32,437 bases of DNA, taken from IMG/VR virus record IMGVR_UViG_3300025645_000268, positions 1 through 32,437 of that record; one strand, written 5' to 3'. This document shows positions 1 through 32,437 of the stretch, piece by piece. The notes under the pieces are model-generated. The model saw nothing but the letters and a program-made list of their open reading frames with translations. It was not told where the DNA came from and ran no database searches. The DNA is from a virus. The translations under genes and the position numbers were made by a program. Numbering within the stretch: position 1 is the stretch's first letter; each line of letters starts with the position of its first letter.

Positions 1-683
1 GCCGTGGTGGCGAGTTTGATGGCGTTGTCGTAGTACAGAAAAACTGAACCATTCTGGTTGGCTACTAAGTAGTCATCCCCGTTGCTACTGTTTTGCAATT
101 TAAGGTTTGCACCACGAAGCAACAGGCTCCCAGTGCCAACATCATCAATATAACTATTAGACCCATCATGGTAAATCTGCAAATCAAGCCCGTCACCAAA
201 GGTAGCCTTATCAGTGTCACCGAAGTTTAAATCTGTAGCGTCCACAGAAATAGCACCATTACCATTAGCACGAAGGTTTAAGTTACCATTTGTGTCTGTG
301 GTAGTAATAGTATTACCATTTAGGGAAAGGTTATCTACAGTAAGCTCCGCCAAACCCGTAACACTACCGCCGTCAATGTCAACAGAATCAAGGTAAGCTG
401 TACCGTCGATGTATAGGTCTTTAAACTCCAGTAAAGAAGTACCCAGGTCAACCGTGTTGTCTGACTTGGGGCGAAGAACCGTAGCTGTAACTACAATATC
501 CTGCGCTGGTCCAACCTTTTCGATAGGCGCACCTTCACCATCAGTACCATCATGGGTGTGGCCTGTTGTGTTATCAAAGGCAGATTGCAGGCCATCAAAT
601 TCTAAATCTAGATCTGAAGCATTAATGATGTTACCATCAGAAATGTTGTCTGATGTATCCTTACGTGTGTACCCTGTACCCAT
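1..683 (-). CDS. Tail fibre / virion appendage protein, C-terminus off the left edge
   Basis: The reading frame is open from an ATG at 683 to the window edge, giving 227 codons with no stop. The N-terminus (MGTGYTRKDTSDNISDGNII) is followed by a His-rich turn (GHTHDGTDGEGAP) near residue 45. After that come short beta-strand repeats typical of marine-phage fibres, including LQIYHDGSNSYIDD and GSLLLRGANLKL. Such proteins form trimeric fibres that contact the host surface. It lies 11 bp downstream of the long tail protein, with an AAGGAA Shine-Dalgarno in the gap, so the two are co-transcribed. The receptor-binding end would lie outside the window. The role is by resemblance only; a structural knob or short appendage is possible. 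Confidence 0.65.
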   Translation of the reverse strand, partial: MGTGYTRKDTSDNISDGNIINASDLDLEFDGLQSAFDNTTGHTHDGTDGEGAPIEKVGPAQDIVVTATVLRPKSDNTVDLGTSLLEFKDLYIDGTAYLDSVDIDGGSVTGLAELTVDNLSLNGNTITTTDTNGNLNLRANGNGAISVDATDLNFGDTDKATFGDGLDLQIYHDGSNSYIDDVGTGSLLLRGANLKLQNSSNGDDYLVANQNGSVFLYYDNAIKLATT

Positions 684-694
684 TAGTCCGTTCC

Positions 695-2680
695 TTATTG
701 TCTATCATTAGTTGCGAATTCCAAAAGCATAGCGTCTAATGAAAAATCTGGGTCTGTTCCGTCAAATACAAACTGTATTGACACTGAATTGCCTGCGCCT
801 ACAAGTTGATTCGTAAATACGTTTACTAGTTTACCGCCATAAGTATCTGTACCATACGCAGCGTCACCGTAGAAAGAAGCTGTGGAAGAAGCCCCGTTAT
901 TAAAACTAATGGGTGCTGGCTCAGGCGTATTAGGTTGAGCAAAGTCAAACTTAGCTGCAGCTGTACCAGACACAGAACCTCTTGGGTCTACATAAGTAGT
1001 AAGCTTGTATACAGTCTTTCTTAGCCTTGGATCACTTAAAGAGAAGTGAGGCGTACTGAAAGTAGCTCTGATGTTAGCTCCGTCAAAGGAACTACCTGAC
1101 TCCATACGATAGACGTAGCCGTTGTTATTAGAAAAGACTACTACCTCTACCTCTGAGTCGTCGTAGTAGCTGTCCACTGCATACACATTAAATCCGCGAA
1201 GCCTTGACCAAGCCATACCTTCTGAAGACTGATCTGCAAACTGTGTACCTAAGATACCTCTAGCAGCGCTAGATGAAACACTAGGTGAGTACCCAAACAC
1301 TCTATACTGACTCTTCCCTCTAATAACACAAGAAGCGAAAGAAGTGTGACTAGAGGTAAAGTTTGTCATCACGTCTTGAATCGACTTGGATGCTGTAGAA
1401 AGTCCGAAGTCACCAATACGATCAGTGGCACTAAGAAGCCTCAAACCATCAGGTGCCATAAACATTACGTCACCACCAACCTCCTGCACTGTACCTGAAC
1501 TTACGCAGCCAATGTCTAGTGTAATGGGTTGAAGTACAAAATCAGCAATAGTGTTGCCCGTTAGTCTATAGATCTTACGCCGTGTGAAAACAATTAGCTG
1601 CTCTCTGTAGACTATTAAGCCTGTTACATTTTCTTCTAGAGATAGTGTACCACTACCAGCAGCAGATGTAAAGTTATCATCTGTGAAAGGCGCAGAAAAA
1701 ATAAGCGTGTTATCTTTAGCGAAGAACAACTGGCTTTTAAAGAGGGTTACAAAGGAAGCGCCAATCAAGTCTGAGGGAGCTTCATTTAGTACCTTAAAGG
1801 TTGTACCATCATACTTAACAGGGTAGTTGGCTCCGTCAACAAAAGTAATAGTAGGTGTCCCAGAGAGGTTGTACCTATCATACCGTACTTTGTTTGAACT
1901 CTCTCTACTCGTTTGCAACCAAGTTATACTAGCGTTATCAGCTGGGCTGGTAGCCAAGGCTGGGGCAATAGTTAGTGTAGCCTCTCCACTAGCGTTCACA
2001 GTAGCCTCTGATACAACAGTGTATACTTGAGCTACACCAGCGATAGTGAAAGTATCCCCAGCGTTGGGGGTGCCTATAATACCATCTACAGCTAAAGTAG
2101 TTCCTGTTTGACTTGCTCCATTAACAAGAACAACACCATAACTAGGCTTGCTGATAAGGGTCCAGGAACCTGCCGTATCGTTGGACCAGTAAGTACCGTC
2201 TCTCACAGCAATTACTTCAGAAGCGTAGTAGGCCACAGCGTCTATCAAGTTAGTATTGTTTACGAAGGTAACACTAGCCTTGTCTGCGGGTGTGGAAGAT
2301 AGAGCAGGTGTTATATCACAGGAGAGTGTTTTATTTGTTACACTGTAAGCTGTAGCAATACTACTTATAGTGTATACGGTAGTGTCACCACTAATGGTAA
2401 ACTTATCCCCCACGACAGGAGATGTCATAACACTAGCTAAACTAATTGTAGTACCTGTGTTCGCCCCGCCCTGTACCTTAGTAGCGCCGTAGGAAGGGAC
2501 TACTAGGTCATTATACTTAGTATAACCCAGAACACGCCTGTAGCCACCCTCAATAGAAGGCTCAAAGTTACGCAGTTCCCTAGCAGAACCCATTAAGTTG
2601 AGGCCTTGCTGCAGGGGAGCCATGTTGGTAACTAAACCCCCACGAAACTCTACTGGAAAGGTCTGCCAGTTTGTAGGCAT
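695..2680 (-). CDS. Long tail hub / tail-tube-B-like virion protein
   Basis: This is a 661-residue protein, almost entirely beta-rich and with no signal peptide. The N-terminus (WQTFPVEFRGGLVTNMAPLQ) and the EPSIEGGYRRVLGYTKY segment near residue 40 are typical of podovirus proteins that sit below the head-tail adaptor. Two similar modules carry TGTTISLASV / TGTTLAVDGI followed by DTFTI and VYT(I/V)xS (about residues 75-110 and 190-225), which looks like an internal duplication. The central part (LIVYREQLIVFTRRKIYRL) resembles propeller-type tail tube or DNA-stabilisation proteins (T7 gp12 / P22 gp10 style). The position directly after a gp11-like adaptor supports this. The exact homology class is inferred. 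Confidence 0.55.
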   Translation of the reverse strand: MPTNWQTFPVEFRGGLVTNMAPLQQGLNLMGSARELRNFEPSIEGGYRRVLGYTKYNDLVVPSYGATKVQGGANTGTTISLASVMTSPVVGDKFTISGDTTVYTISSIATAYSVTNKTLSCDITPALSSTPADKASVTFVNNTNLIDAVAYYASEVIAVRDGTYWSNDTAGSWTLISKPSYGVVLVNGASQTGTTLAVDGIIGTPNAGDTFTIAGVAQVYTVVSEATVNASGEATLTIAPALATSPADNASITWLQTSRESSNKVRYDRYNLSGTPTITFVDGANYPVKYDGTTFKVLNEAPSDLIGASFVTLFKSQLFFAKDNTLIFSAPFTDDNFTSAAGSGTLSLEENVTGLIVYREQLIVFTRRKIYRLTGNTIADFVLQPITLDIGCVSSGTVQEVGGDVMFMAPDGLRLLSATDRIGDFGLSTASKSIQDVMTNFTSSHTSFASCVIRGKSQYRVFGYSPSVSSSAARGILGTQFADQSSEGMAWSRLRGFNVYAVDSYYDDSEVEVVVFSNNNGYVYRMESGSSFDGANIRATFSTPHFSLSDPRLRKTVYKLTTYVDPRGSVSGTAAAKFDFAQPNTPEPAPISFNNGASSTASFYGDAAYGTDTYGGKLVNVFTNQLVGAGNSVSIQFVFDGTDPDFSLDAMLLEFATNDRQ

Positions 2681-2681
2681 T

Positions 2682-3398
2682 CTAGATTACTCTCAATGAA
2701 TTATAGGTGTTACGCTGAGTTACAGTGCTTCTTAAATAGTCGTACCTATTAATGTACAGGGATCTCATGTTCTTGATACCCTCTAAGAACTTCTGATACA
2801 TGATCGTTGCATCTTGAGAGTTACCTCTAAATAGATAGGCGTAGTACATAGCACCGTCAATAATGATATGTCTAAATTGCTCTGGTGCTGCGGGGACATC
2901 TGCTGCGTTTACCAAGTCAACTGGAAGTCTGTAGTACTCATACACCACCTCATAGGCTTGGTCAGGTGGAGGTACTAAACCAAACTCTTGGCTAGGTGTT
3001 CTGAAGACCGCCTTTGGAAGACCTCTGACACTCTCTGAAGGGTTATACTCGTTATCAAGGTGTCGGTTTAAGTACTCTTGATAGGCGAGAATGACTAGCT
3101 TAGAGGTTTCATTACCGAGTGTGTCGTCCCTCTTAATGCGGAAGGTGTTAAAGTCAATTGTCTTAGCGTCTGACGGAAAGGCATACCTTGTCTCTCCCGG
3201 TGTTACAGTCTCTTCCTGCTCTACATGGTTGTAAGGCCACTCGTACTGTTCCTGATTAATAAAACGAATAGATGCGTTTACACTATCCTTTGCAGAAGCA
3301 TAAAAGCCAACAGCCGTGTCAAAGTTGTCCGTAGTAAGCTCTACTTCATTCAACCGTCTAGAAATATCATTAACTAAACCTAAGTAATCATATGCCAT
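2682..3398 (-). CDS. Head-tail adaptor / tail tubular A-like protein
   Basis: This 238-residue protein is predicted to be largely helical at its N- and C-termini. It begins with YDYLGLVNDISRRLNEVELT, continues with a stretch on sequence rearrangement into beta structure (ETRYAFPSDAKTIDFNTFRI), and then has a YEYYRLPVDL segment near residue 155. This layout matches the gp11-like (T7) or gp4-like (P22) adaptors that form a dodecameric ring between portal and tail. It starts immediately after the 106-residue protein and ends 1 bp before the long tail protein begins, so translation is probably coupled. The family assignment rests on layout and motif style. Confidence 0.6.
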   Translation of the reverse strand: MAYDYLGLVNDISRRLNEVELTTDNFDTAVGFYASAKDSVNASIRFINQEQYEWPYNHVEQEETVTPGETRYAFPSDAKTIDFNTFRIKRDDTLGNETSKLVILAYQEYLNRHLDNEYNPSESVRGLPKAVFRTPSQEFGLVPPPDQAYEVVYEYYRLPVDLVNAADVPAAPEQFRHIIIDGAMYYAYLFRGNSQDATIMYQKFLEGIKNMRSLYINRYDYLRSTVTQRNTYNSLRVI

Positions 3399-3719
3399 TT
3401 AGCGTTCCTTTATGCGGAGCTTTACTACTCGTTCAGCTTGACTACCAGAACTATCCGTAATCCTGCAGTAGAATTTATACTCTGTGTTGTTTGTACCTAA
3501 GCCTAAATTAATAGTAGTTACAGTGTCTGTCTCTGTCTTAGATACGTTCTGAATACCGTTTACAACTTCACCATCGCCTAGCAGCGTCTTGACTTCAGAG
3601 CCATTGTCTACAAACCATTGTACACCTGCGAGTGAAACGCCTGTACCCAAGAACCTAGACCAGTCAACACTGTAATCTAGCTGTTCGTCAGGGTCTTTGT
3701 TAGGCCAACGCATACTCAT
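3399..3719 (-). CDS. Small beta-sandwich virion protein (Ig-like)
   Basis: This protein has 106 residues. The N-terminus (MRWPNKDPDEQLDYSVDWS) is of a kind I recognise from marine-phage structural clusters. The rest alternates beta strands and ends with an Ig-like signature (EYKFYCRITDSSGSQAERVV), consistent with a single Ig/fibronectin-type domain. It is followed directly by the adaptor gene with no gap. It may decorate the capsid or tail; no specific function can be read from the sequence. The start at 3719 follows the 58-residue gene by 3 bp; a second ATG lies two codons in. Confidence 0.55.
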   Translation of the reverse strand: MSMRWPNKDPDEQLDYSVDWSRFLGTGVSLAGVQWFVDNGSEVKTLLGDGEVVNGIQNVSKTETDTVTTINLGLGTNNTEYKFYCRITDSSGSQAERVVKLRIKER

Positions 3720-3722
3720 ACC

Positions 3723-3899
3723 TTAATCCTCAGTTGCGTACACTGTTCTTTCAGCAGAACTATGTAGTCTTTCAATTGTCACGGTTCTATTCTCTTGTGA
3801 TACTCGTGCAGTCCTATCGGAAGATGTCACTCCACCTGTAATGTACACGACTCTGTTCTCTTGGGGTACTCTTGCAGTGCGTTCAGCAGGTGTAGTCAT
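3723..3899 (-). CDS. 58-aa virion-cluster peptide with internal ERTARV repeats
   Basis: This short frame (ATG at 3899, TAA ending at 3723) encodes 58 residues. It consists of three copies of one short element: AERTARVPQENRVVYI, SDRTARVSQENRTVTI and a truncated AERTVYATED. Its ATG overlaps the TAA of the upstream gene (TAATG), and the next gene begins 3 bp after its stop, so it fits exactly into the otherwise gapless structural operon. This context makes it very likely real. The R-T-x-x-V repeat is a pattern seen in small structural proteins of marine phages. The function is unknown, possibly a minor capsid or tail component. Confidence 0.6.
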   Translation of the reverse strand: MTTPAERTARVPQENRVVYITGGVTSSDRTARVSQENRTVTIERLHSSAERTVYATED

Positions 3900-4627
3900 T
3901 ATGCCGCCCTCGCAACTACTGCAGTCCTTCTACGGCTATATAGGTCTTTAACCGCATTAAAGTCAAATACGTTACCTGTAGGCGTAACCTCATCGTTTAT
4001 AAGCTCAGCAGATACACCAACAACACCTGCACCTGTATGTACCTGAGGTGCATTTACCGAAGCTACTGCCACTACACCTGATAAGAACTCTTCACGTACA
4101 TTAGGTGAAACTAAACCAACACTAAACTCAGAGCTTACCCCTGTAAGGTTGTGAGTGTTGCTAAACTTAATGTCACTACTTACTGATCCAGTAGCTGCAA
4201 CTGATGTTAGTATTTCTGATACGTTTACTCTAACGCCTGAGATAGAAGCAGTAGCAATAAGGCTAGCTGTTACACGTTCTGTGACATCAATCTCAAAGCC
4301 ACCAGCACTAGGTACTTCTACTTGGCTTGTACCTACGACACCTAAGACAGGCACAGTGTTAACAGACCGAATGTCTAACCCAGCAGCGTTTACAGTGAAG
4401 GTAGCTTGGACACCTGTAGGCTCAGCTTTTAGATTAACCTTAACAGAGCTTACTGTTACTGTAGCTTCTACACCAGAAAGAAACTCTTCTCTTACGTTAG
4501 GTGAAACAATCCCAATAGAAGCGGATGCACTTACACTAGCTGGTACGTGAGAAACATCGACCAAGCCATACCTAGCTGATCCGTATCTTCCTGCTCCATA
4601 TGTAGCAGATGAGGTTAGAAACGCCAT
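3899..4627 (-). CDS. Repeat-containing beta-rich virion protein
   Basis: This 242-residue protein begins YGAGRYGSARYGLVDVS, a Tyr/Gly-rich head often seen in phage structural genes. Its body is built of strand pairs rich in Val, Ser and Ala. The segment VSPNVREEFLSGV occurs twice (about residues 44 and 173), each followed by a VxAxxSV strand, so the protein holds a duplicated module. The C-terminus (DLYSRRRTAVVARAA) is basic. It lies between the 145-residue capsid-associated candidate and the 58-residue peptide in a tight operon. I do not recognise a named family; a capsid decoration or fibre-like role is a guess from context. Confidence 0.5.
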   Translation of the reverse strand: MAFLTSSATYGAGRYGSARYGLVDVSHVPASVSASASIGIVSPNVREEFLSGVEATVTVSSVKVNLKAEPTGVQATFTVNAAGLDIRSVNTVPVLGVVGTSQVEVPSAGGFEIDVTERVTASLIATASISGVRVNVSEILTSVAATGSVSSDIKFSNTHNLTGVSSEFSVGLVSPNVREEFLSGVVAVASVNAPQVHTGAGVVGVSAELINDEVTPTGNVFDFNAVKDLYSRRRTAVVARAA

Positions 4628-4637
4628 GTCCTAGCCT

Positions 4638-5075
4638 TTAGGCAATACGAATGATTGCGTTAGTTGCATCTGCTGTTGGAAATTCAATTGTTAAGTCACC
4701 AGCTGTTGCAGAGACAGTGCCACCAAAGTCGATAACGCAGACTGCTTTGTTAGCCTGTGCCGTGTTATAGATGATACAGCCATCACAGGACGTAGTTACA
4801 TCAGCAAATACTTCATCTGTAAAGTCTAGGTATGCAGTAGTGCCTGAGGTGGCAATGGTCGCACCATCAAGTACTTGACCACCCGCAGTATAGTTAGTGC
4901 CTGTAGCTTCATCCGAGTTGCCTGTAACATCAGAGTAGTTAGTTGTAGCAGCACCGTATGTACCTGAGGGTGAAGCCTTAATAAGAGCCAGCTTTAAAGA
5001 AGCAGTATCCAAGTCATGGACACCACCAAGTAGCTCTGCTTTAAAGCTTGTACACATTGCTGTTGTGATAGCCAT
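4638..5075 (-). CDS. Virion structural protein following the capsid gene
   Basis: This 145-residue protein begins MAITTAMCTSFKAELLGGVH, followed by a KLALIKAS strand and a Thr/Gly/Asn-rich region (GTYGAATTNYSDVTGNSDEA). It then has regular beta strands and ends in FPTADATNAIIRIA. I recognise the family as common in marine tailed phages just downstream of the major capsid gene; it is probably a decoration or tail-completion component. It is separated from the capsid gene by about 135 bp, the largest gap between the capsid gene and the left edge, so its expression level may be set separately. Confidence 0.6.
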   Translation of the reverse strand: MAITTAMCTSFKAELLGGVHDLDTASLKLALIKASPSGTYGAATTNYSDVTGNSDEATGTNYTAGGQVLDGATIATSGTTAYLDFTDEVFADVTTSCDGCIIYNTAQANKAVCVIDFGGTVSATAGDLTIEFPTADATNAIIRIA

Positions 5076-5212
5076 GTTCTAATTCCTTACATCTTGTTTA
5101 TATCTTCTAGGCTTTTCAAAGTAACCCGTTACCTGTAACTCAGGAAATACTAGAGTATAAGTAAGCTGAAGGGCCAGCCTCCTAAGAGACCAGCCCGACA
5201 GACTAAGTAGTT

Positions 5213-6274
5213 TTAAGCAGCGTTGTAGTGTGCTGTGACAAGAGCTTCAGGGCGCAAGATTTTGCGGCCATAAAGGTGCATACCACGTACAATATCAGCG
5301 AAGCTATCTGGGTCACGATAGTTCTCAACCTTGTTGATTTGCTCAGCAGAAGCAACTGCATCGTCCTGACCTGCAACAATAACACCAAAGTTAGTGTCCT
5401 GTGCAAGTGCACCAGAAGTACCTGCGCCTGTACCAGCGGCAGGCAGTGCATTGGAAACGTACACACGGAAGCCGTGCATGTTGTTCAAGACGAGACCGTT
5501 CTGCAAGCCAGAACCGCCGAAGTCAGCGTTCAACATGCGTGAATCTTCGTCTTTCAGCATCTCTACGAACACTGGGTCAAGTACGATCCAACGGCCACGA
5601 GAATCAACGTTTGCAGTATCCATCTGACGTGCCATACGTGCAATCACTGTCAAAGGAGAAACAGTCGCTGTAGACAACGCTGTTGCGCCGGGAAGACGTG
5701 GTGCAAGAGGAATGGAGTCGCCAGTAGCATAAGCGGTTGATGCAGAGTCAGCAGTACCCAACGAGCCGAAGCTTGTTGCATCCAAGTGGTTAGCAGTAAT
5801 GTACTCACCAGTCGCTGTCAAAGCAGTCTGCTTGTCGCCTGAGGAAGCAGTGATCTTAGTACCATCAGCATTGTGACCTGAGAGGTAACCAAGAACGTCT
5901 GTGTCCATTGCGTCAGCCATCTTATATGCAGCACGATCAGCAGCCAAGCTGGTGAAGTCTACATTTGAGAATTGCTCTTCAATGTCATCCATCTTGAAAG
6001 CAAAGTAGTTAGCTTGATCAATGGTCAGCGAGAAGTCAGAGTCATCAAGCTTCTCTACTGAGATACCTGTGTGACGCTCAAGAGCGTTGACTGTTACGTC
6101 TGGCTCTTTTTGAATGCGAACAGTGTCGCCTTGGTTTGCAATGTCACCGAAGTAAGAGTTGTTGGTGATTGCGCTAGTAACAGCAGAGCGACGAAGCGCG
6201 ATCTGTGCTTGCTTGGAGTAGATAATCGGGGAGAAGTTCCCGTTAAATCCACCTGATGCGGAAGTAATAGCCAT
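5213..6274 (-). CDS. Major capsid protein
   Basis: This 353-residue protein starts MAITSASGGFNGNFSPIIYS. It shows the typical capsid sequence of podovirus-like marine phages: an early helix on coat loading (QAQIALRRSAVTSAITNN), the strand DTVRIQKEPDVTVNALERH and the spine-like segment TIDQANYFAFKMDDIEEQFS near residue 85. The HK97-fold core ends with DPDSFADIVRGMHLYGRKIL. The protein assembles the icosahedral head around the scaffold encoded just upstream. A good Shine-Dalgarno (AAAGGA, 8 nt before the ATG) precedes it, and the roughly 240-bp leader in front is consistent with separate high-level expression. I am confident of the role and less so of the subfamily. Confidence 0.85.
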   Translation of the reverse strand: MAITSASGGFNGNFSPIIYSKQAQIALRRSAVTSAITNNSYFGDIANQGDTVRIQKEPDVTVNALERHTGISVEKLDDSDFSLTIDQANYFAFKMDDIEEQFSNVDFTSLAADRAAYKMADAMDTDVLGYLSGHNADGTKITASSGDKQTALTATGEYITANHLDATSFGSLGTADSASTAYATGDSIPLAPRLPGATALSTATVSPLTVIARMARQMDTANVDSRGRWIVLDPVFVEMLKDEDSRMLNADFGGSGLQNGLVLNNMHGFRVYVSNALPAAGTGAGTSGALAQDTNFGVIVAGQDDAVASAEQINKVENYRDPDSFADIVRGMHLYGRKILRPEALVTAHYNAA

Positions 6275-6515
6275 TGTGTAATCCTTTCAAGATATATGTG
6301 GCTTGAGGTAGACACTACATATCCACTTGAAAGAGGCTCTTTTTATAGGGTGGTCAGATATGCTCTCAGGATTTGCGGTCCTTTGTGCGCTGGGCCTATA
6401 ATAGGAGGTAGTTCTTTTTGCTGTGAATTAGTGCTTAGTTAAAAGCATACACACGTAGTTGATTCCTAGCAGTGTATATGCCTATAGTTTTACTTACGGA
6501 TAAGGTAATGTCAAT
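6275..6515. other. Intergenic leader between scaffold and capsid genes
   Basis: This 241-bp gap contains no convincing frame. It holds an A+T-rich stretch and the minus-strand element TATTATAGG near 6393-6401, which could be a -10 box about 120 bp before the capsid gene, though no good -35 is visible. A weak AAAGA-GGC-TCTTT hairpin followed by T-rich sequence lies at 6333-6346. A capsid promoter or processing site here would be expected from the gene order but is not shown by the sequence. Confidence 0.4.
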
Positions 6516-7463
6516 CTATTTCTTTGACATATCGTAAATAAACTTACCTTGTCGTTGAGCCTCAAAGATAGCTTCTGATTTACTTTCGTACTCTTTGAAG
6601 GACATCTTCGCTACTTTAGACTCGCTGAAATAATTTGAAGAGTCATCTTGACTAGGTGTTGTATTTCGTTTTGTTCTCACAGAAGATGCAGCCTCTTTAT
6701 CAGAGCGTGAAGAACGGGTAGCCTTAATACCAGTGTCACTCTTATAAAGATCAATTACACGTGCCACAGACTTAGCGTCATCAGAGTTCTCGTAGAGTGC
6801 ATCTTGCACCCACTTAGGCTGTGCTTCTGCCCAGTCATGGAAGGCATCATCACTACGGATACCCTCAAAGTCAGGGTGCAGCTGTAGTAGCTCAGCTTCA
6901 GCACGGTCACGCTGAACTTGGATACGCATCCCTTCAATCTCTTTTAGTCTACTGTCTAGGCCGTCTGAAAACTCACGTGACTTCTTGTCTGCAATAGCCT
7001 CAACAATACCCGCTACATCAGGGTACTTCTTAGTCCACGCTTCGATCTCTTGATCCGACTTAGGTAGCACCAACTCATTCGCAACTGCAGCGTTTCGTTG
7101 TTGCTCCAGCTTCTCAAACTTAATCTTCCACTCTTGCTCTTTGTCTTGCATGTGACGGCGAATGTCAGAGTAACGCTGCTTAAATGTTTTCTCTTCAGTA
7201 CTTAACTCAGCGTCATCTTTTTGTGCTTGTGCTTTTGGTTCTTCTTCTTGTTGGGTATCACCCTCTGCCTGAACTTGGGGTCTTCCAGACTGTGAGCTAT
7301 CAAGTTTCTCCTGCGGGGTAACTTCGGCTTCTTCTTGTTCATCCGAGTTCACCCCCCGTCCTTGCATTAGCTCCTTGAGTTCTTGCTCATCTCGCGCAAT
7401 ACGTGAGAGGTTACGTTTATGTGATACGGAGTCCGTTTCAATAGTTTGCACTGCTTCTGACAT
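6516..7463 (-). CDS. Capsid assembly scaffolding protein
   Basis: This protein has 315 residues and is extremely charged. Long Glu/Gln/Lys runs (DEQELKELMQ near 26, EEAEVTPQEKLDSS, QEEEPKAQAQKDDAE) are followed by a predicted coiled coil at about 95-200 (HMQDKEQEWKIKFEKLEQQR, RLKEIEGMRIQVQRDRAEAE). The basic C-terminus (SKVAKMSFKEYESKSEAIFE) probably binds the coat protein. Size, composition and position immediately upstream of the major capsid gene are those of internal scaffolds, which guide head assembly and then leave. It is preceded by a CCAGC hairpin leader (see 7488-7503). Confidence 0.8.
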   Translation of the reverse strand: MSEAVQTIETDSVSHKRNLSRIARDEQELKELMQGRGVNSDEQEEAEVTPQEKLDSSQSGRPQVQAEGDTQQEEEPKAQAQKDDAELSTEEKTFKQRYSDIRRHMQDKEQEWKIKFEKLEQQRNAAVANELVLPKSDQEIEAWTKKYPDVAGIVEAIADKKSREFSDGLDSRLKEIEGMRIQVQRDRAEAELLQLHPDFEGIRSDDAFHDWAEAQPKWVQDALYENSDDAKSVARVIDLYKSDTGIKATRSSRSDKEAASSVRTKRNTTPSQDDSSNYFSESKVAKMSFKEYESKSEAIFEAQRQGKFIYDMSKK

Positions 7464-7487
7464 AGTTTAGTCTTTCTTATGTTGGGG

Positions 7488-7503
7488 CCAGCATCATTGC
7501 TGG
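7488..7503 (-). promoter_or_regulatory. CCAGC hairpin leader before the scaffold gene (copy 1)
   Basis: The sequence CCAGC-ATCATT-GCTGG forms a 5-bp stem with a 6-nt loop, 25 bp upstream of the scaffold start. On the minus strand it reads CCCAGCAATGATGCTGG, followed by CCCCAACATAAGAAA and the ribosome binding region. A near copy lies at 15737-15754 before the DUF1127 gene. It could be an mRNA stabiliser, a processing site or a weak terminator; no T-tract follows directly. Confidence 0.4.
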
Positions 7504-7531
7504 GTAGCCTTATAGTTATTGTTGTTGTTGT

Positions 7532-8872
7532 TTATCTTACGCCTGCCATGTCTCCGCCGAAGCTGTCGTTGTCGTTGTCCGAGGGAGCATTATCGCCAGA
7601 GGGAGCATTATCATTACCAATACCTAGTGCGTCTGCTACTGAGCTTATAGCATCACTGATGGATTGGCCCAAACCTTTACTTCCACTACTACTGTTAGTG
7701 CTGTCTGTACCAGGTCTCCCTTGAGGTCGGCCTGATGATGTAGGTGCTAGGCTGCCCGTTGCAGTATAGCTTTCCGTGTCACTGTCATATGACATGTTAT
7801 CTGGCGCTACACTCTCCATAGCAGCATTGAAGAAATCGTCACTTTTAAAGTTTTCACGAGACAGATCTACATTAGGGTCTGAGATAGTACTAAGGTCTAA
7901 GCCTAGCTTATCTGCTTGCTCATTTAGAGCAGACCTTTCTCTACTGTTCAAAGCCGTGATGCCTTTAACCGCTAGCGAACCTATTGGGCCAGCGAATAGT
8001 CCTGCAATCGTAGGAGCGGCTTTAGCACCTATGCTATTCGGGTCAAAGGTATTGCTAAAAGCCTCAGAAACTTGAGTAGCATCCATGTCACCAATAGAAA
8101 CGGACGGTCCACTACTCTCATTATCTCCGTAACCCTGATCAGCAAGCCCCCCGCCATCAGTCTCTTCCTTACCTACAGAGGTTTCGGTAGTTGTAGCTAC
8201 TGGATTAGTAGTGTACCCCTCAGAACGCAGTTTATCGTATAGGTCACCCTCCGCAGGTAAAGTCAAAGTCCTTGCTATACCTTCAGGAGAATACAACGTA
8301 ACAGTAGTACTCGTAGGGGCGGTAGATGCGTTAAGAATAGACTGACTCAAAAAACCACCACCAAAGGCAGGCCCCATTGCAGCAGTAAATTGAGGCTTAG
8401 TAGGATCAATACCATCGCCTGTACTTACGTCTACACCATCTGCCGCATACAAAACCTGACCGTCTTTGTTGTACCCTTCAGTATCAGCTGGGGGGACCAT
8501 GCCGCCTACTGCCATACTCATCTCTTGGAGCATCGCTAGTTCTTCTGGGGTCAGTGCGCCCTCAGCTTGGTTGTCCATAGTTTGATTTACTGGCTCACCA
8601 CCAATACGTCCATCTGTCTCCATTTGAGCCAGACCACGCTTAGCTTCATTACGTAGGTCTTCAAAGAACTTAACACCATAGTAGCGTGCTACATCAGCAG
8701 GTACAACGTACTCACCCTCACTCAACTGAGCAGGTATATCATCACGTACTTCTTCTGCCATAGAACCTGGAGGTACATCATTTCCGCTTACAGGGTCTAC
8801 TGTAGTACCGTCATCTGCTATACCGCCTTCTTGGAATAGCATCTCCATTTGTGTTGCTTCATTGGCTTCCAT
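7532..8872 (-). CDS. Internal/minor virion protein between portal and scaffold genes
   Basis: This 446-residue protein is acidic and of low complexity. Residues 37-81 hold a conserved block (SMAEEVRDDIPAQLSEGEYV then PADVARYYGVKFFEDLRNEA) that I recognise from many marine phages, where it occurs in proteins of unknown function in the head region. After that the sequence is disordered and rich in Gly, Ser, Asp and Thr. A hydrophobic, helical patch occurs at about 285-310 (APTIAGLFAGPIGSLAVKGI), which could contact membrane. The tail end is a Ser/Asn/Asp-rich run (SGDNAPSDNDNDSFGG). It overlaps the 66-residue gene by 14 bp. An ejected internal protein is plausible but unproven. Confidence 0.55.
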   Translation of the reverse strand: MEANEATQMEMLFQEGGIADDGTTVDPVSGNDVPPGSMAEEVRDDIPAQLSEGEYVVPADVARYYGVKFFEDLRNEAKRGLAQMETDGRIGGEPVNQTMDNQAEGALTPEELAMLQEMSMAVGGMVPPADTEGYNKDGQVLYAADGVDVSTGDGIDPTKPQFTAAMGPAFGGGFLSQSILNASTAPTSTTVTLYSPEGIARTLTLPAEGDLYDKLRSEGYTTNPVATTTETSVGKEETDGGGLADQGYGDNESSGPSVSIGDMDATQVSEAFSNTFDPNSIGAKAAPTIAGLFAGPIGSLAVKGITALNSRERSALNEQADKLGLDLSTISDPNVDLSRENFKSDDFFNAAMESVAPDNMSYDSDTESYTATGSLAPTSSGRPQGRPGTDSTNSSSGSKGLGQSISDAISSVADALGIGNDNAPSGDNAPSDNDNDSFGGDMAGVR

Positions 8873-9059
8873 TGATTTCGTCCCTCATATATTTCAATCT
8901 ACGTAGTGAGGCTATCTCGCCTTGAATACGATATATGTTGTCTGTTAACTTCTCTTGCTCTAGTTGTTTGTGTGCAGCGTTTATCTTAGTGTCAAGGTAC
9001 TCTAGGTACGCATCCCATAGTTGCTTATCATTAACTAGCTTCTTTAGTGTGCCACTCAT
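8859..9059 (-). CDS. Small helical protein in the head gene cluster
   Basis: This protein has 66 residues and is predicted to be a helical hairpin. The sequence LWDAYLEYLDTKINAAHKQL is followed by a second heptad-like helix, GEIASLRRLKYMRDEING. It overlaps the gene before it by 4 bp (ATGA/TAATG type) and the gene after it by 14 bp, so it is translated with them. Similar short coiled-coil proteins are found next to phage portal genes, where some act as assembly factors. I cannot assign a family name. Confidence 0.55.
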   Translation of the reverse strand: MSGTLKKLVNDKQLWDAYLEYLDTKINAAHKQLEQEKLTDNIYRIQGEIASLRRLKYMRDEINGSQ

Positions 9060-10507
9060 TTAGTTCGCCTCTGTACTAAACCACCTGTGTTAAAGCGTAG
9101 TTTTTCTTTAGTGGGGTCTAGCTTTAAGTCTTTAATGTTTATAGTCTTTGCATTAAACTTTTCAGTTAGTTTTTTTCCATTACGGTAAACGTCATATTCT
9201 AGTTGTTTAGTACCCAGCTTAATTTGACTACCTAGCTCCGCTTTTAATTGCTTGACGGCTTTGTCGTATGCAACAACATATGTATTATGAAAGCCCGAAC
9301 CTTTAGAAATAGCTTTATTGTATTCCGTAGAGCCTAAAGAGAAACGTCTGGCTGCTAGCTTCTTTATTGGAGGTAATACAATTTCATCAACTCCTTTAGC
9401 TTTAGCATCAGCAATGATAGACTGTAGTAGTACTCGTACAGAATCAGTCAGGCTCGTGAGAGGTGTATCTTTTTTACTTACAGTAGATCTAGCTTTGTAT
9501 ACAACATCGTTTGCTTCATCTGTGATTAGACCTAATATATTATCCTTACCAGACCAATCATATACGTTAAGCTTTTTAATAGCCATTGCATCGAAGTAAA
9601 TCTTTAAAGCACGAGGGTTTGCGCGTCTATCCTCTGCAATATTATCTAAGCCTGCCTTTTTAAACACTTCTACCATAGCGTCATCCGCTTCGCTGGCACT
9701 AAGCTTTTTATCTGTACGTATAGGTAAGTACCTATTAAATACGAAATCTTCAAAGTCTTCAAAGAAGTCACCAGGCATATCAAACTCTGGCTTAAATGCT
9801 ATATCTTCCATAGCCGACTTAAACTCTTCTCTATACTCATCCTTTGCGGCTTGAATTATTTTAGCTGGGTTATCCGACATATTCTGTATTGCGTCAGACT
9901 GTAGTTCTTCAATAAGAAGGTAATCCGCATCTTCATCAAAACGAGGAGAGTAAACCCCAGATGCGTCTGGTGCGCCACGCTCTTGGCGAAGGCTGTACCT
10001 AGTGTGGGCTAAGTTAGAAGGCCCATAATGCGTCATCAGACCCAATTCTTTATTAGTAATATCTACACCTAGCTCTTCATAGCCAACCTGTGTATCTACT
10101 AAATCATTCTGCCTTTGTGTGTCTCTATACTTAGGAATCTTACGAAGTACACCTATTTCCAATGGCTCAATTGTAGACTCGTCAAGCGCTTGTTCTGAAG
10201 TATAACGTGCCTCAGGGTCTAACTTGAAATCACGGAAATCCAACTCACCCTTAGAAACCTTGGGCGCTCTCTTACGAACGAAGGCTTCAATGTTCTCCCC
10301 CTTAGTACCCTTTGTCTCACTAATAGGCGCATTCTCAATGGCACCCTCAAGTGGGCTGTAGAACCTAGCTACAGTAGGACTATCAGGATCAGCTACGTCA
10401 GTCATAACCTCATCAGTCTGCTTGAACATAGGATTAAACTTAGGGTTATCCGTAATGCCCAGCGCAGAGCTAAGCTCTTTAGCTATCAGTCTAGAAATAC
10501 CACTCAT
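9056..10507 (-). CDS. Polyvalent-protein-like virion protein (LPD-type module)
   Basis: This 483-residue protein follows the portal gene directly, its ATG overlapping the portal stop. Residues 49-60 (FYSPLEGAIENA), the KGTKGENIEAFVRK segment near 66-79, AHTRYSLR at 167-174 and LIEELQSD at 198-205 match, in order, the marks of a domain in large phage polyvalent proteins. Those usually read F(Y/F)SxLExAV, KGTxxxW, HxR(F/Y), and (V/I)EExQSD. A later stretch (IIADAKAKGVDEIVLPP) matches the helix-strand that follows in those proteins. Such proteins are thought to travel with the DNA. Here the module stands alone instead of inside a protein of thousands of residues. The role is inferred; no catalytic residues are known to me. 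Confidence 0.55.
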   Translation of the reverse strand: MSGISRLIAKELSSALGITDNPKFNPMFKQTDEVMTDVADPDSPTVARFYSPLEGAIENAPISETKGTKGENIEAFVRKRAPKVSKGELDFRDFKLDPEARYTSEQALDESTIEPLEIGVLRKIPKYRDTQRQNDLVDTQVGYEELGVDITNKELGLMTHYGPSNLAHTRYSLRQERGAPDASGVYSPRFDEDADYLLIEELQSDAIQNMSDNPAKIIQAAKDEYREEFKSAMEDIAFKPEFDMPGDFFEDFEDFVFNRYLPIRTDKKLSASEADDAMVEVFKKAGLDNIAEDRRANPRALKIYFDAMAIKKLNVYDWSGKDNILGLITDEANDVVYKARSTVSKKDTPLTSLTDSVRVLLQSIIADAKAKGVDEIVLPPIKKLAARRFSLGSTEYNKAISKGSGFHNTYVVAYDKAVKQLKAELGSQIKLGTKQLEYDVYRNGKKLTEKFNAKTINIKDLKLDPTKEKLRFNTGGLVQRRTK

Positions 10508-12627
10508 TAGGCTACATTCCCGCTAAAGCCTTGCTCACCGGGTTGAGGCGCTGTGCCTGTTCCCATCTGTGCGCCACCAGAACCAGTAGTGTCCTCTACG
10601 TTAGCCCCTGCTGGAGCTTGACCTTCTGGGCCTTGCGCTGGGCCTTCCTGTGGGGGCTGCGGGTTCTGCTCTTGGAACTTCTTGAGTAACTCAGCTTGAA
10701 TGGCTGCGTCCTGCATGGAGTTAGTAACTTTGTCTGGGTCAAGGTCCATAGACTTAGCAATCTCACGAATGACGTAATCCATCTTAGCAAAGGGTGCAAG
10801 CATTGGGTTGGACGCTACCTGTAGGAACTGCATAAGGCGCTGGGACCGAACCTCGTTAGACATCAAGCTCTCAGTACCAGACGCTTTAACTTCCAAGTCA
10901 CCCTTGATTGTTTCATCATAGTCAAACTGCATGTTGAACGAGAAGAAAGCTTTACCTAGAGGGCCAAGCAGGTAGTCATCTACGTTCTTAACTACACTAC
11001 GAATAGACCCGTTAGCTGCAGACATAAGCATAGAGATGCCTGAAGCTGTACGACCTACACCGCTTACACCTGTCTGACCATGTGCAAAGCTAGGGAAGCC
11101 TGTGCTTTCATCTGCCAATACTCGTGCCTTATCAAATAGTTGCATGTTCTCTTGTGCTACGTTAGGGAACTTGGTGCCGAAGATAGCCTGACCCGGTGCG
11201 CCCCCTTGACGTCGAAAGATCTTGCCTGGGTACACTGACATGTCTTGACCCGGAACTAGGTTAGCCTCATCTACTTCCAGAATAAGGTTACCAGAAAGTG
11301 CAGCATTGTCAATAGCCATACGCATAAAGCCATTCATCAACGTCTGCGTATCATCCATGTTCTCTGCAATACCTACGCCAAAGAAGCTGTAAGGGTTATG
11401 CTCGTAAGGGGTTGCGTAGTAAGGGATATGTGCAGGCTTGAATGGGTTCAGTACCATACGCAGTACTTCACCATTACACACCCAGATATTACAGCTTAGT
11501 TCGTTTAGATCACGGAAGTCCTTAGGTATCTTAACTCCGTTCTCTTCTAGGATATCTGTGTCAACAAAACCCCAGAACTCCATGACTTCCCACCGCTCAG
11601 AACCAGCATGGACGCTATCATCTTCCATATTCATTTCCCAGTGTTTACGCACGTAGTCTGGGCTTTGAGCAATAGCGTTCTCAATAGATTCATCACGGAA
11701 GTAAGGACGGCCCTTCAATGCACGCAGTTGATTGCGCGACATCTTGTGACGCTCAACTACATACTCTGCATCATCCATTGACGTAGCCTCTGGGTCAGGG
11801 TAGAAGTTCCACACAGATACGTGATTACACTCAGGTACAGTTTTAACTAGGGGGGAGTACTCACCGTTGTCATCCCAGTTAGGGTACTCTTTATCTACAG
11901 CGAATGGGCCTTTCATTACGCCCGTGCCAAGAAGTGCCATCTCAAACGCCATAGAGCGAAGGTGCTTAGAGGCCCCGCTCTCGTTAAGCTGGTCGTGAAT
12001 CTTCTTTTCCATCTTCTTAGCGGCTACCATAGCAGGGTGGAAAGACACCGTAGTAGGCGTAGTACCATTACCCTCAATGATTTTATCGCTGACAGGGCCA
12101 AGCTTCGTCTTAAGCCCTGCAAGGCGCTCCTGGAGGTCGATGATAGTCTCGCCTGGGCGTAGCTTACCATCGTCACCTATCAGGGCTGTAGGGGCCGCTT
12201 TAGACTCTGTGATAGCCTTTCCGTCGTCGCCCATACTGGCGGCATTCGGGTCAACATTAATATGCACTGCCTCTGCCACACCATCAGGAAGTACAGTAGG
12301 GTCTACAGCAAGAGGGAACTTATTGTTACCGAACAATACATCGACAATTTGTCCATATGCAGCTAGCGTCTTAGTCTTGGTAACTTTAACGAAGATGCGA
12401 GACTTCTCTGTATCAGTAAACTGTACGTCTGTACCGTATAGACCACGATAGTTACGGTAAGCTCGAAGCCACCGTTCTTCATCAACTCGTCGGGCGTCTT
12501 CGGCACGGCCAAAGCGATCCTTAACAAAACTTACTACGCTGTTAACAGACTTAAATAGTGTATCGCTGCCATCTTCGGCTGCTACTACCTCATCTGTGTC
12601 GAAGTTTACGTCGTCAATGTCTGCCAT
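10507..12627 (-). CDS. Portal protein
   Basis: This 706-residue protein is located right after TerL, with a 3-bp gap. The N-terminal helices (EERWLRAYRNYRGLYGTDVQ) and the central segments (WNFYPDPEATSMDDAEYVVE, PYYATPYEHNPYSFFGVGIA) match P22/T7-like portals. So does the region near residue 440-460 (DDTQTLMNGFMRMAIDNAAL) and the following NAALSGN...ILEVDEA part. The C-terminal 70 residues are disordered and rich in Pro, Gly and Gln, as is common for portals ending in a flexible tail. The dodecameric ring sits at one capsid vertex, docks the terminase and passes DNA. Length and composition support a podovirus-like portal. Confidence 0.88.
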   Translation of the reverse strand: MADIDDVNFDTDEVVAAEDGSDTLFKSVNSVVSFVKDRFGRAEDARRVDEERWLRAYRNYRGLYGTDVQFTDTEKSRIFVKVTKTKTLAAYGQIVDVLFGNNKFPLAVDPTVLPDGVAEAVHINVDPNAASMGDDGKAITESKAAPTALIGDDGKLRPGETIIDLQERLAGLKTKLGPVSDKIIEGNGTTPTTVSFHPAMVAAKKMEKKIHDQLNESGASKHLRSMAFEMALLGTGVMKGPFAVDKEYPNWDDNGEYSPLVKTVPECNHVSVWNFYPDPEATSMDDAEYVVERHKMSRNQLRALKGRPYFRDESIENAIAQSPDYVRKHWEMNMEDDSVHAGSERWEVMEFWGFVDTDILEENGVKIPKDFRDLNELSCNIWVCNGEVLRMVLNPFKPAHIPYYATPYEHNPYSFFGVGIAENMDDTQTLMNGFMRMAIDNAALSGNLILEVDEANLVPGQDMSVYPGKIFRRQGGAPGQAIFGTKFPNVAQENMQLFDKARVLADESTGFPSFAHGQTGVSGVGRTASGISMLMSAANGSIRSVVKNVDDYLLGPLGKAFFSFNMQFDYDETIKGDLEVKASGTESLMSNEVRSQRLMQFLQVASNPMLAPFAKMDYVIREIAKSMDLDPDKVTNSMQDAAIQAELLKKFQEQNPQPPQEGPAQGPEGQAPAGANVEDTTGSGGAQMGTGTAPQPGEQGFSGNVA

Positions 12628-12630
12628 ATT

Positions 12631-14211
12631 TTAATACCCGAATGTTGAGTCTGAAGCTTGAAACCCAGAACGTTGATCTTTAGATGGATTGTAATCCCAT
12701 AGAGAACTACGTGGTCTTGTCATTATACCGTAACGTAAGGCGTCATACAAGTGGTCTTCTGCGTTTGTGTCTACGTCTTCTGGGTTTCTTTTATCCAGAG
12801 GGATCGACGGTAATTGTGCTATTGTGTTAGTACACGTAGAAAAGAATATCAATCTAGGTTCTTCTGTATGCTCATCTACCTGCAATCTGCGGTGTAGTTC
12901 GTTCTTACCCGATATACGTGAGCCTTTTGATCTATCAGAGGGTCGCCAGCGACAACCCTTCATATTCATCTGCTCAGCTAGTGAAGGGCCAGTGTCACCT
13001 CTGTTGTGCCAAAGAGAGGAGTCAAGTACTCCGTAGCGTATAGTGCCATCCCTAGCTTCCGCATCTAGTATCATATCAGCTAGGTCTGTAGCTGTAACCT
13101 TAGAGCAGTACAATTCTCTATAGACTACGAGTTGCTCTGAAGGTGTTACCGCTAGCCAGACAACTCCTGTGAACGAGCCGTAGCCGTAGTCACACGCCCT
13201 GAACTTAGTCCACGAGTCTGGTATATCAAAAGGTTCAACAACGTGTTTGCTCCTGTCAAACTCTGGGAAAGCTGCGCCTTCATTAACATCCCAGTTCCCC
13301 TCAAGGAGTTGCTTCCGTTGATGCTCAGGCAGGGACAGAAGCATTGCTTCGTAGTCACCGCTCTCAGCTAGGTGAGGGTTGTCAAACAAACTAGCAGGTA
13401 TAAACCTACGCTTAAATAAAGGTTCACCCTCTCTACTGTGTCCCTTTGGGTAAGATAGAGTTTCACCTGTCTCAATGTCTGTAGCCCAGAAGGGTGTATT
13501 AGACGGAGAAGGATCAATGAACATTTTCTTAACCCAAGAGTGTCCAGGACCGCCGGGGTTTGTAGTAGCTCTCATGTAGAGTCCTAACTCCTTAGAACTA
13601 CTACGTAATCGTGAGCGCATATAGTTCCACCCATAGGGGGACTGCCATTGTGTAAGCTCGTCGAAGGCTACATAGTTAAACGCCTGTCCTTGATAGCGCA
13701 TAACGTCTGTGTCTTTGTCGAGGTAGGACATCCAAAGACGTCCCCCTCTAGGTGTGGTCCACTGAGATTTGCGTTCTGACCACTTTATACCTGGTATCGC
13801 TTTAGGGTACAGATCTTGACTCTTCTGTATGAGTTCCCTAAGTTCTTCTGTAGTGTGACGTACAAGTAGGCCACTAAAGTCTGGGTTGTTTAGATCCCGT
13901 AAAGGATCAGCCAGCGTGGCATAACTCTTACCTCCACCAGCAGCACCGCCGTATAGTACTTCACGCTCTGAAGAAGCTAGGTATTGTGTCTGGGGGCCGG
14001 GGTTAGGCTGAAAGACCACGTCTCGTGCGGCTATGGGGTCAAACTCTGGTGGTTTAACTTGGGCGGGTACTGTCGTCTTCTTCGTCTGACTCGTAGGTGT
14101 AGTACCCAAGTCTTTCTTTTTCGAGGATCTCGTACTGCCTGAGCGCTTTTTCGAGCCGCTTGGCGAGGTTGCGTTTAATTGCAGCAAGCGACTTACGTTT
14201 TCTTTCGACAT
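12631..14211 (-). CDS. terL: Terminase large subunit
   Basis: This 526-residue DNA-packaging motor has a Walker A at residues 88-96 (GGAAGGGKS), a Walker B at 180-186 (YVAFDEL) and a coupling motif at 215-226 (ATTNPGGPGHSW). The C-terminal RNase H-like nuclease shows its acidic residues at D341 (ACDYGYG), D397 (GVLDSS) and D486/D490 (EDHLYDAL). It binds the portal and cuts and pumps DNA into the head. The start is less sure. The ATG at 14211 lies inside the preceding gene and has only a weak ribosome site. The first 70 residues are Ser/Lys/Thr-rich and would be encoded in a second frame of that gene for 158 bp. No other ATG exists before Walker A. Confidence 0.92.
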   Translation of the reverse strand: MSKENVSRLLQLNATSPSGSKKRSGSTRSSKKKDLGTTPTSQTKKTTVPAQVKPPEFDPIAARDVVFQPNPGPQTQYLASSEREVLYGGAAGGGKSYATLADPLRDLNNPDFSGLLVRHTTEELRELIQKSQDLYPKAIPGIKWSERKSQWTTPRGGRLWMSYLDKDTDVMRYQGQAFNYVAFDELTQWQSPYGWNYMRSRLRSSSKELGLYMRATTNPGGPGHSWVKKMFIDPSPSNTPFWATDIETGETLSYPKGHSREGEPLFKRRFIPASLFDNPHLAESGDYEAMLLSLPEHQRKQLLEGNWDVNEGAAFPEFDRSKHVVEPFDIPDSWTKFRACDYGYGSFTGVVWLAVTPSEQLVVYRELYCSKVTATDLADMILDAEARDGTIRYGVLDSSLWHNRGDTGPSLAEQMNMKGCRWRPSDRSKGSRISGKNELHRRLQVDEHTEEPRLIFFSTCTNTIAQLPSIPLDKRNPEDVDTNAEDHLYDALRYGIMTRPRSSLWDYNPSKDQRSGFQASDSTFGY

Positions 14212-14506
14212 CTATACGCTTTTTCAACCCCATGTGTGATATGTATCTACCTGACTGCGTAGAGAGCCAAGCACTAACCTCCCTATAACTATACTGCTTT
14301 AGATGCTTCTTTGCAAGCACTAAAAGCTCTAACTCTTTAGATATAGGTTTAAGCCAGTCGTCATCCTCTGGGTCTATCTCGTAACCAAAAGGAACTTGAT
14401 GCGATACTCGTGGGATTCTCTCCCATCTTTTTACTTTAAAGTCAGGCTTAGGCAACATCCAGTAGCCTATACTCTCACGCTCTTTAGCTTTAGTTATCCG
14501 TATCAT
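14054..14506 (-). CDS. HTH-like protein preceding TerL
   Basis: This 150-residue protein has a middle part (PFGYEIDPEDDDWLKPISKE, then LKQYSYREVSAWLSTQSGRY and ISHMGLKKRIDVERKRK). This resembles the recombinase/resolvase-type helix-turn-helix in which YSYREVAxWL is the first helix and the HMGLKKRI helix is the recognition helix. I know similar proteins directly before terL in marine phages. A long basic coiled segment (RKRKSLAAIKRNLAKRLEKA) follows. It overlaps TerS by 17 bp and TerL by 158 bp. It might act as an accessory packaging protein or DNA-site recogniser; this is inference. Confidence 0.6.
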   Translation of the reverse strand: MIRITKAKERESIGYWMLPKPDFKVKRWERIPRVSHQVPFGYEIDPEDDDWLKPISKELELLVLAKKHLKQYSYREVSAWLSTQSGRYISHMGLKKRIDVERKRKSLAAIKRNLAKRLEKALRQYEILEKERLGYYTYESDEEDDSTRPS

Positions 14507-14864
14507 TTTGCTCTTTAGGAGGTAGAATAAACAAGCCGCCTGAGGCTTGCACTTCTACTCGCTCTGTCTTTACAATACCTGCACGATCCAGAACCTCTTT
14601 GGCTGCTTGCATCTTTTCTTTTACACCCAACTCTGTAGGGTCCATAAGTGCCTGACCAAAGGCTACAGCTGCACGTGGGCCAATGCGGGCCATGTACGTC
14701 TTAGTACCCTCAAAGATCTCGTCCTTAAGGGAATCAATGATAAGCCTTGTAGGCGTGTTATCGCTGTAACCAGAAAGCTTCTTAGCTTTGACTACATCAC
14801 CGCCAGCCTCATCAAAGAGTACCTCCAAGAACTTTTGTTGATTCTCTGTTAATTGTCGTGCCAT
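14490..14864 (-). CDS. terS: Terminase small subunit
   Basis: This 124-residue protein begins with MARQLTENQQKFLEVLFDEA and continues GGDVVKAKKLSGYSDNT, a helix-turn-helix layout typical of small terminase subunits that bind the packaging site. The middle (EKMQAAKEVLDRAGIVKTER) and the end (ASGGLFILPPKEQND) match the C-terminal part of marine-phage TerS proteins, which closes with GLFILPPK. It would form a ring that recognises phage DNA and hands it to TerL. Its stop overlaps the next gene by 17 bp. The assignment is by motif and neighbourhood. Confidence 0.75.
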   Translation of the reverse strand: MARQLTENQQKFLEVLFDEAGGDVVKAKKLSGYSDNTPTRLIIDSLKDEIFEGTKTYMARIGPRAAVAFGQALMDPTELGVKEKMQAAKEVLDRAGIVKTERVEVQASGGLFILPPKEQNDTDN

Positions 14865-14897
14865 GTTGTTTCCCTTAGTTACTGCTTTTTCTTAGGC

Positions 14898-15374
14898 TTA
14901 CCATTTATTTTGTTTCTTCCCAAGGAAATAAAACCCCACGCCAAGCAAACCAACTCCTGATAAAAGAACCAAGATACCCACAGTCCACTCAATAATCGCC
15001 TGCTTAATCTCCGCTTTACGATACAGAGTTTTCTGACGGTCCTTGCGCACTTGGCCTTCGATGCGAAGAAGCTCTTCCCACGCCGAATGGCCGTAGCCGA
15101 ACTGAATATATTGTTTAATCTCTGCACGTAAAGCCTCCGCTTGCTTCTTCTTGGCGAAGATGTCCATTGCGCTAGGCCCATTACCGCCAAACAAAACAGC
15201 ATACCAAGGAGGGTTTTCAGAAGTCTTGTGCGCCCAGTCTAAATCAGACACAGCACCAGCGAACTTTGCTAGATCGTTAGATATACCGCCAATATCTTTA
15301 CCAAGCTGGATGCCCCTCTTGATTGCCGATACTGCGGTCTGAGCGACAGCAAAAGCTGTAACAGGATCAATCAT
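14898..15374 (-). CDS. Membrane-anchored protein with C-terminal TM helix
   Basis: This 158-residue protein begins MIDPVTAFAVAQTAVSAIKR, followed by GIQLGKDIGGISNDLAKFAG, a form I recognise from marine myo- and podoviruses where it has no known function. A helical, charged middle (KKKQAEALRAEIKQYIQF, LRIEGQVRKDRQKTLYRK) leads to one strong transmembrane segment near the C-terminus (WTVGILVLLSGVGLLGVGFY) and a short basic tail. Its ATG overlaps the stop of the Cys-rich peptide gene (ATGA). The layout, soluble coil then C-terminal anchor, could suit a lysis accessory or an ejection protein; neither is demonstrated. Confidence 0.55.
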   Translation of the reverse strand: MIDPVTAFAVAQTAVSAIKRGIQLGKDIGGISNDLAKFAGAVSDLDWAHKTSENPPWYAVLFGGNGPSAMDIFAKKKQAEALRAEIKQYIQFGYGHSAWEELLRIEGQVRKDRQKTLYRKAEIKQAIIEWTVGILVLLSGVGLLGVGFYFLGKKQNKW

Positions 15375-15544
15375 TTGAACTTAACCTCTATAGGACAGAC
15401 AGAGTCATAACTTATTCTGTATACTCTATCGTACCATCCCCCATTCTTAGGTAAGCTGCAGTCATAGTAACAGTACTTAAATAACCTGCTACCGCCCTCA
15501 GTCCATGCGTGATTGAGTGCGGTAAAGGCTAGTATACAAAACAA
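15371..15544 (-). CDS. Small exported Cys-rich peptide, non-ATG start
   Basis: This frame is open and ends at 15371 with its TGA inside the next gene's ATG (ATGA). No ATG is in frame after the nearest upstream stop. The best start is TTG at 15544, just behind the DUF1127 stop; ATA at 15562 is an alternative. From TTG it gives 57 residues: a short hydrophobic leader (LFCILAFTALNHAW) and then FKYCYYDCSLPKNGG and VCPIEVKFK. The YCYYDC...CP pattern is one I recognise from small proteins of marine phages. Three Cys and a leader suggest export to the periplasm. Start and function are uncertain. Confidence 0.45.
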   Translation of the reverse strand: MFCILAFTALNHAWTEGGSRLFKYCYYDCSLPKNGGWYDRVYRISYDSVCPIEVKFK

Positions 15545-15546
15545 AG

Positions 15547-15717
15547 CTACTTGAAACCATATGCTATGACATTGCGTATTTCCCCACGACCAATGCCAAT
15601 ATCATGTAACTCTTTGTCTGTCATGCTTTTTAGAATCCAGTAGTCAGCACGAGCTTGTTGTGCCTTTTGTATACCTGCCAAGAAGTCTGTGAATGCTTTA
15701 ATAATAAGTGCGAACAT
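15547..15717 (-). CDS. DUF1127-type small protein
   Basis: The frame from ATG 15717 to TAG 15547 encodes 56 residues. An N-terminal helix (MFALIIKAFTDFLAGIQKAQ) is followed by ARADYWILKSMTDKELHDIG and IGRGEIRNVI. That second half is the DUF1127/YjiS signature (LxxMxDxxLxDIGIxRxEI), a family common in alphaproteobacteria, where some members bind RNA or affect sugar and phosphate metabolism. An AGGAAA ribosome site and the CCCAGC hairpin lie directly upstream. It is probably host-derived and could alter host RNA or metabolic control late in infection; this is inference. Confidence 0.7.
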   Translation of the reverse strand: MFALIIKAFTDFLAGIQKAQQARADYWILKSMTDKELHDIGIGRGEIRNVIAYGFK

Positions 15718-15736
15718 TGTAGTTTCCTATGTTAAG

Positions 15737-15754
15737 CCCAGCGCCATTGCTGGG
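15737..15754 (-). promoter_or_regulatory. CCCAGC hairpin leader before the DUF1127 gene (copy 2)
   Basis: The sequence CCCAGC-GCCATT-GCTGGG gives a 6-bp stem and 6-nt loop, 20 bp before the DUF1127 start. Minus-strand reading: CCCAGCAATGGCGCTGGG, then CTTAACATAGGAAA. It nearly repeats the leader at 7488-7503, including the ACATA(A/G)GAAA tail. The strand of action is inferred from the shared downstream part. Confidence 0.4.
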
Positions 15755-15821
15755 ACACACATAGTTATACTCTTTTTATTACTACTTACCTCTACTAATT
15801 TTGCATACCCGCTACCCTACG

Positions 15822-16190
15822 CTAGCCAACAGGTACAAACGTCTCTTCTACTGTAGCCATAACGTCTACATGAGGGTCATTACTGCCTGAAGGTGTGAAT
15901 TTAATAGTATCACCAGGCTCAAGTACTATGTATGCGCCTGACCACTGAATGAACTCTGTAGAGCTAATGTTCCTACCGCCCAAGATATGAAAATGCGATC
16001 CATCTGCACGGTCCCACTCAACAGCAATATCTGTGGATGCAGCCCCTGTGTTAGTGATATACAAGAGATTCATGTGCGCCCGACAGTTATTGGGACACAC
16101 ATAAAGTGCCTCTTCTTGATCCCGCACTAATCCTGTAGCATTAACAGTGCGAGGGCGTACACTCTTATTACTGTTAATAAATGTAGACAT
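15822..16190 (-). CDS. Beta-rich virion-associated protein
   Basis: This 122-residue protein consists of beta strands with a CPNNCRAHMNLLYITNTG motif near residue 32. It also has IAVEWDRADGSHFHILGG and VLEPGDTIKFTPSGSNDP. Similar proteins with a C-x-x-N-C pair and YITN occur in marine phage structural gene sets, often as small head or tail decorations. Its ATG overlaps the stop of the 83-residue gene. About 105 bp separate its stop from the DUF1127 start, and that gap contains the CCCAGC hairpin. I assign it as structural on style only. Confidence 0.5.
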   Translation of the reverse strand: MSTFINSNKSVRPRTVNATGLVRDQEEALYVCPNNCRAHMNLLYITNTGAASTDIAVEWDRADGSHFHILGGRNISSTEFIQWSGAYIVLEPGDTIKFTPSGSNDPHVDVMATVEETFVPVG

Positions 16191-16441
16191 TACTCTTCTT
16201 CAGCCTTCTCTTCTGGGGCTTCAACTACAACAGCCTTAACCTTCTTAGGCTTTGGCTTAGGTGCAGGGGTAGCCTCAGCAACTCGACAGATGTCAGTCAC
16301 GTTAGGGTCTTTACTCTGTACGTTACCGTAGTTGTCTTCACCAGCAGACTGATTACCCATTTCATCCCAAACGTAACCATTAGCATCTACAGTATAACCT
16401 GCAGCCTCAAGCGCTTTCTTATACTTGTGGTAATACTTCAT
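16190..16441 (-). CDS. Small hypothetical protein with Pro/Lys/Glu tail
   Basis: This protein has 83 residues. The first half (KYKKALEAAGYTVDANGYVW, then DEMGNQSAGEDNYGNV) is compact and aromatic. The second half is disordered (ATPAPKPKPKKVKAVVVEAP) and ends in an acidic run. I recognise the first half from marine phage genomes but know no function. It is separated by 2 bp from the stop of the upstream 55-residue basic protein and overlaps the following gene, so it belongs to the same late transcript. Confidence 0.5.
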   Translation of the reverse strand: MKYYHKYKKALEAAGYTVDANGYVWDEMGNQSAGEDNYGNVQSKDPNVTDICRVAEATPAPKPKPKKVKAVVVEAPEEKAEEE

Positions 16442-16443
16442 TG

Positions 16444-16611
16444 TTACTTAGCTTTCTTAACAGGCCGTGCAGCAGGATTTGATGCACCACAGGAAGCCAT
16501 GCCACCCTTAGCGTAACCCATCTTCTTAGTCATACCACCGCCCATGTAGCCCATCTTCTTAGCTACTTCAGGGGCTTCTTTCTTCAAAGCCTTCATGCCT
16601 TTGTTCATCAT
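16444..16611 (-). CDS. 55-aa Lys/Met/Gly-rich basic peptide
   Basis: The frame runs from ATG 16611 (a double ATG) to TAA 16444. Its sequence is MMNKGMKALKKEAPEVAKKM, then two copies of a KKMGY(M/A)xGGM element and a Pro/Ala/Lys tail with one Cys (GMASCGASNPAARPVKKAK). It lies 4 bp after the stop of the Cys-rich 104-residue gene. The very basic composition fits nucleic-acid or membrane binding. Proteins with KKMGYxxGGM repeats are frequent in marine phages and have no known role. Confidence 0.55.
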   Translation of the reverse strand: MMNKGMKALKKEAPEVAKKMGYMGGGMTKKMGYAKGGMASCGASNPAARPVKKAK

Positions 16612-16615
16612 AGTC

Positions 16616-16930
16616 TTAATCCTCTTCCATCATGTTTTTATCTTGGGAGTCCCAGCCTTGGCAGGACTTTTCTTGGCTACATACAAACTTAAACTTAGTA
16701 CAAGCACCTGTACCTGACTCGATGTTCAGGGCTTTAAGTGTTTTCATACGATTATCAAAGTATTCACAGTTACCGCACGTCTTAAGTGCAGCCATGTCAG
16801 CAGGCTTATCCCAAGCCTTACCTAGTTCCTCTGCAGAAGCACCATACATCCAGTAGGTCTCTGCACGGTCACGGTTCTTAGGGTCTACCTCTGGTGGCTC
16901 CCCTAGCATTAAACTCATACCTACCATCAT
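16616..16930 (-). CDS. Cys-motif small protein (metal-binding candidate)
   Basis: This 104-residue protein has cysteines spaced as in a metal site: KTCGNCEYFDN near residue 50, then GACTKFKFVCSQEKSCQGWD near 75-95. The C-x2-C ... C-x6-C-x5-C-x2-W layout resembles small phage and cyanophage proteins that look like iron-sulphur or zinc folds. The N-terminal half (ETYWMYGASAEELGKAWD) is helical. It starts at a double ATG that overlaps the stop of the 85-residue gene. A redox or structural metal centre is likely, but which metal cannot be told. Confidence 0.55.
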   Translation of the reverse strand: MMVGMSLMLGEPPEVDPKNRDRAETYWMYGASAEELGKAWDKPADMAALKTCGNCEYFDNRMKTLKALNIESGTGACTKFKFVCSQEKSCQGWDSQDKNMMEED

Positions 16931-17184
16931 GTTTTCTTTGTCCTATACTTAGCTGTCTTCTTAGCGATCTTCTTAGGCTGTGCTACGTGCTGTTTGCCTG
17001 CAGCAGTACCCTTGCGTTTAGCTTTGCTCGTAGCAGCGTATTCTGCAGGGCTGAGAGCGTCTCTGGCTTTCTTAGGGAGGTAACGCTCACCTGTAGCCTT
17101 CTTGCCTTGCGTAGAGGGCTTACCTGACTTGGTTCCCCACTTCTCATCGCCCCACTTCTTGAGTGACTTCTGAGGAGCCTTCAT
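16927..17184 (-). CDS. Lys-rich basic small protein
   Basis: This 85-residue protein has about one third Lys+Arg. Key parts are KKWGDEKWGTKSGKPSTQGK, GERYLPKKARDALSPAEYAA, and AGKQHVAQPKK. The run RYLPKKA...L(S)PxEYAAT.xAKRK...GKQHxxQP is a family I recognise from marine phages and some giant viruses (DUF5872-like; number from memory). Strong positive charge and no hydrophobic segment suggest DNA or RNA binding. Stop and start overlap neighbours on both sides. It may be packaged with the DNA. Confidence 0.6.
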   Translation of the reverse strand: MKAPQKSLKKWGDEKWGTKSGKPSTQGKKATGERYLPKKARDALSPAEYAATSKAKRKGTAAGKQHVAQPKKIAKKTAKYRTKKT

Positions 17185-17396
17185 AGCTTAGTCTTTTTAA
17201 TTAGCCTTGCAGGGGGTACTGAAGCGCCAGCTAGTGCTCTGATAACGTTACCTTTGGAATCACGTAGCTTGTGACTATCCTTAGAAGGAGGTGGGGGTGG
17301 GCGCTTCGGACCTTGCAGCTTCTGGCTCCGTTCAATCTCAAGTTTGAGTGGAGACATCCGCTTTGTACGAGCATATCCTGATTTTGTATTAGCCAT
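17181..17396 (-). CDS. Basic Pro/Lys-rich small protein
   Basis: This 71-residue protein is basic and mostly disordered. Its parts are KSGYARTKRMSPLKLEIERS, a proline run PKRPPPPPSKDSHKLRD, and GASVPPARLIKKTKL. It overlaps the next gene by 4 bp. I do not recognise a family. The composition matches its neighbours in this set of small basic proteins, so a shared nucleic-acid-related job is plausible. Confidence 0.5.
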   Translation of the reverse strand: MANTKSGYARTKRMSPLKLEIERSQKLQGPKRPPPPPSKDSHKLRDSKGNVIRALAGASVPPARLIKKTKL

Positions 17397-17441
17397 ATTA
17401 ATAATTGCTCTCTACGTAGTTAAACTTCACTTTAGTAGCCA

Positions 17442-17618
17442 TTACTTGTAGCCTCCACCTTTAGCTTTGTATTGCTTGGCTACCATCTGAGCTTTACGTG
17501 CAGACCACTGACCCGGCTTACCGCCCTTACTGCCAGCCATTACTTTTGCTACAAGGTTCTTACGCATGGTAGGCTTAGTGTAGTTACCTGCTGCATTAAC
17601 TGTAGACTTCTTAGCCAT
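17442..17618 (-). CDS. 58-aa basic peptide with GGKPGQWSARKAQ motif
   Basis: The frame from ATG 17618 to TAA 17442 encodes 58 residues: MAKKSTVNAAGNYTKPTMRK, then LVAKVMAGSKGGKPGQWSAR and KAQMVAKQYKAKGGGYK. The block GSKGGKPGQWSARKAQMxAxxYKxxGGGYK is strongly conserved in marine cyano- and pelagiphage-like genomes as I recall them, which supports a real gene despite its size. It is very basic and lacks Cys. Its function is unknown. It follows the 46-residue TM protein by 18 bp. Confidence 0.65.
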   Translation of the reverse strand: MAKKSTVNAAGNYTKPTMRKNLVAKVMAGSKGGKPGQWSARKAQMVAKQYKAKGGGYK

Positions 17619-17636
17619 TATATAGGCTCTCCATAT

Positions 17637-17777
17637 TCATCTAGTGAACGCATCGTTCAATAAGATAATCTCTAGTTTCTGTACCTGTAGGGTCAGTTCA
17701 TGTGTAGTAGATATATTCCAACCCAATAAGGCCAAAAGAGCAGCCATCAGAACGCCTAAAGTAGCTTTACTCTCCAT
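17637..17777 (-). CDS. 46-aa single-TM protein with short coil
   Basis: The frame from ATG 17777 to TGA 17637 encodes 46 residues. Residues 6-20 are a transmembrane helix (TLGVLMAALLALLGWNI), followed by a heptad-like ELTLQVQKLEIILLND. N-terminal anchor plus periplasmic coil is the layout of small inner-membrane spanin or holin-regulator proteins. It follows the DUF6321-like gene by 6 bp and lies two genes downstream of the endolysin, so a lysis role is possible. Length is short for a spanin; confidence in function is low. Confidence 0.5.
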   Translation of the reverse strand: MESKATLGVLMAALLALLGWNISTTHELTLQVQKLEIILLNDAFTR

Positions 17778-17783
17778 GTCACA

Positions 17784-18068
17784 CTACCACTTCTCTTTGT
17801 CTGCCCAGTAAGCTGCACTCATCTTACCTTTAGAGATGTTCTTACCGTGTCGTGCTTTGAAGCTAGCACGTTTCTTCTTCATAGCTTCAGACTCACCCGC
17901 CTTGGGTTTACCTGCTGTCTTAGCACCCTGCTCACCAAAGCGGATAGTCTTAACCTTGTCACCCTCTTTAGCGACAACTACGTGTGACTTCTTCGGGTGT
18001 CCCGGTGTACGCTTAGGCTTGTTGAAGCCAGATACACCAGCACGAGTTAGTCTTGGGTCTTTAGCCAT
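17784..18068 (-). CDS. DUF6321-like basic protein
   Basis: This 94-residue protein begins MAKDPRLTRAGVSGFNKPKR, then TPGHPKKSHVVVAKEGDKVK, TIRFGEQGAKTAGKPKAGES and KARHGKNISKGKMSAAYWAD. The family is unmistakable and widespread in marine phages (DUF6321 by memory): a KSHVVVAKEGDKVKTIRFGxQG beta-hairpin and a Lys/Arg-rich C-terminal helix with KARH.KNI.KGK.SAAYWA. The function is unknown; charge suggests nucleic-acid binding. It begins 2 bp after the endolysin stop, in the same transcript. Confidence 0.7.
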   Translation of the reverse strand: MAKDPRLTRAGVSGFNKPKRTPGHPKKSHVVVAKEGDKVKTIRFGEQGAKTAGKPKAGESEAMKKKRASFKARHGKNISKGKMSAAYWADKEKW

Positions 18069-18070
18069 AT

Positions 18071-18538
18071 CTACATCAACTCAAAATGGGGACCGTCAAT
18101 GAAGGGTCTACGGCCTTGACTACGACGAAGATCCACGTACTCCATCATAGCCTCCTCCATAGTACCAACATAGCCAGTGATGTCACCTACAGACCAAGCT
18201 GCACCCCACTTAAGTGGTACACCCTCTTCATTAGCTGCCTCTGCCATAGCATCAGCAATATCGTCGTACAGATTAAGTTCCCACGCTACGTCTGAACCTA
18301 TGTAAGCTACGAGGTCCACTGCGTGGCTGTACCCGTCCCCTTGAGGCAGGTGCCTAGAGTTCATCGTCTGGGATTTACCTGCAGCTACAAGCTTCTTCTG
18401 TTCAGACACAGAGCGTACACCACAAGTAACACCAAAGTCTACCTTGGTAATCTCAATAGCTCGATTAACTACACCTACAAGGCCGGGATGTACACCCTCA
18501 AGCCTAGTAATTGATCTACCTGATAGTCGAAATGCCAT
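18071..18538 (-). CDS. Endolysin, M15-family L-Ala-D-Glu/D-Ala peptidase
   Basis: This 155-residue protein belongs to the zinc peptidases that cut cell-wall cross-links. The metal site is visible as SRHLPQGDGYSHAVDL at 61-76 (H63 and D75 in the S-x-H ... A-x-D pattern, with a 5-residue insert) and DGPHFEL at 148-154 (H151 and the catalytic Asp/Glu nearby). The N-terminal part (ITKVDFGVTCGVRSVSEQKK) is the usual fold start. There is no signal peptide, so export must rely on a holin. It lies just downstream of the spanin-like gene and 2 bp upstream of the DUF6321-like gene. Confidence 0.82.
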   Translation of the reverse strand: MAFRLSGRSITRLEGVHPGLVGVVNRAIEITKVDFGVTCGVRSVSEQKKLVAAGKSQTMNSRHLPQGDGYSHAVDLVAYIGSDVAWELNLYDDIADAMAEAANEEGVPLKWGAAWSVGDITGYVGTMEEAMMEYVDLRRSQGRRPFIDGPHFELM

Positions 18539-18543
18539 ATAGT

Positions 18544-18906
18544 CTAATCTTTCTTATTTAACCTAAACAAGTTACGTAAGCCTCTAGCTATCTCGTTAGG
18601 GCTAGGGGCAAGCCAACCTAACACCAACAACAACAATAACAGCGGGTCCATCTCAGTAATCTTAGTAGTACTGTTGTCTTGTACTACTGTATCGACTGGA
18701 CCCTCAGGGCGAAGCACAGGTCGGTAGGTAGTATTAACGCCTACGTTCTGACTGTTCTCTTTGCCTATCTGTGTGTTAGCTGCCACGTTAGTGCCACTAC
18801 CACCTAATCCACCCAGTAAAACACTGGGGATCTGGGAGCAGTTACCTAGTGTCGTGACTGCTAGTGCTGCTGCTAGTAGTGTTAATCGTGTGGGTATTCT
18901 TGCCAT
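18544..18906 (-). CDS. Spanin-like lysis protein (N-terminal lipobox-like, C-terminal TM)
   Basis: Starting at ATG 18906 the protein has 120 residues; an earlier ATG at 18942 would add 12. It has an N-terminal leader (ARIPTRLTLLAAALAVTTLG) ending in NCSQIPS, which resembles a lipobox although the residue before Cys is Asn, not Gly or Ala. A 60-residue Asn/Thr/Gln-rich linker follows, and then a C-terminal transmembrane helix (DPLLLLLLVLGWLAPSPNEI) with a basic tail. Lipid anchor plus C-terminal TM is the layout of unimolecular spanins, which fuse inner and outer membranes at lysis. Its start lies inside the holin-like gene, and the endolysin follows 5 bp after its stop. Confidence 0.6.
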   Translation of the reverse strand: MARIPTRLTLLAAALAVTTLGNCSQIPSVLLGGLGGSGTNVAANTQIGKENSQNVGVNTTYRPVLRPEGPVDTVVQDNSTTKITEMDPLLLLLLVLGWLAPSPNEIARGLRNLFRLNKKD

Positions 18907-19087
18907 TAACGTATATCCCAAAGAACCCTGCACCAGCCCCAACTATAACAGACACAAAACCAGCCTGGGCATTAGTAGGGTCAGGTAACGCCATGAACCA
19001 AGTAGTAGTATTATAGAAGGCAAGCCCGTACAAGGTAATAATCATACGAGGCCAGATACGCCACCTGTCTAACCACTCTGGAGTCAT
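18842..19087 (-). CDS. Holin candidate, two-TM small protein
   Basis: This 81-residue protein has two hydrophobic helices: MIITLYGLAFYNTTTWFMAL (about 15-34) and FVSVIVGAGAGFFGIYVNGK (about 44-63). A Pro-Asp turn with ALPDPTNAQAG separates them and a Ser/Thr-rich, polar C-terminus follows. This is a class II-type holin layout. The turn LPxPxxxQAAFVSxVVGA is one I recognise from marine phages next to lysis genes. It starts inside the stop of the upstream gene (ATGA) behind a GGGAG ribosome site. Position in front of spanin-like and endolysin genes supports the call. Confidence 0.6.
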   Translation of the reverse strand: MTPEWLDRWRIWPRMIITLYGLAFYNTTTWFMALPDPTNAQAGFVSVIVGAGAGFFGIYVNGKNTHTINTTSSSTSSHDTR

Positions 19088-19338
19088 CCGTACTCACGCT
19101 CCCTTTCAGGGTCTAACACTTCATTACGGGTCAAGTGACCCTCCAAGTACATAGCACGCTCCACATGATCAAGTGTGTACCACACACCAGTGTCATTATG
19201 AATAGCTGTACGTACATAAAACACGTCTGACTTAGGGATATGTACTTTACTCAACCTATGTGAGTCCTTAGCAGCTAAAGCTACATAAAACTCAGTCAAT
19301 ACATCTTCTGATGCGTATAGTTTTACTCGGTTTTTCAT
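19084..19338 (-). CDS. Hypothetical protein, first gene of the late arm
   Basis: This protein has 84 residues from the ATG at 19338; a TTG three codons upstream is also in frame. It begins MKNRVKLYASEDVLTEFYVA, then KSDVFYVRTAIHNDTGVWYT and LDHVERAMYLEGHLTRNEVL. The last block (VERAMYLEGxLxxNDV) is one I know from marine phage genomes, without function. It is the first gene read leftward from the central region, so late transcription would begin just upstream. Its stop overlaps the start of the holin candidate. Confidence 0.55.
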   Translation of the reverse strand: MKNRVKLYASEDVLTEFYVALAAKDSHRLSKVHIPKSDVFYVRTAIHNDTGVWYTLDHVERAMYLEGHLTRNEVLDPEREREYG

Positions 19339-19385
19339 GGGAGTCAAGTACTTTGTTACTACAAAATTGGATAGTTGTAAGTGTT

Positions 19386-19590
19386 ATAGTATAACTATGT
19401 AGCTCTAACTACCATAGATTACTTAATACAGGGGTATAACTACTTACTAATACAAGAGTACTGTAGTATAACTATAGAGTCAAGCTATTTTCTTAAGTTA
19501 TAACTACTATAGTTTAACTATATCTAAGTCTAACTACTTATTTAGCTTAACTACTTCTAAGTTTTAACAACTAATAGTTTAACTATACCC
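19386..19590. repeat. Phased TAACTA array (iteron-like), ~16/32-bp period
   Basis: The hexamer TAACTA occurs at 19392, 19406, 19437, 19469, 19501, 19515, 19531, 19548 and 19580. The spacings are 14, 31, 32, 32, 14, 16, 17 and 32 bp, so nearly all copies lie on a grid of about 16 bp (one and a half helix turns). Better units read TAACTACTTA(C/T)T(A/T)A. Several are flanked by ATAGT, giving dyads like ATAGTxTAACTAT. Such arrays are typical of initiator or repressor binding sites. The binding protein is unknown. Confidence 0.6.
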
Positions 19591-20229
19591 CCTTACCCCC
19601 TATAGTCCCCAGTTATACCCAAAAGAGGAGGGCTTGTCAAGCGAATAAAGATGCAGTCAGTCTAAAATAGTTTGGAAGTGTTGCACTATTCACACGAATA
19701 ACACAGGTTGTAGCCTACTAGCGTTACTTTATAACAGTCTGGCACAAAAAGGTATACGTATTAGCATGCCCATATAGCGATTTGAAAAACCCCGTGCGTG
19801 TAGGAGTACATATATAGGTAACGTAGGGGTGGGGGGTGGCCCATGCGCCCCCCTTATGCGCCTGCATGTGTGTATACCTAGGCATAATGCGAGGCTAATG
19901 CATTGAAAGTAAAGGCTTTCTATAGTCATTCGATATGTCAGGTAGGGGAATATCTATTGTTTTCACGGGGTTACAGGCGCGCGTGCAAGAGGCGGGCTTT
20001 TATGCATGTAAATACCCATATCCCCCTATGACGCTTGCACATAGGTACACCCCCACCCCGTCATGCACGATGCACGTCCATCCACGCTTAACGCTCATGC
20101 ATCCACGTCATGTCTGCACTTGGGCGCATCACACACACATCACACACATCACGCGAGGCAATGTTGCTAATTCGTTCCAATGGTTTGGGGTGATTCGTTT
20201 CGGCTCAATTCGGCTCTGATTTCTAGTCT

Positions 20230-20240
20230 CGGACCGTCCG
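20230..20240. promoter_or_regulatory. 11-bp dyad CGGACCGTCCG, copy 1
   Basis: This copy (CGGAC-C-GTCCG) lies 112 bp before the first early gene. It is followed by ACCCT-AA-AGGGT (20253-20264), a second small dyad, and by a TTGACA (20276-20281) that could be a -35 box, although no good -10 follows. Copies 2-5 occur only in the next 2.3 kb. Confidence 0.6.
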
Positions 20241-20352
20241 AAAGCAGGATCTACCCTAAAGGGTAAAATAAGTGTTTGACATGCTAATCGTTATCGGTCA
20301 ACTTAAATGAGCAAACGGCAATCATGCCACAAACCGAAAAAGGATCTACACC

Positions 20353-20892
20353 ATGTCAAATACAGCCATAGCACATCTCGACGCCACAATCACTCATGAC
20401 GGTAAAACACATACATTCAGCCAAGCATGTGATCATGTTGCTCACCTATTCGATAAGCGGGACGATATGGCAGAACTTGTTCTGTTGGAGACCCGTGCCA
20501 TTGGTGAATGGTTGCTTGTCCTCCGCTCTGTATACAAGTCTGACAAGCAATTCGGACAAGCCATCGCCGCCACCCCGTTGTCCAAGCGTAGTGCTCAGGA
20601 TCGTAATGATGCGATGTTTGTTGCGAATAATTGGGCCAAGGTACAAAAGCTTAACGCCAAGGGCGAACTGAATGCCCTCGGTGCATCTGCGGTTCGGAAA
20701 CGTCTCAAGAAAGCGGAAGCCGTAGGTAATACTTCTAAGGGCAAAGCCAAGCCTGAGACTGACGCCAAGCCTACCGATAAGGTAACACCTGAGGCAATGG
20801 CTAACGCTGTACTAGAGCAGCTAGCCAAGTCTGACATAAGCGTAGCTGATTTCCGCAAAGCGTTTAACGCTGCAGCCAAGGCAAGTGCCTAA
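20353..20892 (+). CDS. First early protein, unknown function
   Basis: This 179-residue protein follows a good ribosome site (AAAAAGGATCT). It is soluble and alternates helices; its mid part (AIGEWLLVLRSVYKSDKQFG) and a Lys/Ala-rich linker (AVRKRLKKAEAVGNTSKGKA) lead to a compact C-terminal helical block (PEAMANAVLEQLAKSDISVA). It uses more GCC/AAG codons than its neighbours. A UUCG-loop terminator follows at 20904, so it forms its own transcription unit. Being first out, it could be a regulator or a host-takeover protein; it might even bind the dyads. I do not recognise the family. Confidence 0.55.
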   Translation: MSNTAIAHLDATITHDGKTHTFSQACDHVAHLFDKRDDMAELVLLETRAIGEWLLVLRSVYKSDKQFGQAIAATPLSKRSAQDRNDAMFVANNWAKVQKLNAKGELNALGASAVRKRLKKAEAVGNTSKGKAKPETDAKPTDKVTPEAMANAVLEQLAKSDISVADFRKAFNAAAKASA

Positions 20893-20903
20893 GCCTAAGC
20901 GAG

Positions 20904-20921
20904 GCTCCCTTCGGGGAGCTT
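20904..20921 (+). terminator. UUCG-loop terminator after the first early gene
   Basis: The stem GCTCCC / GGGAGC closes a TTCG tetraloop (20910-20913), followed by TTCACTGTCTT. This is a stable rho-independent-type hairpin, with a weak T-tract. It lies 12 bp after the stop of the 179-residue gene and 15 bp before dyad copy 2. Confidence 0.6.
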
Positions 20922-20935
20922 CACTGTCTTACTTT

Positions 20936-20946
20936 CGGACCGTCCG
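20936..20946. promoter_or_regulatory. 11-bp dyad CGGACCGTCCG, copy 2
   Basis: The context is TTTCGGACCGTCCGTTAC. It is placed between the terminator and the next gene, 28 bp before its ATG (20975), and upstream of an AAAGGATA ribosome site. Confidence 0.65.
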
Positions 20947-20974
20947 TTACAAAGCTTCAAAGGATACACATATC

Positions 20975-21139
20975 ATGCCTAGACTTATGATCACACTGCT
21001 TGCCGTACTATGCTCCCTATCGTTCTCCATACTGACCGTCATAGCGTTTTCCATAGGCCTAGATCCGCTATCTGTAGGGCTGCTAGGTTTCATGGGCGTT
21101 GTATCTTTTGGCTTTGCATTAGTCACAGACGATACATGA
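20975..21139 (+). CDS. 54-aa two-TM membrane protein
   Basis: From ATG 20975 (AAAGGATA ribosome site 8 bp upstream) the frame gives 54 residues: MPRLMITLLAVLCSLSFSIL, TVIAFSIGLDPLSVG, LLGFMGVVSFGFALVTDD. Two hydrophobic helices with a short GLDP turn suggest a small inner-membrane protein. The frame stays open further upstream, but the ribosome site and the dyad point to 20975. Its TGA overlaps the next ATG (ATGA). The function is unknown; superinfection exclusion is one possibility for early membrane proteins. Confidence 0.55.
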   Translation: MPRLMITLLAVLCSLSFSILTVIAFSIGLDPLSVGLLGFMGVVSFGFALVTDDT

Positions 21140-21327
21140 GGTACATATGCAAGCGCCAGCGTATGAGATTACGCCCAGATAAATACCTGTGGTATCACGC
21201 ATCGCAATGGTTCAACCCTAAAAAATATGGTGTTGACAATCATTTTGCTATGGAGTCTCTTATATATACGCAAGAGATTGATGGTTCTACATTCGGACCG
21301 TCCGAAACTAAACCTAAGAAAGGATAA
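21136..21327 (+). CDS. 63-aa basic early protein ending across dyad copy 3
   Basis: It starts with the ATG that overlaps the previous stop. It encodes 63 residues: MRYICKRQRMRLRPDKYLWY, HASQWFNPKKYGVDNHFAME, and a tail, STFGPSETKPKKG. The tail is encoded by dyad copy 3 and the following ribosome site, so the C-terminus may be a by-product of the control element. It is strongly basic at both ends. I do not recognise it. Confidence 0.45.
   Translation: MRYICKRQRMRLRPDKYLWYHASQWFNPKKYGVDNHFAMESLIYTQEIDGSTFGPSETKPKKG
21294..21304. promoter_or_regulatory. 11-bp dyad CGGACCGTCCG, copy 3
   Basis: The context is ATTCGGACCGTCCGAAAC, a 15-bp imperfect dyad (TTCGGA-CCG-TCCGAA). It lies 27 bp before the ATG at 21332, with AAGAAAGGATAAGACG between, and inside the end of the 63-residue gene. 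Confidence 0.65.
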
Positions 21328-21331
21328 GACG

Positions 21332-21598
21332 ATGGAACGACATGCAAGTAACGCTTTCAACACACTCAAGAAGATGGGTGCACCTGTGTTTATACATGAA
21401 GGTGAGTCCTATTACTTTGTGATTAGCGCTGAAGAAAATTACGATACTGTATGGGCTGACTATTACGCTATGACTGATGGTTCCTATGGGGATCTGTGTG
21501 ACTTCGGCGTCAATGAAAGTATCAACAAAGTGCTGAACGATAATGGGCTGTTTTGTGAGTGGCAAAATCCCGGCGTGTTAGCCGTGTATGATGCGTAG
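21332..21598 (+). CDS. 88-aa early protein
   Basis: The start at 21332 follows a clear ribosome site (AAAGGATAAGACG). The protein has 88 residues: MERHASNAFNTLKKMGAPVF, then HEGESYYFVISAEENYDTVW and ADYYAMTDGSYGDLCDFGVN. It ends FCEWQNPGVLAVYDA. The mix of aromatic and acidic residues suggests a compact alpha/beta fold. It reminds me of small phage proteins with a WADYY core, but I know no function. It lies between dyad copies 3 and 4. Confidence 0.5.
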   Translation: MERHASNAFNTLKKMGAPVFIHEGESYYFVISAEENYDTVWADYYAMTDGSYGDLCDFGVNESINKVLNDNGLFCEWQNPGVLAVYDA

Positions 21599-21613
21599 CT
21601 AGAACTTTACCTT

Positions 21614-21624
21614 CGGACCGTCCG
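21614..21624. promoter_or_regulatory. 11-bp dyad CGGACCGTCCG, copy 4
   Basis: The context is CTTCGGACCGTCCGTAAC. It lies in the gap between two genes, 34 bp before the ATG at 21659, with an AGAGAGAG purine run between as ribosome site. Confidence 0.65.
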
Positions 21625-21658
21625 TAACTAACCCGACTAAATAGAGAGAGACTTCACA

Positions 21659-22276
21659 ATGTATCAACGTGACTGCAAAGAGATTACACAACACGCCATG
21701 TCTACACCCGAAGGGTTGTATGATGTGATAGAGTTCACCTTGTGCACTATCAACATGCCTTTATCCCGTGTCATACAGCAGCGTGTGTCCATCAAGGCTG
21801 AGGGCGTACAATCTAAATGGGTGTCAGGTACTAAGGCGCTGGGCATAGAGTACGCTAAGGCTAACGCCCAGCGCTTACATGCAGCGATAAATGAGATAGC
21901 TGACCTACATGGCAAGGATACTATTGATGGTGCGCAAGAGGCAGTGGATCTCTTTGTGTCTATACCTTCAATAGGTATGGTGAAGGCTGGGTTCATAGCA
22001 CAGATGTGTGGGTTCCAAGTTGCCTGCTTAGATAGGCATAACATCCGTATGCTTGGCTTGGCTGAGACAGCATTGGTTCTCAACAAGAAGGTTAAGCCTG
22101 ACCTGCGCCGCTCTAAGATACGCAGCTACGTTAAGCTGTGCCGCCGCCAAGGTTCAGAGTACTGGTGGAATACATGGTGTAACTATGTAGCTGAGAAGGG
22201 TGGCATGAATAAGTCATTGACTACTGGTGATGCTGTCTCTAAGTATCATGTAGCAGCAGTAATTATGGGAGAGTAA
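21659..22276 (+). CDS. HhH / DNA-glycosylase-like protein
   Basis: This 205-residue protein contains, near residues 99-130, FVSIPSIGMVKAGFIAQMCG followed by FQVACLDRHNIRMLGL. That resembles the helix-hairpin-helix turn (PxxGxxKAxF) plus the downstream Asp of endonuclease III / 8-oxoguanine glycosylase-type enzymes (LDxHNIRxLG). The catalytic Lys of bifunctional enzymes is not obvious. The C-terminal region is basic and aromatic (RRSKIRSYVKLCRRQGSEYW). It could repair or modify DNA, or only bind it. The similarity is my reading of motif and length; a specific family is not confirmed. Confidence 0.5.
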   Translation: MYQRDCKEITQHAMSTPEGLYDVIEFTLCTINMPLSRVIQQRVSIKAEGVQSKWVSGTKALGIEYAKANAQRLHAAINEIADLHGKDTIDGAQEAVDLFVSIPSIGMVKAGFIAQMCGFQVACLDRHNIRMLGLAETALVLNKKVKPDLRRSKIRSYVKLCRRQGSEYWWNTWCNYVAEKGGMNKSLTTGDAVSKYHVAAVIMGE

Positions 22277-22295
22277 CTATGAGGGCTTTATTAAT

Positions 22296-22598
22296 ATGAC
22301 ATCCAACCCACTAGACAAGACAGACGAAGACACACGTTACCTATGTGAGAACGTGAATGGCGAGTGGCACTTGATCACTGCTACCACTACACCGTACAGT
22401 GGTGAGTGTATGCTAGGTATACTTGAAAGCGCCTACCCTGTGTCATGGTTCGATCTAGTTACGGACCGTCCGAAGCTAAGACTAGACGAAGTTGACTACG
22501 AAACATTCTACGCTTATAGGTTAGAACTACTACGGCCTACCAAGCACACCCAAGCTAAGCTAATTGTAATTGATGGAGGTAAAGACTATGACAACTAA
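22296..22598 (+). CDS. 100-aa acidic early protein carrying dyad copy 5
   Basis: This 100-residue protein starts 19 bp after the previous stop. Its parts are MTSNPLDKTDEDTRYLCENV, GEWHLITATTTPYSGECMLG and ESAYPVSWFDLVTDRPKLRL. It ends acidic and overlaps the next gene by 11 bp. Codons for VTDRPK contain dyad copy 5. The function is unknown. GEWHLIT-like strands suggest a beta-barrel start. Confidence 0.5.
   Translation: MTSNPLDKTDEDTRYLCENVNGEWHLITATTTPYSGECMLGILESAYPVSWFDLVTDRPKLRLDEVDYETFYAYRLELLRPTKHTQAKLIVIDGGKDYDN
22462..22472. promoter_or_regulatory. 11-bp dyad CGGACCGTCCG, copy 5
   Basis: The context is TTACGGACCGTCCGAAGC. This copy lies inside a coding sequence, 116 bp before the next ATG (22588), unlike copies 2-4. 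It still keeps the full 11 bp, although other codons would serve the protein equally well. Confidence 0.55.
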
Positions 22599-22941
22599 GA
22601 ACCTACTAGGTAAGTCCCGCCCACAAGATAAACCGTATGCTATATTCAAAGGGCATGGCCCCTTCGGTGATACAGAGATGCGCTTACTCAAGACATACCA
22701 ACGACCAGACAAAGAGAAGACTAACAGGTATGCTCGTTGGTTCGTTGCCGTAAAGACAGACATGACGTATGGTTCCTTCGAGTTAGGTGACAGCTACATT
22801 GAGGAAGCTACCTATGGGTTGTCCTTGACATGGGCTGACCCCTTGTACAAAGAGCAGTACTGGGATAGTGAGTACACCCAAGTAGATACTAACACCTTCA
22901 CTCAAGAAGATGATAACCTATTGCAACAACTAGGATGGTAA
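22588..22941 (+). CDS. 117-aa early protein
   Basis: ATG 22588 follows GGAGGTAAAGACT, one of the strongest ribosome sites here; a second ATG at 22570 is less likely. The protein has 117 residues: MTTKNLLGKSRPQDKPYAIF, KGHGPFGDTEMRLLKTYQRP, RYARWFVAVKTDMTYGSFEL. The aromatic and charged mix, with WFVAVKTDMTYGSFELGD, reads as a beta-rich single domain. I recall similar proteins in T4-like and marine phages with no function. It overlaps the gene before by 11 bp. Confidence 0.55.
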   Translation: MTTKNLLGKSRPQDKPYAIFKGHGPFGDTEMRLLKTYQRPDKEKTNRYARWFVAVKTDMTYGSFELGDSYIEEATYGLSLTWADPLYKEQYWDSEYTQVDTNTFTQEDDNLLQQLGW

Positions 22942-22945
22942 TGCT

Positions 22946-23074
22946 ATGACTGACGCACTTAACCTGAAGCTCCTTGCTATGTGTGAGAAGGTATTGCCTG
23001 ACACCAAGATGAGGAACAACAAAGAACTACTATCACTGCTATCAGAAATTCGTAACCAACTGGAGAATAAATAA
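22946..23074 (+). CDS. 42-aa helical peptide
   Basis: From ATG 22946 to TAA 23074 there are 42 residues: MTDALNLKLLAMCEKVLPDT, KMRNNKELLSLLSEIRNQLE, NK. It is fully helical by eye with leucine heptads. It starts 4 bp after the upstream stop and its stop is 1 bp before the next ATG, so it fits an operon slot exactly. The function is unknown. Confidence 0.5.
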   Translation: MTDALNLKLLAMCEKVLPDTKMRNNKELLSLLSEIRNQLENK

Positions 23075-23075
23075 T

Positions 23076-23300
23076 ATGTTCGTATGTATCGCAACTAAGC
23101 CCCTCAATGACCGCACTAATGGGTTCCGCTTTAACTTCCTTGGCTTCAAGGGCTTGACACGTAAGCGTCAGTCCAAGAAGCGTTATGGTATCGACAAGGG
23201 TGCATGTATGACAGCCTACCACATAGGTAAGCGTAGTCTGTACATTGAGAAGCCAACTAACAAGGATAGTACACGCCGTGTACGTCACTTTGCGGGGTGA
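23076..23300 (+). CDS. 74-aa basic protein
   Basis: This 74-residue protein is highly basic: MFVCIATKPLNDRTNGFRFN, FLGFKGLTRKRQSKKRYGID, SLYIEKPTNKDSTRRVRHFA. There are no long hydrophobic stretches. It probably binds nucleic acid. A hairpin terminator follows 10 bp after its stop, closing this early block. I do not know the family. Confidence 0.5.
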   Translation: MFVCIATKPLNDRTNGFRFNFLGFKGLTRKRQSKKRYGIDKGACMTAYHIGKRSLYIEKPTNKDSTRRVRHFAG

Positions 23301-23310
23301 CCTTTAACAG

Positions 23311-23335
23311 TACAGCCCTGCGGGGCTGTATCATT
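23311..23335 (+). terminator. Hairpin terminator closing the first early block
   Basis: An 8-bp perfect stem TACAGCCC / GGGCTGTA with a TGCG loop (23311-23330) is followed by TCATT. It lies between two transcription blocks, 10 bp after the 74-residue gene. The T-tract is weak, so it may act as a partial terminator or as an mRNA end protector. Confidence 0.5.
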
Positions 23336-23365
23336 AAGGCAATACAATCAAGATAGGATAAGACA

Positions 23366-23605
23366 ATGGAACGTGAGACAAGACTTTTTGTTGATGCTGA
23401 ATTTGTAATGCGGTATCGTGAGACAGCCAAAGAAGAGAGCATGACAGTGAAAGGTATCGAATGCGTTTGGCATTGGGATGATGGCACCCGTGATGCAGCA
23501 GAGTACTGGGCTGTAATGGATTGGGTATCAAATACATTTGGTAACAACATCGACTGGTTCAGTATCAAAAGCTGGACAGGATCACCAAAGAAAGAAGAGG
23601 TATAA
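23366..23605 (+). CDS. 79-aa hypothetical protein
   Basis: It begins after AGATAGGATAAGACA (the recurring junction sequence). The protein has 79 residues: MERETRLFVDAEFVMRYRET, AKEESMTVKGIECVWHWDDG, TRDAAEYWAVMDWVSNTFGN, and an acidic-basic end. It is Trp-rich (five Trp). The function is unknown. It is 4 bp from the next gene. Confidence 0.5.
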   Translation: MERETRLFVDAEFVMRYRETAKEESMTVKGIECVWHWDDGTRDAAEYWAVMDWVSNTFGNNIDWFSIKSWTGSPKKEEV

Positions 23606-23609
23606 GACA

Positions 23610-23801
23610 ATGGAAAAGTATGACGTAACAGGCGCTATAGTTGACTTCGAGTCTGGCCTGATGGAGGATGTAGATGACGTTATCAAGTTGTTCCAACACT
23701 TAGTGGACACAGGCTTAGCTTGGCAGTTACAGGGAAGCTATGGGCGTCTTGCGGAGAGCATGATTGACAATGGATTGATCACAAAAGAGATGGAAGGATA
23801 A
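23610..23801 (+). CDS. Conserved phage protein (DUF7417-like)
   Basis: ATG 23610 follows AAGAGGTATAAGACA. The protein has 63 residues: MEKYDVTGAIVDFESGLMED, VDDVIKLFQHLVDTGLAWQL and QGSYGRLAESMIDNGLITKE. The block ALIxxESGxLExExxxxLFQxLxDTGxxWxLQGxYGRxAxxLIxxG is one of the most widely shared small phage proteins I know (DUF7417-like; number from memory). Its job is unknown. The strong match makes the gene call safe. Confidence 0.75.
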   Translation: MEKYDVTGAIVDFESGLMEDVDDVIKLFQHLVDTGLAWQLQGSYGRLAESMIDNGLITKEMEG

Positions 23802-23805
23802 CACT

Positions 23806-24009
23806 ATGGACATGAAGAAGTATTACGCACAGCTAGTGGGCTGTAAGATTGTAGACTTTAAGTTTGAGCAGGACGAGTACGCATATGAAGGGGATGCACC
23901 CTTCCCTGTGTTTACCTTGCAGCTTGGCGACCAGAAGGTGAAGATGTCTTTGTCGATGGACGAAGAGGGTAACGGTGGTGGCTTTGCTTTTATTGAGGAG
24001 GTGGCGTGA
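23806..24009 (+). CDS. 67-aa acidic protein
   Basis: This 67-residue protein starts after GGAAGGATAACACT; an ATG two codons in is an alternative. Its parts are MDMKKYYAQLVGCKIVDFKF, EQDEYAYEGDAPFPVFTLQL, GDQKVKMSLSMDEEGNGGGF. It looks like a small beta-barrel; the GCKIVDFKFEQDE start followed by PVFTLQL is known to me from phages without function. Its stop overlaps the next ATG (TGATG). Confidence 0.55.
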   Translation: MDMKKYYAQLVGCKIVDFKFEQDEYAYEGDAPFPVFTLQLGDQKVKMSLSMDEEGNGGGFAFIEEVA

Positions 24010-24191
24010 TGTTGGTACGTTTCCAAGTGACACGCACAGAGACGTGGTATCCTGAGTACGAGGTACCAGATCATATGACCCATGACGAGGTGTTGGAGTA
24101 CATCCACGAAGAGAGTCCTGCGTCTGTGTTTGATGAGATGTTGAACAAGTACACGTTGGACACTGACATAGCCGTGGAGATAGAGAGATGA
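24009..24191 (+). CDS. 60-aa acidic protein
   Basis: ATG 24009 is preferred over an in-frame GTG at 24006 because it overlaps the previous stop as elsewhere. The 60 residues are MLVRFQVTRTETWYPEYEVP, DHMTHDEVLEYIHEESPASV and FDEMLNKYTLDTDIAVEIER. A beta-hairpin followed by a helix is likely. It overlaps the start of the methyltransferase-like gene. The function is unknown. Confidence 0.5.
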   Translation: MLVRFQVTRTETWYPEYEVPDHMTHDEVLEYIHEESPASVFDEMLNKYTLDTDIAVEIER

Positions 24192-24925
24192 GCAAGGGCA
24201 TAGTACTATCACTGTATGACTTCACAGGTGAGGCCTGTAAGCCGTGGGCTTTAGCTGGGTATGAGTGTCATATGTTTGACATCCAACACCCCTACGGTCC
24301 GCTAAGACAGTCGTATGGCACCAAGGGCGGCAGCATAACTTCACACCGCGTGGACCTGCACAAACCAGAAACCTATCATAATCTTATCAAAGAGTTTGGA
24401 AACAATGGCGGGCGGGTTGTGTTTGGTATGGCCTTTCCTGTCTGCACTGACATGGCTGTCTCTGGTGCTGCACACTTCAAGAAGAAGGCTGCGGCGGACC
24501 CTGACTTCCAGACCAAGGCAGTTGACTATGCGGTGTGGCCTGCATATCTCTTTGAGATACTAGGCATTCCCTACTTCATCGAGAACCCTGTGTCTGTGCT
24601 GGCTACCAAGTGGCGCAAGCCTGACTATTCGTTCCACCCGTATGAGTATGGCGGGTACATCGCAGACAGTCAGGCAGAGCATCCACGTTGGCCTGAGTAT
24701 ATCGCAGCAAGGGATGCCTACCCAAAGAAGACATGCCTCTGGACAGGTGGTGGTTTTGTTATGCCAACTAAGGTATCAGTGACTGTGCCTACAGGTTACA
24801 GCACACAACACAAGAAGCTGGGCGGTAAGTCACAGCGCACAAAGGACATACGATCAGCAACTCCAAGAGGGTTTGCGATTGCAGTATGTGAAGCTAATAA
24901 ACTGAAGGAGAAAACTAATGCCTAA
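24188..24925 (+). CDS. DNA C5-cytosine-methyltransferase-like protein
   Basis: This 245-residue protein has a Dcm-type order. Motif I is YDFTGEACKPWALAGYECHM at 10-29 (D11-x-x-G14), with D31 as probable cofactor Asp. FGMAFPVCTDMAVSGAAHF at 79-97 replaces the usual PPC loop by P84-V85-C86, and IENPVSVL at 131-138 carries the catalytic Glu as ENP. A target-recognition part follows (KKTCLWTGGGFVMPTK). It is shorter than normal enzymes (about 300-400). I know this phage family as putative methylases. The Val in the Cys loop makes activity uncertain. It may mark phage DNA or modify nucleotides. Confidence 0.6.
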   Translation: MSKGIVLSLYDFTGEACKPWALAGYECHMFDIQHPYGPLRQSYGTKGGSITSHRVDLHKPETYHNLIKEFGNNGGRVVFGMAFPVCTDMAVSGAAHFKKKAAADPDFQTKAVDYAVWPAYLFEILGIPYFIENPVSVLATKWRKPDYSFHPYEYGGYIADSQAEHPRWPEYIAARDAYPKKTCLWTGGGFVMPTKVSVTVPTGYSTQHKKLGGKSQRTKDIRSATPRGFAIAVCEANKLKEKTNA

Positions 24926-25331
24926 TCACTGCTATCAATCTGTGTACATCAAAGGACCGAGTGCCTTAGTACGGGAACTGTATCTCAATCTGGAAGCAGG
25001 TCGTTTCTGTGACGCTGTGTTACCTGTGCCGTTTGCCCAATCCGCTGGGATGGATGGCTACAACTGGCGTGTGGCGAACTGGGGTACGAAGTGGGATGTC
25101 GCTGACGTTGAGATCATAGACGGGCTGGAGGTGTCTGACGAGGAGGGCTTGGCGTGGTTCTCATTCCGCTGCTGGACGGCGTGGGGTCCACCTGATCTTG
25201 TATGGGATGCGCTACATTCCCACGGTATCGACGTTGAGGCTGACTATCAGGACGAGGGGATGATGTTTGAGGGTGAGTACCAGAACGGCAAGAACAAAAG
25301 CTGGCAAATGGATCAAGAGGAGACAGCATAA
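24918..25331 (+). CDS. Api92-like / DUF1281 protein
   Basis: This 137-residue protein begins MPNHCYQSVYIKGPSALVRE. The middle holds the marks of the YubB/Api92-like ferredoxin-fold family: DGYNWRVANWGTKWDVADVE, then FRCWTAWGPPDLVWDALHSH and an acidic YQDEGMMFEGEYQNGK. Those proteins are common in phages and plasmids and have no proven activity. The NWGTKWD and TAWxPP motifs place it firmly. It overlaps the methylase-like gene by 8 bp. Confidence 0.7.
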   Translation: MPNHCYQSVYIKGPSALVRELYLNLEAGRFCDAVLPVPFAQSAGMDGYNWRVANWGTKWDVADVEIIDGLEVSDEEGLAWFSFRCWTAWGPPDLVWDALHSHGIDVEADYQDEGMMFEGEYQNGKNKSWQMDQEETA

Positions 25332-25516
25332 TGGAGGAATACCCATTTGAAGACGAGCGATTGACCCCTATCAACGATGAGTACAACCGTGTAGCTGCGG
25401 CTATAGATGAGTACGAATGGGAAGGTGAGTACCTCAAAGCTGACTTCTATCGTGAAGAACTACGTTTCATTGATGCACTCAAGCTAAAGGGCGACCTGTA
25501 TGTTCCACGTTTTTAG
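25331..25516 (+). CDS. 61-aa acidic helical protein
   Basis: It starts by overlapping the previous TAA (TAATG). The 61 residues are MEEYPFEDERLTPINDEYNR, VAAAIDEYEWEGEYLKADFY, REELRFIDALKLKGDLYVPR, F. Helical, strongly acidic, with Tyr every few residues. Function unknown. Its last codons overlap a 25-residue hydrophobic frame (25500-25577). Confidence 0.5.
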   Translation: MEEYPFEDERLTPINDEYNRVAAAIDEYEWEGEYLKADFYREELRFIDALKLKGDLYVPRF

Positions 25517-25577
25517 AAGCATAGCTTTAACGTTACTTGCACTCATAGTGTTTGGCGTTGGTATAGGAGTGATATGA
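25500..25577 (+). CDS. 25-aa single-TM mini-protein
   Basis: ATG 25500 to TGA 25577 encodes MFHVFRSIALTLLALIVFGV GIGVI, one transmembrane helix with a basic N-terminus. It overlaps the gene before by 17 bp. It has no clear ribosome site (AAAGGGCGACCTGT), so expression may depend on coupling. Many phages hide such toxin-like or regulatory peptides; this one is a candidate only. Confidence 0.3.
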   Translation: MFHVFRSIALTLLALIVFGVGIGVI

Positions 25578-25580
25578 TAG

Positions 25581-25817
25581 ATGAAGACCCACATGATGAC
25601 TGGACTGCGCAACTTAGAAACCTACCTAGTCCGAGTGATAAAAGCACTGAACATCCTACTGAACGTGTTGCTGGGGGGTCACAGCCATCAGACAATCAGC
25701 GCAAGAAACCACCAAAGGAAGAGAGACGGTAAGTTAAACCTTGTGTTTCTTATTGACTTACTGTTCGGTAAAGGTCATACACTGCAAAGCTGGATAGCTT
25801 GGATAGAAAGGAGATGA
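25581..25817 (+). CDS. 78-aa protein with ARNHxRKRDGK motif
   Basis: This 78-residue protein contains a leucine-rich N-terminal half (LVRVIKALNILLNVLLGGHS) and the segment QTISARNHQRKRDGKLNLVF, then LIDLLFGKGHTLQSWIAWIE. The TxSARNxxRKRxGKxNLxxxIDxLFxxxHxxxSWxxW pattern is one I recognise from small phage proteins, so this frame is preferred over an overlapping one. It could be a membrane-associated protein. Its start (ATG 25581) is weakly supported. Its TGA precedes the recombinase start by 5 bp. Confidence 0.55.
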   Translation: MKTHMMTGLRNLETYLVRVIKALNILLNVLLGGHSHQTISARNHQRKRDGKLNLVFLIDLLFGKGHTLQSWIAWIERR

Positions 25818-25822
25818 CGCTC

Positions 25823-26749
25823 ATGCAAAAACACCACAAGGTAGACCTCAAGCCTACGACTAAGCTACGTAATGCCTGCGATCAGTACATGCGTAGCAGT
25901 ACGTATGCTCGACTGACCAGTGCAGTACAAGCTAAGTACGCTAGAACTCTACTGCGTGTGTGTGGTACTAAGGTACAGAATGCTGCTGAGTTAGGTAACA
26001 TGAGGCTGGCTGACATTAGGTACAAACATGTAACGTATGCCTATGACAGTTGGGCTGATAGTAACGGCCCCTCTGCTGCTAACTACATGGCTACATGCCT
26101 AAGCATTGTGCTTAACACCGCCATACGATACGAGGCTATCTCTGCTAACCCGGTTTCACTGCTACGCCGTAAGGTAGAGAAACCTCGCAGAGTTAAGTGG
26201 TCAAAGGATGACGTATCGTCATTCCTTACTACGGCCTATTCTGAGTGGAGGTGGCGTAGCATAGGGTTGATACTGCACATGGCCTATGAATGGGGTCAAC
26301 GTATAGGTGACATGCGCTTACTCAAGTGGGATGACATTGACTTTGACGCCCAGCGCGTTGACATCACACAGTCTAAGCGTGGCGCTGAGGTACACCTACC
26401 TGTACCTGACGACCTGTTAGCTATGCTTGAGGCACAGCGTGTAGACTTTGGCTTCCAAGAGTACGTAGCGCCACGTGTCAAGCCTAACCATAGTGGGTAC
26501 AGTCCTTACTCTGCCATTGAGATACACACACAGGTGAACAACATCAAAGCTAAGGCGGAACTAGACCCTAAGCTACAAGCCAGAGACCTGCGCCGTACTG
26601 CTATCACTGAGATGGCTGAGGCAGGGGTTGACCTTGTAGGTATCATGCAGGTTAGTGGACACCAGAACCCTAACAGTGTTACGCCTTACCTAGTCAATAC
26701 ATACAGTGGCGCATCAGCTGCACTATCAAAGAGGAGGGGAGATGAATGA
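25823..26749 (+). CDS. Tyrosine recombinase / integrase
   Basis: From ATG 25823 (AAAGGAG 9 bp upstream) the protein has 308 residues. It has an N-terminal SAM-like DNA-binding domain (STYARLTSAVQAKYARTLLR) and a catalytic domain. The catalytic domain has R160 (GQRIGDMRLLKW), K185 (QSKRGAEV), the RDLR box at 254-257 (normally HxxR), H280 (VSGHQNP) and the nucleophile Tyr at 289 or 294 (TPYLVNTYS). It would cut and join DNA at specific sites, for integration or for resolving replication products. No repressor or excisionase gene is visible here. Its stop overlaps the primase start. Confidence 0.8.
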   Translation: MQKHHKVDLKPTTKLRNACDQYMRSSTYARLTSAVQAKYARTLLRVCGTKVQNAAELGNMRLADIRYKHVTYAYDSWADSNGPSAANYMATCLSIVLNTAIRYEAISANPVSLLRRKVEKPRRVKWSKDDVSSFLTTAYSEWRWRSIGLILHMAYEWGQRIGDMRLLKWDDIDFDAQRVDITQSKRGAEVHLPVPDDLLAMLEAQRVDFGFQEYVAPRVKPNHSGYSPYSAIEIHTQVNNIKAKAELDPKLQARDLRRTAITEMAEAGVDLVGIMQVSGHQNPNSVTPYLVNTYSGASAALSKRRGDE

Positions 26750-27537
26750 ACATACGTGACCACCTAGACATGCTTGACATAGGTGACGGTGACTCAGTGC
26801 GCATGGACTGCCCATCGTGCCGCTCACGCAACACCTTCTCATGCTATAAGGATGGCGGTGACTATGTGTACAACTGCTTCAAGTTAAGCTGTGGTTTGCG
26901 TGGTGCATACAGTACTAACATGACAGCAGCAGAGATTAAGTTGCGCATGAGTAAGGTAGAACCTAGTAATAACAAGGAGTTACAAGCCTTAGTTTATCCA
27001 GAATATGTAGTGCAGCCCTGCTCTGATCACGTAATGTTACAGTCATTCATTGACAAGTATGACCTTCATCATGAGGGTTTGATGTACGATGTGAAGGATA
27101 GACGCGCTGTGTTCCCTATCCACTACCGAGGTAAACTATTAGATGCTGTAGGCCGGGCGCTTGATGGTGCTGTACCTAAGTGGTATCGCTACAGCGGTAA
27201 TGCTGACTTCTTTACTAAGCGTAGTAACTCTAAGGCTGACGTAGCTGTAGTGGTAGAGGATGTAATAAGTGCGATAAAAGTGTCACACTTTATGCCCAGC
27301 GCAGTAGGGTTTGCTATTCTAGGTACGTCTATTAGTGTGTCTATTATGCAACAGTTAGCTGACTTCCGTAAGGTTATCGTAGCGTTGGACAGGGACGCAG
27401 TACACAAGACCTTGCAATACAAACGAGAGGTAGAGCTTTGGACGGGGTTACCCACAAAGGCTTTACTACTTGACGACGACATCAAGTATGGTGTAGACGC
27501 AGATATAACTAGGCTGAAGGAGTTAGTATATGATTGA
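26746..27537 (+). CDS. DNA primase (TOPRIM, no helicase domain)
   Basis: This 263-residue protein shows a zinc-binding N-terminus (DCPSCRSRNTFSCYK, C22/C25 and later C44/C49) and a TOPRIM core. The core has E171 in VVVEDVISAIKV and D215/D217 in VIVALDRDAVH. It resembles the primase half of T7 gp4. It makes RNA primers on the lagging strand; the helicase must come from another gene, probably right of the window, or from the host. It sits between the recombinase and thyX with short overlaps on both sides, showing a replication operon. Confidence 0.78.
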   Translation: MNIRDHLDMLDIGDGDSVRMDCPSCRSRNTFSCYKDGGDYVYNCFKLSCGLRGAYSTNMTAAEIKLRMSKVEPSNNKELQALVYPEYVVQPCSDHVMLQSFIDKYDLHHEGLMYDVKDRRAVFPIHYRGKLLDAVGRALDGAVPKWYRYSGNADFFTKRSNSKADVAVVVEDVISAIKVSHFMPSAVGFAILGTSISVSIMQQLADFRKVIVALDRDAVHKTLQYKREVELWTGLPTKALLLDDDIKYGVDADITRLKELVYD

Positions 27538-28174
27538 AGCAACATACGTAGATCACATGGGTAGTGACCTGTCGGTAGTAAACTCTGCCCGTGTGTCATT
27601 CGGTAAGAAGTCACAGTTCGAGGGTCGTGTAGGTGGACCTAACGTGTTGTCTGAACGGGACACCAAGCTGGTCAAGTACCTAGCCAAGCACAAGCACATC
27701 AGCCCCTTCGGCCATGCCTTCGCAAGCTTCCACGTCAAGGCACCCATCTTCGTAGCAAGGCAGTTAGTCAAGCATAAGTTCCTACGTTGGAATGAAATCA
27801 GTCGTAGGTACGTTGATGATGAACCTGAGTTCTATGTGCCTGACGTATGGCGTGGTAAGTCTGCCGACAAGAAGCAGGGATCTGAGGGTGTTGTTTATAC
27901 CGATGCTGACCCTGACTTCGTAAACTACACAGCACTTCGAACGTACAATGAAATGATCAATGATGGCGTAGCACCAGAGCAAGCACGTATGGTACTGCCA
28001 CAAAGCACCATGACTGAGTGGTACTGGTCAGGTAGCCTTGATGCCTTTGCTGACATGTGTCGCTTACGTTGCGCCACGGATACACAAGCAGAGACACAGA
28101 AGGTAGCATGGGATATCAGTCTCAAGATGGAAGACTTGTTCCCTGTCTCATGGGCTGCATTGAGGGATGAGTAA
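27530..28174 (+). CDS. thyX: Thymidylate synthase ThyX
   Basis: This 214-residue flavin-dependent thymidylate synthase converts dUMP to dTMP with methylene-tetrahydrofolate and NADPH. The family motif is at 77-94: RQLVKHKFLRWNEISRRY, where the usual RHRxxSxNExSxRY has Lys for both Arg and Arg for the Ser. The N-terminal LSVVNSARVSFGKKS (14-28), the H-I-S-P-F segment at 56-60 and the ARMVLPQSTMTEW part at 152-164 are also typical. It boosts dTTP for phage DNA synthesis. The length is normal. It overlaps the next small gene by 8 bp. Confidence 0.85.
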   Translation: MIEATYVDHMGSDLSVVNSARVSFGKKSQFEGRVGGPNVLSERDTKLVKYLAKHKHISPFGHAFASFHVKAPIFVARQLVKHKFLRWNEISRRYVDDEPEFYVPDVWRGKSADKKQGSEGVVYTDADPDFVNYTALRTYNEMINDGVAPEQARMVLPQSTMTEWYWSGSLDAFADMCRLRCATDTQAETQKVAWDISLKMEDLFPVSWAALRDE

Positions 28175-28322
28175 GCGCATACCTATGAAGGGCGGTGATG
28201 AGTATGACGCTCTCACTAAAGCACGTAAGATCTACCTATGGAAGGCAGGTCAACTTAAGAAGATCAAACGTGCCTACAACAAAAGGTTTCGTAAACAGGG
28301 TAAGGAGAAACAGGATGAGTGA
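28167..28322 (+). CDS. 51-aa conserved basic phage peptide
   Basis: ATG 28167 to TGA 28322 encodes 51 residues: MSKRIPMKGGDEYDALTKAR, KIYLWKAGQLKKIKRAYNKR, FRKQGKEKQDE. The GDEYDAxTxxRxxxxWxxGxxKxIKRxYNKRxR pattern is very widespread in phages as I know it. Basic and helical, probably DNA- or RNA-binding. It overlaps both neighbours, supporting translational coupling. Function unknown. Confidence 0.65.
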   Translation: MSKRIPMKGGDEYDALTKARKIYLWKAGQLKKIKRAYNKRFRKQGKEKQDE

Positions 28323-28482
28323 CAAGGAACACTACGATGTCATCACCTTAATCATGCGAGAGGGTGTGCCAGAGCATTACAAAACAACCTTGTTCGGCAA
28401 CTACTCACCTGCTGTTGTCGTGCAGATAATGGTGGATTTATTAAGCTCATACCATAAGGTTTTTAAAGGAGAAACAGGATGA
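28315..28482 (+). CDS. 55-aa hypothetical protein
   Basis: ATG 28315 follows AAGGAGAAACAGG. The 55 residues are MSDKEHYDVITLIMREGVPE, HYKTTLFGNYSPAVVVQIMV, DLLSSYHKVFKGETG. Helical, with a conserved-looking KTTLFGNYSP turn. Longer starts upstream in frame lack a ribosome site. Its stop lies inside the next ATG (ATGA). Unknown function. Confidence 0.5.
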   Translation: MSDKEHYDVITLIMREGVPEHYKTTLFGNYSPAVVVQIMVDLLSSYHKVFKGETG

Positions 28483-28721
28483 TTAAATACACAGTAGAAG
28501 TATACGCCAATGGCACTAAGCAGTGGTTTCTTAACGGTAAGCGTCACCGTGAGGATGGTCCTGCGGTTGAATGGGCTGATGGGGATAAGGAGTGGTTTCT
28601 TGACGGTAAGCGTCTGACAGAACAAGAGCATAGGAAAGCCACAACTAAGTCTACCTGTGATGGCAAAGAAGTCGAGATTGATGGTGTTGTTTATGTCTTG
28701 ATGGAGAAACAAAATGATTGA
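28479..28721 (+). CDS. WYLNGK-repeat protein A (2 repeats)
   Basis: This is the first of three tandem paralogues, 80 residues. After MIKYTVEVYANGTKQWFLNG, the unit KRHREDGPAVEWADGDKEWF is followed by LDGKRLTEQEHRKATTKS and a C-terminal cap (CDGKEVEIDGVVYVL) shared by all three. The unit (about 23 residues, W(Y/F)LNGKxHREDGPAxExxxG) is MORN-like: short beta-hairpins that stack. The function in phages is unknown. A GGAGAAACAGG ribosome site overlaps the previous gene. Confidence 0.7.
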   Translation: MIKYTVEVYANGTKQWFLNGKRHREDGPAVEWADGDKEWFLDGKRLTEQEHRKATTKSTCDGKEVEIDGVVYVLMEKQND

Positions 28722-29163
28722 ATACACAGTAAAAGTCTACGCCAATGGCACTAAGTTTTGGTACCTAAATGGTAAGCGTCACCGTGAGGATGGTCCAGCT
28801 ATTGAATACACTGATGGCTCTAAGCTTTGGTACCTAAATGGTAAGTGTCACCGTGAGGATGGTCCAGCTATTGAATACACTGATGGCAATAAGTATTGGT
28901 ACCTAAATGGTAAGTGTCACCGTGAAGATGGTCCAGCTATTGAGGGGTCTGATGGTAGTAAGTCTTGGTACCTAAATGGTAAGCGTCACCGTGAAGATGG
29001 CCCGGCTGTTGAGTGGGCTAATGGCGATAAGTATTGGTATCTAAACAACAAGGGAATACCAGAACAAGAGCACAAGCTGGCTACTACTAAGGCTACCTGT
29101 GCTGGTAAAGAAGTCGTAATTGAGGGTGTTACTTATATATTGAAGGAAAAGAACAATGACTGA
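28714..29163 (+). CDS. WYLNGK-repeat protein B (5 repeats)
   Basis: This 149-residue paralogue has five units whose Trp codons begin at 28759, 28828, 28897, 28966 and 29035, exactly 69 bp (23 residues) apart. The units are nearly identical at DNA level in their first half (TGGTACCTAAATGGTAAG), showing recent expansion. The first four carry HREDGPA; the last changes to NNKGIPEQEH and leads to the common cap (CAGKEVVIEGVTYIL). Cys replaces Arg in two units (KCHRED). It overlaps protein A by 8 bp and protein C by 8 bp. Confidence 0.7.
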   Translation: MIEYTVKVYANGTKFWYLNGKRHREDGPAIEYTDGSKLWYLNGKCHREDGPAIEYTDGNKYWYLNGKCHREDGPAIEGSDGSKSWYLNGKRHREDGPAVEWANGDKYWYLNNKGIPEQEHKLATTKATCAGKEVVIEGVTYILKEKNND

Positions 29164-29485
29164 TAAAATGATTGAATACACAGTAAGGGTCTGCGCTAAT
29201 GGCGATAAGATTTGGTACCTAAATGATAAGCGTCACTGTGAAGATGGTCCTGCGATTGAGTTCGCTAATGGAGATAAGCTTTGGTACCTAAACGATAAGC
29301 TTCACCGTGAGGATGGCCCAGCTTGTGAGTGGGCTGATGGCTCTAAGCATTGGTACCTAAATGGTAAGTCTCTAACAGAACAAGAGCATAGGAAGGCCAC
29401 AACTAAGGCTACCTGTGATGGTAAAGAAGTCGAGATCGATGGCGTGACTTATGTCTTGAAGGAGAAAGGACAAGACGATGAGTGA
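29156..29485 (+). CDS. WYLNGK-repeat protein C (3 repeats)
   Basis: This 109-residue third paralogue has three units: ANGDKIWYLNDKRHCEDGPA, ANGDKLWYLNDKLHREDGPA, ADGSKHWYLNGKSLTEQEH, then the cap CDGKEVEIDGVTYVL. The cap DNA is almost identical to that of protein A, while the first repeats differ, which fits gene conversion or shuffling. ATG 29156 is used here; ATG 29168 gives a version starting MIEYTVRV as in A and B. The function is unknown. Confidence 0.68.
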   Translation: MTDKMIEYTVRVCANGDKIWYLNDKRHCEDGPAIEFANGDKLWYLNDKLHREDGPACEWADGSKHWYLNGKSLTEQEHRKATTKATCDGKEVEIDGVTYVLKEKGQDDE

Positions 29486-29627
29486 TAAAATCGAGAAACT
29501 GACAAGACGTGAGCGTATTGCACTTTGGTTTATCATCCTTGCTTTGGATACCATTGGCGCATTCAAATACAAGCACGAGTGGGAAAAGATTAGTGAGGAC
29601 TTGAGAAAGGAGCTTCGTGATGAGTGA
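29478..29627 (+). CDS. 49-aa protein with one hydrophobic helix
   Basis: ATG 29478 (GAAAGGACAAGACG upstream) to TGA 29627 encodes 49 residues: MSDKIEKLTRRERIALWFII, LALDTIGAFKYKHEWEKISE, DLRKELRDE. The stretch ALWFIILALDTIGAF could be a short TM helix or an amphipathic core. Basic before and acidic-basic after. It overlaps protein C and the next gene. Unknown. Confidence 0.5.
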   Translation: MSDKIEKLTRRERIALWFIILALDTIGAFKYKHEWEKISEDLRKELRDE

Positions 29628-29880
29628 TGATTTGGTGAAGCGACTGGCTAGTTTACACAAGCAAGCTACAGTTGAGCGTAGTCATTTCTATGTAGGAGGG
29701 TGTGCGAAGGACGCCATACACCGCATCGAGGAGCTGGAGGCCGAGAATAAAACCCTGCGGTCTATGGTTGCGGACGTGATAGCCGACACGGGCGATGACC
29801 CTGAGATAATGGCGGCATCACGGGCAGAGTGGGCGGCACGGGCGCTTGCGGCGTTCGGTGTACAGGGAGGGGATACATGA
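29620..29880 (+). CDS. 86-aa coiled-coil protein, G+C-rich
   Basis: ATG 29620 is used instead of an in-frame GTG at 29617. The 86 residues are MSDDLVKRLASLHKQATVER, AKDAIHRIEELEAENKTLRS and a C-terminal Ala-rich helix (AEWAARALAAFG). The IEELEAENKTLR part is a leucine-zipper-like coil found in many phage proteins of the Ea22/lambda type. Base composition is visibly richer in G+C than the genes before. Stop overlaps the next ATG. Confidence 0.55.
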   Translation: MSDDLVKRLASLHKQATVERSHFYVGGCAKDAIHRIEELEAENKTLRSMVADVIADTGDDPEIMAASRAEWAARALAAFGVQGGDT

Positions 29881-30104
29881 GCGACATAATCAACCCGCAG
29901 GACGTACACATCCGCGTCATAGACCAGCGTATAGGCATGGGTATCGGCGGGCTGGATACCGTCGTTCGCATATTTCACAAGCCATCCGGCATCATTGTTG
30001 AAGTGCCGCGAATAACGGAGATGCAACACTATGACCGCGAGATTGCAATGCAGATGATTGAGACAGCATTGACGCACCCGAAGTACAGGGGAGGGGAGAC
30101 ATGA
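29877..30104 (+). CDS. Release-factor-domain-like mini-protein (no GGQ)
   Basis: ATG 29877 starts in the previous stop. The protein has 75 residues: MSDIINPQDVHIRVIDQRIG, MGIGGLDTVVRIFHKPSGII, VEVPRITEMQHYDREIAMQM. It looks like the core of class-I release factors and ArfB-like rescue proteins, where GGQxxNxxxxxVRxxHxPTGIxVxCxxxRSQxxNRExAM is found. Here GGQ is missing (MGIGGLD stands at the place), but VRIFHKPSGIIVEV and YDREIAMQMIE follow. Similar short proteins occur in phages. It may bind ribosomes without hydrolysing the peptide bond. Confidence 0.5.
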   Translation: MSDIINPQDVHIRVIDQRIGMGIGGLDTVVRIFHKPSGIIVEVPRITEMQHYDREIAMQMIETALTHPKYRGGET

Positions 30105-30283
30105 GGGATAGACCAATTAGCGATAACCCATCGGGAATGTACTGCCCATCTTGTCGGGCTGTAGGTCTATCGCATTGCAGTGACCCCAAGCATTGCGGCG
30201 GTATGCAGCCTATGGCCCCGACTTTTCCAAAGGAGGATGCCAAACGTATCCTCGCAGAACTGAAAGGACAATACGATGGGTAA
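30101..30283 (+). CDS. 60-aa Cys-rich protein, zinc-ribbon candidate
   Basis: The 60 residues MRDRPISDNPSGMYCPSCRA, VGLSHCSDPKHCGGMQPMAP, TFPKEDAKRILAELKGQYDG contain CPSC (15-18), C26 and C32 in a short zinc-knuckle-like arrangement. A C-terminal helix follows. It starts in the previous stop (ATGA) and its end overlaps the next gene by 8 bp. Still in the G+C-rich stretch. Function unknown. Confidence 0.5.
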   Translation: MRDRPISDNPSGMYCPSCRAVGLSHCSDPKHCGGMQPMAPTFPKEDAKRILAELKGQYDG

Positions 30284-30608
30284 CTTCTATCGCCCAGACA
30301 ACTGGGTAGTCATTAAGCTTGATGACGGTAATGACCCTCACTATCGTGTACTGGCAGGTTGGTCAGGCGGTTATCTTGACGGTAACTCTTGGCGTATGAA
30401 CAGCGGTATCACTGAAGTAAATGAGACAGATGATTACTATTATTTCAAGGGTTCTAGTGGGTCTGAATATCGTTGCGGTAAAGGCTCTTACATGCTAAGG
30501 ATGAACACTGCTGGTACTTGGGCACGACTTCAAGAGCTGCATGGCGATAAAGTTGAAATGATGCCAGAAGATACTGACTGGTCTAACATGGATTGGATTA
30601 TATCATGA
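30276..30608 (+). CDS. 110-aa beta-rich early protein
   Basis: This 110-residue protein follows AAAGGACAATACG. Its parts are MGNFYRPDNWVVIKLDDGND, PHYRVLAGWSGGYLDGNSWR, MNSGITEVNETDDYYYFKGS. The segment YRVLAGWSGGYLDGNSWRMNSGI is a recurring phage sequence in my memory (no known job), followed by SSGSEYRCGKGSYMLR. Trp/Tyr-rich beta barrel by eye. It overlaps the next gene. Confidence 0.6.
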   Translation: MGNFYRPDNWVVIKLDDGNDPHYRVLAGWSGGYLDGNSWRMNSGITEVNETDDYYYFKGSSGSEYRCGKGSYMLRMNTAGTWARLQELHGDKVEMMPEDTDWSNMDWIIS

Positions 30609-30799
30609 GTCTAAAAAGTAAATGTGATCAATATGACGTAGCAGTCAAGGAGTTGTTCAGTCTGCTTGACGCCACTGAAGAAACTGACGAAGGTAGAGTA
30701 CACCGTCCAGTTCAAATAGTTTGTGTCTGTAGTGATATGTTGATCAAACTTGAGAACGTCTTGGCTACATTAAAAAGCACGATGGAGGATAAAGGATGA
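30605..30799 (+). CDS. 64-aa helical protein
   Basis: ATG 30605 overlaps the previous stop. The 64 residues are MSLKSKCDQYDVAVKELFSL, LDATEETDEGRVHRPVQIVC, VCSDMLIKLENVLATLKSTM. Two helices joined by a short strand-like VQIVCVC. Unknown function. GAGGATAAAGG at its end is the ribosome site for the next gene. Confidence 0.5.
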   Translation: MSLKSKCDQYDVAVKELFSLLDATEETDEGRVHRPVQIVCVCSDMLIKLENVLATLKSTMEDKG

Positions 30800-30963
30800 A
30801 GTTTACACACCAACACAGTGACGGCACAAAGATTGAAATGGAAATGGCAGAACATGCGTCTATGGATGCTGTTCTCGAAGAGTTTCAAAACTTTCTTCGT
30901 GCCTGTGGATTCGTAATTGAATACAACAGTGTATTAGATATTGTAGGTATGGATCAAGGATAA
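30796..30963 (+). CDS. 55-aa conserved phage protein
   Basis: ATG 30796 to TAA 30963 encodes 55 residues: MKFTHQHSDGTKIEMEMAEH, ASMDAVLEEFQNFLRACGFV, IEYNSVLDIVGMDQG. The ASxDxVLExFxxFLRxxGFxI block is familiar from marine and T4-like phages. Strand-helix-strand. It overlaps the gene before by 4 bp. Unknown function. Confidence 0.55.
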   Translation: MKFTHQHSDGTKIEMEMAEHASMDAVLEEFQNFLRACGFVIEYNSVLDIVGMDQG

Positions 30964-30967
30964 TACG

Positions 30968-31183
30968 ATGAGTAACTACTGGCACTACCAACTGATGTAC
31001 CGCAAAGATAAACGGTCAGGCGAGGACATGTACTCTATCCACGAGTACTTTGAGTTAGACGGGGGTTCTGGGTGGACAGATGACCCTGTGGGTGTAACAG
31101 GTAACAGCATTGAGGACGTAAAGAAGTCCCTTATACTCATGTTAAAAGACATAGATAAACACGGAGTGAAAGACTATGCCTGA
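30968..31183 (+). CDS. 71-aa conserved phage protein
   Basis: This 71-residue protein follows CAAGGATAATACG. It reads MSNYWHYQLMYRKDKRSGED, MYSIHEYFELDGGSGWTDDP, VGVTGNSIEDVKKSLILMLK. The WHYQLMYxxxxxGExxYxIHEYFxxxxxxGWTxxPVxxxGxSxEDV pattern is known to me from many phages (no function). It overlaps the next gene by 8 bp. Confidence 0.6.
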   Translation: MSNYWHYQLMYRKDKRSGEDMYSIHEYFELDGGSGWTDDPVGVTGNSIEDVKKSLILMLKDIDKHGVKDYA

Positions 31184-31367
31184 TATTAGTATGTGTAACA
31201 GCTTAACCTGTCCGCTTAAACATAAGTGTTACCGCAATCCCGCTAGTGGTACGCAGCCAAGTGAGTTTATGCAGTCTTACTTTATGCTAACGGAGGAATG
31301 GGGTGAAGACTGTAAGTATTACTGGCCAGTGAAGGGTACAATAGAAGATAAAGGAGAAACAAAATGA
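31176..31367 (+). CDS. Cys-rich 63-aa protein (CNS-CP-CYR)
   Basis: The 63 residues MPDISMCNSLTCPLKHKCYR, NPASGTQPSEFMQSYFMLTE, EWGEDCKYYWPVKGTIEDKG hold C7, C12, C18 and C46. The pattern MCxxxxCPxxxxCYRxxAxPxxxxQSYF...CxYYW is widespread in phages and probably binds a metal. It ends with AAAGGAGAAACAAAATGA, one of the recurring junction sequences. Confidence 0.6.
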   Translation: MPDISMCNSLTCPLKHKCYRNPASGTQPSEFMQSYFMLTEEWGEDCKYYWPVKGTIEDKGETK

Positions 31368-31561
31368 CTAACGAAGTAGGTACAATAAAAGTCACATCCT
31401 TGACTGAACACGGAGACGGTAGTGCTACCGTAGAGTTTGATATGGATGACACCACAGCAGCACTAGTACGAGAACTAGGACTGAAGCTCCTGATTTACTG
31501 TGGTGCCACAGGGACAAACTTGGACTATGTGTTCGAGTCAATCTTAGGAGAGACGGAATGA
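31364..31561 (+). CDS. 65-aa conserved acidic protein
   Basis: It starts in the previous stop. The 65 residues are MTNEVGTIKVTSLTEHGDGS, ATVEFDMDDTTAALVRELGL, KLLIYCGATGTNLDYVFESI. GSATVEFDMDxxTxxxLxxxGLxxLIxCGA is a block seen across phages. A strand pair followed by helix. Unknown function. Stop overlaps the next ATG. Confidence 0.6.
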   Translation: MTNEVGTIKVTSLTEHGDGSATVEFDMDDTTAALVRELGLKLLIYCGATGTNLDYVFESILGETE

Positions 31562-31689
31562 CCCAAGCTGAACAATCTACTATAGAGGAGACCTTGAGTG
31601 TGTGCGCTGACGTATCTGCACATGAAGTGGTCCAACTAATCTTAATGCGGCAGACAGAATTGGAGCAAGAGCCTGAGTATGAACAGTGA
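31558..31689 (+). CDS. 43-aa acidic peptide before the sigma factor
   Basis: ATG 31558 to TGA 31689 encodes 43 residues: MTQAEQSTIEETLSVCADVS, AHEVVQLILMRQTELEQEPE, YEQ. Acidic and helical. It overlaps the sigma-factor gene by 11 bp in another frame, so it may couple its translation; an anti-sigma role could be imagined but there is no evidence. Confidence 0.5.
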   Translation: MTQAEQSTIEETLSVCADVSAHEVVQLILMRQTELEQEPEYEQ

Positions 31690-32251
31690 ACAGATAGTTG
31701 GTATGTGTGAGAAACTGGCGTACAAGTACAACAGTGAGACGCACAGGAGCGACCTTCAGATGGAGGGTGTGTTGGTTTGCTACGAGATACTAGCAAAGGA
31801 ACCTGATGCCCATCCAGCGAAGCTCTACAGGGAGGCTAAGAGACGTATGCACGACTACTTGAACATCGACACACAACCTGTCGCTATACCTAAGCACAGT
31901 CGATCACGTAGGCTTACCCGTAACATCAACGATGATGATGCAGGGGATATGTCTAAAGAGGGGTACGACTGGCTAAAGGCTGTCCTTGGTAGCTCTGACG
32001 TACCTTACGACGAAGACTTTGGCATTAGTGACAAGGATCATGTCGTGGAATACGAAAGGAAGGAGTACGGTAATCACATCAGAAGTGTTGTAATTGAGGC
32101 ACTATCACCAACTGAATTGTGTATTGTCAGACTGAGGTATTACGAGGATATGACACAAGATGAAGCTGGTGAAGTTCTAGGGACCAACAAGATGTGGGTG
32201 TCACGACATGAAAAAGCAGCACTAAAGAAGCTAGAACGTGCGTTGCTGTAA
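31679..32251 (+). CDS. Sigma-70-like RNA polymerase sigma factor
   Basis: This 190-residue protein has an N-terminal region-2-like helix set (MCEKLAYKYNSETHRSDLQM, then EGVLVCYEILAK) and an acidic linker. The C-terminal 50 residues are a clear region 4: LSPTELCIVRLRYYEDMTQD, EAGEVLGTNKMWVSRHEKAA, LKKLERAL, with its helix-turn-helix (TQDEAGEVLGTNKMWVSRHE). It would bind host core RNA polymerase and direct it to phage promoters, most likely those of the late arm. Its gene is the last of the early block here. A group-4/ECF-like factor or phage late sigma is likely. Confidence 0.7.
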   Translation: MNSEQIVGMCEKLAYKYNSETHRSDLQMEGVLVCYEILAKEPDAHPAKLYREAKRRMHDYLNIDTQPVAIPKHSRSRRLTRNINDDDAGDMSKEGYDWLKAVLGSSDVPYDEDFGISDKDHVVEYERKEYGNHIRSVVIEALSPTELCIVRLRYYEDMTQDEAGEVLGTNKMWVSRHEKAALKKLERALL

Positions 32252-32388
32252 CAATTCGTGATGTTACTAACTTGAGAAAATGTTCCTATAAGTAAGTACA
32301 GGAGTTACGAAAGTTTGTAACTTAAGTATTGACTATGGTGTTCACTACTACTAGTTAATAAACATACGTAACAACGAAAGGATATAAT
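32252..32388. promoter_or_regulatory. Intergenic control region with AGTTAC dyad
   Basis: This 137-bp gap holds AGTTAC-N8-GTAACT (32303-32322), a dyad with 6-bp arms, then TTGACT (32329-32334), a possible -35 box with only a poor -10 (TAGTTA) at the right distance. AAAGGATATAAT serves as ribosome site for the gene at 32389. A promoter for the next (replication) block is likely but not proved. Confidence 0.4.
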
Positions 32389-32437
32389 ATGGATGATGAT
32401 GAGTACTTGGCTAAGATGTCACCAAAGAAAGCAGACT
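32389..32437 (+). CDS. Start of a further early gene, cut by the window edge
   Basis: ATG 32389 follows AAAGGATATAAT. Only 16 codons are visible: MDDDEYLAKMSPKKAD. Too short to name. From the position after primase and sigma genes, a replication protein (helicase or polymerase) could follow, which is only a guess. Confidence 0.5.
   Translation, partial: MDDDEYLAKMSPKKAD

Follow-up and report, generated by a model that had tools for sequence, protein, structure and literature searches.

The window, i.e. the whole 32,437-bp stretch of DNA that was analysed, which is also the complete viral record, comes from an ocean phage whose gene content and order fit the HMO-2011-type group (TerL, portal, coat, methylase, integrase, primase and ThyX), with early genes also in common; a tyrosine integrase is encoded at 25799-26749. 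At the start of the early genes, spanning 20230-22472, lie five exact copies of CGGACCGTCCG (at 20230, 20936, 21294, 21614 and 22462), the core of a 23-bp dyad, TANNNTCGGACNGTCCGANNNTA. All five sites are on the + strand. The first, a putative 23-bp operator (site 1; 20224..20246, core 20230-20240), stands upstream of a conserved TTGACA (20276..20281, +), the putative -35 element of the promoter of what is here called gene 1, and between the two is an inverted repeat, ACCCTAAAGGGT, with an A-rich tract after it (20253..20264). The TTGACA is invariant in 15 of 15 aligned leaders from five clades, while the ACCCTAAAGGGT repeat is kept in most leaders, partly with arms that are altered yet still paired (CCCTTTAGGG, ATCCTTCGGAT). 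A putative -10 element is placed, with some uncertainty, at about 20300-20308; a scan for the sigma-70 consensus called no promoter at the TTGACA. Gene 1 itself (20353..20892, +) encodes a 179-aa protein, the candidate site-binding regulator on the strength of its co-occurrence with the sites, and is followed by an intrinsic-terminator-like hairpin (20901..20922, +). Site 2 (20930..20952, core 20936-20946), site 3 (21288..21310, core 21294-21304) and site 4 (21608..21630, core 21614-21624) precede ATG codons at 20975, 21332 and 21659 respectively, and site 5 (22456..22478, core 22462-22472) lies within a 100-aa gene (22296-22598).

A preliminary description of this DNA had reported five exact copies with none elsewhere, three of them 27-34 bp before a start codon, and a search of the whole record agrees on both counts, the gaps from core to ATG being 28, 27 and 34 bases for the copies at 20936, 21294 and 21614. 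It had also placed two copies in coding sequence, which is clearly right for that at 22462, within a conserved gene, and less secure for that at 21294, which falls in the tail of a less certain ORF. The terminator that it put before the copy at 20936 corresponds to the hairpin already mentioned, which is strong in relatives, although its T-run is weak in this phage. The claim that C always occupies the centre is true of this phage but not of its relatives, where the centre base over 98 distinct sites is C in 53, G in 38, A in 5 and T in 2. If one mismatch is allowed, a single extra copy appears (at 8101), and the resulting six compare with a mean of 0.32 in shuffled sequences, none of 100 shuffles having reached six; likewise, the most-repeated dyad with 5-bp arms has five copies, against never more than three in 60 Markov-1 simulations. 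The recognition sequence of RsrII is CGGWCCG, which CGGACCG fits, but RsrII recognition was rejected as the reason for the repeat because sites with a central A do not contain its sequence. A literature search for the 11-mer gave a plant retrotransposon paper as its sole match.

Rather than being spread evenly, all five copies lie in one early-region cluster of about 3.3 kb in near-complete genomes of 57-59 kb, and the sites are kept in relatives. Every one of the 33 IMG/VR loci holding the start of a gene-1 homolog (33-96% identical to the 179-aa gene) has a core site upstream, at a distance of 116-195 bp, and most gene-1 loci have 3-6 sites inside about 3.5 kb, usually just ahead of a Shine-Dalgarno (SD) sequence. 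Five clades have a common architecture, comprising a site, a promoter-like TTGACA, gene 1, a terminator and then sites at early genes; in 18 of the 19 loci checked, gene 1 is separated from the site after it by a hairpin with a T-rich tail. Conservation extends beyond the 11 bp, over a roughly symmetric unit with TA at -11/-10 and +10/+11 and T/A at -6/+6, its flanks differing by clade (TA..TA vs AT..AT ends) and most copies within any one genome being of the type of their clade; in reading all such counts, it must be remembered that sites within one genome and among relatives are non-independent observations, and that invariance of the core is in part a product of the pattern used for searching. 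At 84 of the 98 sites the polarity is that of the clade consensus (26 of 26 in clade D), and an SD-bearing start codon follows within 60 nt for 70 out of 77 downstream sites (45% at random) and for 34 out of 48 (37% at random). At site 5, the codons of the core are nearly invariant among 13 homologs of the 100-aa gene, and the sole synonymous change, GAC/GAT, is the same C/T that is tolerated at -1 in other sites. Single 16-position matches in several unrelated viral contigs look like chance, about 10 being expected on a rough estimate from collection size.

Across these comparisons gene 1 and its sites go together, in inheritance, in loss and in variation. Both are absent from the isolates CRP-207 and CRP-2, whose TerL, portal and coat proteins are 77-81% identical to those of the window. 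HMO-2011 has a remote gene-1 homolog, gp74, in first-gene position, together with five GTCCG-N4-CGGAC dyads, one of them reversed, while CRP-1 and CRP-345 have a remote homolog, gp01, also in first-gene position, with 5-6 GTCCA-N4-TGGAC dyads; in the HMO-2011 and CRP-1 genomes the dyads surround these homologs. When seven isolates were searched in six frames with a gene-1 profile, the best match was HMO-2011 gp74 (E 1e-6) and the second CRP-1 gp01 (E 0.23), and profile comparison with gene 1 gave E 1.2e-6 for gp74, E 2.4e-5 for the CRP-1 family and E 3e-8 for both together. Dyad sites recur in 26 CRP-1-type loci, and in two relatives of CRP-1 (L145 and L166) every copy has become GTCCG..CGGAC in place of GTCCA..TGGAC. 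Other candidate homologs (CRP-207 gp01, CRP-603 gp01 and CRP-2 gp02) were tested and found not to be homologous, nor is HMO-2011 gp01, the homolog in that phage being gp74. No gene-1 relative was found in bacterial genomes, and therefore no prophage example.

Because the gene and the sites are co-inherited and co-vary, gene 1 very probably encodes the protein that binds the dyads, and a module of protein plus sites, the site sequence being specific to each lineage, appears to recur across HMO-2011-type phages, cultured ones included. The preliminary description had suggested a regulon of a DNA-binding protein encoded by phage or host, with the 179-residue product as a candidate, or else a repeated promoter or leader element; comparison with relatives favours a phage-encoded protein and, specifically, that product. 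Phage repeats can be bound by host proteins, but it is highly improbable that a host regulator binds these sites with gene 1 merely a neighbour, given that site type tracks gene-1 type instead of the host: FZCC0023 is host to both CRP-1 and CRP-2, yet gp01 and its dyad are present in CRP-1 alone.

As to mechanism, the best account (with a probability of roughly 0.6) is of a repressor that regulates its own expression and works through several copies of an operator, mostly in one orientation, within the early operon. Gene 1, the first early gene, would encode a small DNA-binding protein, helical in structure and recognising the 23-bp dyad, with one site upstream of its own promoter and the rest beyond its terminator, mostly fronting the ribosome-binding sites (RBSs) of the next early genes. 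It would first be made as a short terminated message; the protein would then occupy the sites, adjust its own leader and block early transcription, combining control of initiation at the leader with roadblocks to elongation at the mostly oriented downstream sites. The outcome would be early shut-off and possibly, since these phages carry integrases (present in 11 of 13 related records), lysogenic silencing and superinfection immunity. It should be said that expression of gene 1 from the early leader would be as natural for a Cro-like or a middle regulator as for an immunity repressor, and that the position of site 1, upstream of the TTGACA and not over the promoter, would be unusual for a simple repressor and would suit an activator equally.

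The centre of site 1 is 38-48 bp upstream of the invariant TTGACA (about 170 bp in HMO-2011), which is where an activator might recruit polymerase, and a terminator parts gene 1 from the next genes and is itself followed by a site, so that the downstream sites might aid terminator readthrough or else be middle promoters. An activating or antiterminating role of this kind for the gene-1 protein is nevertheless unlikely: downstream sites often abut the SD (e.g. TAGTGTCGGACGGTCCGACAGTAGGAGAATCGCAATG), leaving no space for a -10 element, most are not preceded by a terminator, and some lie within genes.

It could also be that the dyads act as mRNA hairpins beside SD sequences, where the gene-1 protein or a nuclease would bind them and so control translation or processing. 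Their tight placement (mostly 10-43 nt ahead of start codons), their mostly single polarity and a strand asymmetry whereby T at -1 is much commoner (28) than A at +1 (6) would all accord with this; the reading is disfavoured, however, and distinctly improbable. Compensatory changes that keep the hairpin show no clear overall excess over within-clade shuffles, flank pairing overall being no better than in the shuffles (0.684 v 0.669, 63/1000) and falling below them in clades A1, A2 and C. Pairing does exceed the shuffles in clades B and D, for which sub-clade structure can account. Moreover, about 20 of the 98 sites have something other than an A-T pair at ±6, two sites in the window fold to only 4 bp (-2.9 kcal/mol), site 1 is upstream of the putative promoter, some sites (such as site 5) are mid-gene, and HMO-2011 has its one reversed copy. 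An Rfam search over 19300-22700 found no match.

Returning to the repressor proposed above, gene 1 matched no family in Pfam, PHROG or NCBIfam, and a sequence search of solved structures gave no useful relative. Its predicted structure (pLDDT 74-78) is all-helical save for one beta-hairpin, part of a short N-terminal beta-hairpin/helix, and a second AlphaFold model with a larger alignment brought no improvement. A Foldseek search of the model against the PDB found nothing significant; in BFVD the top match was S4S2E1, a protein given no name in that database, which at 205 aa has the same length as HMO-2011 gp74 and is a candidate for identity with it. The two models resemble the ParB DNA-binding domain on parS (6s6h) weakly (Z 3.9 and 5.2, the latter with rmsd 3.5 over 92 residues), with scores too low to be distinctive among helical proteins, and an unrelated helical protein ranks first among the structural matches. 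This likeness, together with several dispersed dyads, would be the basis for giving the sites a part in keeping the phage genome stably maintained, as partition-like (ParB/parS) or replication-origin elements, but there is very little likelihood of this: gene 1 is too short for the ParB CTP-binding domain and matches no ParB family, profile comparison with KorB (R751) showed no similarity (E 0.25), the sites follow gene starts, and plasmid partition is not evidently needed because an integrase is present.

Among known systems, the closest parallels are with the stoperators of cluster A mycobacteriophages, exemplified by the repressors of L5 (gp71, of 183 residues) and TipsytheTRex, which are asymmetric sites of 13-14 bp, bound by a monomer and numbering 20-30 per genome (PMC9283540, PMC6550527). 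Common to both are a small repressor (a candidate one here) in temperate phages (putatively so here, from the integrases), many sites in short intergenic spaces (here of the early region), orientation along transcription (not absolute here, one of the five copies in HMO-2011 being reversed), a motif that co-varies with the protein, and one site near the repressor leader. In contrast, the present sites are 23-bp (or 14-bp) dyads, about 3-9 of them grouped within a few kb, and gene 1 has no similarity to annotated repressors detected in the Pfam, PHROG and NCBIfam searches; as the sites are dyads, the system is not classed as a member of the L5 type. KorB of IncP plasmids, a ParB-family global repressor with several dispersed OB sites (PMC11790492), likewise combines dispersed operators with a ParB-type DNA-binding domain, which the modelled gene 1 may weakly resemble, but gene 1 lacks the N-terminal CTPase domain and profile similarity, and no KorA/IncC partner was seen. 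Lambda-type CI/Cro shares dyad operators and a phage-encoded regulator (here a candidate) at the early region; however, no HTH_3 (cI-like) match was found in the 13 related records, and the sites are spread over several genes instead of being tripled at promoters. A tentative proposal, which may well prove wrong, is that gene 1 represents a new regulator family, unrelated to known repressors, that silences early operons via mostly oriented dyads at RBSs, whether as DNA roadblocks or through their RNA copy.

HMO-2011-type phages are a dominant marine group for which the main comparative paper makes no mention of a repressor or promoter (PMC9038755). There is now a candidate regulator gene, with its predicted cognate sites and natural co-variation of protein and site, in the cultured phages HMO-2011, CRP-1 and CRP-345, so that early-gene timing, and whether immunity tracks operator type, become testable in them. 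The arrangement is also a candidate for stoperator-like logic beyond the actinobacteriophages, using an apparently unrelated protein, and, if the proposed regulator family is real, paired protein-operator switches across HMO-2011-type phages would sort one of the most abundant phage groups in the ocean into immunity groups.

An exact-match count over the 32,437-bp record bears out the preliminary description, which had placed five copies of the dyad CGGACCGTCCG (sites 1–5) at 20230, 20936, 21294, 21614 and 22462: these are the only exact copies, all inside 2.2 kb, with one single-mismatch copy elsewhere, and a dyad with 5-bp arms reaches at most three copies in simulated sequence of the same composition. 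The window is an entire IMG/VR record, and the phage is of HMO-2011 type; its TerL, portal and coat proteins share 77–81% identity with those of Roseobacter phages CRP-207 and CRP-2. Early genes run rightward and structural genes leftward, a methylase, tyrosine integrase, primase and ThyX being encoded on the + strand, and the sites begin where the rightward block does. Between the divergent blocks lies an AT-rich noncoding stretch (19370–19600) in which TATAGTT/TAACTA motifs recur, among them TAGTTTAACTA dyads that are also repeated in loci L006–L008. A tandem protein repeat of 69-bp period (28714–29485) encodes (W/Y)YLNGKRHREDGPA(I/V)E, and a 190-residue protein with sigma-70 region 4 (31679–32251) is possibly a phage sigma-like regulator.

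The first gene after site 1 (gene 1; 20353–20892, + strand) encodes 179 residues, and an IMG/VR profile search found homologs at 34 loci, with 33–96% identity. A core site lies 116–195 bp upstream of gene 1 in all 33 loci that hold the gene start, and there are three to six sites per locus where enough sequence is present, these comparisons being made on metagenomic records that may be incomplete and on related copies that are not independent. The CGGACCGTCCG core occupies equivalent places in the window's close relatives, and each of three near-complete genomes (57–59 kb) has exactly five sites in a single 3.2–3.6-kb cluster. Searches of CRP-207 and CRP-2 found neither gene 1 nor the repeats; on such comparisons gene 1 and its sites are co-inherited, against the close structural kinship with these two phages. 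Clade A2 of the gene-1 relatives has one extra exact site well outside the early cluster, whose last site lies some 17–18 kb upstream of it (L014:1528–1550, equal to G008:43845; G006:27517).

Gene-1 loci gave 98 distinct sites; what these conserve is a 23-bp odd dyad reading TA, three variable positions, T, CGGA(C/T) N (G/A)TCCG, A, three variable positions, TA, with C or G at the centre (few exceptions) and the polarity of its clade in 84 cases. In clade A2 it becomes a near-perfect 25-bp palindrome (CTATCTTCGGACCGTCCGAAGATAG), while in most of clade D (L128 excepted) the outer TA is mostly replaced by AT in both arms. The core formed part of the search pattern, so that its invariance is partly imposed, but the flanks and the joint change of both arms are not imposed in this way.

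Downstream of site 1 by 38–48 bp stands TTGACA, invariant in 15 of 15 leaders, and in most of these an inverted repeat with an A-tract intervenes; in the window this is CCCTAAAGGG (20253–20264), just upstream of TTGACA, whose equivalents in relatives have arms that vary by clade with pairing kept in most clades. Because site 1 is positioned upstream of the putative -35, activation or antitermination by the gene-1 protein is the main rival to repression. In 18 of 19 loci, a hairpin resembling an intrinsic terminator comes after gene 1. Most of the other sites are found 10–43 nt upstream of a start codon bearing an SD (70 of 77 window-type sites precede such a start, against 45% of random positions). 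Some are intragenic; in the gene that contains site 5, the codons of the core are retained while others vary, the sole synonymous change being C/T, as at -1 in other sites.

Closeness to SDs and an imbalance between the strands, with T at -1 in 28 sites and A at +1 in 6, keep alive a reading in which the sites act as RNA. Flank pairing, however, is 0.684 against 0.669 in within-clade shuffles, falling below the shuffles in three clades and above in two, an excess that sub-clade structure can explain; the flanks lack the covariation expected of an RNA stem, and at two window sites the stem is reduced to 4 bp. Since site 1 lies upstream of a likely promoter and some sites fall mid-gene, action through DNA binding is favoured.

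When isolates were scanned blind for repeated dyads, GTCCA-ANNT-TGGAC was found in CRP-345 (six copies) and CRP-1 (five), and GTCCG-N4-CGGAC in HMO-2011 (five), in each case mainly in the corresponding early region; five dyad copies arose in 1 of 60 simulations for HMO-2011 and in 0 of 60 for each of the others. The half-sites GTCC(A/G) are common to both families, facing inward in HMO-2011 and CRP-1 and outward in the window type, and 34 of 48 CRP-1-type sites precede an SD-bearing start (random, 37%). With a window-type protein profile run against all open frames of seven isolates, HMO-2011 gp74 was the top match (E 1e-6) and CRP-1 gp01 the second (E 0.23, alone not significant); in profile–profile comparison gp74 scored E 1.2e-6, the CRP-1 family 2.4e-5 and the two combined 3e-8. 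The gp74 and gp01 genes are each the first sizeable gene in their rightward early block. Dyads are present again in 26 IMG/VR relatives of CRP-1 gp01, with up to nine per locus. In two of these loci (L145, L166) all copies read GTCCG..CGGAC, and their proteins have Ser at the position of CRP-1 residue 113, where other aligned members have Thr, in a helix roughly equivalent to gene 1's conserved SA(V/I)RKR helix; this small-number correlation may serve as a test rather than a result.

The CRP-1, CRP-345 and HMO-2011 leaders (L136:45790–45960, L135:46470–46640, L137:46860–47060) also hold, after site 1 and ahead of the first early gene, a conserved noncoding element of ~80 nt (GAGTTT...ACTTCG-hairpin-TGCA...GAAACGGCANGCGCAGAGGAT). 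Its hairpin arms covary and it looks like a structured RNA; apart from a chance snoRNA match, nothing similar to it reached E 1. In CRP-603 and CRP-9, where gene 1 was not detected, the leaders carry other dense repeats, four TGTGATCACA in CRP-603 (L138, 54104–54222) and four GTTTA-N4-TAAAC in CRP-9 (L139, 55448–55548), perhaps operators of a replacement regulator.

Gene 1 has no named family match in the libraries searched. Its AlphaFold models (pLDDT 78 and 74) contain a beta-hairpin and a helical core, with a pair of helices at the C-terminus. Among the leading structural matches, just one is clearly a protein that binds specific DNA sequences: the DNA-binding domain of ParB on parS, at Z 3.9 and 5.2, a weak match and lower than would be notable for helical proteins.

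The best-supported reading, on evidence that is comparative throughout, is that gene 1 encodes a DNA-binding regulator of the phage's own, which would bind operators spread along the early operon, mainly repressing and roadblocking transcription, and would probably regulate its own expression. This proposed mode of working resembles that of L5-type repressors, whose sites occupy promoters and short intergenic spaces, are oriented with transcription and covary with the protein (PMC9283540, PMC6550527); membership of the L5 family is not claimed, because a monomer binds the L5-type sites, which lack dyad symmetry, whereas window-type sites are dyads. Integrase is present in 11 of 13 records, and no cI-like HTH_3 protein was found in these 13. 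Both observations are compatible with a role for the regulator in lysogeny without demonstrating one, and integration has been reported for CRP-3, a member of the HMO-2011-type group (PMC9038755).

What the first reader, a model, noticed from the sequence alone, without database searches (positions are those of the whole stretch)
28479..29485. Three tandem genes made of a 23-residue WYLNGK repeat, with 2, 5 and 3 units
The paralogues share a leader, a repeat unit of exactly 69 bp in gene B, and a common C-terminal cap. Repeats are almost identical in their first half and differ in copy number; the cap DNA of A and C is nearly the same. This points to recent duplication and unequal crossing-over. 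Fast repeat change in an early phage gene suggests a target under arms-race pressure, such as host defence, but that is inference.
Basis: partly seen in the sequence, partly recalled or inferred. Interest (0 to 1): 0.7.

Follow-up and report, generated by a model that had tools for sequence, protein, structure and literature searches.

The report
Fast-changing MORN-like repeat genes in phages
Three neighbouring genes in a marine virus of bacteria encode proteins built from a 23-residue unit that is predicted to fold like the MORN protein-binding repeats of eukaryotes; related phages carry different numbers of genes and units, and a few positions in each unit are under selection to keep changing, which suggests, but does not prove, that they bind a target that changes in turn.

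Summary
In detail: genes A (28479-28721), B (28714-29163) and C (29156-29485) have 2, 5 and 3 units of a 23-aa/69-bp repeat, a shared leader and a shared cap. The repeat belongs to a large, unnamed family: 77 IMG/VR loci, 75 loci from bacterial genome contigs, and giant viruses. No Pfam, NCBIfam or PHROG model describes it and no held paper prints its motif. AlphaFold2 models B with confidence (pLDDT 92); the nine best Foldseek PDB hits are all MORN-repeat proteins, although canonical MORN signatures are mostly missing. Copy number changes fast: four pairs of near-identical phage contigs differ almost only by losses of 138, 207 and 483 bp (2, 3 and 7 units) or of whole repeat genes. Six positions per unit show pN/pS 2.6 (95% 2.2-3.4) against 0.29 for the framework and about 1 in a neutral simulation. 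All 53 relatives found through the primase gene lack the repeats near it; the cassette lies in a 3-kb accessory block bounded by a repeated start-site sequence. Best reading: diversifying MORN-like binding proteins of the replication region, recombined by unequal crossing-over and probably aimed at changing partners, perhaps host defence. Binding, target and expression time are untested.

The parts
28479..28721 (+). gene A, 80 aa, 2 units
   Evidence: ORF; unit count
28714..29163 (+). gene B, 149 aa, 5 units (phase 28738, 69 bp each); modelled with pLDDT 92
29156..29485 (+). gene C, 109 aa, 3 units; AAGGA lies 8 bases before the ATG at 29156
28617..28721 (+). C-terminal cap of A (TEQEH...CDGKEVEIDGVVYVL)
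29059..29163 (+). C-terminal cap of B
29375..29485 (+). C-terminal cap of C
28304..28318 (+). linker GGAGAAACAGGATGA (ribosome-binding site plus start of the 55-aa ORF); homology to relatives L138 and L095 ends at 28322 and 28318
28468..28482 (+). same linker at the start of gene A
28703..28717 (+). same linker at the start of gene B
31353..31367 (+). same linker at the far edge of the accessory block; L138 joins the 51-aa gene directly to the homologue of the gene at 31364
28315..28482 (+). 55-aa ORF between the 51-aa gene and gene A; similar sequence found in L134 only
30276..30608 (+). 110-aa gene seen in four other repeat-bearing loci (L001, L011, L045, L146) and in no fetched locus without repeats

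Best explanation
A, B and C are members of a phage-borne family of solenoid proteins made of MORN-like beta-hairpin units. Each unit has a conserved framework (G-x-K-x-WYLNGK-x-HREDGPA-x-E) and about six variable positions. Shown: the repeats, the unit and gene copy-number differences between near-identical phage contigs, the excess of amino-acid change at the variable positions; predicted with confidence: the fold. Inferred: the variable positions form a binding surface (spacing of i, i+2 in predicted strands would fit one face), recombination between units and paralogues reshuffles that surface, and the proteins bind rapidly changing partners, most likely host proteins such as defence or takeover targets, when the replication region is expressed.
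For: Fold: pLDDT 92; nine best Foldseek PDB hits all MORN proteins, E 2e-5 to 4e-4. MORN repeats are described as protein-protein interaction modules with 23-residue units (PMC7725318). Period 23 in 516 of 531 spacings. Diversification: pN/pS at six positions 2.61 (2.16-3.40) over 42 loci, rest of the unit 0.29, neutral simulation 0.93-1.12; in the window itself pN/pS 0.487/0.150 against 0.040/0.409. Indels of 138, 207, 428, 483 and 570 bp in repeat genes, with 0-2 mismatches elsewhere in L017/L019, L043/L048 and L046/L047. Arrays of many genes per locus. Not seen in 53 relatives' loci or in 30 relatives' records. Neighbours in other phages: thymidylate synthase, exonuclease, RNA ligase, sigma factor, ribonucleotide reductase.
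Against: No partner, phenotype or expression data. Foldseek TM-scores are modest (about 0.43 of the query), and VIA-align Z-scores for MORN chains (up to 7.5-7.8) are no higher than for other single-layer beta sheets. Bacterial copies show no constant neighbour that would name a function. Short-read assembly can miscount tandem repeats.
Confidence: 0.5

Rival explanations
1. Scaffold or tether for nucleotide-metabolism enzymes: the repeat docks or joins ThyX, MazG and DUF3310 proteins during phage DNA synthesis.
For: Fusions to DUF3310 at either end (L012 and L024 C-terminal, L067 N-terminal) and to MazG (L024); thymidylate synthase is the commonest neighbour family; the repeat gene of P12053L lies one gene after thyX.
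Against: Only a few fusions among 200 proteins; would not call for pN/pS above 2 or copy-number turnover; most loci have no such enzyme adjacent.
Confidence: 0.17
2. Phage-phage competition or superinfection exclusion: the diversified surface binds proteins of co-infecting phages or host receptors.
For: Diversification and paralogue arrays fit any arms race.
Against: No direct evidence; secretion or membrane signals were not examined systematically.
Confidence: 0.13
3. Virion or adsorption part.
For: Repeat-number change is known in phage fibres (general knowledge, not tested here).
Against: Genes lie among replication/nucleotide genes away from the structural arm; in the PA5oct record two neighbours carry ESI-MS/MS notes and the repeat protein gp156 does not, a weak negative.
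Confidence: 0.08
4. Unselected expansion of a selfish repeat; copy change is drift, and part of it assembly error.
For: Tandem repeats recombine and misassemble readily.
Against: Framework pN/pS 0.26-0.29 and variable positions above 2; reading frame, leader and cap are kept; two separate contigs, L048 and L049, hold the same longer allele.
Confidence: 0.06

Closest known systems
MORN repeats (TbMORN1, TgMORN1, PfMORN1, MORN4; PMC7725318)
   Same: 23-residue period, beta-hairpin units in a solenoid, a GxG-like turn (here G-P-A), a turn glycine and an NGKxH stretch; best PDB fold matches
   Different: No YEGEW or LxY signature; Pfam's MORN_2 model reaches only 19-20 bits against a cut-off of 29.6, in two other family members and not in A, B or C
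DUF6745 (PF20530)
   Same: One unit-sized stretch (profile positions about 62-87 of 206) matches the repeat; several family members pass the cut-off, B misses it by 0.2 bits
   Different: The match covers one unit of a 206-position domain, so it looks like a shared motif and not the same domain
T4 tifA amplification against ToxIN (PMC9391042)
   Same: Works like it in one respect: a phage gene changes copy number through recombination between short homologies
   Different: tifA is a known toxin inhibitor; no target is known here, and here units within a gene change too
Hypothetical proteins of Celeribacter phage P12053L (P12053L_09), Agrobacterium phage Atu_ph07 and giant viruses such as mimivirus R871
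   Same: Same repeat or predicted fold
   Different: P12053L has one gene with 3 units; none has a known function

Membership tests
MORN / MORN_2 (PF07661) | Pfam match above the curated cut-off | tested here: not met
   A, B, C: not among hits at E<=1; two other members 18.8 and 20 bits against 29.6
MORN / MORN_2 (PF07661) | 23-residue repeat period | tested here: met
   516 of 531 spacings
MORN / MORN_2 (PF07661) | beta-hairpin solenoid fold | tested here: met
   Predicted model only, pLDDT 92; nine best Foldseek hits all MORN; VIA-align does not single MORN out
MORN / MORN_2 (PF07661) | GxG, LxY and YEGEW signature (PMC7725318) | tested here: not met
   Consensus of 676 distinct units has GPA and WYLNGK instead (compared)
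DUF6745 (PF20530) | match over most of the domain above cut-off | tested here: not met
   About 20-30 of 206 positions; B 26.8 bits against 27
Known anti-phage defence proteins (PADLOC) | match to a PADLOC model | tested here: not met
   No hit for A, B, C at E<=0.1
Phage anti-defence protein | inhibits a host defence system | not testable with these tools
   needs a plaque assay

The most novel reading that the evidence does not exclude
A widespread viral system of recombining MORN-like recognition proteins: conserved scaffold units with a diversified surface, gained, lost and reshuffled as units and as genes, used by phages (and perhaps giant viruses) to track changing host or rival proteins, somewhat as repeat-based recognition proteins do in cells.
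Probability: 0.35. Interest if true: 0.85.

Novelty: new variant of a known kind. Interest (0 to 1): 0.62.

Why it matters
If right, a common but unnamed phage gene family is a natural library of diversified binding proteins whose targets could be found by simple pull-downs, and it would add a MORN-like scaffold to the phage protein families that diversify by unit recombination. It also gives a ready experimental test of how phages keep pace with variation in their hosts or rivals.

Tried and rejected
Diversity-generating retroelement: substitutions at variable codons are spread over all base pairs and mostly codon positions 1-2, not adenine-centred; reverse transcriptases were not searched for separately. 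Polymorphic-toxin immunity (YwqK-like) reading: no NCBIfam match of that kind, and no polymorphic toxin among the 25 neighbour families of bacterial copies that were shown, of 54 found. Fused N-terminal domain of L052/L073 (motif GTxWCTA): model too poor to search (pLDDT 47). The 52 differences between the L026 group and L058 are explained by a 138-bp deletion; L058 starts at the edge of the gene, so it is the weakest pair. Literature: no held paper prints WYLNGK or HREDGPA; the jumbo-phage survey and the Atu_ph07 paper do not mention MORN. Limits of the selection test: framework pN/pS is lowered by the pattern used to find units, and the six positions were chosen after seeing their variability; the neutral simulation addresses counting bias only.

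Full report
What is there. The window is a 32,437-bp IMG/VR virus record. It shares portal/terminase DNA with Roseobacter phages CRP-207, CRP-603 and CRP-2 and, near its right end, two pieces at 83% with Celeribacter phage P12053L. Genes A, B and C overlap by 8 bp and encode 80, 149 and 109 aa with 2, 5 and 3 units. Tandem Repeats Finder reports period 69 in B and C. The periodicity is far beyond chance: self-identity 0.84 at 69 bp against a maximum of 0.43 in codon shuffles.

The family. Pfam, PHROGs and NCBIfam give no convincing model for the repeat. In 50,697 phage records only a handful match: P12053L, Atu_ph07, PA5oct-like jumbo phages and uncultured jumbo phages. In IMG/VR, 145 stretches encode relatives, of which 77 loci were kept. 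They hold 200 distinct complete proteins by my pattern, often as tandem arrays; L051 has about ten repeat genes in a row. The spacing of the core motif is 23 in 516 of 531 cases. A scan of bacterial and archaeal genome contigs gave 75 loci, many from Alphaproteobacteria MAGs and some from isolates; their neighbours show no constant partner. Fold matches also include giant-virus proteins. Caps differ between phages, but members of one array generally share leader and cap, as expected from expansion within a genome. A few members are fused to DUF3310 (at either end) or MazG.

Fold. AlphaFold2 with 27 family members gives pLDDT 92, pTM 0.74. The nine best Foldseek hits in the PDB are MORN-repeat proteins (E 2e-5 to 4e-4), with radial-spoke chains next. 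VIA-align gives middling Z for MORN and for other single-layer sheets alike, so the claim rests on Foldseek, the 23-residue period and partial motif agreement (GPA for GxG, turn glycine, NGKxH) with the structural definition of the MORN repeat. The canonical YEGEW/LxY signature is missing, so I call it MORN-like, not a MORN member.

Change. Four pairs of contigs are nearly identical except inside the repeat genes. L017 lacks 428 bp, that is one whole gene, relative to L019, with 1 other mismatch in 10 kb. L043 lacks 207 bp (3 units) relative to L048 and L049, with no mismatch. L047 lacks 570 bp (one gene) and 483 bp (7 units) relative to L046, with 2 mismatches. L058 lacks 138 bp (2 units) relative to L026; its contig starts at the edge of the gene, so this pair is weaker. 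Phages that share thyX, the 110-aa gene or the sigma factor with the window carry other numbers: P12053L one gene (3 units), L045 three (2, 2, 4), L059 two (4, 3), L061 one (4), L011 one (5). Assembly error can mimic such changes, so long reads are needed.

Selection. Over 676 distinct units the framework is nearly invariant and six positions (-14, -13, -10, -8, -1, +7 from the H of HRED) vary most. Among unit pairs within a locus differing by at most 8 bases, pN/pS is 2.61 at these positions (bootstrap by locus 2.16-3.40, 42 loci) and 0.29 elsewhere; synonymous change is alike in both (0.093, 0.111). A neutral simulation gives 0.93-1.12. In the window the figures are 0.487/0.150 and 0.040/0.409. 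Positions were picked by their variability and units by their framework, so the contrast is partly built in; but relaxed constraint alone would give a ratio near 1, not well above it.

Mobility. A scan with the window's primase found 53 loci at 47-97% identity; none shows a repeat gene near it, and 30 of the source records have no match anywhere to the same query that finds the window. Many of these records are fragments. L138, from the relative with 97% primase identity, matches the window to 28322 and then continues with the homologue of the gene at 31364; L095 stops matching at 28318. Both edges of the 3-kb block carry GGAGAAACARRATGA, which occurs exactly four times in the window (28304, 28468, 28703, 31353; 0.16 matches expected even with up to two mismatches). 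This start-site sequence is a plausible place for modular recombination; that it was used is inferred.

Function. The neighbours in other phages are replication and nucleotide genes, and in cobaviruses ThyX and MazG sit on the replication arm. I therefore favour intracellular binding proteins made in the replication phase. Diversifying selection and turnover point to changing partners; host defence is one candidate. T4's tifA shows that phages do meet a defence by recombining gene copies, but that is an analogy. No target, phenotype or timing is shown.

Noticed in passing
19494-19587: AT-rich tandem array (period 17/33) in the gap between the minus-strand structural arm and the plus-strand replication arm; possible promoter or origin region.
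   Followed up: no
L051 2379-3047: One repeat protein starts with about 68 residues that look like the N-terminus of a ribonucleotide reductase small subunit (recognised from memory, not confirmed by Pfam).
   Followed up: partly
L052 and L073, N-terminal regions of the repeat proteins: A fused 180-290-residue region with motif GTxWCTA, shared with phrog_17056 and phrog_28193 of unknown function; model quality too low to search.
   Followed up: partly
window 31364-31561: 65-aa gene whose stretch hgDGSATxxfDM resembles the C-terminal part of repeat proteins in L013 and L056 (seen by eye).
   Followed up: no
window 25799-26749: Integrase-family gene (Phage_integrase, E 6e-22) with a TTG start, beside primase and ThyX genes.
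   Followed up: no
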